Below, piece by piece: positions 1 to 64,000 of a stretch of DNA of 64,000 bases. Each line of letters begins with the position of its first letter. The first letter of the stretch is position 1. The notes under the pieces are model-generated. The model searched no databases. It saw nothing but the letters and a program-made list of their open reading frames with translations, and was not told where the DNA came from. The position numbers were made by a program, and so were the translations under genes. This stretch comes from Verrucomicrobiota bacterium (lineage in GTDB: Bacteria > Verrucomicrobiota > Verrucomicrobiia > Verrucomicrobiales > Akkermansiaceae): the NCBI GenBank assembly GCA_030835305.1, contig JAURPJ010000072.1:37832-101831 (forward strand), in the 5' to 3' direction.

Positions 1-3
1 CCA

Positions 4-399
4 ATGAACGAGGAATTGATCTACGCGACTTTGGGGGAAGAAGGCTTCACCCGGCTGACCACCAAATTTTATGAAAAGATGAAGGCGGACGATCTCGTTG
101 GGCCAATGTATCCGGAGGATGACTGGGAAGGTTCCGAGGAGCGGCTGCGCGACTTTTTGCTCTTTCGATTTGGAGCGGACCAGCGCTATCTCGTAACGCG
201 GGGCCACCCCCGCCTGCGCGGACGCCACATGCCTTTTAAAATCGGCATCGCCGAGCGGGATCGCTGGATGCAACTGATGGGCGAAGCGGCCAATGACGTC
301 ATTGCAGACCACACCATTCGAAACTCAGTGATGGAGTTCTTCGGCCAAGTCGCCGACTTCATGCGCAACCAACCGGAACCTCCCTGCAACCATGCTTGA
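4..399 (+). CDS. Truncated hemoglobin (group II-like globin)
   Basis: 131-aa ORF; globin-like RGHPRLRGRHMPFKIGIAERDRWMQLM block typical of truncated hemoglobins. Confidence 0.85.
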   Translation: MNEELIYATLGEEGFTRLTTKFYEKMKADDLVGPMYPEDDWEGSEERLRDFLLFRFGADQRYLVTRGHPRLRGRHMPFKIGIAERDRWMQLMGEAANDVIADHTIRNSVMEFFGQVADFMRNQPEPPCNHA

Positions 400-1066
400 T
401 CCCGTGATAGAAAAAAGAGTCCCGGTACTCGTCCTGCTCGGAGTGATTTCAATCATCACCATTCTTGATTGGATGCACGGCACCGGGGAATTTGGGCAAC
501 GGTCCGAAAAATGGATGATGACTCCGGCCAAAGTCGTTGATGCCTGGGAAGCAACCTCAAACGGAGATCTATCGCAAGACAATCTGGAAACCCTGGCGAC
601 CTCCCTGACTGCAGGATTTCTTCATGCCGACGGAAGCCATCTGGGGGGCAACATGCTCTTTCTCTGGATTTTTGGGGTCGTAGTCGCCGAACTTTGCGGC
701 TGGCGCTGGATGGTAGCCGCCTTCGTCATTACCGTCATTGGCGGAACAATTGGGCATATTCTGTTCGACCCTCAAAGCTCAATACCATGCCTTGGTGCAA
801 GCGGGGGCGTGATGGGGCTGGAAGGATTTTACTTCGGCTTGGCCTTCCTCCACCCCCGCCCGGATTCCCACGTCTGGCCTCTGGCCCGTCCTGTCAACTC
901 CACCCAACTAGCCGCCACCGGTGTGATCGGGATTGCGTTGGATTTCCTCGGCATCATGGGTCCGCCCAGTAACATCGGCCACAGCGCCCACATCGGCGGC
1001 TTCGTCGCCGGCATGTTGCTGGCCACCCTAGCCAACCGCTTCGTGCCAAGCGACAACGAGCGGTAA
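392..1066 (+). CDS. Rhomboid family intramembrane serine protease
   Basis: Multiple hydrophobic segments, GASGGVMG (GxSG) active-site motif, HxGG-like 'SAHIGGFVAGM'; start overlaps globin stop. Confidence 0.88.
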   Translation: MLDPVIEKRVPVLVLLGVISIITILDWMHGTGEFGQRSEKWMMTPAKVVDAWEATSNGDLSQDNLETLATSLTAGFLHADGSHLGGNMLFLWIFGVVVAELCGWRWMVAAFVITVIGGTIGHILFDPQSSIPCLGASGGVMGLEGFYFGLAFLHPRPDSHVWPLARPVNSTQLAATGVIGIALDFLGIMGPPSNIGHSAHIGGFVAGMLLATLANRFVPSDNER

Positions 1067-1090
1067 GCGGTTTTGTGATACCCCTTTTCA

Positions 1091-1537
1091 TTAGGTCCCA
1101 GAAAGACCCAGGCAGGCAAACACGAATAGGAATGCCAGCCTCGGATGCTCGTAGAAATAGCCATGAAACTTCGCCAATGAGATGTCTTCGCCGTTATTAC
1201 ATATCCGGTTAAGAACCCAGATCCCAATGAAGGCCGACACCGAAATTCCGCTGAGATAGAGATAAACTTGAGTCATATCAAACTCCTCGTTAAAGCTGAA
1301 AGCAAGAGATTGGTAAAGTTGGTTCACCACGATCAAAGCCCAGACATTAAGTGCGGAACGGCTCTCGACGAAGGCCTTTAAAATGAAAAGCACTCCAACC
1401 AGTGCGAAGCCTTCAGTGAGAAACTTCAGGATTGATTCCGGGACAACTGCTTTAGGGTAAGCGGTATACACGCCAATCAGGAATGGCGGGAGCACATGAT
1501 TTAAGTATTCTGCGTTCCCAGGAAGGTGAAGAGGTTT
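1091..1537 (-). pseudogene. Remnant of NuoL-like DabB-type membrane subunit (C-terminal part)
   Basis: Frame reads ...PPFLIGVYTAYPK...ISLAKFHGYFYEHPRLAFLFVFACLGLSG* and stops where homologues continue (FPITPTFIGED); 5' side also closed by a stop. Confidence 0.5.
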
Positions 1538-1789
1538 CTAGCCTTCTTAAGCGGCCGCCAGAAGAATTGAAACATGAAGCGATCCAGCCGGAACCCCAAG
1601 GCTGCAACAAGACAGCTTCTCCCTATTCCAAAGCCCCGTCGTCCCCTGCCCTGCTAGCTTCGAGAAGTGCAAGAATTGGTTGTGAATCTGGTAATTCAAA
1701 ACGGAAAGCGACACCAGAAGCTGATGACTTCGGAAGAGGGCGTTGTAAACAAAGTAAAAGATCGCGCTCGAAGTTGTCGGACCTTCCAT

Positions 1790-2630
1790 CGCACGCTGAA
1801 GCCCATCCTTGAAATGGTAGAGTTCGCCATCATCGGGCGAAGATACCACGAGGTGCAGCCATCCTTTGCTGAACCATTCGCAATTTTCAGGTGAGGCCTT
1901 GAGAATTCTCAGCACCACTTTCAATCGATGTTCCACCAACATAAGAAAGCAGACCGGATCGTGGTGTTCGATCATCTTCAAAGGCAGCCCCGGTCGTAAA
2001 TCGCCGTCGCTGCTGCTAGTTACCCCGATGAGTCCCACAACGTTGTGGTGTAGCTTGGTGCAGCTCCCGTCTTCTCGATGACCATTCGCGAAAAGTGATA
2101 CTCGAGGTTAATCCCCCCGCAGACGCCCGGGAGCGGAGCTAGAAGATTAGCCAAAACCTCTCCCTCGGGATCCTTGTTGATAATCTTAGGATTGCAGGAA
2201 AGCCCATCGATCCAGGAAGAGGCCCTTGAGGCGATGTCGAGCTCCGATGAAGCACAGGGCATTTGGTTCCATGACACAGTTCAGGCCGCGGCTCGAAATA
2301 GGAATGTGAGCGCTTCTTGATGGCCGTCCGGATTTTTTGATATCCTGTTTCACATTGATGGAGGCAAATCGCCGCACTCTTTCTCCTGGCGGATCATTCG
2401 CTCGATAATCTCCGTATCAATCCTTCCAGCTTAGTGCAACCGGCGGTATTCATTCATGCTGAAGGTCTGCTCGATGCCGAAGATATTCGAGGCCGTAAAG
2501 ATGGCCTTGAAAACTCGATTTCCAGAAAGGAACGAAGGAGATTGTGGTGAACAAAGTCCTTCACTGCAGCCTTGGTAGGCAGGCGATGTTTGAGCTGCTC
2601 GGATATGAGGGCTTCATTAAAATCGGACAT
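1790..2630 (-). pseudogene. dabA: Decayed DabA (DUF2309, inorganic carbon transporter subunit)
   Basis: ATG at 2630 opens MSDFNEALISEQLKHRLPTKAAVKDFVHHNLLRSF; later frames give IFTASNIFGIEQTFSMNEYRRLH, LANLLAPLPGVCGGINLEYHFSR and GLIGVTSSSDGDLRPGLPLKMIEHHDPV; frames broken and middle deleted. Confidence 0.75.
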
Positions 2631-2642
2631 ATCGTTCAGAAT

Positions 2643-4262
2643 TTAATTATTCTGCTGCTTGTCAGGATTTTTACTTCGTTTTCGGGCCGCATGGGGATGC
2701 GAGGAAACAGGCTTCAATTCGTCGAGTCCAATGAACTCCACAGTGCCGCCGGCACGGACGTAGTCCTCTTCGAAGTGATGCAAATTATCCATCACGGAGT
2801 GATCAATCACCACCGTATTCACGAGATCAAACGCCACCGTTTTTCCTTCAGGAATCTTATCAAGTTTCTCTTTGATTCCGAGATAGTTGGTAAAGATCGC
2901 CGCGTCTCCGATACGGAGAATATAGCGCTCGGCTTCCTCATCAACCACCACGCCAGCCCGGAAAAGAGACTTCAAGGAAACTCCACGGCTCACGTGAATG
3001 ATTGCTTTCAGGACCATACCGGCCCCGATGCCAACGAGAAGATCCTTGCCCAGAGTAAAGACGATTGTCATGAGGAAGATCGCGAGTTGCTCCGGTCCAA
3101 CCTTGAGCATGTGGGTGAATTCCTTGGGATGAGCCAGCTTGATACCCACGGCAATCAACATGGCGGCGAGAGCGGCATTCGGAATTAACTCTAGAAGCTG
3201 GAAAGCCAGAAGAACCGAGAGGAGGAGGAAGAGCCCATGGAAAAAGTTCGCCCAGCGGGTTCGCGCGCCCTGTGCAACGTTGGCCGAGCTGCGCGCGACT
3301 TCCGAGATCATGGGCAGGCCGCCGAGGAGGCCTGCGACCGAGTTCGAGATCCCAATCGCAACGATGTCCTTGTTTGGATCCGCCTTCCGCTTCCACGGAT
3401 CAAGCATGTCGATGGCCTTGACGGTCAGAAGGCTTTCCAGCGTTCCCACCAGCGAAACCATAATGACAAACTTAATGAATATCCCGGTCTGGGAAAATCC
3501 CTCCATGGTAGCGTTGATCCCGACCTGGTCGATGATCTTTCCCACTTTCACAAGAGTGTAGTCAGGTGCGCTTTCACCAAGATTCATCATCAAACTCGCA
3601 GGAATCGCAAAGATCAACACCAGCAATGGAGCCGGTATTTGCTTCAGAAAGGGATGCCTCACGAAGCCCCATCCCAGCATGATTGCCAAGCTCACGCCTC
3701 CGATGATGCTTACTTGTGGATCCAGGTTGGCAAAGAACGAAGGGATGGCCGCGAACAATTCAAAAGGTGCCTTTCCCGAAGCCAGCGATGGATCGACGTT
3801 CAGCAAGACCGGGACCTGCTTGGCAATGATGATAAAGCCAATCGCCGCCAACATTCCGTGAACGGCTGAGAGCGGGAAGATATCGACAAATTTTCCCCAT
3901 TTGAAAACTCCCATGAGAATCTGAATGACTCCCGCGACCACCATCACTCCGAGAGCGAGTTTCCAACCCGCGTCCCCGCCGCCGAAGGCCCCAACACAAT
4001 CTGCCACGATGACAATCAGTCCCGCCGCCGGCCCTTTGATGGAAAGCTGGGAACCGGTAAAGAAAGTGGCAACAAGACCCCCAATAATGGCCGTTAAAAC
4101 GCCCATGATCGCAGGGAAGCCCGAGGCTAAAGCGATTCCAAGGCTCAGCGGCAGGGCGAGGAGGAAGACCACAAATCCGGAGGTGGCATCCTTATTAAAA
4201 TTTTGTTTCAAGCCCTCTAATCCATCTTTGGGCGGGAGAAGGTTTTCCTGATAATTATTCAT
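2643..4262 (-). CDS. SulP family inorganic anion transporter
   Basis: 539 aa; SulP core GFVVFLLALPLSLGIALASGFP...GPAAGLIVIVA and C-terminal STAS-like region. Confidence 0.92.
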   Translation of the reverse strand: MNNYQENLLPPKDGLEGLKQNFNKDATSGFVVFLLALPLSLGIALASGFPAIMGVLTAIIGGLVATFFTGSQLSIKGPAAGLIVIVADCVGAFGGGDAGWKLALGVMVVAGVIQILMGVFKWGKFVDIFPLSAVHGMLAAIGFIIIAKQVPVLLNVDPSLASGKAPFELFAAIPSFFANLDPQVSIIGGVSLAIMLGWGFVRHPFLKQIPAPLLVLIFAIPASLMMNLGESAPDYTLVKVGKIIDQVGINATMEGFSQTGIFIKFVIMVSLVGTLESLLTVKAIDMLDPWKRKADPNKDIVAIGISNSVAGLLGGLPMISEVARSSANVAQGARTRWANFFHGLFLLLSVLLAFQLLELIPNAALAAMLIAVGIKLAHPKEFTHMLKVGPEQLAIFLMTIVFTLGKDLLVGIGAGMVLKAIIHVSRGVSLKSLFRAGVVVDEEAERYILRIGDAAIFTNYLGIKEKLDKIPEGKTVAFDLVNTVVIDHSVMDNLHHFEEDYVRAGGTVEFIGLDELKPVSSHPHAARKRSKNPDKQQNN

Positions 4263-4315
4263 AAATTGATTCTAAAAATTAGAGGAAATTTCGCCGAACA
4301 AGCACTATACATGTT

Positions 4316-4732
4316 TTAATATGACTCAACGCAGATTCTCTCCATAGTCAAGCGGAGTTCGTCCAATTCATAAGCAAAAAGCCAGCAATCTACCTTGAGG
4401 CAACAAAACAAAAGGGATCGTTTCGCCGACTGAACCGCTTGGCCACTCAGGTCCCGGTCCGAAACGGCCTGAGATTGGCAGGCAATGATCTGTCGACTGG
4501 ATCGCTCAAAGGGTGAGTCATCGAGATTCTCTTCCTCTTCGCAAGCGGTAAACTCGTTTTGATGGCTGGAGATCGAATCTCTCTGGTCATCAAATGCGCC
4601 AGGACTGGTTTTCCCAAAGCCGGGCGAGTAATCGCTTGGTGTTCCATAGGCTCCCGAGCAAGAAATGCGAAAGAGCAGAGTCCCAAGGACATGGAACACG
4701 CTGTTTCGAAGCCCTGTAATGAGATGGTTCAC
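4316..4732 (-). CDS. Hypothetical protein
   Basis: 138-aa ORF with hydrophobic N-terminus; no recognised family. Confidence 0.25.
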   Translation of the reverse strand: MNHLITGLRNSVFHVLGTLLFRISCSGAYGTPSDYSPGFGKTSPGAFDDQRDSISSHQNEFTACEEEENLDDSPFERSSRQIIACQSQAVSDRDLSGQAVQSAKRSLLFCCLKVDCWLFAYELDELRLTMERICVESY

Positions 4733-4797
4733 GAAACGGTTGAATTAAGATCATTATTTTTCCTCAAAATCGATTCAAAATTCCAAATCTCCTATTT

Positions 4798-5379
4798 CTA
4801 GGAACGTTGAATGAGATTCAAAACCTCTTCACGGGAGGCTGGATTCGAACGAAAAATACCCCGCATTGATGAGGTGACGGTGCGTGCACCCGGCTTGCGA
4901 ATCCCGCGCATCGACATGCAGAGGTGCTCGGCCTCCAGCACGACCGCAGCACCGCGTGGGGACAATTTTTCATCAATCGCGTTGGCGATCTGTCCGGTAA
5001 GCCGTTCCTGAACCTGCGGCCGGCGGGCGAAGCCATCCACAAGACGCGCCAGCTTTGACAGACCCGTAATCCGACCATCCTTCTCAGGCAAATAGGCCAC
5101 ATGAGCTTTTCCGAAAAAAGGAATGAGGTGGTGTTCGCAGATAGAGTAAAAGGAAATGTCACGCACCACGATGATTTCATCGTGCTCGACCTGGAAAGTC
5201 TTATCGAGATGATCAGCAGGCTCCTCCCGCAGACCGCTGCAAATTTCGCCATACATCCGCGCCACCCGCGCCGGAGTATCGAGCAAACCATCCCGTCTGG
5301 GATCTTCACCTATCGCGCCGAGAATCTCGCGTACGGCATTTTCGATACGGGCAAAATCAATGTCTTTGGAATCACTCAT
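4798..5379 (-). CDS. folE: GTP cyclohydrolase I
   Basis: [59 protein letters not shown] motifs. Confidence 0.97.
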
Positions 5380-5454
5380 GGAACGTTGCTGGTGCCTTCT
5401 TAGCTGACCGAGAGCGATTTGACCAGCGAGCCCACAACAATCTTACCCCAACAG

Positions 5455-5480
5455 AAAAAACGGGAGGCCCAAGCCTTCCG
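5455..5480 (-). terminator. Rho-independent terminator
   Basis: Minus strand CGGAAGGC-TTGG-GCCTCCCG followed by TTTTTT, downstream of the DUF892 remnant. Confidence 0.65.
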
Positions 5481-5509
5481 CCTTTCTCATGCATTTTGGG
5501 GCTCTAAGG

Positions 5510-6002
5510 TTATGCCATGGTAGCTTCGTTGACACCGGAACCAAACCAACCGCCGGTCGCGATCCTAGTGAGTTCCGCGTCATAGTTGCTTGCTTCGTCG
5601 ATGCAATCGTCAAGCAAGGTTACACCTTCGCTGAAGTCGAGGGCCTTGGCGACTCCGTAGCCGGCAATCTCGTAGTGCTCGAAACGGTTTGCCGAGGCGA
5701 TCATCATCGCATTCTTGACGGCACCAGGAACGGTTTCGACCATGTCGATGACGGGCATCCTTGACCAAAACTTCCATGGCCTGACACTTCTCGCCCGTTG
5801 GGCTGAAGTGGCTGGTATCGCAAATCTTCTGAAGGCGCTCGCTGTGCTTGCGGTGGGACTTTACGAGCTGGCCGAACTTGTTTTGAAGATCCTCATCCTC
5901 CGATGCGCTCTGCATCCCAGCAAGAACTTCCAGCTGCTGCTTTTCGGTATTATAAAGGTCTTTAATCTGTCCGTGATAGAGTTCGTCTAGATTCTTTTTC
6001 AT
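5510..6002 (-). pseudogene. Frameshifted YciE/YciF-type ferritin-like protein (DUF892)
   Basis: Frame 1 MKKNLDELYHGQIKDLYNTEKQQLEVLAGM...CQAMEVLVKD continues in another frame as MPVIDMVETVPGAVKNAMMIASANRFEHYEIAGYGVAKAL; junction near 5755. Confidence 0.8.
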
Positions 6003-6179
6003 AACACCTCAAATGTTGCAGGATACCTTCCAGTCCCGGCGTCACCTCCCCAAAATCGCTCCGTCTCCCTGCACACCCGGGCTGACAGCGGTTCACACGA
6101 AAAGTCTTTCACGAATTTCATCTCGAATCATCATTCGATCCGCAACATCAGGATTGCGAGATGGGATGCCTGCCCTCAT

Positions 6180-9100
6180 TTGGTGGAAGAATTCCTGATC
6201 TCAAGTCGTTCCATCGAAGTGCTTCGAATCCTTCTTACCTTTCTCTGGTTTGCGACACTGCCAGTCTTAGGCGAAATCAAGCTCATCATCCCCAACCAAC
6301 TCAACCACACCTGGCCGGGCGAGCTTGTTTCCTTCGACCTGAGCGGAAAAAAAATCCCATCCGGCGATCTCGCCCTCGAAGTCCAGGGAGTGACCCGCCC
6401 GGCGCAGCGCGATGGCAACCGCATCTGGAGCTACGTCACCATCACCGACCGCGATGCCAAAGGCCAAAAAATCGATATCAGCACCGTGCCTGCGGTCCTA
6501 GACACCAGAAAAGTTTCCCCGGGAATCACTCTGAAGAAAGACGGTGAGTACTACCTCATCAACAATGGCACCTACCAGTTTCGCCTTCGTAACTATCGCG
6601 GAAAATTTCCCAAACCCACCTTCCTTGGCGACCTCCCGCATTGGTGTGGCGGGATGAAGACGAAGGAGCAAAAAGGCTGGGACGGAAAGGCCTACTTCGA
6701 GAGCAAGGTCCCCGTCATGGGCGCAACAACCGAGCTGATCCGGAGCGGTTCGGTCTTTCTCGATTTCAAAATCACCTACGAATTCGAAGGCGATGCCGAT
6801 GGTGAAATCGAAGCCATGCCCCTCGCTCCCGGCAAGCAATCACACCTATTCAAACCGAACCAACTTCCCCGTGAAATGGTTCCTAAAAAACCCTGCCACT
6901 ACGAACTACTGATCCGCTTTGTCATGGACGACATCTGGATCGATGTGAACGAACGCTTTCATTTTCCGCGCGATGAAGAAGCCAGCCCTTATGGCATCAG
7001 CCAGTATTATCTCGAATGGGGAAAAGGCGGGCTCCCCGTCGATACCGCGAGCTGGGTTCGCTGGTTCGAGTATGACAAGTTCGGCGGCAACACTGAACAA
7101 CTCTACGTCCCCGCCAGGCCGCGCCCCGCCCAGAAGGGGCGGCCCTTCGCTCTCCTCCGCCCACGCTGGAATCAAGGAGGCGGCGGTGCCCAGGATTTCG
7201 TTCTCACCGCCGGTGGCTCAGCCCCCGGACGGGACGGTAAAGCGGAACAAGGATACCGTCCCGAAAACCCGGCGGTCGGAGTCGTCGCAGCCTATGCCAG
7301 CAAATGGGTCGGCCCGTATGTGAACTACATCCCGGTCTATGCGCTCGATGGCAATTGGGGCCGGGCACGCTTTCCCTTGGTCGATGGCGAACGATCTGGA
7401 ATGCACCTCGGCCAACGCGCTTTCGGACTCCTCGTAGGTCCCCGCGCCCGCATGGAGAATCTCAATAGCATCGTGCGCCGCCACACCGACTGGACCCTGA
7501 CCGCACAGCTTAACAAGTACATCCTCGACTGGAAACGGGACCCGAAAAAAGCCGGCCCAAATATTCTCATCACCGGGGAACAACTCGCCAAGTTGCAGGT
7601 CGACTACAAGGCGGGCAGGAAGACTCCCGTCAATGAAGCCCTGAAAGCACACGCCACGACCTGGGGCCCCCTGCTCGAAGAGCGTGATGCTTTGCTTGAG
7701 AAATTCGCCAGGGAAAAAGCCGACCTTACAAATCAAGTCGCGGCTGCCAAAGAAAAAGCCAAGGAAAGAGACGCACCAAAGTCACTCCGGGATAAGGTCA
7801 AAAAGTTGGAAAAAGCGTGGCGCACCGCCCGCGACGCCCCGAAAAAAGACCAACGGCTTCGCGAACTGGAAAAGAAGCTTCGTGGCACCGACTTCGATCT
7901 CTATCGCCTTCTCACAACCGGCAAAGGACGCGAGGTCAAGATGCCTTCCTCCGAACTCTGGCGCGCGCGCCGTTACCAGGATGACTTTCTCAATCCCACC
8001 TCGTCACCGACCCGTGGGATCCCCGGACTTGCCACCGCCGACCTTTTTGCGGGCGGCCAACCAAGGGGCGGGGCCAGCCAAGCCGCCTTTGGATACATCT
8101 CCACCGACCTCGATGCCTGGCCCGGCTGGCATCAGGGATGGCGCCCTGGCAACCCCAATTTTCACACCGACAAATACATGGCCGCAATGTATGCCGGTGG
8201 TTCGCTCCTCGATCATCCCCACTCCCGGGAATGGCTCGATTTCGGCTACCAGAATTTCAAGGAAGACACCGCCAAGGTCTTCACCGCACCCGATGGCGTA
8301 GGAGCGGAATGCCCGGGTTACTCCGGCTACTCCATGAAGCTGCAACTCGAAATCGCCCGCATCCTCATGAATACCGGCTTCGGAAATGTCATGGCGAGCA
8401 ACCCTCTCGCGAAGAAAAACGGCACCTGGCACCGTAAGCTCATCACGCCTTATGACCAGCGCATCAAGCGTCGCCACGAAGCTCCCCACGGCGACACCCA
8501 CCGCTGGGATTCAGGGATGTATGCCGAAGGATTTGCCAAACTCGCCCCCTTCTTTAAAGAGAAAGATCCCGCATTCGCCTCCGAAATGATGGGCACCTGG
8601 AAACTCCTCAAGGAAAGCAAGGTCGCTGCTTCCAAGGAGCCCGCCAAGGTCTCGCTGAGGGAACAAATGGTCGCCATCGATGGAACCATTCCGGCTACCG
8701 ATCCGGCAAAAATGGACTGGTCGAGCGAAGCCTTCGAAGGATTTGGCGCCATCATGCGGGATGGATTCGGCACCGCAAACGAAAGCTTCCTTAGCTTCAA
8801 AGCCGGTCCGAGCCGCGGCCATTATCACAATGATGAAAACGCCTACCACTTTTACTCTGGAGGCACACCGATTTCGCTCGACTACAATTGTTCCTACACT
8901 CCCCGTGGCGATCACGCTGCGCTGCACAACAGCATGACCTTCGGCGTTGCCTCCACTCTCACTCACAACGGACGTGGCACCAAAGTTCCCGCGCAGGAGG
9001 AAACTGGCTCAACCGCTCAAGTCCGCCACTTTGCCACCAGCGAAGTCGCCGATCTTGTGATCGCCGAGCGTTCGGCCGATTCGCTTTCCCTTCGCCCGAT

Positions 9101-9869
9101 CTATCCGCAAGACAACGAGTTCGGACGGGATTACCCGACACGGAAAGTTCCAAAAATCACTCATCGTCGCAAGCTCGTCTTTGTGAAGAACAGCGACCAA
9201 TCCCCGCTCAGCGATTATCTGGTCGTATGGGATGAAAGCGACAGTATGCAGAGGCAGCAATTAAACATCCACCTCCTCGCCCGCGACGTTGAGCCATCAA
9301 AAGACGGCCGGATCTTCACCGCCACCGGACAGCTCGACAAGGACATGATCGTCTTTCTTGCACAAGCCACTGAGCCGGAAACTCAAATCAAGTCCTGGCA
9401 CTACAGCGACGAATGGATGCTTGGCCCTTCCCAATACACCCTTCGGCCCGGCGAAAGCCAAAGCGCATGGAACTCGCGCATGGAAACCCTGATGAAAAAA
9501 CACCAGGTTAAGACCCTACCCCTTCCCGGCTGGAAGCCCACTTGGCAGGATCCTAAATCCAAACCCAGCCTGGACTGGCAGGCACTCATCAAAGCCACCG
9601 ATGGACGGGCCTTGATGCCTCCGCCTCATTGGAGAGCCTCCTGGATGTACGGCGAATATCAGAAATGGCTCCGGATCGAAACCAAACCGGGCACTCCCAT
9701 CGGCTGGATTCTCTACCCCTTCAAGCGCGGCGAGGACCCACCCAAATTCACCGCCACCAGCAATGGCATCATCGTAGAACTCAAGGGGCATATCGACAGC
9801 ATTCACTTCGACCCGGAAGACAAGGTCGGTCTCGACCGAAACGGAAAGACCACTTTACTATCAAATTAG
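6180..9869 (+). CDS. Secreted heparinase II/III-like polysaccharide lyase
   Basis: 1229 aa; N-terminal signal-like segment; GHYHNDENAYHFYSGGTPISLDYNCSYTPRGDHAALHNSM resembles the heparinase II/III C-terminal block. Confidence 0.7.
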   Translation: MVEEFLISSRSIEVLRILLTFLWFATLPVLGEIKLIIPNQLNHTWPGELVSFDLSGKKIPSGDLALEVQGVTRPAQRDGNRIWSYVTITDRDAKGQKIDISTVPAVLDTRKVSPGITLKKDGEYYLINNGTYQFRLRNYRGKFPKPTFLGDLPHWCGGMKTKEQKGWDGKAYFESKVPVMGATTELIRSGSVFLDFKITYEFEGDADGEIEAMPLAPGKQSHLFKPNQLPREMVPKKPCHYELLIRFVMDDIWIDVNERFHFPRDEEASPYGISQYYLEWGKGGLPVDTASWVRWFEYDKFGGNTEQLYVPARPRPAQKGRPFALLRPRWNQGGGGAQDFVLTAGGSAPGRDGKAEQGYRPENPAVGVVAAYASKWVGPYVNYIPVYALDGNWGRARFPLVDGERSGMHLGQRAFGLLVGPRARMENLNSIVRRHTDWTLTAQLNKYILDWKRDPKKAGPNILITGEQLAKLQVDYKAGRKTPVNEALKAHATTWGPLLEERDALLEKFAREKADLTNQVAAAKEKAKERDAPKSLRDKVKKLEKAWRTARDAPKKDQRLRELEKKLRGTDFDLYRLLTTGKGREVKMPSSELWRARRYQDDFLNPTSSPTRGIPGLATADLFAGGQPRGGASQAAFGYISTDLDAWPGWHQGWRPGNPNFHTDKYMAAMYAGGSLLDHPHSREWLDFGYQNFKEDTAKVFTAPDGVGAECPGYSGYSMKLQLEIARILMNTGFGNVMASNPLAKKNGTWHRKLITPYDQRIKRRHEAPHGDTHRWDSGMYAEGFAKLAPFFKEKDPAFASEMMGTWKLLKESKVAASKEPAKVSLREQMVAIDGTIPATDPAKMDWSSEAFEGFGAIMRDGFGTANESFLSFKAGPSRGHYHNDENAYHFYSGGTPISLDYNCSYTPRGDHAALHNSMTFGVASTLTHNGRGTKVPAQEETGSTAQVRHFATSEVADLVIAERSADSLSLRPIYPQDNEFGRDYPTRKVPKITHRRKLVFVKNSDQSPLSDYLVVWDESDSMQRQQLNIHLLARDVEPSKDGRIFTATGQLDKDMIVFLAQATEPETQIKSWHYSDEWMLGPSQYTLRPGESQSAWNSRMETLMKKHQVKTLPLPGWKPTWQDPKSKPSLDWQALIKATDGRALMPPPHWRASWMYGEYQKWLRIETKPGTPIGWILYPFKRGEDPPKFTATSNGIIVELKGHIDSIHFDPEDKVGLDRNGKTTLLSN

Positions 9870-9924
9870 CAAGAGGTCCCGGATCGACGATCAGCCCCAG
9901 CAATGGTAGCTTTGGGTATGAGCA

Positions 9925-10800
9925 ATGAGGACAAAAACCGGCCCACCGGAGCGGATTGAAGCCGTTCTGAGCCAGCTTCAAAAAGACTTCGGCAAGCTCG
10001 ACTCGCTGGCTCTGAATTACGGCGACTACATACACTTACGGGACAGCGGAAAAACAACTATTCTCGAAAAAGACACCTGCGAAACAGCTCCAAAATTTTT
10101 GGCACTGGCGAAAAATCTCTTGGCCCGCCGAAGAGGAAGGTCACGATGAAGACGAGTGGCAGGAAATGGCGATTTTTGCGGCGTCTGCGGCCTCATTGGG
10201 TACGCTCTTTCGTTTCAGGAACACATCCCATTATTTGTTCCCGTCATCCTTTATATCATCGCTATGATTGCCGGAGGATGGGATGCCGCCCGGGACACCT
10301 AGAAACTCTTCCGGAAGAGCAAGCTCGACATTTACTTTCTCATGCTGGCAGTGGCCCTTGGTGCCTCCGTATTCGGGGCCTGGGGTGAGGGAGCTCTCCT
10401 TCTTTTTCTGTTCCCGGTCTCGGGGGCCATGGAACATTTTGCCCTCTATCGCACCCTTCGCGAAATCGATTCTCTTTTCAAAGCGGCTCCAAAGGAGGCC
10501 ACCATCATCGATGACGACGGTAGCGAGCAACGGCTTTCTGTTACCCAAATCAAGAACGGGCAACTCCTACTCTCAATTCCCTCCGCCATTCTTGCCGCCA
10601 TCGCCTGGGGAGCCAAAAACGGAATTTTGTTTCGTGGTGGAGCCGCGGTTGAGAAGTTGGCTCAAGTTGACCTCATCGCACTCGATAAAACGGGCAGGCT
10701 AACCACAGGAAATCTTCACGTGCAGAAGATCTAGAGCTTTCCCGAAGGCCACCAAGACCGGCTGCTGACCATCGCCCGGTCACGGAAAAAACATCACGTG
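9925..10800 (+). pseudogene. Decayed heavy-metal P-type ATPase
   Basis: Frames join as HIPLFVPVILYIIAMIAGGWDAARDT*KLFRKSKLDIYFLMLAVALGASVFGAWGEGALLLFLFPVSGAMEHFAL...SIPSAILAAIAWGAKNGILFRGGAAVEKLAQVDLIALDKTGRLTTGN...*SFPEGHQDRLLTIARS; nonsense codons, frameshifts and loss of the central region. Confidence 0.82.
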
Positions 10801-10806
10801 GACAAA

Positions 10807-12006
10807 CTAATTCTTCCGGATTTTCGGGAATTTTCCTCTCGCGAAGGGTTTCTCCACAACCAGATAAACAAATCCACATCCTATGATGATTACAACAGCC
10901 ATTCCCAACAGGATGACGGCATTCCAGGGCCAGTCACCTTTTTCATAAGTTACCCCCGATCCGAGAATGTGGGGGCCGAAGATTGTGTGGATGAAGAAGT
11001 TGTGGAAAAGATAAATGGTATAACACATCATTCCCACTGCTGTGATCCAACGATTGCGAAACATAGCTCCGAGGTATCGACTGGCGAGGATGCACCAAAA
11101 AGCGAGCAGCAGAACAAAGGGCCGCAGGCTCACTCCAGAGTAGTAGTCGATCAGAACGAAGACTCCGATCCAAGCCGGAATGCCAACGAGATCAGCCCAA
11201 AAAGTTCCGCCCTTCTTGCGGATTTCTTTTAAGGTCTGGGACAGGTAGAGATCGGCCAGCAAAAGACCGGGGAGGAACCAATTCAGCTGACGGATGACGG
11301 TGTGGTGCCAGATGCTGTCCGTAAAGGCCTGCCACGAGCCACCACAAAATTGATCCACCGCGATAATTCCGAAAACGAGAAGCGAGCGGCGGATGATTTT
11401 GGGCAGTGCAAAAACCCGGCAAACCAATGGGACGATAAGGTAGAATTGCACCTCAATCTCAAGCGTCCAAGCCACAAACAAAAGCGGGTTGTGGTCGCCA
11501 TCGTAGATGAACCCATGGGCATAAATGAGCCCCGCAAGATAGTTCGGCAACTTTGCAAATCCGTTTTGGTAATAGCCGATCGAGAGGATGAAGAAGAAGG
11601 TCAGCGCGATAATATAGGGAATCTCAATCCTGATGAGACGACGCTTAAAGTAGTTCCTAACCAGCGGCTTCTCTTCCCCCAGCAAATAGTGCGCGGCATA
11701 AGGAAGAGACAAAACCAACCCTGAGATCAGAAAGAAAATCTGCACCCCAAACCACCCCCGGCCAATCATGGCATGAGGCACATGAGCGAGCGCCGTTCCC
11801 GGATCCGTTGCGAGCAGCTCGGGGACCGTGGAAGGCTCGTTGCCGCTCGTGAAAAATCCATGCGAATGAAAGAGCACCACCAGGACAACCGCGAGGCAGC
11901 GAAGACCATCGATCTCCGGAAGGTAACGGCCTGATGAAGTCTTGCGCTGAAAAGGCGCGAGGATACGGTCGGACCATGAGATCCCATCCACTTTCTTGGC
12001 CGCCAT
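10807..12006 (-). CDS. Acyltransferase 3 family (OafA/YrhL-like)
   Basis: [20 protein letters not shown] motif, multi-TM, C-terminal VVEKPFAR. Confidence 0.9.
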
Positions 12007-12105
12007 GCGCGGGATCCTAGGCGGAATTTCCCGACCGAAAAGGAAAGACCGTGGCCGGATTATCTCATATCCCTTGTCCCTTTTTTACCTCACCCTTCAA
12101 ATCCC

Positions 12106-12321
12106 ATGCCGCACCAATCCAACGATCCCCTTCACGGAGTGAAACTCGAGCAAATGCTCATTCACCTCGAAGACCAATACGGTTGGGATGAACTCGCGAA
12201 CCGCATTCGCATCCGCTGCTTCGCCAACGACCCTTCGCTCAAGTCGTGCCTCAAGTTTCTCCGTAAAACTCCCTGGGCCCGGAACAAGGTGGAGAATCTT
12301 TACCGCGAATCGATTACCTAG
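12106..12321 (+). CDS. VF530 family DNA-binding protein (DUF2132)
   Basis: [54 protein letters not shown]. Confidence 0.9.
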
Positions 12322-13051
12322 AGTCCCTCTTTTTGGGAGGCTCCGGAGCGGGCGCAGCGGCCATCTTGTGAAAAGTCGCCGGCACCGGCGCGGTGAAAGT
12401 CATGCGCTTCCCCGAAAATGGGTGATCAAAGCTCAGCTCTTTCGCATGCAGAGCGAGGCGCTTGTTGTCGCGGATCTTGCGACCGTATTTCCCGTCACCC
12501 ACGATGGGCCACCCTTTATCGGCAAGGTGCACCCGGATCTGGTTCTTGCGGCCGGTCAGCAAATGAATCTCCAGCAACGCGCGCTCACCGACCGTCTTGA
12601 TCACTTTATAGTTGGTCTTCGAAAGCTTGCCCTTCCGCTTGTCGGTCGATGAAAAAACGCGGCGCGCGTCATTCTCGATCAGATAGCTTTCAATCGTTCC
12701 CTCCCCGGGTTCCGGGTGGCCCTCGACAAAAGCCAGGTAGGTTTTGGCGGCATGCTTCCAATTCTCCTGCAGTGTGAGCTTGGCCTTCTCGGTCCGCGCA
12801 AAAACGAGGACCCCCGAAGTGTCGCGATCAAGCCGGTGCACCACAAAGATTCGCTCACGCGACTTGTAATTTCCCTTCTTCACATAGTCATCGAGCGCCG
12901 CATGCGCGGTGCGCCCGCCATCGCGCCCGGTTCCAATCGTAAGAAGGCCGGCCGTTTTATTGACCACGATGATATCGCGATCCTCGTGAAGAATCTCGAG
13001 ACCCATCGGTTGGTGTTTGCGCCTGCCACGCTTCTTTTTCTCTCCGGCCAC
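12314..13051 (-). CDS. RluA family pseudouridine synthase
   Basis: [21 protein letters not shown] (HRLDxxTSG) and [12 protein letters not shown] motifs. Confidence 0.93.
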
Positions 13052-13172
13052 GCCGTAACTTGGTCCGGTTTGCGAGATCGGAAAAGCGAAAGATAAATAG
13101 GATACATTTCCAACCCTCGTCTCACTTTATAAAAACAGTTTGGTTCCACCTAGACTTGTCTTATAAAGCCCC

Positions 13173-14330
13173 ATGTCTTTATTGGAAAGGAGCTTCGCGA
13201 AAATCCTTCGGAGAGTAGTTCGGATTGCTGTTCTCACTTCGCTTCATCCGGGCAATTCGGCAGCGCAACTGTCTCCAAATGATCCCAGTGTCGCTCCCAA
13301 CCTAGGTGTCTGGCTGAGGGATGCCTCCACCACCTTCGACGCCGAAACCGGAATTTGGTCGGACTCAAGCAGCAACCAACGCCACGCGATCCCGGTCGGC
13401 GAGGTGAACGTCGCAGAGCTCCGCACCTTTCTGGCACCGACCGCTTCCAACGTGCCCGGAGGCGGACTTTCCGTCGACGATCTTCCTGCCGTCAAGTTCA
13501 GTGCCAGCGTCGAAGATCTTCTCGTTGTCGAGGAGATCAACGGTGGGGCCGGCCTTACCAACCTCACCCTGTTTGTTGTCTACAATGTCGATCCTCTTGC
13601 CGCCATCACCAGCCAGATCAGACCAGTTGGTATCGGATCAATCTCGGCCCTGCAAACAGCCACCGGCGACAATTTTAATCTCGGCTCCGACCCGTCCATC
13701 CGCAAGGACAACGGCCAGATCGGAGCAGGTAGCTACACCGAGCCTTTCCCCAACCAAACCACCTTTATTCGGACCGCCCGCATGTCGAGAATTCCAGATA
13801 CCATCGACGAATGGTTCAATGAAAACGGAACACTACAGAAGGTGCTCTCGGTCAATGGTTCATCGTTTACCACGAGCACTGATGACTTCTTTCTCGGGGA
13901 CCTGCGCGCCGGCGCCACCGGGACGCCCGGAGTTAATGGTCCAAATCCGGCACGGGGAGATTTTGATATCGTGCAGGCCATCGCATACGCCGCCGCACTC
14001 ACAGACCAACAGATCATAGAGATCAATGAATGGCTCGTCGAAAATCCGGACGGCTCGGGTGGAAACTCCGGCTCGGGGCAGCTTGCCTTCACCGGCATCT
14101 CGGTGACCGAAGACCGGGCGGGCGCGACCCTTACCTGGCGATCAAAGCCGGGCACAAAGTATGCCATTGATCTCACCTACGACCTCAAGAACGGTCCTTG
14201 GTTGGAGATCAACGATGACATTGATTCAAGTGGCGAGGAGACTTCGGCCGACGTCCCGACCTTCACCGGAGAGGCCCCGGCACAGCTTCCAAGTCACGCC
14301 TACTTCCGGGTCCGCGAAATTCGGCTCTGA
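13173..14330 (+). CDS. Secreted protein with C-terminal 'DL..W..' beta module
   Basis: Signal-like N-terminus; LamG-like body; C-terminus GTKYAIDLTYDLKNGPWLEINDDIDSSGEETS...YFRVREI. Confidence 0.6.
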   Translation: MSLLERSFAKILRRVVRIAVLTSLHPGNSAAQLSPNDPSVAPNLGVWLRDASTTFDAETGIWSDSSSNQRHAIPVGEVNVAELRTFLAPTASNVPGGGLSVDDLPAVKFSASVEDLLVVEEINGGAGLTNLTLFVVYNVDPLAAITSQIRPVGIGSISALQTATGDNFNLGSDPSIRKDNGQIGAGSYTEPFPNQTTFIRTARMSRIPDTIDEWFNENGTLQKVLSVNGSSFTTSTDDFFLGDLRAGATGTPGVNGPNPARGDFDIVQAIAYAAALTDQQIIEINEWLVENPDGSGGNSGSGQLAFTGISVTEDRAGATLTWRSKPGTKYAIDLTYDLKNGPWLEINDDIDSSGEETSADVPTFTGEAPAQLPSHAYFRVREIRL

Positions 14331-14688
14331 CCTGCGATCTCCACAGAACAACAAATGACTCAAACACCCCGTCGGTGGCCTTTCTGGTTCTGATAAACAG
14401 GACGCCTTCCTTATAGTATAACTTTCCATCGATCGATCTGGTCTCAACCGCAGACAGGGCACCTGCACGACTCACTTCCCTGCGATTCTTCTCATGGTTC
14501 CAATACGAAAATGGCGGGATCTCGTAGGTGAGAAGCTTCGCCAACCCGTAACCCGACCTTTCCATGCCGTTCATTTCACAAAATGGCATGAGCCCGTCAA
14601 AATCCTCATCGGGATTCAGAGCCACCCAAGAATTCCTCACTTCATCAAGAAACCTCTGCTCCTTGCGATCGATTGGAGTGAGTTCCAA
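14263..14688 (-). CDS. Hypothetical protein
   Basis: 141-aa ORF without recognised domain; 3' end overlaps the opposing gene. Confidence 0.35.
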   Translation of the reverse strand: MELTPIDRKEQRFLDEVRNSWVALNPDEDFDGLMPFCEMNGMERSGYGLAKLLTYEIPPFSYWNHEKNRREVSRAGALSAVETRSIDGKLYYKEGVLFIRTRKATDGVFESFVVLWRSQVRAEFRGPGSRRDLEAVPGPLR

Positions 14689-14728
14689 GAGAGGTGAATT
14701 GGCATTCTCCTTGAAACGATTTTATGTG

Positions 14729-14818
14729 TTAAAAGCTACGGAAGTAGTCGATGGCTAACCACGCCAGGGCAACCAAAATAGTCGAAGCGACGGCAAACTT
14801 TGGACTAAACTCCTTCAT
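14729..14818 (-). CDS. 29-aa putative single-TM microprotein overlapping the tsaE 3' end
   Basis: MKEFSPKFAVASTILVALAWLAIDYFRSF; ATG at 14818 lies 11 nt before the last tsaE stop base. Confidence 0.35.
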   Translation of the reverse strand: MKEFSPKFAVASTILVALAWLAIDYFRSF

Positions 14819-15239
14819 TTGGCAGGTCATCGATGATCCTTCCTTCCCCGGCATGCCTGAGCTCGAGCCAACGGGTATTTTTGGGAAGGAGGCCCGGATG
14901 CAAGCTCGGCCACTCCACAATGACAAGGCCTCCGCGCTCCAAATAATCGTCCCAACCCAGATCGAGGAGCTCGTGCTCTTCCCCGACGCGATAGAAATCG
15001 AAGTGAAACACCTCCAGCCGCCCACCGAGGTATTCCTGAACCAACGAAAAAGTCGGACTGGTGACCTCTTGCTCGTAACCCAATCCTTCCATAATTCCCT
15101 GGGTAAGAGTCGTTTTCCCCGCTCCCAGGTCGCCCAGCAAAGCAATCACCTCACCATCCCGGGCAGCCCGGCCAATCTCATGCCCGAAAGCGATTGTGGC
15201 TGCAGCATCGGGCAATTTGACCGGAAAAGACGGGAACAC
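14805..15239 (-). CDS. tsaE: tRNA threonylcarbamoyladenosine biosynthesis ATPase TsaE
   Basis: GDLGAGKTTLTQGIMEGLG Walker A, VTSPTFSLVQEY, HFDFYRV. Confidence 0.95.
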   Translation of the reverse strand: MFPSFPVKLPDAAATIAFGHEIGRAARDGEVIALLGDLGAGKTTLTQGIMEGLGYEQEVTSPTFSLVQEYLGGRLEVFHFDFYRVGEEHELLDLGWDDYLERGGLVIVEWPSLHPGLLPKNTRWLELRHAGEGRIIDDLPNEGV

Positions 15240-15429
15240 CTGGATTTGGTAGAAAGAAGGGCGGCAAAAGGCAAGTTTTGGGATTGCGCAACCCGAGGAC
15301 TAATAAAACGGATTTTTTCCAAAAAAACCTTGCCCGTCCGGTGCGTCTGTGGTGAATTCCCGCCCCGCGCCGGCCGCGAGTAATCCGGTTTGCTTCTTTT
15401 CGTCCTCAATTTTTAGCCACATCCCTATC

Positions 15430-15744
15430 ATGGCCTACGCAATTTTCAAAACAGGCGGTAAACAATACCGCGTCCAAGAAGGTGACACCATCAGTGTCGA
15501 CAAACTCCCTGTGGAGGCTGATGATGAAATCAAGTTCCCTGAGGTCCTCCTCGTGAACGATGGCGAAAACACCAAGGTTGGGGCTCCCACCATCGAAGGG
15601 GCCGGCGTCACCGCCAAGGTGATCGAGCAACACCGCGGAAAGAAAGGTGTCGCCTTCAAGTTCAAACGCCGGAAGGGTTTTCACAAGACCATCGGTTTCC
15701 GTCACCACCTCACCAAGCTTCAGATCACCGGGATCGAAGGATAA
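15430..15744 (+). CDS. rplU: 50S ribosomal protein L21
   Basis: [47 protein letters not shown]; annotated start internal to supplied ORF. Confidence 0.97.
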
Positions 15745-15775
15745 ATTCTCAGAAACCTCCTACCACTTTTTAGAC

Positions 15776-16024
15776 ATGGCTCACAAAAAAGGACAGGGTT
15801 CCGTTAAAAACGGACGCGACTCGAACAGCAAGCGCCTCGGCGTGAAAAAATACGGCGGAGAAGCAGTCATCGCCGGCAACATCCTCATCCGCCAGCGTGG
15901 CACCAAATGGCATCCCGGTGCCAACGTCGGAATGGGCAAGGATCACACTCTTTTCGCCCTGACGGACGGAAGCGTTTACTTCGATAAGAAAGGCCGCCGT
16001 ATCAATGTGGCACTCGCCGACTAA
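15776..16024 (+). CDS. rpmA: 50S ribosomal protein L27
   Basis: [48 protein letters not shown]. Confidence 0.97.
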
Positions 16025-16056
16025 TCTCAGTTTTTCCAGGCAATATTTCATTTATG

Positions 16057-16091
16057 GAAAAAAAGGCGGACCGGTTGGTTCGCCTTTTTTC
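16057..16091 (+). terminator. Rho-independent terminator after rpmA
   Basis: AAAAAGGCGGACC-GGTT-GGTTCGCCTTTTTT hairpin with U-tract. Confidence 0.8.
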
Positions 16092-16132
16092 TTTCGAAAA
16101 TTTTTACAGTCGGATCTTTTTAAGTTTTAGAA

Positions 16133-16579
16133 ATGCACCTCGTTCTCGTCGAACCAGAAATCCCACACAACACCGGCGCCATCGGTCGCCTCGCCCTCGC
16201 CACCGGGTCCACCTTGCATTTGGTCAAACCACTGGGATTCTCGCTTGATGAGAAATCAGTCCGCCGTGCCGGCCTGGACTACTGGAAAGACGTCGATCTG
16301 CACGTCTGGGATAACTTCGACCAGCTTCTCGCCGCCCACCCTGAAGCACGGATTTGGTTTCTCAGCACCAAAGGAAGAAAATCGGCGTGGGGCGTCCAAT
16401 TCCGGGCGAACGACTTTCTCGTCTTCGGTCCCGAAACCCGGGGTCTGCCCGAAAAGTGGCTCGATGACCGCGCCATCCGTATCCCCATGAAACAGGGTTC
16501 GACCCGCTCGCTCAACCTCGCTACCGCAGTCGCCATAATCCTTTACGAAGCCGAGCGACAAATCGGAGAGCTGGAATAA
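16133..16579 (+). CDS. trmL: tRNA (cytidine(34)-2'-O)-methyltransferase
   Basis: SPOUT motifs VEPEIPHNTGAIGRLALATGSTLHLVKPLGF, FGPETRGLP, GSTRSLNLATAVAIILYE. Confidence 0.93.
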   Translation: MHLVLVEPEIPHNTGAIGRLALATGSTLHLVKPLGFSLDEKSVRRAGLDYWKDVDLHVWDNFDQLLAAHPEARIWFLSTKGRKSAWGVQFRANDFLVFGPETRGLPEKWLDDRAIRIPMKQGSTRSLNLATAVAIILYEAERQIGELE

Positions 16580-16885
16580 ATATCGCCTGACAGGCATACC
16601 GCTCACGCTGACCCTCCGGTATTCGCCCCATTCGGTCGTGAGCCCAATTGTTCTTAATCAACTCTCTCACAATATGTTGTTTATCCCTCATTTTTCATGA
16701 AAGGCCGATCCCGATGCCTTGTTGCAGATCGTTAGAGTTTGAAGAGGCCCAGTCCCTTTATGAGATCTTTTTGACCTCGTTTCTTCCCTCTTAACAGCAC
16801 GTTCCCTCATCCCCTCCGCTATTTTTCTGGTGCCGAGGTCAGCACCTAGCTTTTATCCAACGATCAGGAGTTTTTGATGCACTAT

Positions 16886-17160
16886 CTAGAAGATCTCGCG
16901 AGCTGGATGAAAGCTCGAAAGATGAACTTTGATCAGGCGCATATTGCGAATTACAACGGCTCCGATTTTAAGTAACTGGGTTCTGATAGTACCACTTTGT
17001 TTTCTCATCCAGTCGGAGCCCTCCAGGCCAATGCGACGTAAGACTTCCATGAGCACGTAGGCGAGGGTGCTCATGATCAGGCGGTGTTGGTTGGGCCACC
17101 ACCGATAACAGGAAGCGCGATCAGCGAAGAGTGCGTGTTGGGTGGTTTGATCTCGTCGGC
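16886..17160 (-). mobile_element. IS1380-like transposase C-terminal remnant
   Basis: Frame reads QHALFADRASCYRWWPNQHRLIMSTLAYVLMEVLRRIGLEGSDWMRKQSGTIRTQLLKIGAVV. Confidence 0.72.
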
Positions 17161-17196
17161 GGGTTTCGCACCCGCCGGCTTCTTCTTTGCTACGGA

Positions 17197-17640
17197 TTAT
17201 TTTCTCAGGTAGGCGCCGGCCCAGCTGGCGTGATCGCCGCCTGGTCCGTCGGCCTCATCGGTGACGAACAGTTCCAACTCCTTGGCTTCCTTCAAAGAGA
17301 TGGTCAAAGAACGTGCACCAAAACCGTCGCTGCGAACCTTGCCGCTGGCGAACACCTCTTTCCCGTCCACCAGGATTTTCATCTCAAGCAGGCCGTGGTG
17401 GGCATCGTCCGGGCCCGGGACAGCGTGGAACGACAAGAACTTGCCATCCAGTGGGAAGCGGAGGTGTGAGTCCGCGTGAACGCCCAATCCGCGCTCGTAG
17501 GCTTTGCCCCCCCACGCTGATGGTTTTCCCTTGGACTCCCTTGTCGTTCAGCACACGCCAGAAACTTTCGACTTTGGAAGCCCATCTCTTTGCGCAGGTA
17601 GATCTTGCCATTGGTTGCAGCACGCTCATCGATGGCCTAT
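17197..17640 (-). pseudogene. Frameshifted NPCBM-type carbohydrate-binding domain remnant
   Basis: RVLNDKGVQGKTISVGG in one frame then LGVHADSHLRFPLDGKFLSFHAVPGPDDAHHGLLEMKILVDGKEVFASGKV in another. Confidence 0.65.
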
Positions 17641-17889
17641 TGGAATTCCGTTTCAAACCCGGCGGCGGCGGCGGCCTTCTGCTACCCACCGCCCTGCAGA
17701 GCGATTCCAAGCTGCGTTGTTGATTTATTGAAGTTGGTATCACAAAGCTATGTCTCATAAAGAAATCACCCCGCCAATGCTACCGGTTTGTTTTGTTCCT
17801 TGGATACACATCGAGGGAAGTCGATTTTTTAATACGCCGCCGCAAATGAGAGGCTTGCTTCAACATGCTGCTCCCTTCGATCATACGTC

Positions 17890-18027
17890 GTGAGCGAGAG
17901 TGAAAACCAGAAAAGGCGTCGAGTCGTTGTGACCGGCGGTCCAAGCGGTGGCAAGACGACTGCGGTCGACTTTTTCCGGCGAGAGATTGGCGAGCCAATT
18001 ACAGCGTTTTGGTTTTACTACATTTAA
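17890..18027 (+). pseudogene. Truncated P-loop NTPase fragment
   Basis: VSESENQKRRRVVVTGGPSGGKTTAVDFFRREIGEPITAFWFYYI*: Walker A GGPSGGKTT then abrupt end. Confidence 0.6.
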
Positions 18028-18086
18028 AGCTCTAAGCCCCTCGACGTTTTTTGATATCGAAGGAAGGCGGTGGTCAAGAAAGCGGC

Positions 18087-19466
18087 TCAATCCAGCGCGA
18101 GCTCGACCTGATTCTCGAAAAGCTTGAGGTCGGGATCATCGACGTCTTTCATCCAGTGCCACAGGGACTTGGTCATCGCGCTGACGCGACCAGATTGTCT
18201 GCCATCATTTTTATCGAGCAGATTTTTCAGGCAGCTGGGGTCTGTTTTTAGGTCGTAGAGTTCTTGCCGGGTGCGATAAAGGTAGAAATCGGCACGGGCG
18301 CGGACCTTCGGGTCGGCGGCGTTTTTCATCGCCTTAAAGGTGAGGCCGCTCATTGACTCGTTACGGAACTGCGTCTTACCGTCCGACCAACCGTTCCAGA
18401 TATAAAGGAAGTCGCCGTCGTTGATCGCGCGCATCGGCAGGTGCTTCCGGGAGTAGGGTCGCTCATGGAAAGTGAAGACCCGGTTACGGCCCGGTTGTTC
18501 GGCGCCCTTCATCAGGGGGAACAAGGAAAGCCCGTTTGCGCCTTCCAGATTCTCGAGACCGGCGGCGGCGAGAAAGGTCGGAGCAACGTCAATGGTGCTG
18601 ACGAAATTCTTCTTATCGATCGATCCGGATTCGATGTGCCCGGGCCAGCGTAGGATGAAGGGGGTAATGTTGGAGGCGAGGTAGCAGTTGGTCTTCGCAT
18701 AGGGAAGGGACATGCCGTGATCGCTCAGGAAGAGGACCAGGGTATTGTCGGCTTGGCCACTTTTTTTCAACTCGTCCAGAACCGCTCCAACCACCTGATC
18801 GGCGCGAGCAACGGATTGGAAATAGGTTGCCAATTCCGAGCGGATGTCGGGAAGATCCGGAAGGAAGCCAGGCACGGGCACTTGCTTAGGATTGATCTCT
18901 CTTGGGAATGGGATTTTTTTGAAGGAATCGCCCTTCGCGCCGGCGAAGGGGCGGTGAGGATCAGCGGCGTTGGCCATGATGAAGAATGGTTTGTCGGCGG
19001 CTTTAGCTTCTTCGATAGTATCACGGACCGCTTCGGCATAAGCTACGGAACTGCGGCCGCCGCCGAGGTTTTTTTGTTTGTCGATGCGGTGGAATGCTTC
19101 GTGACGGGAGGGGACGACGTGGATTTCCTTGCCGATCAAACTGTTGAAGTAACCGGCCTTTTTAAGGGCCTCGGGCAGGCTTGGCACCCCGGGGTTGATC
19201 CTGTCGAATCCCAGGGCACCACTGGCTTGTGGGTAGCGCCCGGTCATCAGGACGGCACGGCATGGCATACAAATGGCGACGTTGACAAAGCCTCGCTCGA
19301 AGCGGATGCCTTCAGAGGCAAGGCGGTCAATGTTTGGAGTGATGTTCTCGATCAGGCAACCATAAGCCCCGACCGAGTCACGATTCATGTCATCAACGGT
19401 GATGAGTAAAAGGTTGGGCTTGGCGGCGAGTGAGCCGAGGCAGGCGAGGAAGAATAAAAGGCGCAT
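18087..19466 (-). CDS. Sulfatase
   Basis: KPNLLLITVDDMNRDSVGAYG, CMPCRAVLMTGRYP formylglycine-type motif (CxPxR). Confidence 0.92.
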   Translation of the reverse strand: MRLLFFLACLGSLAAKPNLLLITVDDMNRDSVGAYGCLIENITPNIDRLASEGIRFERGFVNVAICMPCRAVLMTGRYPQASGALGFDRINPGVPSLPEALKKAGYFNSLIGKEIHVVPSRHEAFHRIDKQKNLGGGRSSVAYAEAVRDTIEEAKAADKPFFIMANAADPHRPFAGAKGDSFKKIPFPREINPKQVPVPGFLPDLPDIRSELATYFQSVARADQVVGAVLDELKKSGQADNTLVLFLSDHGMSLPYAKTNCYLASNITPFILRWPGHIESGSIDKKNFVSTIDVAPTFLAAAGLENLEGANGLSLFPLMKGAEQPGRNRVFTFHERPYSRKHLPMRAINDGDFLYIWNGWSDGKTQFRNESMSGLTFKAMKNAADPKVRARADFYLYRTRQELYDLKTDPSCLKNLLDKNDGRQSGRVSAMTKSLWHWMKDVDDPDLKLFENQVELALD

Positions 19467-19720
19467 GAGAAGTGGAACTTGGATGGAAGGTCGAAGGTCT
19501 TCGTCGTCAATTTGGATGAAGCAGCACGAGGTTTGGGGGACATTAGAAACAGTGCATCACCACCATGCAACAGTCGAATTTCACGACAGATGTGACCACT
19601 GGTGTCCTAACGACTAACGAGAAGAGTGCTCCCACCTACTGCCATGAAATTCCTCTTTTGTAGAATGGGAGGAGAACCGGCCTTGTGCTGACCGAATGGG
19701 GAAGAACGGGGACTCATTGA

Positions 19721-20155
19721 TTAAGCCTGTGGACGCTGGCTGAGAATGTAGCTTTGGCAAATTTCGAAGTAGGAAACCATGGAGCCGAGATCAATCCATT
19801 CGTTCCATCCATGCAAGTTTCTCACACAAGGCCTAGAGAGTAGTACTGGAATTCCCTGCGCACAGAAGAACCTGCCATCACTTCCATCCGAGGAACGTAT
19901 AAACCGCGTTGGCATCGAGGTCACTTCTTTAGTAATTTGAACATCCGGCGACAGGCGCGTTGGTTCGCCAATCACAACCGGCTCGGCGCTCACACCCCGC
20001 CCCAATAATCCCTCAATTTCCTCAAGAACCTGCCGACTTGTCATCGGCGGAATAAATCGAATATCAAGCACTACGAAAGAAAGCCGATCCGAGTCGGCGG
20101 CGTGACAAGTAATGCGCCACTCGTTGAGGAAAATGTATATGCAGGGTCGCCGCAA
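19721..20155 (-). pseudogene. M20-family peptidase C-terminal remnant
   Basis: LDIRFIPPMTSRQVLEEIEGLL...VVIGEPTRLSPD...TRFIRSSDGSDGRFFCAQGIPVLLSRPCVRNLHGWNEWIDLGSM; catalytic N-terminal half absent. Confidence 0.6.
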
Positions 20156-20234
20156 GGGTGGACTACTCCCACGATGCGGAGATTTTTTTTGTAGGGATTG
20201 AGTTTGGCATCCAGATCACGCAACATCGGGCCCG

Positions 20235-20795
20235 ATGAGCGCGAAGGAAAATTTGAAGGAAATGTTGCTGGAGAAGTCGGTACGAACAGGTGATTTTACC
20301 TTGGCTTCCGGGAAGAAGAGCGATCTCTATGTCGATTGTCGGCTGACCGCTTTGGACAACCGGGGAGCGGGTTGGATTGGCGAAGTGGGTTGGGAATTGG
20401 TAAAGGGAAGGCTTGAGGCGGAGAATTTCGAAATCGATGCGATAGGCGGAATGACGATGGGAGCGGATCCCATCTCTCTGGTAGTGGGCATGGCAAGCGC
20501 CGGGGATGAGAATGCCTTGCAGGTTTTCAATATCCGCAAGGAACCGAAAGGCTATGGTCGGGGTAAGCAGATCGAAGGGAATTTCAAAGAAGGCGACAAA
20601 GTGGTGGTGGTTGACGATGTCATCACGACCGGCGGGTCCACCTTGAAGGCGATCGAGGCCATTCGTGCAGCGGGTGGCGAGGTCATCTTTTGCCTGGTGC
20701 TGGTGGACCGGGAAGAGGGCGGACGAGCCGCCATTGAGGCCGAAGGAGTGCCTGTCGTAAGCATCTTCACGCGCCGGGAGCTTTTGAGTTCTTAA
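20235..20795 (+). CDS. pyrE: Orotate phosphoribosyltransferase
   Basis: ASGKKSDLYVDCRLTAL, VVVVDDVITTGGSTLKAIEAIRAAGGEV (PRPP loop). Confidence 0.93.
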   Translation: MSAKENLKEMLLEKSVRTGDFTLASGKKSDLYVDCRLTALDNRGAGWIGEVGWELVKGRLEAENFEIDAIGGMTMGADPISLVVGMASAGDENALQVFNIRKEPKGYGRGKQIEGNFKEGDKVVVVDDVITTGGSTLKAIEAIRAAGGEVIFCLVLVDREEGGRAAIEAEGVPVVSIFTRRELLSS

Positions 20796-20989
20796 AGGCT
20801 GTCTCGTTCCTGTCAGTCAGATCACTTGAGGCAGAAGGTTCAGACAGGTTTTTGAGGCTTAACCTTCACGATGTTCCTTCTTTCAGCCCAAGTTTGGAGC
20901 AGCCTGAAACTTCCCTCTTAGATCGCAGTCCGGATAATCGTCCGGGTTGAGATCAGAGCTGTGGCCCGGTGGACAATTTGGCGGGGAGA

Positions 20990-22330
20990 TCAGCAGAGGA
21001 ACTCAACGCCTGCGTAGCCGAAGCCGGGACCATTAAGGGTGCTCAGGTCGAGGATGCCGTTGCGGCGTCGATACAAGCCCGGATGCACCTTAAGGAACTC
21101 GGACGAGGCCTCGGGGTAGAACTGCATGCTGTTACTCTCGACTCCGCAGATGGTGCCAGCATATGCGGCGAGGAGGACGTGGGGCACCTGCGCAAGCCTG
21201 GGGTTAGTGAGGTCCTGAACCATGAGGGTCATGCCATGCTCTTTGGCCCAGCATAAACTGAGGAGGGCTCCGGTGAGCGTTTTACAGGTTTTCAATGCGA
21301 CACTGGTCCAGCCCAGTTCACGGCCCAGCCGAACGAAGCGCCAGTCATGCGCACTCTCATCCATGAATAGTGGCTTTCGCTCACTGACGGAATGAACGTC
21401 GATTTGGTTGGCCTCGAGATCGTATGGGAAAGGCTGCTCGACGTAAACGATGCGGTCAAAAATTTCGCGATAATCGGCGGCGATGCGATCGAGAATTTCA
21501 TTCACGTAGGCGGGATCGGTCACCATGCAATTGAAGTCGGTGGTGAGGTGAGTGACGCCTTCTTCAAGGGCAATTTGACCAATCTCGACGAGACGCTGGA
21601 AATCCCACTCGAGGTCGTTGCCACGGAGTTTGATTTTGAGGCACTGTAAACCATCTCGCCGGATCCAATCGCGGAGGAGAACGGGATAACCATCGTCCGG
21701 TTCGTCGCAGGTGAGTTCGGATTCCTTGATGGGATCGAGCCCGCCGACAAGGTGCCAAACGGGCTGGGTCATGGTAGGTTCGACGAGGTAATCGGCGGGG
21801 TATTTTCCGATAAATTGATCGGCTGGTTCGAGGAAGTGACTCAGTTCGTGGTCGCCGAGCCATTGCTTGTCTAGGCACTCGAAGGCCCCCACGTTGTGAA
21901 GTTTCCCAAAGGCATCATAAAGGGCGAGGTCGAAGGCGGAGAGGCAGACGAGGGCGGCGAGGTGTGGCATTTGAGCGTTCGCTTTGCGGCCGGCGTTTTC
22001 CTCGCGGAGACGGCCATGCAGGCGGTTCTCAATGTAGCGATGGCCAATGACGAAGGGGTGGCCTTCGCCAAGGTGCGACTCGAGATCACCGCGCAGTTTT
22101 TCGCAAAACTCCTGCAAGCGTTCCTCGCGTTCCCGGTAGCCGAGCGAGGAAGGCCAGACCCAAGCGACACTGAGCGGGGTCTCAGCCCAACCGGTTGCGC
22201 TTCGGCCCGAGTCATCGGCTTCGATCGCGACGCGCGCGCAGCGGACTTCGGTCAATGTTTGATCGCCAAACTTGAGGGGAACCCGGGTGACGACGGGGAC
22301 AAAGGAGAGCGAGATACGGGCGACTTTCAT
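20990..22330 (-). CDS. Mandelate racemase/muconate lactonizing enzyme (enolase superfamily)
   Basis: N-terminal MLE cap; LKIKLRGND, YVEQPFPYDLE, LFMDESAHD, VALKTCKTLTGAL. Confidence 0.85.
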   Translation of the reverse strand: MKVARISLSFVPVVTRVPLKFGDQTLTEVRCARVAIEADDSGRSATGWAETPLSVAWVWPSSLGYREREERLQEFCEKLRGDLESHLGEGHPFVIGHRYIENRLHGRLREENAGRKANAQMPHLAALVCLSAFDLALYDAFGKLHNVGAFECLDKQWLGDHELSHFLEPADQFIGKYPADYLVEPTMTQPVWHLVGGLDPIKESELTCDEPDDGYPVLLRDWIRRDGLQCLKIKLRGNDLEWDFQRLVEIGQIALEEGVTHLTTDFNCMVTDPAYVNEILDRIAADYREIFDRIVYVEQPFPYDLEANQIDVHSVSERKPLFMDESAHDWRFVRLGRELGWTSVALKTCKTLTGALLSLCWAKEHGMTLMVQDLTNPRLAQVPHVLLAAYAGTICGVESNSMQFYPEASSEFLKVHPGLYRRRNGILDLSTLNGPGFGYAGVEFLC

Positions 22331-22366
22331 GGTCGGTCAACAGGTTGACCGGCCCAACTGCGAATA

Positions 22367-23290
22367 TCAATCCTTGTTCGGAACTCCGGTGAGGGTTTTG
22401 GCGACATTCCGGCAGATGCGAAGGAAGTCTTCCTCGATCATGTTGAGTTGGCGGCCTTCGTGACAGACGAGACCCCAGGAGCGACGGCGGGTAGCGATTC
22501 CGAGCGGGATCGCGACAAGCTCGCCGTCATCAATTTCATTCTGCGCAACCCAAGGAGCCACAATTCCGACGCCGACGCCGACTTTGGCCATTTCCTTGAT
22601 CGCCCCCATATCGCCGAGGCTGAGGCTGGGGCGGAGGCGAACTCCGGCGTCTTCAAACGAGGACTTGAGGAAGCGATAGGTCTCGCTGGAGCGTGCGTAA
22701 ACGAGGAAGGATTCTTTGCCGACTTCCTCGGCGGCCACGGATCCGGCTTTAGCCCACGGATGATCGGGGGCAACCACAAAGATGAGCTCATCCTCAAAGA
22801 TGGGATCAAAGCGGGCCCAGGTTGGCTCGCGGCCGTTCATGCCAAGGACAAGATCGATCTCACTCCGGTCCAGACTCTCGATCAACTCCGAGGTGTCGCC
22901 GGACTCGATATGGATTTCGGCTCGAGGATAAAGCTCCCGGAATTCTTGCATGACTGCGGGCAGCAGGTAGGTGCAGAGCGTATGGGTGGCTCCAACCCGC
23001 AATCTTCCTTGGCCCCAGCGCTTGAGAAGGCCCAATTCCTCTTGGGCTTTCTCCAGTTCGCTGATCGCAGCCCTGAAGCGGCGTAACAAAATGGTGCCGT
23101 TTTGGGAAAGCGCGACTCTTTTGCCAGCCCGCTCGACCAACTTGGAGTCGAGTTGGGTTTCAAGCGCGCGAATGGAGTGGCTAACTGCTGATTGCGTGAC
23201 TCCCAGCCTTTCGGCGGCCTTGGTAAAACTCTCAGTCTCAGCCACTGCCACCAGCGACCTCACCTGCCTTAAATCTGGAAGCTCCATCAT
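22367..23290 (-). CDS. LysR family transcriptional regulator
   Basis: N-terminal HTH LPDLRQVRSLVAVAETESFTKAAERLGVTQSAVSHSIRALETQLDSKLVER. Confidence 0.95.
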   Translation of the reverse strand: MMELPDLRQVRSLVAVAETESFTKAAERLGVTQSAVSHSIRALETQLDSKLVERAGKRVALSQNGTILLRRFRAAISELEKAQEELGLLKRWGQGRLRVGATHTLCTYLLPAVMQEFRELYPRAEIHIESGDTSELIESLDRSEIDLVLGMNGREPTWARFDPIFEDELIFVVAPDHPWAKAGSVAAEEVGKESFLVYARSSETYRFLKSSFEDAGVRLRPSLSLGDMGAIKEMAKVGVGVGIVAPWVAQNEIDDGELVAIPLGIATRRRSWGLVCHEGRQLNMIEEDFLRICRNVAKTLTGVPNKD

Positions 23291-23332
23291 CTGTGAATAA
23301 GATGAGCAGAGCGCATACCAACTCTGTTTTCT

Positions 23333-23791
23333 TTAGATGATTGGCACCGCCCTTGCGTCCGCAATCACTTCGTCATCGACATAGGTCTCTTCCAAAATTG
23401 CGGAGCACCAATCGTGATTCTTGCTCAGAAAATCCAAGATACGATAGCTCATCACTTGCTGGAGCGGCAGCTCGGACCAAATCAATTCACTCAAACGACG
23501 CCAATCGTCCGCATTGAGGAGCGAAGGCTTTGAAAGAGACGCGATCGTGTCCTCCGACAAGAGAAAACAGCGGTTAAAGTCGGGCGACTTCGGAACCGGT
23601 GGTGGTTCGTAAATTGCGAGTGGGACCCCTTTCACACCGCTGAGCTCACAGGTCGATTTGGCCCACCTTGCAAGGTCCTTGCCAAAGCTCTGCAAAATCC
23701 CAAGACGTACCCGATTCTCTTCGTATCCCCTGCCCATGGTTTCCTGAAAACGGTGTCGCGCTCTTCGCTGAAAACAATCTCTTTTTGTCAT
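23333..23791 (-). CDS. Hypothetical protein
   Basis: 152-aa ORF, no recognised domain. Confidence 0.35.
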   Translation of the reverse strand: MTKRDCFQRRARHRFQETMGRGYEENRVRLGILQSFGKDLARWAKSTCELSGVKGVPLAIYEPPPVPKSPDFNRCFLLSEDTIASLSKPSLLNADDWRRLSELIWSELPLQQVMSYRILDFLSKNHDWCSAILEETYVDDEVIADARAVPII

Positions 23792-23875
23792 CAGCCCAGC
23801 CTATCCAACGGAACAACCCCGCATTAGACGAGTTCTCGTTCAACCTCTATACTGCCCTGCCATCACACGCAATCG

Positions 23876-24611
23876 ATGAGAAAAAGCACTTCAAGACTCC
23901 GACACTTGTATGCGCTGGCGGCGGTCCTTTTTACATGGGCTCCGTCCGCGCATGCGGAGGAAACGATCCTGCAATACTTCGGCACCAGCTGGGAAGGATT
24001 CAAAAAGCGCGTCCCCGAGGTCGTTGAAGCCGAATAATCCTCGCTTTTGCTCCCACCACTATTCAAGTTAGCTTCCGGAATTTTCTCGGTGGGCTTCGAT
24101 ACCCTCGACCGCTTTGACCTCGGCGACATCGATCAATCAGGCCGCCTATCGACAAGCGGTCCCAGACCAAGATCCGCGCGATTTTGCGACGCAATTTGGG
24201 GCCTTCACCCATCCCGAGGATCGCCTCGGCTAGGTCAGCAATGCCAGGCTAGCAAAGGCACACTTTGCCCACTATCCGAAGCAAGTGTTGCGTGAAAAGG
24301 CACAAATCGTGGCAGGGATGCCCATCATTCACCGGGGAAACCTTTCTTATTACCGCTTTGTTGCAAAATTTGAGGACGGGAGTCGGCGACTCCTTTCCAT
24401 TATCAATGGTCTCAAGATCGACCGGGATTGTTTCGCACGCTACACCATTGCCTCTTGGGAGGATCTTTCTGCGGCCAAGGTCCCTCAAACCGAGATCCGG
24501 GTCTTCGCGAAAAAAGGTTCAAACGATCTTGATTACGGGGAGCACGTCAAATGGACCCCCTATGCACTATCCAGCACTTATACCACTGAGATTTTTTTAC
24601 ACCTACCTTAA
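23876..24611 (+). pseudogene. Alpha-amylase-family remnant fused to fragments of another gene
   Basis: Signal peptide MRKSTSRLRHLYALAAVLFTWAPSAHAEETILQYFGTSWEGFKKRVPEVVEAE* then LASGIFSVGFDTLDRFDLGDIDQ in another frame; downstream coding-like KAQIVAGMPIIHRGNLSYYRF... Confidence 0.6.
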
Positions 24612-24765
24612 GAATGGCTCGGAACAGTACTTCAAGGTTCGATCGATTCTGGAATCGACCGACCGAAATCAAAAGTCATCACGCCCGACCGCGCACCTTT
24701 CTCCGCTGCGAAGTAGATTTTTGAATCAGTTTGGAAGTTACACCTTTTCGAAGATCCCGTTGCTT

Positions 24766-25608
24766 TCACGAGAAGCGCTCCTTCAGGAGAAGGGATATCT
24801 TCTGGAGCTTGCTCAAACGATATCGCCGGTCAAAGACGCGGAAGTTGTCGGCGCGCATTTGCTTAAGCAAGGTGTGATAAATGCGGTGCATCACCCGGGG
24901 GGCCAGCAGCGCCTTATAATCCTCGGCGGGAAGAAGCTCCGTGGCCTTGGCGTAAAATTCTTCGCAACGATCCGCCTGGTAATTCATAAACGCGATAAAG
25001 CGGCCATCATACACTCGCCCGATGAGATCACGCTCGGTGTATTGGAAGCGGCCCAAGTCATGAAGCGGCACGTAGATGCGCGCGCCGTTTGAAAGGTCCT
25101 CGCTAATATCGCGGAGGATGTTGGTGAGCTGGAGAGCGTGGCCCAGGGCGACCGCGTATTCGTGGGAGCGTTTGGCGTCCGCTGCGAAGAGCGGGAGGCA
25201 AACCAACCCCACCGAGGAAGCAACGCGAAAGGTGTATTCCTGCAAATCCTCCCAGGTATTGAACCGCTGCGGGTACAGATCCATCTGGCAGCCTTCGATC
25301 ACATTGGTGAAATATTCTGAGGAAATCTTGTAGAGATCTCGTACTTTAAGAATCCCACTTTGGAGGTCGACCAGTCCAAGATCCGGATTGGTGGTATCAT
25401 TGGCGAAGACCTCTTTCCAACCCGCGAGACCTTTCTTCTTTTCTGTGACGGGCAATTCAAGGTCATCGGCAAGATCATCAATGACCCGGCAAAAGGCGTA
25501 AAAGCTTACGAGATGCTGTCTTCGGTCCGCCGGAACACAACGCAACGCAAAAGCAAGATTCGACTTCGCCTTGCGAGTGATCTCGGCAGCAGTGGGATCC
25601 GACGACAT
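24766..25608 (-). CDS. Squalene/phytoene synthase family protein
   Basis: SFYAFCRVIDDLADD (DxxxD), LQLTNILRDISEDLSNGARIYVP. Confidence 0.93.
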   Translation of the reverse strand: MSSDPTAAEITRKAKSNLAFALRCVPADRRQHLVSFYAFCRVIDDLADDLELPVTEKKKGLAGWKEVFANDTTNPDLGLVDLQSGILKVRDLYKISSEYFTNVIEGCQMDLYPQRFNTWEDLQEYTFRVASSVGLVCLPLFAADAKRSHEYAVALGHALQLTNILRDISEDLSNGARIYVPLHDLGRFQYTERDLIGRVYDGRFIAFMNYQADRCEEFYAKATELLPAEDYKALLAPRVMHRIYHTLLKQMRADNFRVFDRRYRLSKLQKISLLLKERFS

Positions 25609-25613
25609 CGACG

Positions 25614-26825
25614 CTACTTAATGAGTCCCCAGTGACCGCTGTTGAAGGGCCAAAGCGAAATGAAAGCAGGACCGACCAGGTTGTACTGTTTCACACTGCC
25701 CCAATACCGGGAATCGAGACTGTCCGTCGAATTGTCACCCAAAGCAAAGAACTCGCGATAGTTATTCCCTTTTTTGGGGTCGTCATCAAGGGTCACGGTG
25801 TAACTTGGGTCTGAAAACCCAGTCTTCTGACCCCGGCCATCTGCGCGCCGCGGCGGGTTGGTGTAACCGGTGTAATCATAGCCTTTGGAATCGGGCTTCT
25901 GACTCATGACCCGCAGCAAGGTCTCCTCGATGGCTTTATCTCCGTTGATGTAGAGATTCGGCTGATCAATTTGGATGGTATCGCCCGGCAGGCCTACAAG
26001 CCGTTTGATATAGTGATCTCCCTTGGATTGACTCGACATATCTTCAGGGCCATTGGTATCGATGTCCCGCGTATCGAAGACAAAAGATTCGCCGCGCTTC
26101 GGTTGGCGGAAATGGTAGGAAACCTTATCCACCAGGACGAGGTCTCCGGAGGTGAGATAACCCTGGAAAATGGGGGCACCCTTCTCAAAGTGCGGTGTGA
26201 TGCCATTCGCCTTGCGACGGAGGGCTTCGGAGATTGTAGGGATCCCTGCGGCTTCATTCAGCGGGCAACCGATTGTTTCGCTGGTGCCATCATCAAAGGT
26301 GATCTTGGTTCTCGAGAAAAGGAAGAAGCTGGAGTCCTTAATCGATATGATGTTCAGGTCTTTTTCGGCCATGACATTTTCATAGGACCGCCCGGACATG
26401 GCAAAATCGAAAACCTGCTTGCCGAACCATGGAGTGTCCCAGCCGTCTTCTTCATGTTTGGCCGTCGCTACAATGCCATTCAGCGAGGGCTGCATCGAGC
26501 CGGTGGGAATACGGAATGGCTGGAGGAAATAAGCGCGGATGCCAAGGGCCACCACAATCGCCACCCAAAAAACCTCGATGTTTTCCTGGATCCAATCCGG
26601 CTGGCGGTAGTGGGCCAGAGATTTCTCACAGGTGTTCCGGAGCTGCTTCGAGGCCTCCTTGACTGCATCGAGATCCTTGGCCTTGACCGCGTCCTTGAGA
26701 TCGACCCTCCGGGATTCTATTTCATCAATGCGGTCCGGAGCGAGGAGATCCCGCTTGTAGTGAAGAAACTTCTTGGCACCCTTCAAGAGAAGGAGCGCTT
26801 CTTTTTTCCAACGTCGCTTAAACAC
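25614..26825 (-). CDS. lepB: Signal peptidase I with extended N-terminus
   Basis: FRIPTGSMQPSL (catalytic Ser), DHYIKRLVGLPGDTIQI, FFALGDNSTDSLDSRYWG. Confidence 0.95.
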   Translation of the reverse strand: MFKRRWKKEALLLLKGAKKFLHYKRDLLAPDRIDEIESRRVDLKDAVKAKDLDAVKEASKQLRNTCEKSLAHYRQPDWIQENIEVFWVAIVVALGIRAYFLQPFRIPTGSMQPSLNGIVATAKHEEDGWDTPWFGKQVFDFAMSGRSYENVMAEKDLNIISIKDSSFFLFSRTKITFDDGTSETIGCPLNEAAGIPTISEALRRKANGITPHFEKGAPIFQGYLTSGDLVLVDKVSYHFRQPKRGESFVFDTRDIDTNGPEDMSSQSKGDHYIKRLVGLPGDTIQIDQPNLYINGDKAIEETLLRVMSQKPDSKGYDYTGYTNPPRRADGRGQKTGFSDPSYTVTLDDDPKKGNNYREFFALGDNSTDSLDSRYWGSVKQYNLVGPAFISLWPFNSGHWGLIK

Positions 26826-26923
26826 GGGTGCAGGGTGGCCACGGGACTTTCATCTTTCAAGCTGGAAAGCGATCAGCAGGATTTGGCCTTTCGCTTTCGG
26901 CCGAAAAACCGTAACTCCCGCGC

Positions 26924-27889
26924 ATGAGAATTTTGACGGGCCTCCAGCCAAGCGGGAAACTTCACGTGGGGAACTACTTCGGCGCCATCAAGCCCGCCAT
27001 CGATGCGCAGGGCGAGGGCGACGGGTATTACTTCATCGCGGATTACCACGCCATGACCACCACCCACGATGCCAGCGAACTCCGGGAGAACGTTCGAAAT
27101 GTAGCAATCGACTTTCTGGCGTGTGGTTTCAACCCGTCCAAAGGGGTCTTTTTTAAGCAGAGCTCCGTTCCCGAAGTCAACGAACTATCCTGGATTCTCT
27201 CCACTGTCTGCCCGATGGGCCTCCTCGAGCGTTGTCATTCTTATAAAGACAAAATCGCGAGAGGGATCTCGGCCAATCACGCTCTTTTCGCCTACCCCGC
27301 CCTTATGGCGGCGGATATTCTTCTTTACGATTCCAATGTGGTGCCGGTCGGCGAAGACCAGAAACAACACCTGGAAGTCACCCGCGATTTAGTAGGAAAA
27401 ATAAATGACCAGTATGGTGAAGGCACTCTCGTGATGCCCAAAGCCCGCATTCGCGATGACGTTGCCAAGGTGCCCGGACTCGACGGCGAGAAAATGAGCA
27501 AGAGCTACAAAAACACCCTGCCAATCTTTGGCGACGAGAAGCCCACCAAAAAACTGATCATGCGAATCAAGACGGATTCCGCAGCGGTGGAGGATTCAAA
27601 GTCGACCGATAACTCGACCATCCTCGCGCTTTATCAACTCTTTGCCAATGAAACTGAATACGGCCGGATGATTTCCGACTATGAGAACGGAGGCTGCGGA
27701 TATGGCGACTTCAAAAAGCGCCTCGCCGAAGCTTACTGGGACTACTTTGCTCCCATGCGGGCACGGCGCGAGGAGTTGGTGGCCAATCCGGATGAAGTGG
27801 ACGCCGTTCTAAAAGCCGGAGCCGAGAAAGCCCGAGAGGAAGCCGCCAAGGTCCTCGATCGAGTACGGAAAGCTGTGGGACTTCTTTAA
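26924..27889 (+). CDS. trpS: Tryptophanyl-tRNA synthetase
   Basis: RILTGLQPSGKLHVGNYFGAI (HIGH-like), GEKMSKSYKN (KMSKS). Confidence 0.97.
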   Translation: MRILTGLQPSGKLHVGNYFGAIKPAIDAQGEGDGYYFIADYHAMTTTHDASELRENVRNVAIDFLACGFNPSKGVFFKQSSVPEVNELSWILSTVCPMGLLERCHSYKDKIARGISANHALFAYPALMAADILLYDSNVVPVGEDQKQHLEVTRDLVGKINDQYGEGTLVMPKARIRDDVAKVPGLDGEKMSKSYKNTLPIFGDEKPTKKLIMRIKTDSAAVEDSKSTDNSTILALYQLFANETEYGRMISDYENGGCGYGDFKKRLAEAYWDYFAPMRARREELVANPDEVDAVLKAGAEKAREEAAKVLDRVRKAVGLL

Positions 27890-27907
27890 AGTCCAGGATC
27901 CACAATA

Positions 27908-28417
27908 TCACTCCCCCTTCTGATAAAGGACGCCATCCTTGGCGGCTTCTTCCTCGAGCGCCTTCTTCGCCTTCTCATAAGTCATGCGATCGCTCTCCAG
28001 GGTGCCGTCGTCAGCAACCCCGGGTGTGACCAAATTCATCTCCGATTGTAATCGGGCCAACTTAAGAGCTGTCGCAACGGCTTCGGCATATCGTGTTGCG
28101 GTATCCTCATCCTGATCCCTTGCAATGACCCGGATCACCTTGAGTTCAGGGTCAAGTTCCAGCCGGGTGGCCTCATCCAGCGTCGCCAGATCGGTTCCCG
28201 CTTCACTCGCAGCGCCCTCCAAAAAAACCTCTTCTGAAACCAATGCCATTTCGCGCTCCCAATCGATCGACTCCTCGAGGCCCAAGAGGGAAATCTCCAC
28301 TTCCCTGCTCACCTCGGCCCAAGTCGCGTGAACACGCTCCTCTTCGCTACAGGAAGCAAGCCACACCGTTGCAGCACAGGTCACCAGCGCCTTTAAGCCT
28401 TTACTCATGTCCGTCAT
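27908..28417 (-). CDS. Putative lipoprotein
   Basis: N-terminal signal with VWLASC lipobox; start overlaps the stop of the upstream dioxygenase gene. Confidence 0.5.
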   Translation of the reverse strand: MTDMSKGLKALVTCAATVWLASCSEEERVHATWAEVSREVEISLLGLEESIDWEREMALVSEEVFLEGAASEAGTDLATLDEATRLELDPELKVIRVIARDQDEDTATRYAEAVATALKLARLQSEMNLVTPGVADDGTLESDRMTYEKAKKALEEEAAKDGVLYQKGE

Positions 28418-29078
28418 CCGGAGTCACGCCGAGCACGATATTGAACTCGGCACTCAACTCGCCCACCTTGGAATTCGGGATAGGTTTGAATTGCACCATC
28501 AAGTGCTTGGCTGGCTCGCCCATGCGTTTCAAAAGTCCATCTTTGGCGTTCCCTTTGTCACCATCGATAAAGCACTGAGTCGTGAGGGCGCGCTTGTTTT
28601 TGCGATAGACGGCAACGTGAATGTGCGGCGTGCGCGGACCATAAGGAACCGGCTTAATCGTGCGAAAATAATACCGGCCGTCCCGCGCAGTCATGAAGCG
28701 GCCAAAGCCCTGGAAATGATCATCCCGCTTCGGCCCGGTGAGACCGCCATCGCGGGAGTGAATGTAGGCTCCCTTGTTATCGACCTGCCAAATTTCGACG
28801 CGCGCATTTGGAATGGGGTTCCCTTTCACATCAGTCACCCTGCCATGGAGGTGGGTAATGGCCCCCACTCCCGGCGTAATCGTGTCATTGATCCGGACGA
28901 GATCATTGTCAGTGTCCAGAGGAAGTTTGTCCGGGTAAAACGGACCCTCGGTCATTGCAGGCGTAATCGTCATAGCGTCGGCAAACGCTCCGGGCACCGT
29001 AAACAAGGCGGCAGAACCAAGAGCGACACGGCGGAGGAAATCGCGGCGATAACAATCGGGACAGGAATGGTTTTTCAT
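28401..29078 (-). CDS. Intradiol ring-cleavage dioxygenase-like protein
   Basis: RRDFLRR Tat-like leader; TEGPFYP, GRVTDVKGNPIPNARVEIWQVDNKGAY, YYFRTIKPVPYGPRTPHIHVAVY. Confidence 0.88.
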   Translation of the reverse strand: MKNHSCPDCYRRDFLRRVALGSAALFTVPGAFADAMTITPAMTEGPFYPDKLPLDTDNDLVRINDTITPGVGAITHLHGRVTDVKGNPIPNARVEIWQVDNKGAYIHSRDGGLTGPKRDDHFQGFGRFMTARDGRYYFRTIKPVPYGPRTPHIHVAVYRKNKRALTTQCFIDGDKGNAKDGLLKRMGEPAKHLMVQFKPIPNSKVGELSAEFNIVLGVTPDDGHE

Positions 29079-29137
29079 AATTTGAGATTGAACGAATGAG
29101 GGCTTTGAGACCAGCAGAATCACGCTAGTCTATCACC

Positions 29138-29794
29138 GTGATCAAGGTCAGCAATCTCGATGTCAATTTTGAGACTCCCGGCGAAATCGTGGAAGTCCTC
29201 AAAGGGCTGGATTTTTCAGTCGAAAAAGGTGCGGCGGCCGCCGTGGTCGGGCCTTCGGGGAGTGGCAAAACCACCCTGCTCAATATTTTGGGGGCCCTTC
29301 TCCCCCCCACCAAGGGCTCGGTCGAGATCGGCGGACAAGACATCGCAAAGTTTAAGGAGAAGGAAGCCGCCCGCTTTCGGAATCAGGAAGTGGGCTTCGT
29401 TTTCCAGCAACACCACCTCCTTCCCCAGCTCACCGTTATGGAAAATGTCCTCACGCCACGGCTCGCCGGCGGATGGAAGGAAAGCGAACAAGAAACTCGC
29501 AAACGAGCGTCCAAACTCCTGGAACGGGTCGGCTTGTGCCACCGTAGGAACCACCGCCCGGGCGAACTCTCCGGCGGCGAAAAACAGCGTACCGCCTTAG
29601 CCAGAGCCTTAATCAACCAACCCCACGTGGTCCTTGCCGACGAACCAACCGGAGCGCTCGACGGAGAAACCGGTAGCAAAGTTGCCGACCTTCTCCTGGA
29701 AATCCAAAAGGAAGACGGCGTCACTTTGGTCGTCGTCACTCACGATCTTGATCTCGCAAAGCGAGTCGGCGGGGTCTTCGATCTTGGGAAGTGA
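29138..29794 (+). CDS. ABC transporter ATP-binding protein (LolD/MacB-type)
   Basis: GPSGSGKTTLLNILGALL Walker A, LSGGEKQRTALARAL signature, VVLADEPTGALD Walker B. Confidence 0.94.
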   Translation: MIKVSNLDVNFETPGEIVEVLKGLDFSVEKGAAAAVVGPSGSGKTTLLNILGALLPPTKGSVEIGGQDIAKFKEKEAARFRNQEVGFVFQQHHLLPQLTVMENVLTPRLAGGWKESEQETRKRASKLLERVGLCHRRNHRPGELSGGEKQRTALARALINQPHVVLADEPTGALDGETGSKVADLLLEIQKEDGVTLVVVTHDLDLAKRVGGVFDLGK

Positions 29795-29839
29795 GTCCCA
29801 TTGTCGCCTTTACGGGCTCAACTTGCCATCGACGGCCTC

Positions 29840-30952
29840 TCAGGCGGGGCCGAAGTGAATGCCGAGGGCTTGGCTGAATTGCATCAGCTTCTTTTTTTCC
29901 CTCGGATCAATGAGAACGAGGGAGATGCCTTTTTTACCGGCGCGGGCGGTGCGTCCGCTGCGGTGGGTGTAGTAGTCGATTTGCTCAGGAAGTTGATGAT
30001 GAACGACGAAGGCCAGGTCTTCGACATCGATTCCGCGGGCCGCGACGTCGGTGGCGACCAGGAACTGGCTGCGCTCTTTTTTGAAGGCGCGCATGACCTT
30101 ATCGCGTTCGAGCTGGGTGAGGTCGCCCTGCAAGACTCCGACAGAGTGGCCGCGGTTGGCGAGTTTTTTACCAAGAATGTCAGCTCCATCGCGGGTGCGG
30201 GTAAAGATGAGGCCGCGCAGAGAACCCTGTCGGTGAAGGAATTCATCGATGAAGTCGGTCTTGTCATCCTTGACGCAGACGGCGAAACGATGGTCGATGT
30301 TGCGGTTGACGACGTTCCGGGTGTCAATCTTGACCGTTTTGGGATCGGGCGACATGCAGAATTTGATGAGTTCATCGAGCGCCCGCGGGAAGGTGGCAGA
30401 GAAAAGCCAGGTGGCTTTGCGATTGACGCTGATTTCTATCGCAGAGCGGATCTGGTCTTTGAAGCCCATGGAGAGCATTTCATCGGCTTCATCAAGAATG
30501 AGATATTGGACATGATCGAGGGAGACTGCCTTGCGTTTGAGAAGGTCGTAAAGTCTTCCGGGTGTTGCGACGAGAATGTGGGTGGGACGCTGGAGGCGGG
30601 AAACCTGAACATCGATCTTATCCCCGCCGGCTGCGACTTCGAGGAAGATCCGCTGGTCGGCATACTTGGTGAACTTGAAGAGGGCTTTATGGATTTGTTT
30701 GGCGAGTTCGCGGGTGGGAGCGAGGATGAGGCCCTGAATCTGCTTCTTTCCGCGATCGATCTTACTTAGCAGGGGGAGGCCAAAAGCGGCGGTTTTCCCG
30801 GTGCCGGTCTGGGCCTGCGCCACGAAGTCATGCCCGCGCTCGAGGAGGTAGGGGATCGATTGGGACTGCACCGGTGTGGGTTTTCGAATGCCGAGTTCTT
30901 CGAGGCCTTTGATGAACTCGGCGGAGATGCCGAGAGATTTGAAATCGCTCAC
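29840..30952 (-). CDS. DEAD-box RNA helicase (GTG start proposed)
   Basis: AQTGTGKTAAFGLP, PTRELA, LILDEADEML, SATFP, HRSGRTARAGKKG; upstream part of supplied ORF overlaps divergent gene. Confidence 0.95.
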   Translation of the reverse strand: MSDFKSLGISAEFIKGLEELGIRKPTPVQSQSIPYLLERGHDFVAQAQTGTGKTAAFGLPLLSKIDRGKKQIQGLILAPTRELAKQIHKALFKFTKYADQRIFLEVAAGGDKIDVQVSRLQRPTHILVATPGRLYDLLKRKAVSLDHVQYLILDEADEMLSMGFKDQIRSAIEISVNRKATWLFSATFPRALDELIKFCMSPDPKTVKIDTRNVVNRNIDHRFAVCVKDDKTDFIDEFLHRQGSLRGLIFTRTRDGADILGKKLANRGHSVGVLQGDLTQLERDKVMRAFKKERSQFLVATDVAARGIDVEDLAFVVHHQLPEQIDYYTHRSGRTARAGKKGISLVLIDPREKKKLMQFSQALGIHFGPA

Positions 30953-31046
30953 GAAACGAGGGTGTAGCCGTTGGAAGGGGGAAAGCCAAGCATGAGAGCG
31001 GGAAGATCTTGAAAAAGGTGCGGGGGAGTGGGCGTAGGGTTGCGCC

Positions 31047-32060
31047 ATGCGCGTTCTCCTCATTTTAAGTTTTTCGGTCGCGGCCCTTTGCGCGGAAAAC
31101 ACGGTAAAGGTCATCATTTTAGCGGGTCAATCGAACATGGAGGGGAAGGCGAAGAACAAATTGCTGGAATACCAGGCGAAAGCTCCAAAGACCAAGGAGC
31201 ACTTCGCGCACCTCCGAAAGGATGGGGGGTGGATCGAGCGCGAGGATGTCATGATCAAGTATCTCAACCGTCACGGAAAGCTCACGATCGGATATGGATC
31301 GCGTGAACGCACCGGGGTGGAGCTTCAGCTGGGGCACACTTTGGGGGATCATTATGAGGAGCCGGTTCTTCTGATTAAGGCGGCTTGGGGCGGTCATTCG
31401 CTTTACCAAAAATTTCGTTCGCCGTCGTCCGGATTACCACCGGGCGAAAAGCTGGCCGGGGAGTTGGAGAAAGCCCGGGAGCGGACAAAGAAGAAGAACG
31501 AGAAGCGCAAGAAGAACGATCCACTGCCCACGATGGAAGACATCAAGGCCGGATACGGAGTTTCTTGGCGTGAAATGTTGAAAGAAGTACGAGGAACACT
31601 CGAGAACTACGAAACGCTTTTTCCTTCGTTGAAAGGGGCCACTCCGGAGATCACGGGCTTCGTATGGTTTCAGGGTTGGAACGACCAATACAACGGAGCG
31701 GAAATCGAGTATGCTTCCAACATGGAGCACTTCATCAAAGACGTGCGAAAGGAATTCGAATCGCCGGAATTGCCCTTTGTAATTGGAATGATGGGACAGA
31801 ATGGTTCAAAGGAAGCAAAGGGTGCAATGAAGGTGATTCAAGACGCACAGATGGCGATGGAGAAGTTGCCCAAGGTCAAAGCGGTGCGAACGGATGTCCT
31901 CATCGACAAAGCTGCCGAAGCCCTTTATCCGACCTGGAGAGAGAACATTCCCGAGTGGGAGAAGGTTGGTTCGGACCATGGTTATCATTACCTGGGCAGC
32001 GCGATTTGGTTGAACCGGATAGGGAAGAGTTTTGCCGAAGCTCTGCTGGAATTGGAGTAG
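31047..32060 (+). CDS. SGNH-type carbohydrate esterase (sialate O-acetylesterase/CE6-like)
   Basis: Signal peptide; VKVIILAGQSNMEGKAK; FVWFQGWNDQYN; DHGYHYLGSA. Confidence 0.88.
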   Translation: MRVLLILSFSVAALCAENTVKVIILAGQSNMEGKAKNKLLEYQAKAPKTKEHFAHLRKDGGWIEREDVMIKYLNRHGKLTIGYGSRERTGVELQLGHTLGDHYEEPVLLIKAAWGGHSLYQKFRSPSSGLPPGEKLAGELEKARERTKKKNEKRKKNDPLPTMEDIKAGYGVSWREMLKEVRGTLENYETLFPSLKGATPEITGFVWFQGWNDQYNGAEIEYASNMEHFIKDVRKEFESPELPFVIGMMGQNGSKEAKGAMKVIQDAQMAMEKLPKVKAVRTDVLIDKAAEALYPTWRENIPEWEKVGSDHGYHYLGSAIWLNRIGKSFAEALLELE

Positions 32061-32177
32061 CAGAAAACAATTACTATCGGTAGGCCTCAGTCATTTCACT
32101 GAGCGATTTGATGTTGCTGCTGGCTCATTTCATCATCTTTGGATCAGCGGTTGCAGAGTAAGCAGCTTCGCTACAGA

Positions 32178-33449
32178 CTATTCCTTGGAGCTGGTCGTCA
32201 AATCGAGGCAGACCACTTCACCTTGATTGGTCCGGGCGAAGAGTTTGCCTTCTCCAATCGCAAGAGGTGCCCAGCAGAGTTTCTTGGAAATCTCCTCGAA
32301 AAACTGATGGCGTCCGGATTCGGTGAAGTCTTTTTCACCGGCTTTGCCGAAGACTACCATGCCGGTCTCGGTGAGGACCACGGTGGTTTCGCCAATCTTC
32401 GCGGTTGAGCCACGCGTACCGGGGAGGGAATGTTTCCAGAGGATATCGCCACTTTTGAAGTCCATACGGTAAAGTTCGGTATTATAGCGCTTGTCGCCAA
32501 AGCAGCCGATCAGGTCATCGCCCTCGACGAAGCAATTTTGAAAGATCATGGGAAGATCCCGGTTGCGGTGGACGATTTCCGGTTTGGGCTTGGAAACATC
32601 GATTACTGCGTAGCCCATATTGTATCCGGAAGAAATATGGACGAGATTGCCGAGGACCTGCGGATTGGAGGCATTGACATCGTAAGGGGTACGCCACTCG
32701 TATTCGTAAAGGACCTTGCCATTGGCTGATAGATCGTATCCCACCACGGAGCGGCCGTGAAAGACTACCGCAGCATCCTTGCCTTTGTGTTGGTAAAAAA
32801 CAGGCGCGGCGTAACCAGGACGAGCTCCGTTGGATGAGCTCCAGACTGTTTTACCGGTTTTCTTGTTTAAGGCGACCATTGCCCCTTTCTTCGAACAAGG
32901 GAGGCAAAGGAGCACATCACCATAGACAACGGGCGACGACGAATACCCCCAAGTTGGCATGTTACCCGAGAGGTCGTCCTTGTATTTAACGATCCACTTT
33001 TCGTCACCGGTCGCTGCATCGTAGCAAGAAAGACGGCCCGATTTGGAAAGATTGTAAACGAGACCTTCATCAATGATCGGGGTGGCTCCGGGTCCACCAT
33101 CATAAAATTTAGGGGCAAGCTTCTCGGAATAAGTCTTTTTCCAGACGACCTCACCACTTTTAGCATCGAAGCACCAAAGCGTATCGCGATCTTCGTTATT
33201 ACCCACGGTGTAAGCTCTTCCATCGGCAATAGTGAAGCTTGAGCAGCCTCGGCCTACCTTTGCCTTCCAGAGGACCTTAGGACCGTTCTTCTGGACAGTG
33301 GTAAGTATTTCGCCCTTGGCGGTGCCATTGCCATTGGGTCCCAAATAGGATGACCAGACAGATCCCCAGGTCACGAAGGTTAAACTAAAAAACAAGATGA
33401 AAATTTTCACTCCGGAGCTATAGCTTAGAAAGGCGCTAAGGCCAAACAT
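32178..33449 (-). CDS. PQQ-like beta-propeller repeat protein
   Basis: Repeats such as LWCFDAKSGEVVWKKTY, LSCYDAATGDEKWIVKY, VALNKKTGKTVWSS. Confidence 0.9.
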   Translation of the reverse strand: MFGLSAFLSYSSGVKIFILFFSLTFVTWGSVWSSYLGPNGNGTAKGEILTTVQKNGPKVLWKAKVGRGCSSFTIADGRAYTVGNNEDRDTLWCFDAKSGEVVWKKTYSEKLAPKFYDGGPGATPIIDEGLVYNLSKSGRLSCYDAATGDEKWIVKYKDDLSGNMPTWGYSSSPVVYGDVLLCLPCSKKGAMVALNKKTGKTVWSSSNGARPGYAAPVFYQHKGKDAAVVFHGRSVVGYDLSANGKVLYEYEWRTPYDVNASNPQVLGNLVHISSGYNMGYAVIDVSKPKPEIVHRNRDLPMIFQNCFVEGDDLIGCFGDKRYNTELYRMDFKSGDILWKHSLPGTRGSTAKIGETTVVLTETGMVVFGKAGEKDFTESGRHQFFEEISKKLCWAPLAIGEGKLFARTNQGEVVCLDLTTSSKE

Positions 33450-33709
33450 CGGTTTTCGAGTGCATTGTTTTTCTCGGTCTTCAGGGAAGTGAATAGATCA
33501 TTTTTAATTTCGTCTTCTTCTTCTTAGTGGGAATAAACCATTCAAATCCCTGTTCCACCGCTTTTCTATGCGGGTTCCACGAATGGAATAACTCGTGAGC
33601 ACAAGCGTGAGCAGGGTCCAGCGAATGGAAGAATTTTGGGAATTTCCTATTTTGATCCCTACTGCCAAGATCTTGTTCACACCCTGTTGGGCGTAATTTA
33701 CAGTAGCTG

Positions 33710-34768
33710 ATGATGAAGATTACCGAACATGAAAAGTGGATTCGAGTGGCCTTGGAAGAAGGGCGTAAGGGAATCGGACTCACTGCGCCCAATCCACCTG
33801 TGGGAGCGGTGGTGGTCAAGGACGGTGCCGAGCTAGCCCGTGGTTGGCATCGTAGGGCGGGGACTCCGCACGCTGAACGTGATGCCTTGTCCAAAATTTC
33901 AGAGTATGAGGCCAGAGGCGCAACGGCTTATGTGACGCTGGAACCATGCAGCACGCAGGGGCGTACGGGGGCTTGCACGGAAGCCTTGATCGCAGCTGGC
34001 GTGGCAAAAGTGGTTTATGGTGCGTCCGATCCCAATCCTTCCCACGTCGGAGGGGCGGTTGAGATTCTTGAAGCAGCAGGCATCGAGGTGGTCAAGGGAG
34101 TCCTTGAGGAAAAATGCCTGGAATTGGTTCGGGGATTCTCGATGGTTCAATCTGAAGGACGACCTTGGGTAATTGCCAAAACCGCGATGTCTCTGGATGG
34201 TCGAATTACGCGCCCGCCCGGGGAAGGACAGTGGCTGAGTGGTCCTTTGGCTCGCCAAGAAGTCCAGCGGTTGCGCGTGGAGGCGGACGCCATTCTGACC
34301 TCGGGTGAGACGGTGAGGCGGGATGACCCGGCGCTGACTCTGCGGGGACCGGGAATTCCACCCGGTAAAATGCAACCCTGGCGGGTGGTGATGACCCGAC
34401 AGGAATTGCTCCGGAAAAGGTATCAGCTATTTGAGGATGAGTGGAAAAACCGGACTTTGGTTTTTAAGAATCAATTAAAGTACGATATTTTACGTACTTT
34501 AGCGAATGAACACGAAGTGAACACGGTGTTGCTCGAGACAGGCGGCTCCTTGTTGGGTTCTTTTCTCGATGAGGGACTGATCGATGAATGGGTCATCTAC
34601 CTGACACCAATGGTGACGGGAGGCCCAACGGCAGCGGTGGGAGGGGAGGGGAGTGAGACCCTACAAGAGCGCATAAACCTGAAAAATGTAAGGATTCACG
34701 AATTAGGTCGCGACCTCTGTGCGCGTGGCTTGGTTAATCGTGTTTATGTAAAACCTCTTGAACGATAG
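33710..34768 (+). CDS. ribD: Bifunctional riboflavin biosynthesis deaminase/reductase RibD
   Basis: TAPNPPVGAVVVKDG, HAERDAL, YVTLEPCSTQGRTGACTEALI; C-terminal reductase AKTAMSLDGRI. Confidence 0.96.
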   Translation: MMKITEHEKWIRVALEEGRKGIGLTAPNPPVGAVVVKDGAELARGWHRRAGTPHAERDALSKISEYEARGATAYVTLEPCSTQGRTGACTEALIAAGVAKVVYGASDPNPSHVGGAVEILEAAGIEVVKGVLEEKCLELVRGFSMVQSEGRPWVIAKTAMSLDGRITRPPGEGQWLSGPLARQEVQRLRVEADAILTSGETVRRDDPALTLRGPGIPPGKMQPWRVVMTRQELLRKRYQLFEDEWKNRTLVFKNQLKYDILRTLANEHEVNTVLLETGGSLLGSFLDEGLIDEWVIYLTPMVTGGPTAAVGGEGSETLQERINLKNVRIHELGRDLCARGLVNRVYVKPLER

Positions 34769-34772
34769 TTGA

Positions 34773-35783
34773 TTAACCAAACATCTGGGTCCAGTGACTA
34801 GCGTAGCGACCAAGGCCTATTCGTTTGTGGGATACCTTGAACATGTTTTTATGGTGGCCAGGTGAGTAGAACCAACCTTTGTTGGCTGATGTAGGTGAGC
34901 TCGACCCCATGTAGATATTTTCTCCGCTTGCTTTGGTGCCTTCGTTGGCAGCCCGTTCCCAGGGGGTTTTCTTGCCAGGAATAGGGGACTCGTGTGAAAA
35001 GAAGTTATTTTTGGCCATGTCGTCGGAATGACCTCGGCTGGCATCGCAAAGCTTTGAATCAATCAAAAGAGCATTGAGACCGAGTAGGAGACGCCATTCA
35101 TTGACTTCGCGAACCCCTTTTCGCTCGTCTGGGGGAATGTTCTCTTTTTTGGCAACCTTGTCGTTTTCTTTGATGATACGAAGGCCTTCGCGGGGGAGCC
35201 CGGCAAACGTGGCAATTGTCTCTTTTTCGGTGGAGAGAATGTTGGTTTCTGCTTTTTCTTCGTCATGGAGAACTGCGGTGTCGACGATGGCGTCGCGGAA
35301 TTTTGCGAGGGCTAGGACGATCTTGCGCTGTTGGCCCAAGGCAGCTGGAGCGGTGGCGAAGATCTGACTGGTATCCGGCATGATAAGCTTTTTCAAAGCT
35401 TCGATCGCGGGCATGCTTTTCGTTTTGAGAAGAGGTTTCATGGCGTTTTCACCAAGTTGATATACCATCATGAAATCCTTACGATGCTGGCGGATTTTTC
35501 GATTCACCTCTGTCTTGGCCTCTCCTGTGAATTGGCTCTTTACGAAGTTATTGTGATCTTCGAGGTAGCGGTCCCGGAGTTGCGGCCACGTGTGATCGAA
35601 CTCTTTAAGAAGCGGGATAAGTTCCTTGTTTTCTAGATGCTCCAAATCGGAAATGAGATCACCAAATCCCTTATCACTTTCTATGATAGTTTGAAGACGA
35701 ACCAAGATTTCGTTCGTGGTGAGCGTCCCCGCTTTGATTTGGATCAAAGTGAGCAGCGGTAAAAGAAGAAAAAGGAGTTTCAT
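34773..35783 (-). CDS. CAP (SCP/PR1-like) domain secreted protein
   Basis: VNEWRLLLGLNALLIDSKLCDASRGHSDDMAKNNFFSHESP, GENIYMG, WFYSPGHHKNMF. Confidence 0.85.
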   Translation of the reverse strand: MKLLFLLLPLLTLIQIKAGTLTTNEILVRLQTIIESDKGFGDLISDLEHLENKELIPLLKEFDHTWPQLRDRYLEDHNNFVKSQFTGEAKTEVNRKIRQHRKDFMMVYQLGENAMKPLLKTKSMPAIEALKKLIMPDTSQIFATAPAALGQQRKIVLALAKFRDAIVDTAVLHDEEKAETNILSTEKETIATFAGLPREGLRIIKENDKVAKKENIPPDERKGVREVNEWRLLLGLNALLIDSKLCDASRGHSDDMAKNNFFSHESPIPGKKTPWERAANEGTKASGENIYMGSSSPTSANKGWFYSPGHHKNMFKVSHKRIGLGRYASHWTQMFG

Positions 35784-36135
35784 GATCGTCTCGAAGGCGG
35801 GGGATGGTAACGTTGACAAGGCTGTTTGTCTTTGAAAAAGAAGGCTCCCTTCTTTAGAAGAGTGCCTTGGTCCTTTAGTAAAACAGACGCCACCTTAGCG
35901 GCAGCGTTGTTATTGGTAGCGTTGACGCCCGATGGTTTGTCCCGTGGAGCTGAAGATGGAAAAGCCGCTGGTAAAAAAAGCCTGCGATACCTTCCAGGAT
36001 GCCTTAGGCCCTGATGACAAACCAGTTGAAGGAAGTGATATCAATAATGCTTCTTTTTCTTAAATTTTTAGACAGAACCATATTAGGATGGCGTTTAGTG
36101 TGTGTAACGCAGATTGTTGTTGCGTGTGTGCTCAG

Positions 36136-36165
36136 CAGCGGTTCGCCTTTCGAGGGGAGCCGCTG
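36136..36165. other. GC-rich imperfect hairpin upstream of mnmG
   Basis: CAGCGGTTCGCCT-TTCG-AGGGGAGCCGCTG; possible terminator. Confidence 0.4.
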
Positions 36166-36184
36166 TTGTTATTTCTGGGTATTT

Positions 36185-36209
36185 TAAATCATTGATTGAC
36201 AATGATTTA
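36185..36209. repeat. Perfect 10-bp inverted repeat upstream of mnmG
   Basis: TAAATCATTG-ATTGA-CAATGATTTA. Confidence 0.7.
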
Positions 36210-36342
36210 GCAGTAATTCAATATTACTCCGTCTATTCTAAATCCGGGGCAACGTTTTCTCATCAGGACATTATATCAATTTGGAGACTCACTTCGCCTT
36301 GCTTGTCTTTGTGGGGAATGTTGATAGCATCCGTCCTCGCCT

Positions 36343-38220
36343 ATGTATCGCTATCCCAAAGAATACGACGTCCTCGTTATCGGGGCCGGTCACGCCGGAG
36401 TCGAGGCTGCTCTAGCTGCTGCCCGTCTTGGAGTTTCTGTTGCCATATTAACCCAGAATCTCGACACGACCGGGCAGATGAGCTGTAACCCGGCAATCGG
36501 AGGATTGGCCAAGGGACACATGGTTCGCGAGATCGATGCCCTCGGGGGAATCATGGGAGAGAATACCGACGCGACTGCCATCCAGTGGCGGATGCTGAAT
36601 GCAGGCAAAGGTCCATCAGTTCGGGCTCCGCGCGCGCAGTGCGATAAGAAGGCATATCAGTTTCGAATCAAGCGAGCCATTGAAGGAGCCGAAGGATTGG
36701 ATCTCCACCAAGGGAATGTGGCAACAATCTTGGTTGAGAATGATGAAGTGAAAGGGGCGCAAACGTCTCTCCAAATGGAACTTCGCGCTAAAACGGTGAT
36801 TCTCTCGGCAGGAACCTTCATGCGGGGTCTCATGCATGTGGGCTTGAAGAACGAGAAGGGGGGCCGGATGGGGGATGCCACTTCGAATGTTTCCGAGTCC
36901 TTGAAGGAGCTTGGTTTTGAGATCGACCGGTTCAAGACGGGAACTCCCTGTCGGTTGAATGGCCGGAGTCTTGATCTAGATAAGTGTGAGAAACAAGTGG
37001 GGGATACCCCGCCTCCCTTGTTTAGCTACCATCCCGAATTGATCCGGAAGGGGGAAAACGACATCTTCACTTTGAATCATTGGGCAGATCCGAAGTTCCA
37101 CGTGGAACAAATCCCATGCTGGATTACCTGGACAACTTCCAAAACCCACGATGTCATCCGGAACAACCTTGATCAATCACCTATGTATTCTGGTAAGATT
37201 GAGGGTGTCGGTCCGCGTTATTGTCCTTCTATCGAGGATAAGGTGGTACGGTTTGCTGAAAAGGAGCGCCACCAGGTCTTTTTGGAGCCAGAAGGGCGAC
37301 ACACTCTGGAATATTACGTGAATGGCGTTTCGACTTCGCTTCCCTACGAGGTGCAACTTGAATTCCTTCGTGCGATCCCAGGACTTGAGAAATGCGAGAT
37401 CATCCGCCCTGGCTATGCGGTGGAGTATGATTACTGCCCGCCAACCCAGCTAAAACCGACTCTGGAGACCAAGACGGTATCGGGTCTTTTTTTTGCGGGT
37501 CAGATCAACGGGACTTCCGGATATGAGGAAGCGGCTGGTCAGGGTCTTCTCGCTGGCGCTAATGCTGCTCTCAAGGTGAAAGGAGAAGGGGACCTCGTGC
37601 TGGGACGTGATGAAGGTTATCTTGGAGTGATGGTTGATGACCTCGTCACCAAGGGTTGCACCGAGCCTTACCGTATGTTTACTAGTCGCGCCGAATACCG
37701 CCTCTTGCTTCGTCAGGATAACGCTGATGAACGACTCAGCCCGATTGCTTCGAGGCTGGGACTTTTGAGAGGTGAGCATGCCGATCGTTTCGCACATAAA
37801 CTCTCCTGTCTCACGGAAGCCCGTGCGTTCATCCGGAAAATAAGCTATGAACGGATCAAACTAGATCATTGGTTTCGCCAGGGTGGCCATGGCTGGCAGG
37901 ATCTGCCATCTGAGATCCGCGAAAAGTTCCACGTGGAACTTTGGCCCATTCTTGAAGCTGATTTTAAGTATGAGGGCCATATCACCCGCCAACAACAGGA
38001 GGTGGATCGCTTTAAAAAACAGGAGTCCGCGCTTATTCCGGTGGATATGGATTATCAGGTGCTCTCTGGCTTGAAAGCTGAGGCCCGTCAGCGTTTCAGT
38101 GACATCCGGCCCCGTACCCTCGGGCAAGCTGCACGGATTTCAGGAATTACCCCGGCAGACGTTACCCTCCTGATGATTGCTCTGGAGAAGCGGAAGAAGG
38201 CTGCCGACCTTGAGGCATAA
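36343..38220 (+). CDS. mnmG: tRNA uridine-5-carboxymethylaminomethyl modification enzyme MnmG (GidA)
   Basis: [22 protein letters not shown] motif, [58 protein letters not shown]. Confidence 0.98.
37094..37109. promoter_or_regulatory. parS-like palindrome 1
   Basis: AGTTCCACGTGGAACA (14-bp perfect palindromic core GTTCCACGTGGAAC) inside mnmG. Confidence 0.65.
37925..37940. promoter_or_regulatory. parS-like palindrome 2
   Basis: AGTTCCACGTGGAACT (16-bp perfect palindrome) inside mnmG. Confidence 0.65.
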
Positions 38221-38274
38221 CAAGCTTGGTCTTTCCTGCTGTTTACTGTCAGAGTTCCCTGAGTGACCACTTTG

Positions 38275-39798
38275 ATGAATCTCTTTATCGTTCTGTTTTC
38301 TGTTTTCATCTCCGGAGCATTGGCGGAGCGTCCCAATATCCTGGTCATCCTCACGGATGATCACCGCTATGATGCCTTGGGCTTTTTGGGACATCCATTT
38401 CTGGAGACTCCCAATATGGACCGCCTCGCAGCCGAAGGGGTTCACTTTGAGAATGCCTACGTGACCACTTCGTTGTGTTCACCCAGTAGGGCTTCGATTC
38501 TCACCGGGCTCTACACTCACAACCATCGTGTCGTTGATAACTACAACCCAGTCAGCAAATTACTGACCTTCTTTCCCGAGCTCCTTCAGAAGGCTGGTTA
38601 CCAAACGGCTTTCATTGGCAAGTGGCACATGGGCGACAATGAAGAGAAGCAGCGCGGCTTTGATCACTGGCTTAGCTTCAAGGGGCAGGGGGTTTATGTG
38701 CCGGATCCCGCCATGCTCAAGGCAAAGGGCCGCTTCGTCCCGCAAGCTACGAACTCAGGGTTTAATATCAACGGGCAGAAGGTTGCCCAGAAGGGCTACA
38801 TCACCGATGAACTCACCGATTATGCCGAGGAGTGGCTTGCAGAAAAGGATACGGAAAAGCCCTTTCTTCTCTACGTTTCCCATAAGGGGGTGCATGCCGA
38901 TTTCCTGCCGCCTGACCGCCATGCGTTTAAGTACGATAAAGTACTTATTTCGACTCCGCCCACTCCTGTATCTAATCCCGACCTCTTCACCGATCCGCCG
39001 ATGTGGGTCCGTAACCAAAGCAATAGCAGGCATGGAGTGGAGTTCGCCTATTACACCGGTGTCGATATGAAGAAGTATTACCGGCGTTACTGTGAAGCTC
39101 TTCTGGCAGTCGACGATAGTCTGGGCCGTCTTCTGAAAAATCTCGAGAAAAGCGGTGAACTGGAAAATACCGTTGTGCTCTACCTCGGTGACAATGGTTT
39201 CATTTTCGGGGAGCATGGTCTCATCGACAAGCGCTGCGCGTATGATGAATCGGTTCGCATTCCCATGCTGATGCGCTATCCCAAATCGCTGAAGCCAGGA
39301 ACAACTGTCGAAAAGATCGTCGCTAATATTGATGTCGCTCCCACTCTGCTAGAGGTCGCTGGTTTGAAGCCGCTGAATCAAATGGACGGGAAAAGTTTCT
39401 GGCCGCTTGCGAAAGGGGAGGGGAGTCCCAATTGGCGGCAATATCTTCTCTACGAATATTACTGGGAACAAAACTATCCACAAACCCCAACTAATCATGC
39501 CGTGATCGGAGAAGACTACAAATACATCCGTTACCATGGTGTTTGGGATCAGGATGAGCTCTACCACACCAAATCTGATCCCAGGGAGCGTAAGAACCTC
39601 TTCAACGATCCCGCCCAGGAATCGCGCGTTAAAGAAATGAACAAAGCCCTTTTTGACCTCCTGGCAGATTCGAGCGGAGAGAATATACCGCTCCTTCCGG
39701 ACCGTGGGACGAAGTATTTTCATCGCAAAACCGATGGTTCCCGAGGGGCGGCTTTTCCGTCCAGCTTCCTTCGGAACGCGGGTAGGAGTGGAAAGTAA
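38275..39798 (+). CDS. Sulfatase
   Basis: Signal peptide; RPNILVILTDDHRYDALG; CSPSRASILTG formylglycine motif; IGKWHMG. Confidence 0.95.
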   Translation: MNLFIVLFSVFISGALAERPNILVILTDDHRYDALGFLGHPFLETPNMDRLAAEGVHFENAYVTTSLCSPSRASILTGLYTHNHRVVDNYNPVSKLLTFFPELLQKAGYQTAFIGKWHMGDNEEKQRGFDHWLSFKGQGVYVPDPAMLKAKGRFVPQATNSGFNINGQKVAQKGYITDELTDYAEEWLAEKDTEKPFLLYVSHKGVHADFLPPDRHAFKYDKVLISTPPTPVSNPDLFTDPPMWVRNQSNSRHGVEFAYYTGVDMKKYYRRYCEALLAVDDSLGRLLKNLEKSGELENTVVLYLGDNGFIFGEHGLIDKRCAYDESVRIPMLMRYPKSLKPGTTVEKIVANIDVAPTLLEVAGLKPLNQMDGKSFWPLAKGEGSPNWRQYLLYEYYWEQNYPQTPTNHAVIGEDYKYIRYHGVWDQDELYHTKSDPRERKNLFNDPAQESRVKEMNKALFDLLADSSGENIPLLPDRGTKYFHRKTDGSRGAAFPSSFLRNAGRSGK

Positions 39799-39802
39799 AG
39801 TA

Positions 39803-40204
39803 TTATGCTTGGTAAAAGGGAATTTGGACCACGGAAGCAAGCTTCTGAAAGTCCAGATCGATCGTGAGAATTTCCATTTCTCTGGCAATGGCGATGGCCG
39901 CGATGAGGCAGGTGGTGTTGGTGACAAGAATCCCCGAGTCGTGACACTTGTTGTAGAGGCGAGCGGCCTCGGCATAGTCGCTGGAATTGACAGGTTCGTC
40001 AGGAAAAGCGTTGAGGGCGCTTCGGAGACGGTCGAATTGCACGGTGTAGCGAACTCCGGATAGGATTTCCTGCCGGACAGGTCCGATCATAACGGCTTTG
40101 CCCGTTTCGATTAGTTCAGTCAGAGCTTCGGTTTCCAGCGCGTCTACGGGGTTCCTACGCCGCAGGGCCAGCGACCAGACCGAAGTGTCCACGATCACTC
40201 CCAT
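39803..40204 (-). CDS. PIN-domain toxin (VapC-like)
   Basis: MGVIVDTSVWSLALRRR (DTSVW); acidic residues consistent with PIN fold; adjacent antitoxin gene. Confidence 0.88.
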   Translation of the reverse strand: MGVIVDTSVWSLALRRRNPVDALETEALTELIETGKAVMIGPVRQEILSGVRYTVQFDRLRSALNAFPDEPVNSSDYAEAARLYNKCHDSGILVTNTTCLIAAIAIAREMEILTIDLDFQKLASVVQIPFYQA

Positions 40205-40401
40205 GACGACCTCCTTCCTGCGGTGTGGTCGTAGCTTTCGTCGATGTCGATCTTTCCAAAAAGACGGGTGACCTCCTTTTGTTTGCGGCGATTAATGTAT
40301 TCTCTCAAGGCAGTTTCTACTGCCGCTCTTTTGCTTCGGTGATTCCCGATTTTGACTGCTTCTTCGAGTAATTCTTGTGCGATATCAAGATTAGTTGCCA
40401 T
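40195..40401 (-). CDS. VapB-like antitoxin
   Basis: MATNLDIAQELLEEAVKIGNHRSKRAAVETALREYINRRKQKEVTRLFGKID; overlaps the toxin start. Confidence 0.85.
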   Translation of the reverse strand: MATNLDIAQELLEEAVKIGNHRSKRAAVETALREYINRRKQKEVTRLFGKIDIDESYDHTAGRRSSWE

Positions 40402-40420
40402 GTGCAACAATATCGCACAA
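40375..40420. promoter_or_regulatory. Candidate VapBC operator: nested inverted repeats
   Basis: TTGTGCGATAT (40375-40385) / ATATCGCACAA (40410-40420) enclosing GTTGC-CATGT-GCAAC (40394-40408). Confidence 0.6.
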
Positions 40421-40477
40421 TAAAACATACAAGAAAAACCTTATGTTCACAGAGTTTTACCCTCTACCCGGCGAATT

Positions 40478-40665
40478 ACCAGCTGCGGCTGGAGTAAATG
40501 AATGGTTCGTCCTTTTTGGTCCCAATGACCTGGAACCAGTTCGTGTCGCCATTTATGTCGAAGCCTCCATAGACCATAGAGGTGTAAAACCAGCCATCGA
40601 CTTCGACGGTTTTGGTCAAACGGTGACCGGCGGGGAGTTTTTCTGTGGCTGGAGCGCGCTAACTT
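40478..40665 (-). pseudogene. 3' remnant of a secreted protein gene
   Basis: Coding-like frame RAPATEKLPAGHRLTKTVEVDGWFYTSMVYGGFDINGDTNWFQVIGTKKDEPFIYSSRSW* with no start or 5' part. Confidence 0.35.
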
Positions 40666-40683
40666 CATTAGGCTTTCCTCCTA

Positions 40684-41979
40684 ATGAATAGTTTCAAATT
40701 ATCCGTGGTCATCTTTGCGCTTTTGGCCTGCGCCCTGCCGCTCCCCGCCCGTAAGCCCAACGTCATTGTCATTTTTACGGATGACCAAGGCACTGTGGAT
40801 ATGAATTGCTACGGCGCCAAGGACTTGGTCACTCCAAATATGGACGGGCTCGCGAAGCGCGGGGTGCGTTTCACCCAGTTTTACTCGGCTGCTCCGGTTT
40901 GTTCACCATCACGGGTGGGCTTGATGACTGGCCGGACCCCGCAACATGGTGGCTTGAATGGCAACGTCCCGCTCGATTCCGTCGGGATGCCCTCGCAGCA
41001 AATCACGATTGCGGAGAAACTGAAGGAAGGAGGATACGCCACCGCGCATATTGGCAAGTGGCACCTTGGGCATCACAAAGAGACCATCCCCAACGCCCAG
41101 GGCTTTGATCATTCCTTCGGCCACCTCGTGGGTTGCATTGATAACTACTCGCATTTCTTTTACTGGAGCGGGCCCAACAAGCATGACCTTTGGCGGAACG
41201 GCAAGGAGGTCTTTCACAATGGCGAGTTCTTTCCGGACCTCATGGTGAAGGAAGCAGGCGAGTTCATTGACAAGAACAAGGCCCGGCCTTTTTTCATCTA
41301 CTTTGCCCTCAATACGCCGCACTACCCTTATCAAGGGTCACCGGAGTGGCTGGATCACTACAAGGATCTTCCTTATCCCAGGAATCTTTACGCCGCTTTC
41401 CTTTCGACAACGGACGACCGGATCGGGGCGCTTTTGAAGAAGGTCGATGACGTCGGTCTCACCGATGATACGATCATCATTTTCCAGTCCGATCACGGTG
41501 CGTCCGAGGAAGTTCGCGCTCACAAGGGTGGGGGAAGCGCCGGACCGCACCGGGGTGCCAAGTTCAGCCTTTACGAGGGGGGAATCCGGGTTCCGGCTAT
41601 TATTTCCTGGCCGGGCACCCTGCCCGAAAACAAAGTGCGAAATCAAATTGCCACCGGCTGCGATTGGTTCCCGACCATTATGGAGCTCTGCGAGATTCCG
41701 GTTGCAACCCACAAAATCGATGGCAAGAGCCTTCTTCCGGTGATCAAATCGGAAAGCGAGACTTCGGCTCACAAAATTTTCCATTGGAAATCCGGGAATG
41801 CCGTCGCCGTTCGCGAAGGAAATTGGAAGCTGGTGATGAGCGGTAAAAAGGTTGAGCTCTTCGATCTGCCTAAAGATCTCGGGGAAGCACGAAATTTGGC
41901 AAAGGAGAATCCGGAAGTCGTGGAAAGACTTCGCGGGAAAAGCGTGGAGTACTGGTTCAGTATCATTCAATCTAAGTGA
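40684..41979 (+). CDS. Sulfatase (arylsulfatase-like)
   Basis: Signal peptide; KPNVIVIFTDDQGTVDMNCYG; CSPSRVGLMTGR; IGKWHLG. Confidence 0.95.
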   Translation: MNSFKLSVVIFALLACALPLPARKPNVIVIFTDDQGTVDMNCYGAKDLVTPNMDGLAKRGVRFTQFYSAAPVCSPSRVGLMTGRTPQHGGLNGNVPLDSVGMPSQQITIAEKLKEGGYATAHIGKWHLGHHKETIPNAQGFDHSFGHLVGCIDNYSHFFYWSGPNKHDLWRNGKEVFHNGEFFPDLMVKEAGEFIDKNKARPFFIYFALNTPHYPYQGSPEWLDHYKDLPYPRNLYAAFLSTTDDRIGALLKKVDDVGLTDDTIIIFQSDHGASEEVRAHKGGGSAGPHRGAKFSLYEGGIRVPAIISWPGTLPENKVRNQIATGCDWFPTIMELCEIPVATHKIDGKSLLPVIKSESETSAHKIFHWKSGNAVAVREGNWKLVMSGKKVELFDLPKDLGEARNLAKENPEVVERLRGKSVEYWFSIIQSK

Positions 41980-42189
41980 TACTTCGTTTTTTGGAAAAGT
42001 GGGCGACTCTTTATCGTGGAATACCTGTCTCACTTCCGGGGAGGCTTCTCGCTGCTCCGTGTGTGTTAAGTCTTCTGGATCCTACGGTGACTCTTCTTTT
42101 TCAGCCTGTGGAATATTGACAGGGTGATCGTTCGGCGTTGATCTAGGGCAATCCCATCGCGCGTTGGGCATTTCTCAATTCATTCCCTG

Positions 42190-42450
42190 ATGATCATTCC
42201 GGGATTTATCGGATGGTCCGTCGTTGTCATTCCACTTATTCTGAAGAGTCCGGCTTGGCTTGGACTCAGGGTGTATGTCTTCCTCGTGCTTTGTCATCTC
42301 GTGATGACCTCGGGCTGGCTGATCCGAAACCACGAGACTGGGACATTGTTTATGGTGATCGTTTGACTGTTTGCCCTTCCGCTTGCGTTGATGCTGATGA
42401 AGCCCTATTTGAAGAACCGGATGGAGCGTCCAAGCTATTCCGTTTGTTTC
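42190..42450 (+). pseudogene. Small membrane protein interrupted by in-frame TGA
   Basis: MIIPGFIGWSVVVIPLILKSPAWLGLRVYVFLVLCHLVMTSGWLIRNHETGTLFMVIV*LFALPLALMLMKPYLKNRMERP; same frame continues after TGA at 42364. Confidence 0.4.
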
Positions 42451-43427
42451 TCGATCCGGAAGTAGACCCCTTTTGGATTGTCGAGGTCGGCGAGGTTAAA
42501 GGTCCTTGAAGTGGTTTCGCCGCCATCGCCGAGGATCCCGTCATCGAGATCGGCATCCCAGTTGATCAGGTCTGTGGAATATTTGACACTATAGAGCTCA
42601 CCCGGGCTGGAATTCCAGGTCAGGGTGAACTCGCCTGTGATTTCCGAGAGATCAAATGCAGTCACAGCCAGTTCTTTGGCAGGCCGTTCAACTGCAAGAG
42701 GTCCGCTGGTGAAAACTGTCATGATTTCTTCGGCGGTAAGGGCCCGGTCCCACATGGCGACATCATCCAGGACGCCCGTGAAGCTTTCTTTTCCACCCCG
42801 GAGATAAAGGGGGGCGGTGGGATTGTTTACCCCTTCACAATATCCACCATCTCCGGCAATCCCGGTTTTTGGATTGAGGTTTCCATTTTCAGGTAATTCT
42901 CCATTCACGTAAATGCTGGCGGTGTCAGTGGCGCTGTCGTAAACGCAGACGATATGGACCCATTCACCATCCTTGTAGGCGTCGACCGGAAGCCGGCACT
43001 CGCCACCCCATCCGCCGTAGGCCTGCCACCCGCCAATTCGAAAACGGAGCGGACTATCCTCGGTGCTCGTTGGGCGGACCAGAATATCAAAACCCGAGGC
43101 GCTATCGGTGAAAGACTTGTCCATGATGGTCCCCCAGCTGGCCTGGTTATCAATCATCCACCAAGCCAAGGTAAGATCTTCGGTTGTTGAGATGGCTTCC
43201 GGCGCACATAGCACTTCATCATTTCCCGCACCTTGCAGGGCACTCACACCCACTTTTCCTGGCTCGAGCCAGGTCCCGCCGATGAGCGATCCGTTGTATC
43301 CGCCAACGACGTCTTCGGCAATTTCACCGGTTAAATCGTCAAAGGGCCAGTAAGCGATGAGATTGGCTTGGGCGAGGGATGCCGAGAGGCAAAGGGAAAG
43401 TAGAGCAAGCGGATTTTGGTATTTCAT
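42435..43427 (-). CDS. LamG-like domain secreted protein with C-terminal 'DL..W..' module
   Basis: Signal peptide; LIAYWPFDD...DVVGGYNGSLIG, GVLDDVAMWDRALTAEEI; C-terminus YSVKYSTDLINWDADLDDGILGDGGETTSRTF...YFRIEKQ. Confidence 0.88.
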   Translation of the reverse strand: MKYQNPLALLSLCLSASLAQANLIAYWPFDDLTGEIAEDVVGGYNGSLIGGTWLEPGKVGVSALQGAGNDEVLCAPEAISTTEDLTLAWWMIDNQASWGTIMDKSFTDSASGFDILVRPTSTEDSPLRFRIGGWQAYGGWGGECRLPVDAYKDGEWVHIVCVYDSATDTASIYVNGELPENGNLNPKTGIAGDGGYCEGVNNPTAPLYLRGGKESFTGVLDDVAMWDRALTAEEIMTVFTSGPLAVERPAKELAVTAFDLSEITGEFTLTWNSSPGELYSVKYSTDLINWDADLDDGILGDGGETTSRTFNLADLDNPKGVYFRIEKQTE

Positions 43428-43860
43428 GTTGGGTCTTGGTTGGATTCGACAAAACAGGGATGACAATTTTTGAGATCGATTTCCGGTGCTTCCGGAAACG
43501 GGTTACACCATCAATCTCTCACAACAAACCTCCTAAACAGGCTAGATTGTGAACTGGAGAATCGCCAACATGAAAGAGAATGAATTTCATGCATTTGTCG
43601 TGTCATTCCTGTCTGTTCCTTCAATTCCGCCCAATTAAGAAAGCCCAAAGACAGGGTTGGTAGGCTCAAAATAGCCGTGGCCTGCTTAAAGTGTCCACCC
43701 GCATAGAGCTGACAATCTGATGATTATGGAACGCAAGTTTGGAACGGTTTTCTCGATTGGTGGGAGCTTCGCGGTCTCGAACTCTTATTGAAAAAAGGAA
43801 AGCTGCCTCGTTTCGAGTCGAAGTGCTGCTGTTTTTTTAAATGAAGTGACCGGGATCCGG

Positions 43861-44039
43861 CTACTGTCGGACCATGCGGACAAAGAGTCGGCCATCCGGT
43901 CCCGCGAGACCGGCAATATCGAAAGTGCGTGTGGTGGTCTCTCCCGCATCCGCGCCGATTCCATCATCCAGATCGTTGTCCCAGTCGACAAGATCGTTGG
44001 AGTAAAGGACGCTATTTAGTGGAAACTTATCATTTAGGT
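43861..44039 (-). pseudogene. Orphan remnant of the same C-terminal module
   Basis: LNDKFPLNSVLYSNDLVDWDNDLDDGIGADAGETTTRTFDIAGLAGPDGRLFVRMVRQ*, closely matching the end of the 42435-43427 protein. Confidence 0.65.
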
Positions 44040-44117
44040 TAAATCAGACATGTTGAACATGCATGGATTCGTTATTTCGACAGAATCCACGGATGAAATT
44101 TTCCAACCTCAAAAGAA

Positions 44118-44996
44118 TTACCGTTGCACCCAGTGGGTGACTTCCTGGGTCTTGAGGAATTCCTCGGCCTTCTTTCCCTGAAGGATGGCGAGCGTGGAAA
44201 TCAATCCCGCCTGAAGACACTTTGGCATGCCGACACTGACCGAGGAAGGAGCTTGGCTGACGGGCCAACCGGTTCGCGGATTCAGGATGTGTGAAAGTCT
44301 TTTTCCACGATACATGACGAAGCGGTTGGCATCTCCGCTGGTGGCGATGGCCCCTTCCTCGAGAGCAAAATTCGCGGGTGCGCCCTGAATCCCAATTTGC
44401 CATTGCGCTTTGGATCGTGGTTTCCGATTGGCGGCAAGATCCCCACCAAAGTTGACCAGGATGGGGGCGTCGCTTTCTTTACAACAAAGCGCGAGGGCCT
44501 GGTCGACGGCGTATTCCTTGCCGAAGCCCCCGAAATCGACCTGCATGCCGGGGGGAACCTGGATGGTTTGGCCATCCCAGAAAACTTTTTTCCAGTTGAT
44601 GAGCGGGAGAAGCTGCTTGATCGCCGCGCGCGAAGGCGCCTCCCCGGTGCCGGAGAAGTTCCAGAGCTTCCGAAGGATTCCTGACGTGATGTCAAAATCA
44701 CCATCGCTAAGTTCGAAGGCGGCATCGGCAAAGTTGAGCAAGCGGGCGGTTTCCTCGTCCACCCGCACCGGCTTGTTCTGGTGGAAGTGATGAATCAAAT
44801 TATCGTCGCGGTAGCGGCTATATTTGATTTCAATCCGCGAGGCCTCATCGGCTGCGATTTTCGCAATCCGCGAGGCCTCTTCTTTGCGATCACACTGGAT
44901 AAGGACCTCGCAAGGCCCGGCCATGGCCTGAAATGAGGCCGCGAATTCCCCGGCCTCTTGCCTATGGTTGAGTGTGATCGGTCGTTCTTCTTCCAA
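44118..44996 (-). CDS. apbE: FAD:protein FMN transferase (ApbE family); TTG start proposed
   Basis: VDFGGFGKEYAVDQAL, LVNFGGDLAANR, IATSGDANRFVMYRGKRLSHILNPRTGWPV. Confidence 0.88.
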   Translation of the reverse strand: MEEERPITLNHRQEAGEFAASFQAMAGPCEVLIQCDRKEEASRIAKIAADEASRIEIKYSRYRDDNLIHHFHQNKPVRVDEETARLLNFADAAFELSDGDFDITSGILRKLWNFSGTGEAPSRAAIKQLLPLINWKKVFWDGQTIQVPPGMQVDFGGFGKEYAVDQALALCCKESDAPILVNFGGDLAANRKPRSKAQWQIGIQGAPANFALEEGAIATSGDANRFVMYRGKRLSHILNPRTGWPVSQAPSSVSVGMPKCLQAGLISTLAILQGKKAEEFLKTQEVTHWVQR

Positions 44997-44998
44997 GC

Positions 44999-46294
44999 CT
45001 AAAAATCCATGTTGAAACGCACCATGAAGGCCGAGACATCCTCGCTCAAGTCCTGATTGCGAAGTTCGCCAAAAGCTCCATCGCGGTCGCCAAGATCCTG
45101 GAGGTAGTACTCCAGCGAGATACTCCATGGGCGCTCGACATTGTCGCGTCCGTATTCAAGTCCCACGGTGTAGGCCATCATTTCACCAAGGCGATAGTCT
45201 GGCGAAGCATAGCTGCCACTGCCGGCCGCCGGCACATTCCCTTGGGTGAGGAATGGAGTGAAGAAATCGGCATCATTCTGCTGATAAATCCGCAGGTGGG
45301 GCTGCAAGTACGAGACATCATTGAGACGCCACTTGTATTTTAAATCGAGAGTGTGGGAGTTGATGCCCCAGTCATCAGTCATGAAGCGATAAGAGGCATC
45401 GAAGACGTGGCTGTCGAACATGTCTCGCTTGTACTTTACGAAAAAGCTCTGCTTGAGGCGCGAGTCCGGACGGTTTTCGAAGACAACTTGCGACAGTCCG
45501 GTGGCCGGGTCTTGGACAATCGGACGACCGTCCGCTCCAACCACGGAGATGAATTTGTAGGGATCATTCAAGTAGCCGTCCGAGGCGCTGGCCGAATAGC
45601 TGAATTGAACGAGCGAGCGAGAATCGATGACTTGCGTGAAACTAAACAAGGCATCGATCACGGTCTTGTCATCTTCATCGCCGAGTCGGGGCTGAAGGCC
45701 GCCCGGATTGTCCATGATCCCGAAACTTGCTGGCACTCCGCCCACGGGTGAGATCGTATCGCTGAAGAAAGACAAGCCCCCGGAATAGGTGCGGTTTCGA
45801 TCATCGGTTTGGTAGCTCACCAGGGCATTTGCGGAGAGTGACCGGTAGTCATATTCATTGGAGAAGGCCGCTCCGATAACAGATTGCCAATTGCCATCCC
45901 ACTTACGATTCCAGTTCAGCGCGACGGCGTAGCGTGTATCCAGAAAAGTATCATCGAGAGGGGTCTCGTTGGCGTCCGTAGTGTAGTCGCCGTTGCCTGA
46001 AGGCCGGGTGAAGGTCTGGGCACGGTCAGTGGGAACGGCGCCGCTGGCAGAGGCTCCGGTGAGCGAGTCGAACGTGAGACGGAGGCCAATGGTATCGCGA
46101 TTGTTCAGGAAATAGGTGCCGTCAATAATGGCTTCAATGGCGGAGACGCGATCGGTTTCCGTGTAGTAGAGAAGCGAGCCCTTGAAGTCGGTGTTGAGCA
46201 GGTCATCCTTACCTAGTTGGGCTTTGGCGTCTCCGGTGCCGAGCGCAGCCATTGAAGCACTTGCGAGTGATGCGATGATTTTTTGATTTTTCAT
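44999..46294 (-). CDS. DUF3570 family protein (outer-membrane beta-barrel-like)
   Basis: Signal peptide, alternating beta-strand pattern, DSLTGASASGAVPTDRAQTFTRPSG, C-terminal FNMDF; flanked by DUF4266 and ApbE. Confidence 0.85.
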   Translation of the reverse strand: MKNQKIIASLASASMAALGTGDAKAQLGKDDLLNTDFKGSLLYYTETDRVSAIEAIIDGTYFLNNRDTIGLRLTFDSLTGASASGAVPTDRAQTFTRPSGNGDYTTDANETPLDDTFLDTRYAVALNWNRKWDGNWQSVIGAAFSNEYDYRSLSANALVSYQTDDRNRTYSGGLSFFSDTISPVGGVPASFGIMDNPGGLQPRLGDEDDKTVIDALFSFTQVIDSRSLVQFSYSASASDGYLNDPYKFISVVGADGRPIVQDPATGLSQVVFENRPDSRLKQSFFVKYKRDMFDSHVFDASYRFMTDDWGINSHTLDLKYKWRLNDVSYLQPHLRIYQQNDADFFTPFLTQGNVPAAGSGSYASPDYRLGEMMAYTVGLEYGRDNVERPWSISLEYYLQDLGDRDGAFGELRNQDLSEDVSAFMVRFNMDF

Positions 46295-46306
46295 GCCTGA
46301 TTGGTC

Positions 46307-46525
46307 TTAGTTGCACCCGCAGCCTCCGCCACCAAAGCTCCGGCCTCCACTGGAGGCCTCTTTGCTGAAGTAGATGTGATTATCCAGCGCGGTCGTCAGC
46401 GGTGAGGAATCAAGTTGCATGTCCGGGCGTGAAAGAACCGAAGAGGCGTCGCGCGCTCCCGCTCCCAAGTTCGAGCACGCCCCCAGCAGAAAGGCGGTGA
46501 CCGGTCCGAGTAGATAAAACTTCAT
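46307..46525 (-). CDS. DUF4266 family small lipoprotein
   Basis: MKFYLLGPVTAFLLGACSN lipobox; SRPDMQLDSSPLTTALDNHIYFSKEASSGGRSFGGGGCGCN Gly/Cys tail. Confidence 0.85.
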   Translation of the reverse strand: MKFYLLGPVTAFLLGACSNLGAGARDASSVLSRPDMQLDSSPLTTALDNHIYFSKEASSGGRSFGGGGCGCN

Positions 46526-46623
46526 GAGATCGCAACCGTATCGAACGGAAGATGAGAATTTCATGAGAGAATCGGAAATCGTGACCAAATTTTCCTATCG
46601 GTTTCTCATCTGAATACGTTTAT

Positions 46624-46643
46624 CTCATTGGGGCCCCAATGAG
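46624..46643. promoter_or_regulatory. 20-bp perfect palindrome overlapping the response-regulator start codon
   Basis: CTCATTGGGG|CCCCAATGAG; ATG at 46639 lies inside. Confidence 0.6.
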
Positions 46644-47310
46644 GATTCTGGTTTTGGAAGATTATCCGCCGCTTCGGAGCAGCATCGTGGAATGCCTGGT
46701 CGAGGAAGGCTACGCCGTGGATAGCACCGAATCCGGGGACGAAGGTCTCTGGTATGTCAGAAATCACGTCTACGATGTCGCCTTGCTCGATATCATGGTG
46801 CCCGAGGTGAGTGGACTGGAAATTCTCAAGAAGTTGCGCAGCGATGGGAATTCGGTCCCCGTCATTATTATCAGTGCCCGCGATACGGTCGTCCAAAAAA
46901 TCGAAGGTCTGGAGGTTGGAGCTGATGACTATCTGGTGAAGCCATTTTCACTGGATGAAATGTTGGCCCGGGTGCGGGTGCAAATCAGGAGGAGGAACGA
47001 GAAGAAATCCCCGCTGATTTCGGTGGGCGATCTTGTCATCGATACCGCGACCAAAACGGTCCAGCGGGCCGGGCGGGCGATTGAGCTCACCCGGAAGGAA
47101 TACCTTCTCCTCGAATGTTTGGCTTTTCGAAACGGCGAGGTTCTTTCGCGCGAAGATATCGCACGGCAGGTTTACCAGGACTATGAAGGTGGCACTAGTA
47201 ATGTCGTTGACGTTTATATCGGCTATCTTCGCAAGAAGCTCCACATTGATGGTTTGCCCAATATCATTCACACCAAGCGGGGGCATGGTTACTTTTTGAG
47301 CGAGCCATGA
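46639..47310 (+). CDS. OmpR/PhoB-type response regulator
   Basis: Receiver MRILVLEDYPPLRSSIVECL, DVALLDIMVPEVSGLEIL, GADDYLVKPFSLDEML; winged-helix VDVYIGYLRKKL. Confidence 0.96.
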   Translation: MRILVLEDYPPLRSSIVECLVEEGYAVDSTESGDEGLWYVRNHVYDVALLDIMVPEVSGLEILKKLRSDGNSVPVIIISARDTVVQKIEGLEVGADDYLVKPFSLDEMLARVRVQIRRRNEKKSPLISVGDLVIDTATKTVQRAGRAIELTRKEYLLLECLAFRNGEVLSREDIARQVYQDYEGGTSNVVDVYIGYLRKKLHIDGLPNIIHTKRGHGYFLSEP

Positions 47311-48749
47311 AGCGTCCATCGATTCGAGACCGGCTCCTTGCGTGGACCACTTTTGTTATCACGCTGATAATGGCGGTGGCAGGCACTCTTCTTTATAACT
47401 CGGTCAAGCGTTCCCTTTATTCCCAGCACGACCTGTTGCTCAATGAAGCCGCCACGCTCGTTTTGATCGAGGTGAAAGCAAAGAACGGTAAAGTCCATCA
47501 CGAGTGGAAGGCTTCGCTGGATTCGGCATCACGGGAGACGGGCAAGAGCATGATCCAGGTCTGGGATCTTGAAAGTGGAGAGTCGGTCAAGTCAGCTACC
47601 TTGGGTGAGAGTGACCTGGAAAGACAATACGGGAAGTTGGGTGAGCGCGTTTTTTACAACGTGACCTTCCCGAATGGAGAGGCTGGACGGGCGGTGGGTA
47701 TTTTGACCTATCCGGTGGTTGAAAACATGGAGCAAAACGAGGGTTTCGTTCCCGGTGATCATCCCCAGGTCTTTGTGTGGGCGGACAGCACCCAGGAATT
47801 GCGTGATGTTCTAATCAAAACCAAACGTGCTTTTGTGGCGGCGGGGGTGGCGGTGGTTCTGCTTTCGGCCATAGCGATCTGGCTAATTATCTACCTTTCT
47901 TCGCTCGCGGTACAGTCCTTTAGTGCCGATCTTTTGTCGCGCGAGGGAACAGAAATCGGAGAGCCCGTTCCCGTTCCTGATCGCCTCCCTTCGGAGGTGG
48001 CCGGGATGGCCGGAAAGTTCAATGCCTTGTTGGCGCGGATCGATCATTATCGAGAAAAAGATCAGGACTTTTTTCTCAACGTGGCCCATGAAGTCAGGAC
48101 GCCGCTTGCCGGAGTGAAGGCGGTGATCGAACAGGCGCTGCGAAGGCCGAGGGAAGTCGAGGACTACCAAAAAAGACTGCGGGAAGCGCTCGATTCCACC
48201 GAGAATCTGGTCCGTCTGACCGATCGGCTTATGGAGTTTGGCAAGTTGCGTAATGCCCGGGAATCGATGGTGCGCATCACCCTTGATTTGAATACCTTGC
48301 TGGAGGGCGTGCTTGAGAAATTTCGAAGCCGGGCGCGTGAACGCGGCCTGCGGTTCAAAGGTGAATTTTGTCGGAAGGCGGAGCTCGGCACCGACGAGGA
48401 ACTGCTCAAGATTGTTGTCAATAATCTGGTGGAAAATTCGGTGACCTACGCTGCTCCAAACACCGTGATTGAGCTTAAAACATCGAGAACGGAAGGAATG
48501 ATCGAATTCAAAATTCAAAATGAATACTCAAACCCGGAGGGCCTTCCGGATGATCTCGATGTCTTCTTCGATGCCTTTTACCGAAATGACAAGGCTCGCG
48601 ATCTTGGTGCCAACAACATTGGAATTGGCCTCAGTTTCTGCAAGGAGGTGATGCTTGTGCTGGGTGGACAAATTACGGCTTCGAAATCATCTGCTCACGG
48701 TCTGTGTTTCACCGTGAGTCTTCCGGTGAATGGACACGCGGTTGACTAG
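47307..48749 (+). CDS. Sensor histidine kinase
   Basis: Two TM segments; H-box VAHEVRTPLAGVKAVIEQAL; NNLVENSVTYA N-box; IGIGLSFCKEV. Confidence 0.95.
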   Translation: MKRPSIRDRLLAWTTFVITLIMAVAGTLLYNSVKRSLYSQHDLLLNEAATLVLIEVKAKNGKVHHEWKASLDSASRETGKSMIQVWDLESGESVKSATLGESDLERQYGKLGERVFYNVTFPNGEAGRAVGILTYPVVENMEQNEGFVPGDHPQVFVWADSTQELRDVLIKTKRAFVAAGVAVVLLSAIAIWLIIYLSSLAVQSFSADLLSREGTEIGEPVPVPDRLPSEVAGMAGKFNALLARIDHYREKDQDFFLNVAHEVRTPLAGVKAVIEQALRRPREVEDYQKRLREALDSTENLVRLTDRLMEFGKLRNARESMVRITLDLNTLLEGVLEKFRSRARERGLRFKGEFCRKAELGTDEELLKIVVNNLVENSVTYAAPNTVIELKTSRTEGMIEFKIQNEYSNPEGLPDDLDVFFDAFYRNDKARDLGANNIGIGLSFCKEVMLVLGGQITASKSSAHGLCFTVSLPVNGHAVD

Positions 48750-50713
48750 CGGGTTTTGACCTCGACCCGGCCATCGGCATGGGCCGTGATATCGAGGAGT
48801 TCACCATGATGACGAATTCCAGAGATGGTAAGTGAGGGCCAGTCGCTCGGGAGCCTGGGACTGATGGTGAAGCCGTCAGGGGTGGGCTCGAATCCCAAAA
48901 ATCCGTAGAGGATGACTTGGGACACGAGAACACTTTCCATGAATTCACGGTCTATTCCCAGTCCACCCGGAGGGCCGCCGCCTTGAAGGGTTCCCCGGCC
49001 CGGCTTGGCGTAGTAAGCGCGGTAGCCGCCTTCTTTTTGCACTTCGTCAAACCAATTCAGGATTTCCTCGAGCCGTTTCCAGGCATCGTCCGGCCCCTTC
49101 GTTTTGAGACGTGCCATGAGGTCGTGGAAAGTGAATCCGAGCACGGCTCCGCCGTCTTGAACCTGATTGCCCCAGGGAATGCTTTCGGGACCCGACCAGG
49201 CCCAGACGTAGCATTCGACATTACGTTTGGTGGTGGCGCGGGGTCCGAAACGCCATCGATAAATATCAGCTCCACTGGAAGTGTCGCCGGCGATGGTGCG
49301 TTTGCCATCGAGCCAGTCGAAAATTGAGCGGGCTTGTTCCTCCGAGGCGAGCCCATAGTGGATGGCCTCGAGATTCACGAAGGTGAAGCCATAGTCGTAG
49401 CTCGTGCCGCTGTGATCAATCCAGCCGACGAACCTGCCTGCCCTTGGATTCCAGAAGCGGTTTTGAAAATCGGCCCGGATTTCGTTGGCCAGCTTGTTCA
49501 AAGGGCCGGGTTGGAAAGTGACAAGCTCACGCGGGAGTTTCCAATCGGGATGCCGGTTGATGGCATCCTCCAGTTTGGCGAGCTTCCGGAGGGCATCGTA
49601 AAGATACATTGTTGCGATGGCATCCTGTCCTCCGAAGGGGATTAGATCCCAGTAGTTGTTACCAACGCCGAGCCCGGGGCGAAGAGTTTTTATTCCATCC
49701 GGCGAAATGACGAGACCACTTCGGCCATCGTGTCCAACCCAAGGAACGTGAACATACTTTTTCCCGCGAACAGAGAATTCCTTCAATGCAAAGCTCGCGG
49801 CTTCTCTGATGCGGTTAATGTTCTTCCCGAGAAAATCAAGATCTCGGGTCCACGCGAAGTAGTCGCAACACCCGCGGATAAAATTGGAGTTGGTGATGGG
49901 GTGGCGCGTGTCGATCGCGGTGATGATGGATTTAAAATCGATCTCCGCACCGACTTGAGCCGGGATTGTGATTCGGTAACGGGTGAGAAGCCCGGCATAC
50001 TCCGGGTGGCGGAACATCGGAAGGTTATCGTACTTCATCCCGTCCTGATCGCAGGGTGATCTGAAGGTAACGTGCCGGCCCCTTGGCCATTCTGGTTCGC
50101 CTTCAAGCAACCATTCGATCCTGGCTTGTGAAGTGGTCGGGAGCCCGCGGGCTGCCCACTCGAGCCGGGCGAAGGGAGCCACAATAGTGCCGCAACGGAA
50201 AGCCGGCGTGGTGATGGTGACGACCTCGTCCGTGCATTTCAGGCGTAGCCCGCTGCCGGGATCGATCCCGAGTTCCTTGGCCCCGCGAATGGTCCAGCCT
50301 TCGGTGGACGTGAGAGGCTTAAGCTTGAAGATCTGAATTGCCCAGACGTCGTGATGGTTCGAGAAATGGAAGCCCGCACCGGTGCTTTGTTGCCACGCGG
50401 GAAAGGGCCAGCCTTCGCTGTGCGCCACACCCCGGTGTTGCTGCATCGAGACGTATCCATCGTTTCCGATCTTTCTCTTAAGAAATGAAGCGCGGTATTG
50501 CTGCTGCTTCTTCCCCGAGACCCAGAGGGTGGATTTGGGAAGCCACGCGTCCCAGAGCGTGCAGTCCGAAAAGGCGGTCTCGTGGTGGAGTTGGTGCAGT
50601 TGATTGAGCGACGCCATCCGGCTTTCAAACCCCGGCACGGAGTATTCCGGAAAAGGCTCCGCGAAACCGCCGCGAAGAAGCGAAATCGTAGCGAGAAGGA
50701 CGATGCGCCTCAT
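48746..50713 (-). CDS. Secreted six-hairpin glycosidase-like protein
   Basis: Signal peptide; repeated W/Y-rich segments typical of (alpha/alpha)6 barrels (FNRFWNPRAGRFVGWIDH, YDYGFTFVNLEAIHYGLAS); family assignment uncertain. Confidence 0.55.
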   Translation of the reverse strand: MRRIVLLATISLLRGGFAEPFPEYSVPGFESRMASLNQLHQLHHETAFSDCTLWDAWLPKSTLWVSGKKQQQYRASFLKRKIGNDGYVSMQQHRGVAHSEGWPFPAWQQSTGAGFHFSNHHDVWAIQIFKLKPLTSTEGWTIRGAKELGIDPGSGLRLKCTDEVVTITTPAFRCGTIVAPFARLEWAARGLPTTSQARIEWLLEGEPEWPRGRHVTFRSPCDQDGMKYDNLPMFRHPEYAGLLTRYRITIPAQVGAEIDFKSIITAIDTRHPITNSNFIRGCCDYFAWTRDLDFLGKNINRIREAASFALKEFSVRGKKYVHVPWVGHDGRSGLVISPDGIKTLRPGLGVGNNYWDLIPFGGQDAIATMYLYDALRKLAKLEDAINRHPDWKLPRELVTFQPGPLNKLANEIRADFQNRFWNPRAGRFVGWIDHSGTSYDYGFTFVNLEAIHYGLASEEQARSIFDWLDGKRTIAGDTSSGADIYRWRFGPRATTKRNVECYVWAWSGPESIPWGNQVQDGGAVLGFTFHDLMARLKTKGPDDAWKRLEEILNWFDEVQKEGGYRAYYAKPGRGTLQGGGPPGGLGIDREFMESVLVSQVILYGFLGFEPTPDGFTISPRLPSDWPSLTISGIRHHGELLDITAHADGRVEVKTR

Positions 50714-50717
50714 CCCG

Positions 50718-51485
50718 CTATTTGATGGTGATCACTTCCGGCTTCCCGGGCTCGGATTTCTCAACCATCTTTGCCTCCTCTTCCTTTGTCATGAAGGTCT
50801 CATCCGTCTCGTCACCTTCCTCCAGGGAAATGATGGCCTCTTTGGCGTCATCGAGCAGCGAGGTCGACGATCCGAGGTAGATCAGACGCATGTCACGCTT
50901 TCGTTGGATCTGAAGAACGTATCCCAAACCGCGATGGCCCCGGCCTTTTTCCTTGCCATTGTTGCTTCGCTCGACTTCCTGAAAGTGGTTTTCGATGTCC
51001 TTGAAAATCGCCTTCTTGGTGTCGCCCGGTTTGATGGAAATGTCGAATACCTGACGGGAAAGCACCTTGTATTGATCGTTGTCAAAAACGGAGCGGCCGA
51101 TGAGATAGTAAACCACCTCGCTGTCTTCCAACTCCTTCTTGGGGCTGAAGTTCTTGATCTCAACCCTCATCCCAAAGGTTTGCCTGGCGGATGAGGATCC
51201 TTTGCCGCGGTCCTTGCTGAGCCCGCGGTCGAAATCCGGCGTGACTTCCAGGTCGGGGACCTTGTCGGCAATCCAAGTGGTGATGAAGGTCTGGTCGGCT
51301 TCGCCGAGTGTCTCGCGGTTGACAGGAACGACGCGGCCCCCTCTGAGTCGCAGCCAGGCATGAGTGGTATTGGCCTTGATGAGTTCCGCTTCCAGCGTCC
51401 GGTCCTGGGTATCGGTGAAAGTGCGATACTCCGCATACGCCGACGCAAGCAGGGCGTGAAAAAGAAGAAAGAGCGGGAATTTCAT
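50718..51485 (-). CDS. Secreted protein with SHD1-like N-terminus
   Basis: Signal peptide then YRTFTDTQDRTLEAELIKANTTHAWLRLRGGRVVPVNRETLGEADQTFI. Confidence 0.6.
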   Translation of the reverse strand: MKFPLFLLFHALLASAYAEYRTFTDTQDRTLEAELIKANTTHAWLRLRGGRVVPVNRETLGEADQTFITTWIADKVPDLEVTPDFDRGLSKDRGKGSSSARQTFGMRVEIKNFSPKKELEDSEVVYYLIGRSVFDNDQYKVLSRQVFDISIKPGDTKKAIFKDIENHFQEVERSNNGKEKGRGHRGLGYVLQIQRKRDMRLIYLGSSTSLLDDAKEAIISLEEGDETDETFMTKEEEAKMVEKSEPGKPEVITIK

Positions 51486-51589
51486 AGACTCAGTTAATCG
51501 GTTTCGTGATCTGATCTTTCAAGAGGGTATTCAATAACGGGGCCAATTCACGGGCTTGTGCTTTTCATCCCGCCCGGAGGGACTAGAGT

Positions 51590-52447
51590 TTGCCCGTGAC
51601 CCCTGCCGAGTTTCAAATCCTGAAGATTGTCTTTCTGACGGTCGTCGCATTGTTTTTGCTTCTGGCTCTGCCGGGTTACGCGTGGTTGCGAAAGTCCGCG
51701 CCGGAGATCGACTTAATCCCCGGGGGAAGAGTTTCAATTTCGGCGATCAAGCCTCTCGATCTCATTGTGGTTGGTCTCTATATTCTGATCTTTGCGGGAT
51801 TTCTAAAAGGGACCGAATTTAAAATGAATCATCCCGAGGAGTTGGAAATGTCTGCCGGGATGGTGATGGCGAGCTCCATCACAATGCTTCTGATCGCGGC
51901 GGTTGTTCCTGCTGTTCTTTTTTGGCGGGTCAATCTGATGGAGGTTTTTGGACTTCGTTGGTCGGATTGGAAGAACATCCTATGGATCATGCCGGCATTT
52001 GTTTTTGCCATGATGGTGATCGGTGCCTTGATGGTGGCTTCCGGTTGGCAGTCGTGGGTTCAGGATTCCCTTGGCTCAAAGCCTCAGGAAGCGGTCACTC
52101 TGGTGAGAGAGACCTCGGACATGGGGTTGTTGGTGACGATGGCGGTGGCGGCGATCGTTGTTGCGCCGATTGCCGAGGAGGTGATTTTCAGGGGCTACCT
52201 CTATCCGGTCCTGAAACGATTCACCGATCGTTGGTTTGCTTCGGTCTTTACCGGAGTGTTTTTCGGCGTGATTCACTTCAACCTTATGGCCCTGCCAATG
52301 CTGGCCTTGATGGGTGTGGTGCTTGCGGTGATTTATGAGAAATCGGGTTCGCTTTGGGTCCCGGTCGGCTGTCATGCGGCTTTCAATGCCACCTCCGTTG
52401 GTGTCATGTTACTTTCGCGGATGTACGAACTCCCCACGGCGCCATGA
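51590..52447 (+). CDS. CPBP family intramembrane glutamic endopeptidase
   Basis: APIAEEVIFRGYLYPVL (EExxxR), FFGVIHFN, GSLWVPVGCHAAFNA. Confidence 0.92.
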   Translation: MPVTPAEFQILKIVFLTVVALFLLLALPGYAWLRKSAPEIDLIPGGRVSISAIKPLDLIVVGLYILIFAGFLKGTEFKMNHPEELEMSAGMVMASSITMLLIAAVVPAVLFWRVNLMEVFGLRWSDWKNILWIMPAFVFAMMVIGALMVASGWQSWVQDSLGSKPQEAVTLVRETSDMGLLVTMAVAAIVVAPIAEEVIFRGYLYPVLKRFTDRWFASVFTGVFFGVIHFNLMALPMLALMGVVLAVIYEKSGSLWVPVGCHAAFNATSVGVMLLSRMYELPTAP

Positions 52448-53319
52448 AGTTGGTTGGCCAACTGGGTGAGGACGGCTTGATCGCGCGCGTCTGTGGAGAT
52501 TTGGCGACCTCGTCTCAGGTCGTGGTTGGGCCGGGCGACGACTGTGCGGTGGTGGGAACCGGAGAAAATTTGGTGCTCTTGAAGACTGATGCGGTAGTGG
52601 CCGGAGTGCATTTTTTACCCGACGAAAAACCAGACCGGGTTGGTTGGAAGGCGGTGGCCCGGGTCCTTAGCGACTTTGCGGCGATGGGTGGGCAGCCTGG
52701 CGAATTTCTGGTGACCTTGGCGTTGGCCCCCGAGGTTTCAGTCGATTGGGTGGACGGTCTTTATCGGGGTATGAACTCGTGCCTGGCCCGGCATGGCGGA
52801 GTCATTGTCGGTGGCGAGACGACTTCTCTTCCCTCCGGAACGCCGGCCATGATTTCAGTGGCTGGAAGGGGAATGGTAACCCGGAAAAATCTCGTCACGC
52901 GGAGCGGCGGGCGTCCGGGAGATAGCATCTATGTGACGGGCTGGCTCGGTGGGTCAATCCGCGGCAAGCACCTCGATTTTACGCCCCGACTTTGTGAGGC
53001 AGCCTGGCTGGTCGGCAACCGTCCGATCACCGCGATGATGGACTTGTCCGATGGACTGGCCAAAGATCTCCCACGCTTGGCTGCGATGAGCGGGGTGGGA
53101 TTTAAGATCGAGCGGGAAGCGCTGCCTCTTTCGAAAGGGGTGGGAATCGAGCAAGCTCTCGGTGACGGCGAGGACTACGAGCTTCTCTTCACGAGCAGTG
53201 AGGAGATTGGGGAGCGCTGGCAGGAGAGATTTCCGGACCTGGCGCTGACCAGGGTGGGGTGCCTCGTGCAAGGAACCGGGGAGGCCATCGACGGAGGTTG
53301 GGATCACTTCCGCCGATGA
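52444..53319 (+). CDS. thiL: Thiamine-monophosphate kinase
   Basis: VGPGDDCAVV, LLKTDAVVAGVHF, SDFAAMGGQPGEFLVTLAL, MMDLSDGLAKDLPRLA; ATGA overlap with upstream gene. Confidence 0.94.
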   Translation: MKLVGQLGEDGLIARVCGDLATSSQVVVGPGDDCAVVGTGENLVLLKTDAVVAGVHFLPDEKPDRVGWKAVARVLSDFAAMGGQPGEFLVTLALAPEVSVDWVDGLYRGMNSCLARHGGVIVGGETTSLPSGTPAMISVAGRGMVTRKNLVTRSGGRPGDSIYVTGWLGGSIRGKHLDFTPRLCEAAWLVGNRPITAMMDLSDGLAKDLPRLAAMSGVGFKIEREALPLSKGVGIEQALGDGEDYELLFTSSEEIGERWQERFPDLALTRVGCLVQGTGEAIDGGWDHFRR

Positions 53320-53328
53320 GAGACCCGG

Positions 53329-54327
53329 TCACTTCTTAGGCATGATGGGGGAGTTGATGTCCGCCAGGTCTGAGGGCTTGATGCCTTTGACCTCTCCGCC
53401 GAAGCTGAAGGAAGAAGGATTGTAGTCTCCGACGAAGTCGATCTTGGCGTCCGCCTTGATGTCCTTTTCGAGACCGGCGGCCCAGAAGATGCCGTTGATG
53501 ATGAGGCGGCGGTAGTTGGGATCGAGAAGGTCCTGGGAAGCTCCTTGGGTCGAGTGGAAAACACGGGCTTTTTTGCCGTCCTTGGAGGTGTAGTGGCGGG
53601 TCCAGCTGGAAGGACTTGGCTTCTTGGTCTCGTCGACCGGGGAATCCTTGGTCATGCCATTGAGGGGCTGGCTTTCAGTGAGGACGGTGAAGGTGTCATC
53701 GGGGATTCCGACATAAGCTCCGGCCATGCAAAGGGCATTGTCACCCACGCCACGGAGGATGGGATGGTCCTTCTGGTCCCTCTTCAACTGAATCTGGGTG
53801 GCTTGTTTGTGGTTGCGTCCGTAGTGGCCGACCCAGGTGTTTCCGAGCACCTGATGGCCGAAACCTTTTTCGTATTCCTTGCCTCCGTATTTGAAGTCGA
53901 ATTTCGAGTAAGTTTTACCCTTGGGAATTTTGAAGGCATGAGAGGAAGTGCGCAGGCCGACGATCGGGCCACCGCGTTCGACGTAGTCTGCGATGTGCTT
54001 CATCTGGTCATCGGGAAGGTCAAGGAAGCGGGCGAAGATGACCATGAGGTCGGCGTCCTTGAGGGCCTCGAGGCCTTTGATATTGGAAGCGCCGGCCTTG
54101 ATGTGGCCCTTTTCATCGACTCCGAAAAGCACGGTGGTTTGGAATCCGTGGTGCTGAGCGAGGATGCGGGCGAGAGCCGGACAGGTTTCCTCGGTGCGAT
54201 ACTCGTGATCCGACGCGACGAAGACGATGTGTTTTCCTTTTCCCGGACCCTCACCACCCTTGTAGGTGATTTGACCAAGAACCGGAAAAACGCTGAGAAA
54301 GAAGAGGAAAATGAATTTCATGGGCAT
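53329..54327 (-). CDS. ThuA domain-containing protein
   Basis: Signal peptide; HIVFVASDHEYRTEETCPALARILAQHHGF; ...RGGPIVGLRTSSHAF; INGIFWAAG. Confidence 0.88.
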   Translation of the reverse strand: MPMKFIFLFFLSVFPVLGQITYKGGEGPGKGKHIVFVASDHEYRTEETCPALARILAQHHGFQTTVLFGVDEKGHIKAGASNIKGLEALKDADLMVIFARFLDLPDDQMKHIADYVERGGPIVGLRTSSHAFKIPKGKTYSKFDFKYGGKEYEKGFGHQVLGNTWVGHYGRNHKQATQIQLKRDQKDHPILRGVGDNALCMAGAYVGIPDDTFTVLTESQPLNGMTKDSPVDETKKPSPSSWTRHYTSKDGKKARVFHSTQGASQDLLDPNYRRLIINGIFWAAGLEKDIKADAKIDFVGDYNPSSFSFGGEVKGIKPSDLADINSPIMPKK

Positions 54328-54585
54328 TAGTTACGGTCAGGAATCCGGGGATCTCGCAAGTGAAGTTCAATTGACTGGAGCTGGCACAGAACCACGTTCC
54401 ATTCATGGCCAAGCTTACAAAAGATGCATTTTCCACCTTTCGCAATTCAATGATAATTGTTAAGCCTTCGCAAATCTGCCTTGCTCTTGGTTGCCCCAAA
54501 GCTCCCTTCCTTCCCCATGAACTCTGTCAAAACCTGGTTTCCGTGACCCTTCCGCCCAAAGAAATTTTCTGGCAACAATTCAAAA

Positions 54586-55776
54586 ATGCCTGAGATGGTC
54601 GTGATCGGGAGCAACAGCCGTCGATTTTCGCCGGGACCTGTCATTCCGATCCTTCTTGCGTCGGCTAGAATGCTTTTACCTCTTCAGGCGGAGTCACCGG
54701 CGATTGCACCCGCTACTTGGCCACAGGAGACAGGGTGCGACCCGCAGAAGTCGGAAAGGACAATCGCCGTGGAGGTGGAGCCGATCAGGCTCCATAACGT
54801 TGACCAGATGGGTTTGCTCGTGGAGACGATCGCTTCGGTTAACAGAATCGAGCGTGGTCCGGGGCCCAACGAGCTGGTTTTCCATCGAGACGAAGGCATT
54901 GAGATCGTCGATGACAGCACTCTCGAGTTAGTGCGACGGGTGACCGAGAAAAACCGACCGGGCTTTTCGTATAGCCTAGACGGCAGCAAAAGCATTTGGC
55001 TCGACCAAAAGACCGTGGTCGTTCGTGACGAGAAAACGGGTGCGATTACAAGGATCAATGCCGGCGAAGAAGACCTCGGGAGGCCCGCGTTGAGCCCGGA
55101 CAACGAGTTTCTCGTTGTTCCCGAGATCGTCTACGACAAGAACGGTGGGGAGGGGGCGGGCAGTGTCTACCTGCGGGTCTTCGCCATCAAATCGAGGAAG
55201 CTGATTCGGAAGCTCACCATCGTCGAGGGGTCATACGGCGGCCTGACTTCGGTCTTCAGTCCGGACGGTAAGACGCTGGCCGTTGGCAATCGAAACTATC
55301 GCACCAACCTCTTCGAGACGGCCAACTGGACGTTGCGGCACGAGCTTCCCCGAAGTAGGACCCATGAGATCGCTTTCAGTCCCGACGGGACGTTGCTCGC
55401 CGCCACTTACACCGACGGGATGATCGCTCTCTGGAGCGTGAACTCGGGAGAAATTCTGAGGACAGCGGACAGCGGTTGCAGTCAGATACAGTCACTTGAT
55501 TGGAACCCCGCCGGCGATCTCCTCGCCACCTCGGGACCAAAGGGGACGAGGATCGGACGACACGCGCCGAACGAGCAGAGGCCGGGCAAATTGCAGTTAT
55601 GGGATCCGAAGAAACTCAGGCTCGTGCGGGATCTCGCTTACGTCAGTCAGTCCGGTTCCGTTCGATTCACGCGCGACGGGAAGCACCTTGTCGCCATGTT
55701 CAAAAGGGACAATCTCCTTCCCGAAACGAAGGCCACGATTTGGACGGTAAGGAAATCACTTGTTGAAGGGCTGTGA
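54586..55776 (+). CDS. WD40-repeat-like beta-propeller protein
   Basis: Repeats SVFSPDGKTLAVGN, IAFSPDGTLLAATYTDGMIALWSVNSGEI, LDWNPAGDLLATSG. Confidence 0.82.
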   Translation: MPEMVVIGSNSRRFSPGPVIPILLASARMLLPLQAESPAIAPATWPQETGCDPQKSERTIAVEVEPIRLHNVDQMGLLVETIASVNRIERGPGPNELVFHRDEGIEIVDDSTLELVRRVTEKNRPGFSYSLDGSKSIWLDQKTVVVRDEKTGAITRINAGEEDLGRPALSPDNEFLVVPEIVYDKNGGEGAGSVYLRVFAIKSRKLIRKLTIVEGSYGGLTSVFSPDGKTLAVGNRNYRTNLFETANWTLRHELPRSRTHEIAFSPDGTLLAATYTDGMIALWSVNSGEILRTADSGCSQIQSLDWNPAGDLLATSGPKGTRIGRHAPNEQRPGKLQLWDPKKLRLVRDLAYVSQSGSVRFTRDGKHLVAMFKRDNLLPETKATIWTVRKSLVEGL

Positions 55777-55901
55777 TCCGGTGACGACGAAATAGGCTCG
55801 AGGGTAATTTGTATGTCGGGCATGAATGGCACAAACTTAAGAAGTATTTCAGGGGACTTTTCCTGGTAAAATAATACGAAAAGCCGGTTCGGGTTCGGAA
55901 A

Positions 55902-56168
55902 GTGTGGCCATCGCTTGGAAAAGGGAAGAGGGGTCGACGTTGGTTTAAGATGGAAGTGCGAAGGGAGGCGATCGAAAGGAAAGGTAAAATCAGTCCGGCT
56001 CAAGCGCTGCGAAAGCGAATTAAGTCCTTTTCGACCGGAGTGGCAATTGGAAGTGAAGGGTTTGTGAAGAGAGTGGCTCCTCGTTATCAGGATGAGATGG
56101 GGCGGAAGAAGGTACCCAAATCTCATCAGGACTCGGGAGTTGGCGGATTTTATGTGATGAGGAAGTGA
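55902..56168 (+). mobile_element. REP-associated tyrosine transposase (RAYT)-like C-terminal remnant
   Basis: ISPAQALRKRIKSFSTGVAIGSEGFVKRVAPRYQDEMGRKKVPKS resembles the C-terminal block of Y1-type RAYTs; HUH catalytic part absent. Confidence 0.5.
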
Positions 56169-56428
56169 ACAGGTCAGAATAGGAGTTCGGGCTGCTGACG
56201 CAGGCCAAGAATCCCATCGGGAGTGGGTATTTCCCCTTTTTCTTTGCCAGCGATCCAAGGGAAAAATCCCACCCAGCCTGAGCCCTCAAACTTCTCCAGC
56301 GAGCTTCTCCCAATTCATCATACGCAAAACCAAGTCTTCTTCTACAGGAAGATCAAATTGCTATTTTTTGCTGTCGCAATGTCTTCGGCTCATTCAGTTT
56401 GTCGCCCTCCGAAACACCACCAAATCTC

Positions 56429-57160
56429 ATGAAAACATCACTGTTACTCACCTTACTCCTGGCGGTCCCGGCCCTCGGTGATCACCACGGGGAAGGGAAT
56501 CAGGAATCTGCCGGTCTTCCTGCCAAGTCAGATATAGCAGCGCTTGAAGAAGCCGGATTCACAGCCCTTTTCAATGGCAAGGACCTTACTGGCTGGAAAA
56601 AAGTTGGCGGTTCTGCGAGTTACGAAGTGAAGGACGGAGCGATCCGTGGCTTTGGCAGGAACATCAATGGCAATACCTTCTTGCGCACTGAGAAGGAGTA
56701 CGGCGACTTTATCTACACTTTCCAATTCAAGTTCGTGGACAAGTCCGGCAATTCGGGTTGCATGTTCCGTGCCTTTCAGAAGGATGGCAAACCTGATGGC
56801 CGTGTCACCGGTTACCAGTGCGAGCACGATAATTTTAAACATGGCAAGCGCGCCTGGACAGCCGGTATTTATGATGAGGCCCGTCGCGGATGGCTGGATC
56901 CCAACAAGAAGGCTTCCGCCGAATTGAAGGACAAGTTCACCGAGCAAGGCAATCGCCTCTTTAAGTGGGACGACTGGAATACCATTGTGATCAAGTGCAA
57001 GGGGAACCACATTGAGACCTACCTGAATGGTGAGAAGCGTGTGGACTTCACAGACACTGACGAGGAGAACACCGACCTCAAAGGCTTCTTCGCGCTTCAG
57101 GTCCACGGTGGACCTTCCGGCGATGTTCTCTGGAAAAACCTCTACCTCAAAGAACTCTAG
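56429..57160 (+). CDS. DUF1080 (3-keto-disaccharide hydrolase-like) secreted protein
   Basis: Signal peptide; FTALFNGKDLTGWKKVGGSASYEVKDGAIRG; GDFIYTFQFKFVDKSGNSGCMFR. Confidence 0.93.
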   Translation: MKTSLLLTLLLAVPALGDHHGEGNQESAGLPAKSDIAALEEAGFTALFNGKDLTGWKKVGGSASYEVKDGAIRGFGRNINGNTFLRTEKEYGDFIYTFQFKFVDKSGNSGCMFRAFQKDGKPDGRVTGYQCEHDNFKHGKRAWTAGIYDEARRGWLDPNKKASAELKDKFTEQGNRLFKWDDWNTIVIKCKGNHIETYLNGEKRVDFTDTDEENTDLKGFFALQVHGGPSGDVLWKNLYLKEL

Positions 57161-57241
57161 AATCGTTGGTTCTTCGCGTCCCGCTGCTTGCTCCGGAGAT
57201 TCGGAGTGACCAGCGAGTCTTTAGTGCTCAGACTTCTCACC

Positions 57242-58120
57242 ATGAATCGCCGCCATTTTAATCTCATGAGTTCGCTCACCCTGGTTTCCGGATCTGCTCT
57301 AAAGGGTGCCGAAGCAGAGCCGACTGAGGTTCTTTCGCTCGGTCTGCTGACCGACGTCCATTATGCGGACAAAAAGACCCGGGGTTCCCGGGCCTACCGC
57401 GACAGTCTTCAGAAGGGCAAGGAAGCAGCCGAATTCTTTAAGGAAAAGAAGCCGGCAGCCATGGTGTGTCTTGGTGATCTCATTGATGCCGCCCCCTCGG
57501 TGGAGACCGAAATTTCCTATCTCACTGCAATCTGCAAGGTTCTAGATGTCGCCGGAATTCCAAGGCATCACGTCCTCGGAAATCACTGTGTGGCGACTCT
57601 CAATAAGGAGGAATTTTTCAAGAATGCGGGATCGGCGAATAAAGAAGGTCACTACTCGTTTGATCTCAAGGGAAACCATTTTGTGGTTCTGGATGCTTGT
57701 TACAATTCAAGAATGCAGCCCTATGGCCGCAACAATTTTGTTTGGCACGACTCTAATATGACTCCAGAAGAGATTGCGTGGCTTAAAAAGGATCTTATGG
57801 AGACCAAACTTCCCACTGTGGTTTTTACCCACCAGCGTCTCGATGTGGACCGGCCCAACAAGTATGCCATTAAGCAGTCGGTTGAAGTACGAAAGATACT
57901 TGAGAATTCCGGGCGCGTGCGCGTGGTCTTTCAGGGGCATAGTCACAAAAACGAACTGGAGGAAGTGAATGGAATCTCTTACTGCACCCTGGCCGCCATG
58001 GTGGAGGGTGAGGGCGTTGAGAGTAATTCGTATTCATTATTACGATTGCTCGATGATGGCTCGATCAAGCTGGAAGGATACCGTCGCCAGAAGAACCAAA
58101 GCTTTTCCAAGAAGAGATGA
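57242..58120 (+). CDS. Calcineurin-like metallophosphoesterase
   Basis: GLLTDVHYAD, VCLGDLIDAAPS, HHVLGNHCVA, VVFQGHSHKNELEE. Confidence 0.9.
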   Translation: MNRRHFNLMSSLTLVSGSALKGAEAEPTEVLSLGLLTDVHYADKKTRGSRAYRDSLQKGKEAAEFFKEKKPAAMVCLGDLIDAAPSVETEISYLTAICKVLDVAGIPRHHVLGNHCVATLNKEEFFKNAGSANKEGHYSFDLKGNHFVVLDACYNSRMQPYGRNNFVWHDSNMTPEEIAWLKKDLMETKLPTVVFTHQRLDVDRPNKYAIKQSVEVRKILENSGRVRVVFQGHSHKNELEEVNGISYCTLAAMVEGEGVESNSYSLLRLLDDGSIKLEGYRRQKNQSFSKKR

Positions 58121-58761
58121 GAGCATTTACGATTCTTGCTCTGACCATTTCCTGTCTTCTGTCCGCTCCGGAGAAATGGGAGAAGGATATTGCGAAGTTT
58201 GAAGCAGCCGCGAAGGCAAAGCCCTGGCCAAAGGGTGGTCTTCTCTTCGTGGGCTCATCGAGTATCCGAATGCGGGACTTGAAGAAATATTTTGCGGATC
58301 GCGCGACCCTTAACCATGGATTCGGCGGATCGGAACTGGAGGATTCCCTTCATTTTGCGGATCGCATCATCATTCCCCACGCTCCCAGGATTGTTTTTCT
58401 TTACGCCGGTGACAATGACATCAACAAGGGAAAGACCGCCGAGAGAGTGGTGGAGGATTATCGTGATTTCGTGAAAAAGCTTCACGGATCTCTTCCGAAA
58501 ACCCGAATCGTTTTTTTGCCGATCAAGCCAAGCCTATCCCGCTGGGAAAAGTGGCCGGAGATGGAGAAAGCCAACCTCACCATTCAGGCTATTTCTGCGA
58601 ACGATCCGTTGCTTGACTACCTGGATACATCTACTCCTATGTTGGGAGCGAACGGAAAGCCAATGCCCGATCTCTTTAAGAAAGACGGTCTTCATCTAAA
58701 CGACAAAGGCTATCTGATCTGGACCAAGGTGGTAAAGAAATGGCTCAAGGCGATTGAGTGA
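58117..58761 (+). CDS. SGNH/GDSL hydrolase
   Basis: LLFVGSSSIRM, LYAGDNDINKGKT, DGLHLNDKGYLIW. Confidence 0.88.
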   Translation: MRAFTILALTISCLLSAPEKWEKDIAKFEAAAKAKPWPKGGLLFVGSSSIRMRDLKKYFADRATLNHGFGGSELEDSLHFADRIIIPHAPRIVFLYAGDNDINKGKTAERVVEDYRDFVKKLHGSLPKTRIVFLPIKPSLSRWEKWPEMEKANLTIQAISANDPLLDYLDTSTPMLGANGKPMPDLFKKDGLHLNDKGYLIWTKVVKKWLKAIE

Positions 58762-61700
58762 CCTTCACGCGAATGAATTCGCGGGTGGTCACAGCACTAT
58801 CCGAGAGCGAACGATAGGTTACGGTGTCTGTACGGTCACCATTCGGAAGAGAAGAGACGAACTCGGTTTGGACAGTGTCCCAATCGACGAGATTCCTGGA
58901 AGCTTCCACCGCGATGACGATATCTTCTGCAGCGGAGTTGCGGCGGAAGGTAATGGTCAGATTTTTCACAGCAGGATCTCCGAAGAATCCGGAGCCCAAG
59001 AGAATGTCAGATTCTGGACTTGGACCGGCGTCGCCGTTGACGGAACCAAAGGCGTATTCGAGGAACGAACTAAGGCCGTCGCCGTCGTTGTCGGCGCCGG
59101 GATCTCCGGTGAAAGTCTGGCCGTCACTGCCACCCGGTGAGCCGCCCGGGAAAAAGCTTGAGCGCCAGCTGGCGGGATTACCATGAGCGGGTGAGGTTAA
59201 AGGAGAGATCAAGACCAGGGTGGCTCCGGTTCCGTCCGGGGCGATTGGCCAAGGGGGGACATCAAGATAGGTGAAGCGCTGGATATCGACTGTTCCCGTG
59301 GCGTCGATGATCGCCAATTCCTCGCCGCCGTTATTCAGGCTTCCGGCGAAGACGCCCGGAGCAATTAGAATTCCAGCAGTATTGTAGTTGGCTGCGAACC
59401 CGGCCTGGTCTTTCACGATGACAATGCGTTGCCTCGCCGCGAGCGTGGTACCAGCCGGGAAGGTGTAGGTTATGCCAGTGAAGGAAACGTCTGTGAGGTC
59501 AATGGCGCTGTCGGAAATGTTCATCAATTCGAGCCACTCTTTGGTGTCATCGATTCCTGCCGGATTGTAGTTGATTTCCGAAACGACTAAATTGCTTGGC
59601 GAAGCAGGAATTCCCACGATGAAATCCGCCTCGGTGAGGGCCGACCATTCGCCGCCACTGAAAGAGCGGGCCTTGACTTTGCCGGTCCGGGTCAGGGTGA
59701 TATCGGATGCTCCGGGGTTCGGCTTGATGCCGCGCACCCGCAGATCGACACCGAGGTCACTGCTCCGGGTAGAGGATTGGTGAACCTCGACAGCGATGAC
59801 ATTGACCCCTTCTAGGAGGTCGCCAGGAGAAAGGACAAGGGTGTTGAGTGGCACGATTTCATCTTCCGGGCTGGCGCTGCTTGCGAGAGTGCTGAAAGTC
59901 ACCACGCCATCCGCTAAATTACTTCGGTCGATTTCTTTTCCATTGAGATAAACAATGGCGCCGTCATCGCGAATGAGATCGAAGGTGAGTTCCGTGTAGT
60001 CGGCTGCGCCGGTTACGGTGAATTCCTTGCGAAAGTAGGTCGTGATGTTTCGCGGAGTGCTCGCCGGGCCCACGGTGGTGTTGATGTTGATACCGCCGAC
60101 CGATCCGTATCCCAGCATGGCTTGGCCGGTTCCCCAGGCATTGTCGTTGTATTCCGGATGCTTCCAGTCCGTGGAATTATAGACTCCGTTGCCAGCGACC
60201 ACGTTGCTGTCGCTTTGGGCGACTCCGTTGTCAAGGAAGCGCCAGCCGCTTGCCTCAAAGTCGAGGATGGTCTCCGCGAGAACTCCGCCGGCGAGCATGC
60301 CAGCGCTTGGGTTAATCCCTCCGCCAGTGAGTCGAGGGTCGCTGCCATCGATGGTGTAATAAATGTTCCCTTCCGGGGCTGTGACTGCGAGATCGAAGCC
60401 GTTGGGAACAATTCCTCCATGCTGTGAATAAATTGGCGGATCAAGGGAAGGGTAGAGATTGCGGGCGCGTAGCTCACGGATGATGGAGCGGCTGTCGCTC
60501 TCATCGTGGAGGATGGGAATGTAGTGATTGGTGATGACATCACGTTCAACCACCCAATGCTGCTCGCGCGTAAAGTAAATGGGATCATTGATGGTTGGCG
60601 GGTAATAATCGGCATCAATGTTGTTGGAACTTGAGGCAGTATTTCCATAAGGCGTGTTGTCCTGGGTGTCTCCCCAGCGGGCGGATTCTGCAACGATCGC
60701 CTTATCAATCTTATCGGCGAGTTTCAGGTATCGCGCGATGGATTTGCTCTCACTAAGCGCGCCGCCATTGAACATATGCTTGTGAACGCGGTCGGCGAAA
60801 AGCAGGCGGAATTCATCATTCAACCGCAGGCGCTGGAAAGGTGCTCCCGAACCCGAACCACTGTTGTAACGATTCCAGCTAAATTTATCCAGGGCGATTT
60901 CCTGATCCCAAACCTGGAAGCGGAATTTGCCGTCCCCACTGATTTCATTGACTGCTCCATAGCCGTTCTTGGTTGGCCAGTCCTCTGCGTCCGCGTAGAA
61001 GTGGAGAAGCATGTAGTCGATATAGTTTTCCAGATCGAGGTAGTCCTTCACCTGTTGGTAAACGCCATTATTAGTGATGTTGCTGTTGAGCAGACTGGTC
61101 ATGGCATTCCAGCGGGGGCCGGCTTCGCTCACGACGTGGTCCTTGTTGACTCTCCAGTCTTCTTCTCTTCCTCCGAGATGCTCGGCATACCAATCGTCTT
61201 CGATTCGCTCGGTCAAATCGTGGACCCCAAAGTAGAGTCCATTGTAGTAGAGGTGAACAAATCGACCGTGTCCGTTGGCGTGGCCCATATCGGACAAACT
61301 ATTTTTCATCCAAACATCACGAATGTATTGTGAATCGTTCGGACGGTAGCGTCCGCTGCTCCAGGTGTTCAGGGCCCAGGAGTCTGTGAAGCAGGCGCGC
61401 AGCACGAGTTTATTAAAGGTTTCAACCTCTGAGTCTTCGAAGAGTGGATAGTTCAGCTTAGGAATACCCACTGCTGAGCTAAAGGTAAGACGCATCGAGT
61501 GTTTCTGCATCCGGCGTGGAGTCCGGCTGGAATTACCGTGAGCTTCAATCTTACAATCCTCCTGAAAGCCCGTTGTGCCATCTGGAAAAATATACTCGAT
61601 AGAGCATTCCCGCTCAAAGCGGCCTCGCGGGTTGGTGAGGACTCCACCAGTTCCACCGGTTATGTCTTGTTGCCTCATTGAGAGAGCTACCGTCGGGATA

Positions 61701-63868
61701 TCGAGCAAGGCTTCTTGCACCGTGTAAATTCCCAAGCCGTTGGTATTATTCACAACGCGCGAGTCCATCTCGTAGTCCGAGGCGACATTCTGCCCGACCT
61801 GGCTGTCGAAGCCCCAGTCCGCAGGCCATCCTGGTGGATTGGTGGGCTGCTGGACCACGTCCTCAATAAAAATGTAAGTGTGCGTGTCCACGTTGGTGGG
61901 GATCCAGTTGCTAAAGGTGGCAAGCGCGCGAACGGTGCTTGTCGTGCTAATCGTGATCGGCTCGGTGTAGATGGTGCCCGTATTCGCTGTTGGAGGCGTA
62001 CCGTCGAGAGTGTAGCGAATAGTGGCACCGGGGGTGTCCGAAGTGATCACCAACTGAAAGGGGTCTTTGTAAAAGCCACGGTCTGTTGAAAAATTGGTGT
62101 CCTTGACCACACCGGGAAATGCTGAAGCACTGTTGATGGCACCCGGAGTAGTACTTTTGAAGAAGACCGGCTGATCTCCGGCTGAAGGAATTCCGTACGA
62201 GGTATCGGTAAACTGTTCAGGTAAGGTGGGCGAGAAACTGTCGTCCACTGTGGTTCCGTTGGGCCTGATGATAGCGAGGTATTCACCTCCCGCGCTCAGG
62301 CTAAAATTTGTGTGGGCGTTGCCGTCGGGATCCACGGTGTTCTCGCCGGAGGCAAACACGATGAGATAACCCTGCGCCGAGATGTTAACGTTAGGAAAGT
62401 TCCACTTTGTAGGATTATCGATGTTATCAGTGAGGTAATAGCCATCAAGATTGACCGTTTGATTGTTGGGATTATGAATCTCAATCCAGTCTTCCCGGCG
62501 GCCAAAACCGTCCTGAATATCGGTGACATTACGAGTCAGGATTTCATTCAGCCGCAAGGGGAGAAGGGTATTTGGAAAGTCACTCGTATTCGTGGGATCG
62601 GTGCCCTCGCCGAGTTCTAGGGCGTCGTTAAAACCATCGCCGTCGGTGTCGGCGAGTTTCGGATCAGTGACAAACCCACCAGCGCCCGAAAGTTCGTCGG
62701 CATCGCCCAGGCCTTCTCCGTCGGTGTCTGCGAGAAGCGGATTGGTTCCAAAGGTCTCAACTTCCTCCCCGTCGTTCAGGGTGTCGCTGTCAGTATCCGT
62801 GAGAGTGGGATTGGTTCCCGCCGTCTGCTCTTCGATGTTGGTAAGGCTGTCACTGTCGCCGTCATCGCTACCTGATACGGTGGTGAGGGCCGGGAAGTAA
62901 AGGAGCTCCCAGTCATCGTCCAGTCCGTCATTGTCCGAATCATTTACGACCTCGATGTTGAAGATTTCCTCGTAGAAGGCCCCGGCCGCATCTGTCGTTC
63001 TGACCCTGAGACTCAGGATGGCGCCGCCTGCCAGGGCGGTCAGATCGCGGTCGATCCGCAAGGTGTTTCCGTCGATCTCGAAGAGTCCGTTGTCGGTGCT
63101 GCCTGTCCCTTCTTCAAGGGAATAGGTAAAGGTATCGCCCGGGGTGGGGTCGGTCGTAGTAAAGGTGCCAACCGCCGAACCAATCGTTGCGGTCTTGGCA
63201 ACAATGAGGCTGGATAGAGCGAGATCGATTGGTCCGTCGGTGGCGACCGGTTCGCCGATCTCCAGTCCGTTCAGGAAGACATTGTGGGAGGGGCTCGGAT
63301 TGGTGACCGAGACGATGCCATTGATGGTAACCGCGCCGTTTCCGTCGGTTGTCACGTTCAGCGTGATGACATTGTCTGCCAGCGTGGCAGGTCGGCTCGT
63401 GAAAGTTAGACGTTGCGTTGCCGAGCCACCTCCGCTCCAGTCGGCGGCCCGGCCTCCGGTTGAGCTCACATCGTAACCCCAGATCTTGACGGGATACTCC
63501 ACATTGGGTTGCAGACCGGTAAAGGCCAGCCGGAGTCCGCTGCCGGGATTGTTTGAAAAGCTGCCGTTCGCAAAGAGAAAGTCCCGCCACATTGAAGCCT
63601 CGCCACCACCGCCGTTATTACTACCCCGGTCCCGATCGTCGAGAGTGATGCTGCCGATGGCATCAACATCGAGGCTCACTCCGCCCGTGAAGTTCTTGGA
63701 CCATGAGTCACCGAGGTCGGAGTCGCTGGAAGCCAGCGATTGCCACCCGCTTTGGGTTGTTCTGTTGGGATCAAAGTCGATCCGTAGAGTCTGTGCTGCG
63801 AGCGGGAGGGAAAGCGCTCCAAGTGCCAGAGATCTGAGAATGAGGGTGTGCACGATCATCGAAACCAA
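58745..63868 (-). CDS. Giant secreted CotH-kinase-like / lamin-tail (LTD) / chitobiase-C-like protein
   Basis: 1707 aa: TSP3-like DSDNDGLDDDWEL repeats; LTD blocks LRLNEILTRNVTDIQDGFGRREDWIEIHNPNNQTVNLDGYYLTD and VSEINYNPAGIDDTKEWLELMNIS; CHB_HEX-like TPGATIRYTLDGTPPT; CotH-like IEAHGNSSRTPRRMQKHSMRLTF...RFVHLYYNGLYFGVHDLTERIEDDW. Confidence 0.9.
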   Translation of the reverse strand: MVSMIVHTLILRSLALGALSLPLAAQTLRIDFDPNRTTQSGWQSLASSDSDLGDSWSKNFTGGVSLDVDAIGSITLDDRDRGSNNGGGGEASMWRDFLFANGSFSNNPGSGLRLAFTGLQPNVEYPVKIWGYDVSSTGGRAADWSGGGSATQRLTFTSRPATLADNVITLNVTTDGNGAVTINGIVSVTNPSPSHNVFLNGLEIGEPVATDGPIDLALSSLIVAKTATIGSAVGTFTTTDPTPGDTFTYSLEEGTGSTDNGLFEIDGNTLRIDRDLTALAGGAILSLRVRTTDAAGAFYEEIFNIEVVNDSDNDGLDDDWELLYFPALTTVSGSDDGDSDSLTNIEEQTAGTNPTLTDTDSDTLNDGEEVETFGTNPLLADTDGEGLGDADELSGAGGFVTDPKLADTDGDGFNDALELGEGTDPTNTSDFPNTLLPLRLNEILTRNVTDIQDGFGRREDWIEIHNPNNQTVNLDGYYLTDNIDNPTKWNFPNVNISAQGYLIVFASGENTVDPDGNAHTNFSLSAGGEYLAIIRPNGTTVDDSFSPTLPEQFTDTSYGIPSAGDQPVFFKSTTPGAINSASAFPGVVKDTNFSTDRGFYKDPFQLVITSDTPGATIRYTLDGTPPTANTGTIYTEPITISTTSTVRALATFSNWIPTNVDTHTYIFIEDVVQQPTNPPGWPADWGFDSQVGQNVASDYEMDSRVVNNTNGLGIYTVQEALLDIPTVALSMRQQDITGGTGGVLTNPRGRFERECSIEYIFPDGTTGFQEDCKIEAHGNSSRTPRRMQKHSMRLTFSSAVGIPKLNYPLFEDSEVETFNKLVLRACFTDSWALNTWSSGRYRPNDSQYIRDVWMKNSLSDMGHANGHGRFVHLYYNGLYFGVHDLTERIEDDWYAEHLGGREEDWRVNKDHVVSEAGPRWNAMTSLLNSNITNNGVYQQVKDYLDLENYIDYMLLHFYADAEDWPTKNGYGAVNEISGDGKFRFQVWDQEIALDKFSWNRYNSGSGSGAPFQRLRLNDEFRLLFADRVHKHMFNGGALSESKSIARYLKLADKIDKAIVAESARWGDTQDNTPYGNTASSSNNIDADYYPPTINDPIYFTREQHWVVERDVITNHYIPILHDESDSRSIIRELRARNLYPSLDPPIYSQHGGIVPNGFDLAVTAPEGNIYYTIDGSDPRLTGGGINPSAGMLAGGVLAETILDFEASGWRFLDNGVAQSDSNVVAGNGVYNSTDWKHPEYNDNAWGTGQAMLGYGSVGGININTTVGPASTPRNITTYFRKEFTVTGAADYTELTFDLIRDDGAIVYLNGKEIDRSNLADGVVTFSTLASSASPEDEIVPLNTLVLSPGDLLEGVNVIAVEVHQSSTRSSDLGVDLRVRGIKPNPGASDITLTRTGKVKARSFSGGEWSALTEADFIVGIPASPSNLVVSEINYNPAGIDDTKEWLELMNISDSAIDLTDVSFTGITYTFPAGTTLAARQRIVIVKDQAGFAANYNTAGILIAPGVFAGSLNNGGEELAIIDATGTVDIQRFTYLDVPPWPIAPDGTGATLVLISPLTSPAHGNPASWRSSFFPGGSPGGSDGQTFTGDPGADNDGDGLSSFLEYAFGSVNGDAGPSPESDILLGSGFFGDPAVKNLTITFRRNSAAEDIVIAVEASRNLVDWDTVQTEFVSSLPNGDRTDTVTYRSLSDSAVTTREFIRVKVTQSP

Positions 63869-64000
63869 AAAACTAGTCCCTTCAGCCCCTCATTCAACAC
63901 CTAAGTCAGCGCTTCAAGAGAGGTGGGCGTTCTTCAGGCAATCGAGGCTCCGGGTGCCCTGCGTTTCCGGAAGGCGGGTGGTTTAGAAAACATCGCAACG

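Follow-up and report, generated by a model that had tools for sequence, protein, structure and literature searches.

A probable covalently flavinylated DUF3570 protein and its signal-less ApbE partner in an Akkermansiaceae genome

Results

DUF3570 carries one flavinylation motif and is encoded next to apbE

The DUF3570 protein encoded in the window (the whole 64,000-nucleotide stretch of DNA analyzed here) is very probably flavinylated at S82, the last residue of its motif D76-S77-L78-T79-G80-A81-S82, judging from the sequence and by analogy with a flavinylated homologue. As a complete explanation we consider it likely that this protein is a flavinylated outer-membrane barrel to which FMN is transferred in the cytosol, at the precursor stage, and which then displays the FMN at the surface. 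The first-pass annotation had proposed that DUF3570 itself may be the ApbE substrate. This idea is right in kind and already published for the family, in that the cognate ApbE was shown to flavinylate the C. luteolum DUF3570 protein in E. coli (Meheust et al, 2021; PMC8238504). The core finding repeats, for another organism, what has already been published. The features on which the analysis rests are as follows.

44118-44996, minus strand: ApbE flavin transferase of the KE-type (defined below), 292 aa, start TTG 44996; PF02424, E = 2e-57
44205-44207, minus strand: ApbE G264 codon, aligned with E. coli D280, V. cholerae D285 and FmnB D301
44514-44516, minus strand: ApbE E161 codon (GKEY motif), from alignment to 4xgw (E169K; PMC4767422)
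44999-46294, minus strand: DUF3570 protein, 431 aa, start ATG; PF12094, E = 3e-116, residues 8-431
46049-46069, minus strand: flavinylation motif D76-S82, from the sequence; codon of the predicted FMN acceptor S82 at 46051-46049
46307-46525, minus strand: small DUF4266 lipoprotein, start ATG 46525; lipobox LLGAC; C-terminus GGGGCGCN; PF14086, E = 4e-17
46639-47310, plus strand: divergent OmpR-type response regulator
47307-48749, plus strand: sensor histidine kinase paired with the regulator

On the minus strand the order is DUF4266 lipoprotein, DUF3570, ApbE. As annotated, apbE is next in the operon, its TTG at 44996 lying 2 nt past the DUF3570 stop, and DSLTGAS is indeed present at residues 76-82, encoded on the minus strand from 46069 to 46049. 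The PF12094 match scores 389 bits against a cut-off of 25 and runs along the whole protein; membership in FMN_bind (PF04205) was rejected, as Pfam matches only DUF3570. The N-terminus, MKNQKIIASLASASMAALGTGDAKA, is signal-peptide-like. We found no sequence relatives of the protein in the PDB.

DSLTGAS is the only match to Dxx[ST]GA[ST] in the 20,119 residues of the window's main ORFs, and DUF3570 contains no [ST]GA[ST] beyond it. The pattern occurred at least once in 0.7% of composition-preserving shuffles of the protein; on this ground, together with the conserved alignment column described below, a chance motif was rejected. A second site at S84-G85-A86-V87 was considered and rejected, because it lacks an acceptor residue and does not align with the second chlorobial site.

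Conservation of the acceptor site

Since the FMN bond is formed with the final Ser/Thr of the motif (PMC12052999), S82 is the predicted acceptor. T79, earlier named as the residue to mutate, is a recognition residue, and Ala occurs naturally at its position in some homologues encoded beside apbE. We aligned 147 distinct DUF3570 proteins from Verrucomicrobiota, Pseudomonadota, Bacteroidota and green sulfur bacteria (for one genome set, green sulfur identity was checked by the FMO protein, found in 12/12 genomes). The S82 column held Ser or Thr in 146/146 homologues (96 S, 50 T). For the same 146 sequences, the remaining columns were D121/S17/N7/E1 at D76, S70/T66/A9/G1 at T79, G122/S22/A1/N1 at G80 and A116/M11/S9/E5/G3/Q2 at A81. 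On a tree built with the motif columns left out, the Ser/Thr class at S82 never changed, and we counted at least three class changes at D76, four at T79 (Ser/Thr versus other), five at G80 and 15 at A81.

The full motif is conserved but not invariant in DUF3570 proteins found with apbE. When apbE lies within 300 bp, the strict motif is present at the window column in 50 of 108 DUF3570 proteins, and 31 of the 108 have no [ST]GA[ST] anywhere. Many apbE-linked proteins have M, E, S or G instead of A81. The 31 proteins devoid of [ST]GA[ST] include the second DUF3570 of the same genome (L002), which reads DSLTGMT and has its own ApbE and DUF4266:

L008 7106-9429, contig C117: second DUF3570-ApbE-DUF4266 cluster

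Green sulfur DUF3570 proteins have DSV[ST]GASP at the window motif column; a second SGAS, closer to strand 4, occurs in most of them. By alignment, the window motif is the positional ortholog of chlorobial site 1, which together with the flavinylated C. luteolum homologue argues for DUF3570 as the substrate. The window protein resembles the C. luteolum protein in its Pfam family, its apbE neighbor, the DUF4266 partner typical of such clusters and the site 1 column. The two differ in that the window protein has one canonical site where the described ApbE-flavinylated set has two; in C. luteolum the serines of both [ST]GA[ST] motifs had to be replaced to abolish flavinylation. The clusters described in that paper combine ApbE and DUF3570 with a thioredoxin-like protein and DUF4266, and some also have DsbD (PMC8238504), whereas no thioredoxin-like or DsbD gene adjoins the window cluster; such genes are frequent in these systems without being present in all of them.

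The adjacent ApbE belongs to a distinct sequence type

In place of the AKG[YF]AVD and ADALST of most ApbEs, the window enzyme has GKEYAVD and CLQAGLIST, respectively. In an alignment to solved structures, E161 is located one residue past E. coli ApbE E169, and G264 replaces the metal-binding Asp, while the active-site Ser and His are kept. In the E. coli enzyme, D280 is a ligand of metal site 1 and E169 of metal site 2 (PMC4767422); ApbE has only three conserved catalytic residues, this Asp (Asp285/Asp301) among them (PMC12052999). We refer to enzymes that carry Glu in the metal loop and have Gly in place of the conserved Asp as KE-type, and to those with the usual Gly in that loop as KG-type. 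Among 141 ApbEs, 103 had the combination E+G, 36 G+D and one G+E, and one was incomplete; E+D and G+G combinations were not seen among the 141. Nearly all KE-type enzymes (97/103) are encoded within 1.5 kb of a DUF3570, and Flavobacteria-like DUF3570s pair with signal-bearing KG-type ApbEs. On these sequence grounds, the DUF3570-linked ApbEs outside the Flavobacteria-like set are a distinct type, for which the Asp-to-Gly/Gly-to-Glu exchange is a clean mark in genomes. The window enzyme shares the ApbE family, the TSG serine and the active-site histidine with the periplasmic lipoproteins V. cholerae ApbE, Listeria FmnB and E. coli Ftp, and differs from them in its Asp-to-Gly change, in the Glu that follows the metal-loop Lys and in lacking a signal peptide or lipobox.

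Loss of a conserved catalytic Asp could mean that the adjacent enzyme is no longer a flavin transferase and has taken on another role. This seems scarcely credible: the change to Gly covaries with the new Glu in the other metal loop in 139/140 scored sequences, Ser and His are kept in 140/140, and the green sulfur ApbEs, every one of which in our set is KE-type, share their lineage with the enzyme active on DUF3570, the C. luteolum ApbE being assumed to be of the same type.

The type of enzyme also tracks the substrate motif. Wherever a KE-type ApbE adjoins DUF3570, the motif has G80 (92/92); next to a KG-type ApbE it never does (0/16). The two counts lack phylogenetic independence. In five Pseudomonadota genomes with KG-type ApbEs only, likewise not independent by phylogeny, the DUF3570 motif is DxxSSAS or DxxSNAS, and one further DUF3570 (L143/L181) retains SGAS with no KE-type ApbE. 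Genomes with KG-type ApbE only preserve the acceptor Ser/Thr as well, and S82 may therefore have a structural role too. Taken further, the D-x-h-[ST]-G-x-[ST] box would be nothing other than a structural corner leading from strand 3 into loop L2, with no flavin in the window protein. The persistence of S82 in the DxxSSAS class and the substitutions at A81 in apbE-linked proteins would fit such a corner, which we nevertheless judge very unlikely given the association of G80 with the type of ApbE, the full consensus in the window motif and the homologue flavinylated at such sites (PMC8238504).

The site is predicted at the extracellular end of a barrel

The AlphaFold2 model of the window DUF3570 is a 16-stranded barrel (pLDDT 91, pTM 0.86), and its 50 best PDB fold matches by Foldseek are all outer-membrane barrels. 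Together with the barrel fold, the signal-like N-terminus, the even number of strands and the C-terminal aromatic residue (Phe; most DUF3570s end in F, W or Y) are traits of a predicted outer-membrane beta-barrel. The topology rests on the strand order and loop lengths of this model: loops on one side have 4, 38, 2, 26, 37, 4, 32 and 19 residues, and turns on the other side 4, 4, 4, 2, 5, 4 and 6. The long-loop side of outer-membrane barrels is usually extracellular.

In the model, strand 3 ends with D76-T79, and the 38-residue loop L2 begins with G80-S82. The site is thus predicted at the start of an extracellular loop and not, as had been considered earlier, in a periplasmic turn. In a two-site green sulfur DUF3570, both sites lie at the ends of the equivalent loop. 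Many of the best-conserved residues (E147, D149, S145, Y150, Q339, P276, D366, P245) are found at the extracellular end, which suggests that the functional center of the modeled barrel is at its outer mouth. Whether the FMN itself would reside at the cell surface we regard, from the model, as evenly balanced.

MtrAB-type porin-cytochrome conduits (6r2q, Foldseek rank 30) likewise combine an outer-membrane barrel with redox cofactors. As a difference from them, no cytochrome gene was found in the window cluster; the TM-score of ~ 0.4 is common to every barrel, and any functional likeness is speculative.

ApbE of the KE-type appears to be cytosolic

Signal peptides were judged by N-terminal hydropathy rather than SignalP, a best 12-residue mean below 2.0 being taken as no hydrophobic stretch. 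By this measure a hydrophobic N-terminal stretch was found in 0/104 KE-type ApbEs and in 28/37 KG-type ApbEs. The window ApbE has no such segment from any plausible start, and the conserved block of KE-type enzymes begins near the start codon, between a few and a few tens of residues past it. With a looser hydropathy cut-off of 1.5, 131/143 DUF3570s have signal-peptide-like starts. An apparently cytosolic ApbE and an exported substrate imply modification before export, and we consider it somewhat favored, on sequence evidence, that FMN transfer precedes export of DUF3570. The flavinylated C. luteolum protein came from the insoluble pellet, following denaturation (PMC8238504); a folded barrel is therefore probably not needed, which fits an unfolded chain as the substrate. 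Known cytosolic ApbEs serve soluble cytosolic or eukaryotic intracellular proteins (PMC12052999). The K. pneumoniae cytosolic ApbE, which also has no signal peptide, acts on a soluble cytoplasmic fumarate reductase (PMC12052999), whereas the window substrate is a predicted exported outer-membrane protein.

S82 might instead be flavinylated in the periplasm before barrel assembly, either by a secreted canonical ApbE or by the KE-type enzyme, if it exits the cytosol via an unrecognized route. Characterized ApbEs work mostly in the periplasm (PMC12052999), Flavobacteria-like DUF3570s have signal-bearing partners as described above, and the same genome encodes a KG-type ApbE with a lipoprotein-like N-terminus (L005, contig C48) that could act there. 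We nonetheless consider periplasmic transfer unlikely, in view of the close linkage of KE-type ApbEs to DUF3570 and of two green sulfur genomes that have DUF3570 and encode a single ApbE each, a signal-less KE-type enzyme.

A model for flavinylation of DUF3570

From the motif, the homology of its column, the gene order, the predicted barrel topology, the ApbE subtype and its lack of a signal-like start, all obtained in this analysis, we infer the modification of the window protein, its timing before export, the surface FMN and the electron route. In this model, the ApbE encoded downstream would move FMN from FAD to S82 of DSLTGAS. Since the ApbE type dedicated to DUF3570 has no signal peptide, transfer to the still unfolded precursor would most likely take place in the cytosol. 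The chain with its flavin would then pass through Sec and fold into the outer membrane. FMN would thereby end up at the mouth of the barrel, within the first long extracellular loop, where it could serve as a redox group. Electrons would probably reach it from the DUF4266 CxC lipoprotein and, in many relatives, also from a thioredoxin-like protein; supply by the CGCN tail of DUF4266 is speculative.

A more far-reaching version of the model is tentative and falls somewhat short of probable. It holds that a signal-less dedicated ApbE with a relocated metal-binding carboxylate flavinylates its substrate in the cytosol before Sec, yields surface FMN in a cytochrome-free flavin-barrel system and also accepts DSLTGMT, DSLSGET and DSIAGAT. 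The new parts would be the type of enzyme, its predicted location and the possible tolerance of non-canonical acceptors. We found no mention of these three in the literature covered, which extends to few subscription journals, and that literature does not deal with the way in which a covalent flavin reaches a loop that an outer-membrane protein exposes at the surface. The available portion of the C. luteolum paper (PMC8238504) does not discuss barrel topology, ApbE location or the Asp-to-Gly change. If ApbE is cytosolic, the cofactor-bearing chain must cross both Sec and the barrel-assembly machinery. FMN at the outer cell face, if present, could reduce extracellular acceptors without cytochromes.

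Neighboring genes and origin of the cluster

In a DUF3570 tree, the window protein nests among gammaproteobacterial sequences (Granulosicoccus, Chromatiales; SH-aLRT 97), apart from other Verrucomicrobiota copies. From this placement the cluster was probably acquired horizontally.

The window DUF4266 protein ends in CGCN, with the C-terminal CxC present. The C-terminus of DUF4266 proteins is nearly always GGCGCN, a flexible tail rich in glycine that contains a CxC pair.

DsbD and Trx_7 matches were found elsewhere in the same genome. The canonical lipoprotein-like ApbE (L005) lies ~ 7 kb from DsbD and thioredoxin genes, and an ORF with two FMN_bind domains is present on contig C19 (L006/L007). 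In two same-genus relatives (L187 8118-8591, L188 1356-1856), the position between DUF3570 and DUF4266 is occupied by a TlpA-like thioredoxin gene instead of apbE, and the DUF3570 motif is SGQT. An ApbE remnant was looked for in the L187 gap and rejected, the gap being occupied by the TlpA-like thioredoxin.

An OmpR-type regulator-like gene was found within 3 kb of DUF3570 in 20/48 wide loci, and comparable regulators recur beside DUF3570 in Flavobacteria and Granulosicoccus. The divergent promoter region of the window contains a 20-bp perfect palindrome, CTCATTGGGGCCCCAATGAG, at 46624-46643; as a candidate operator it was set aside, being only partly kept in the near-identical relative L040.
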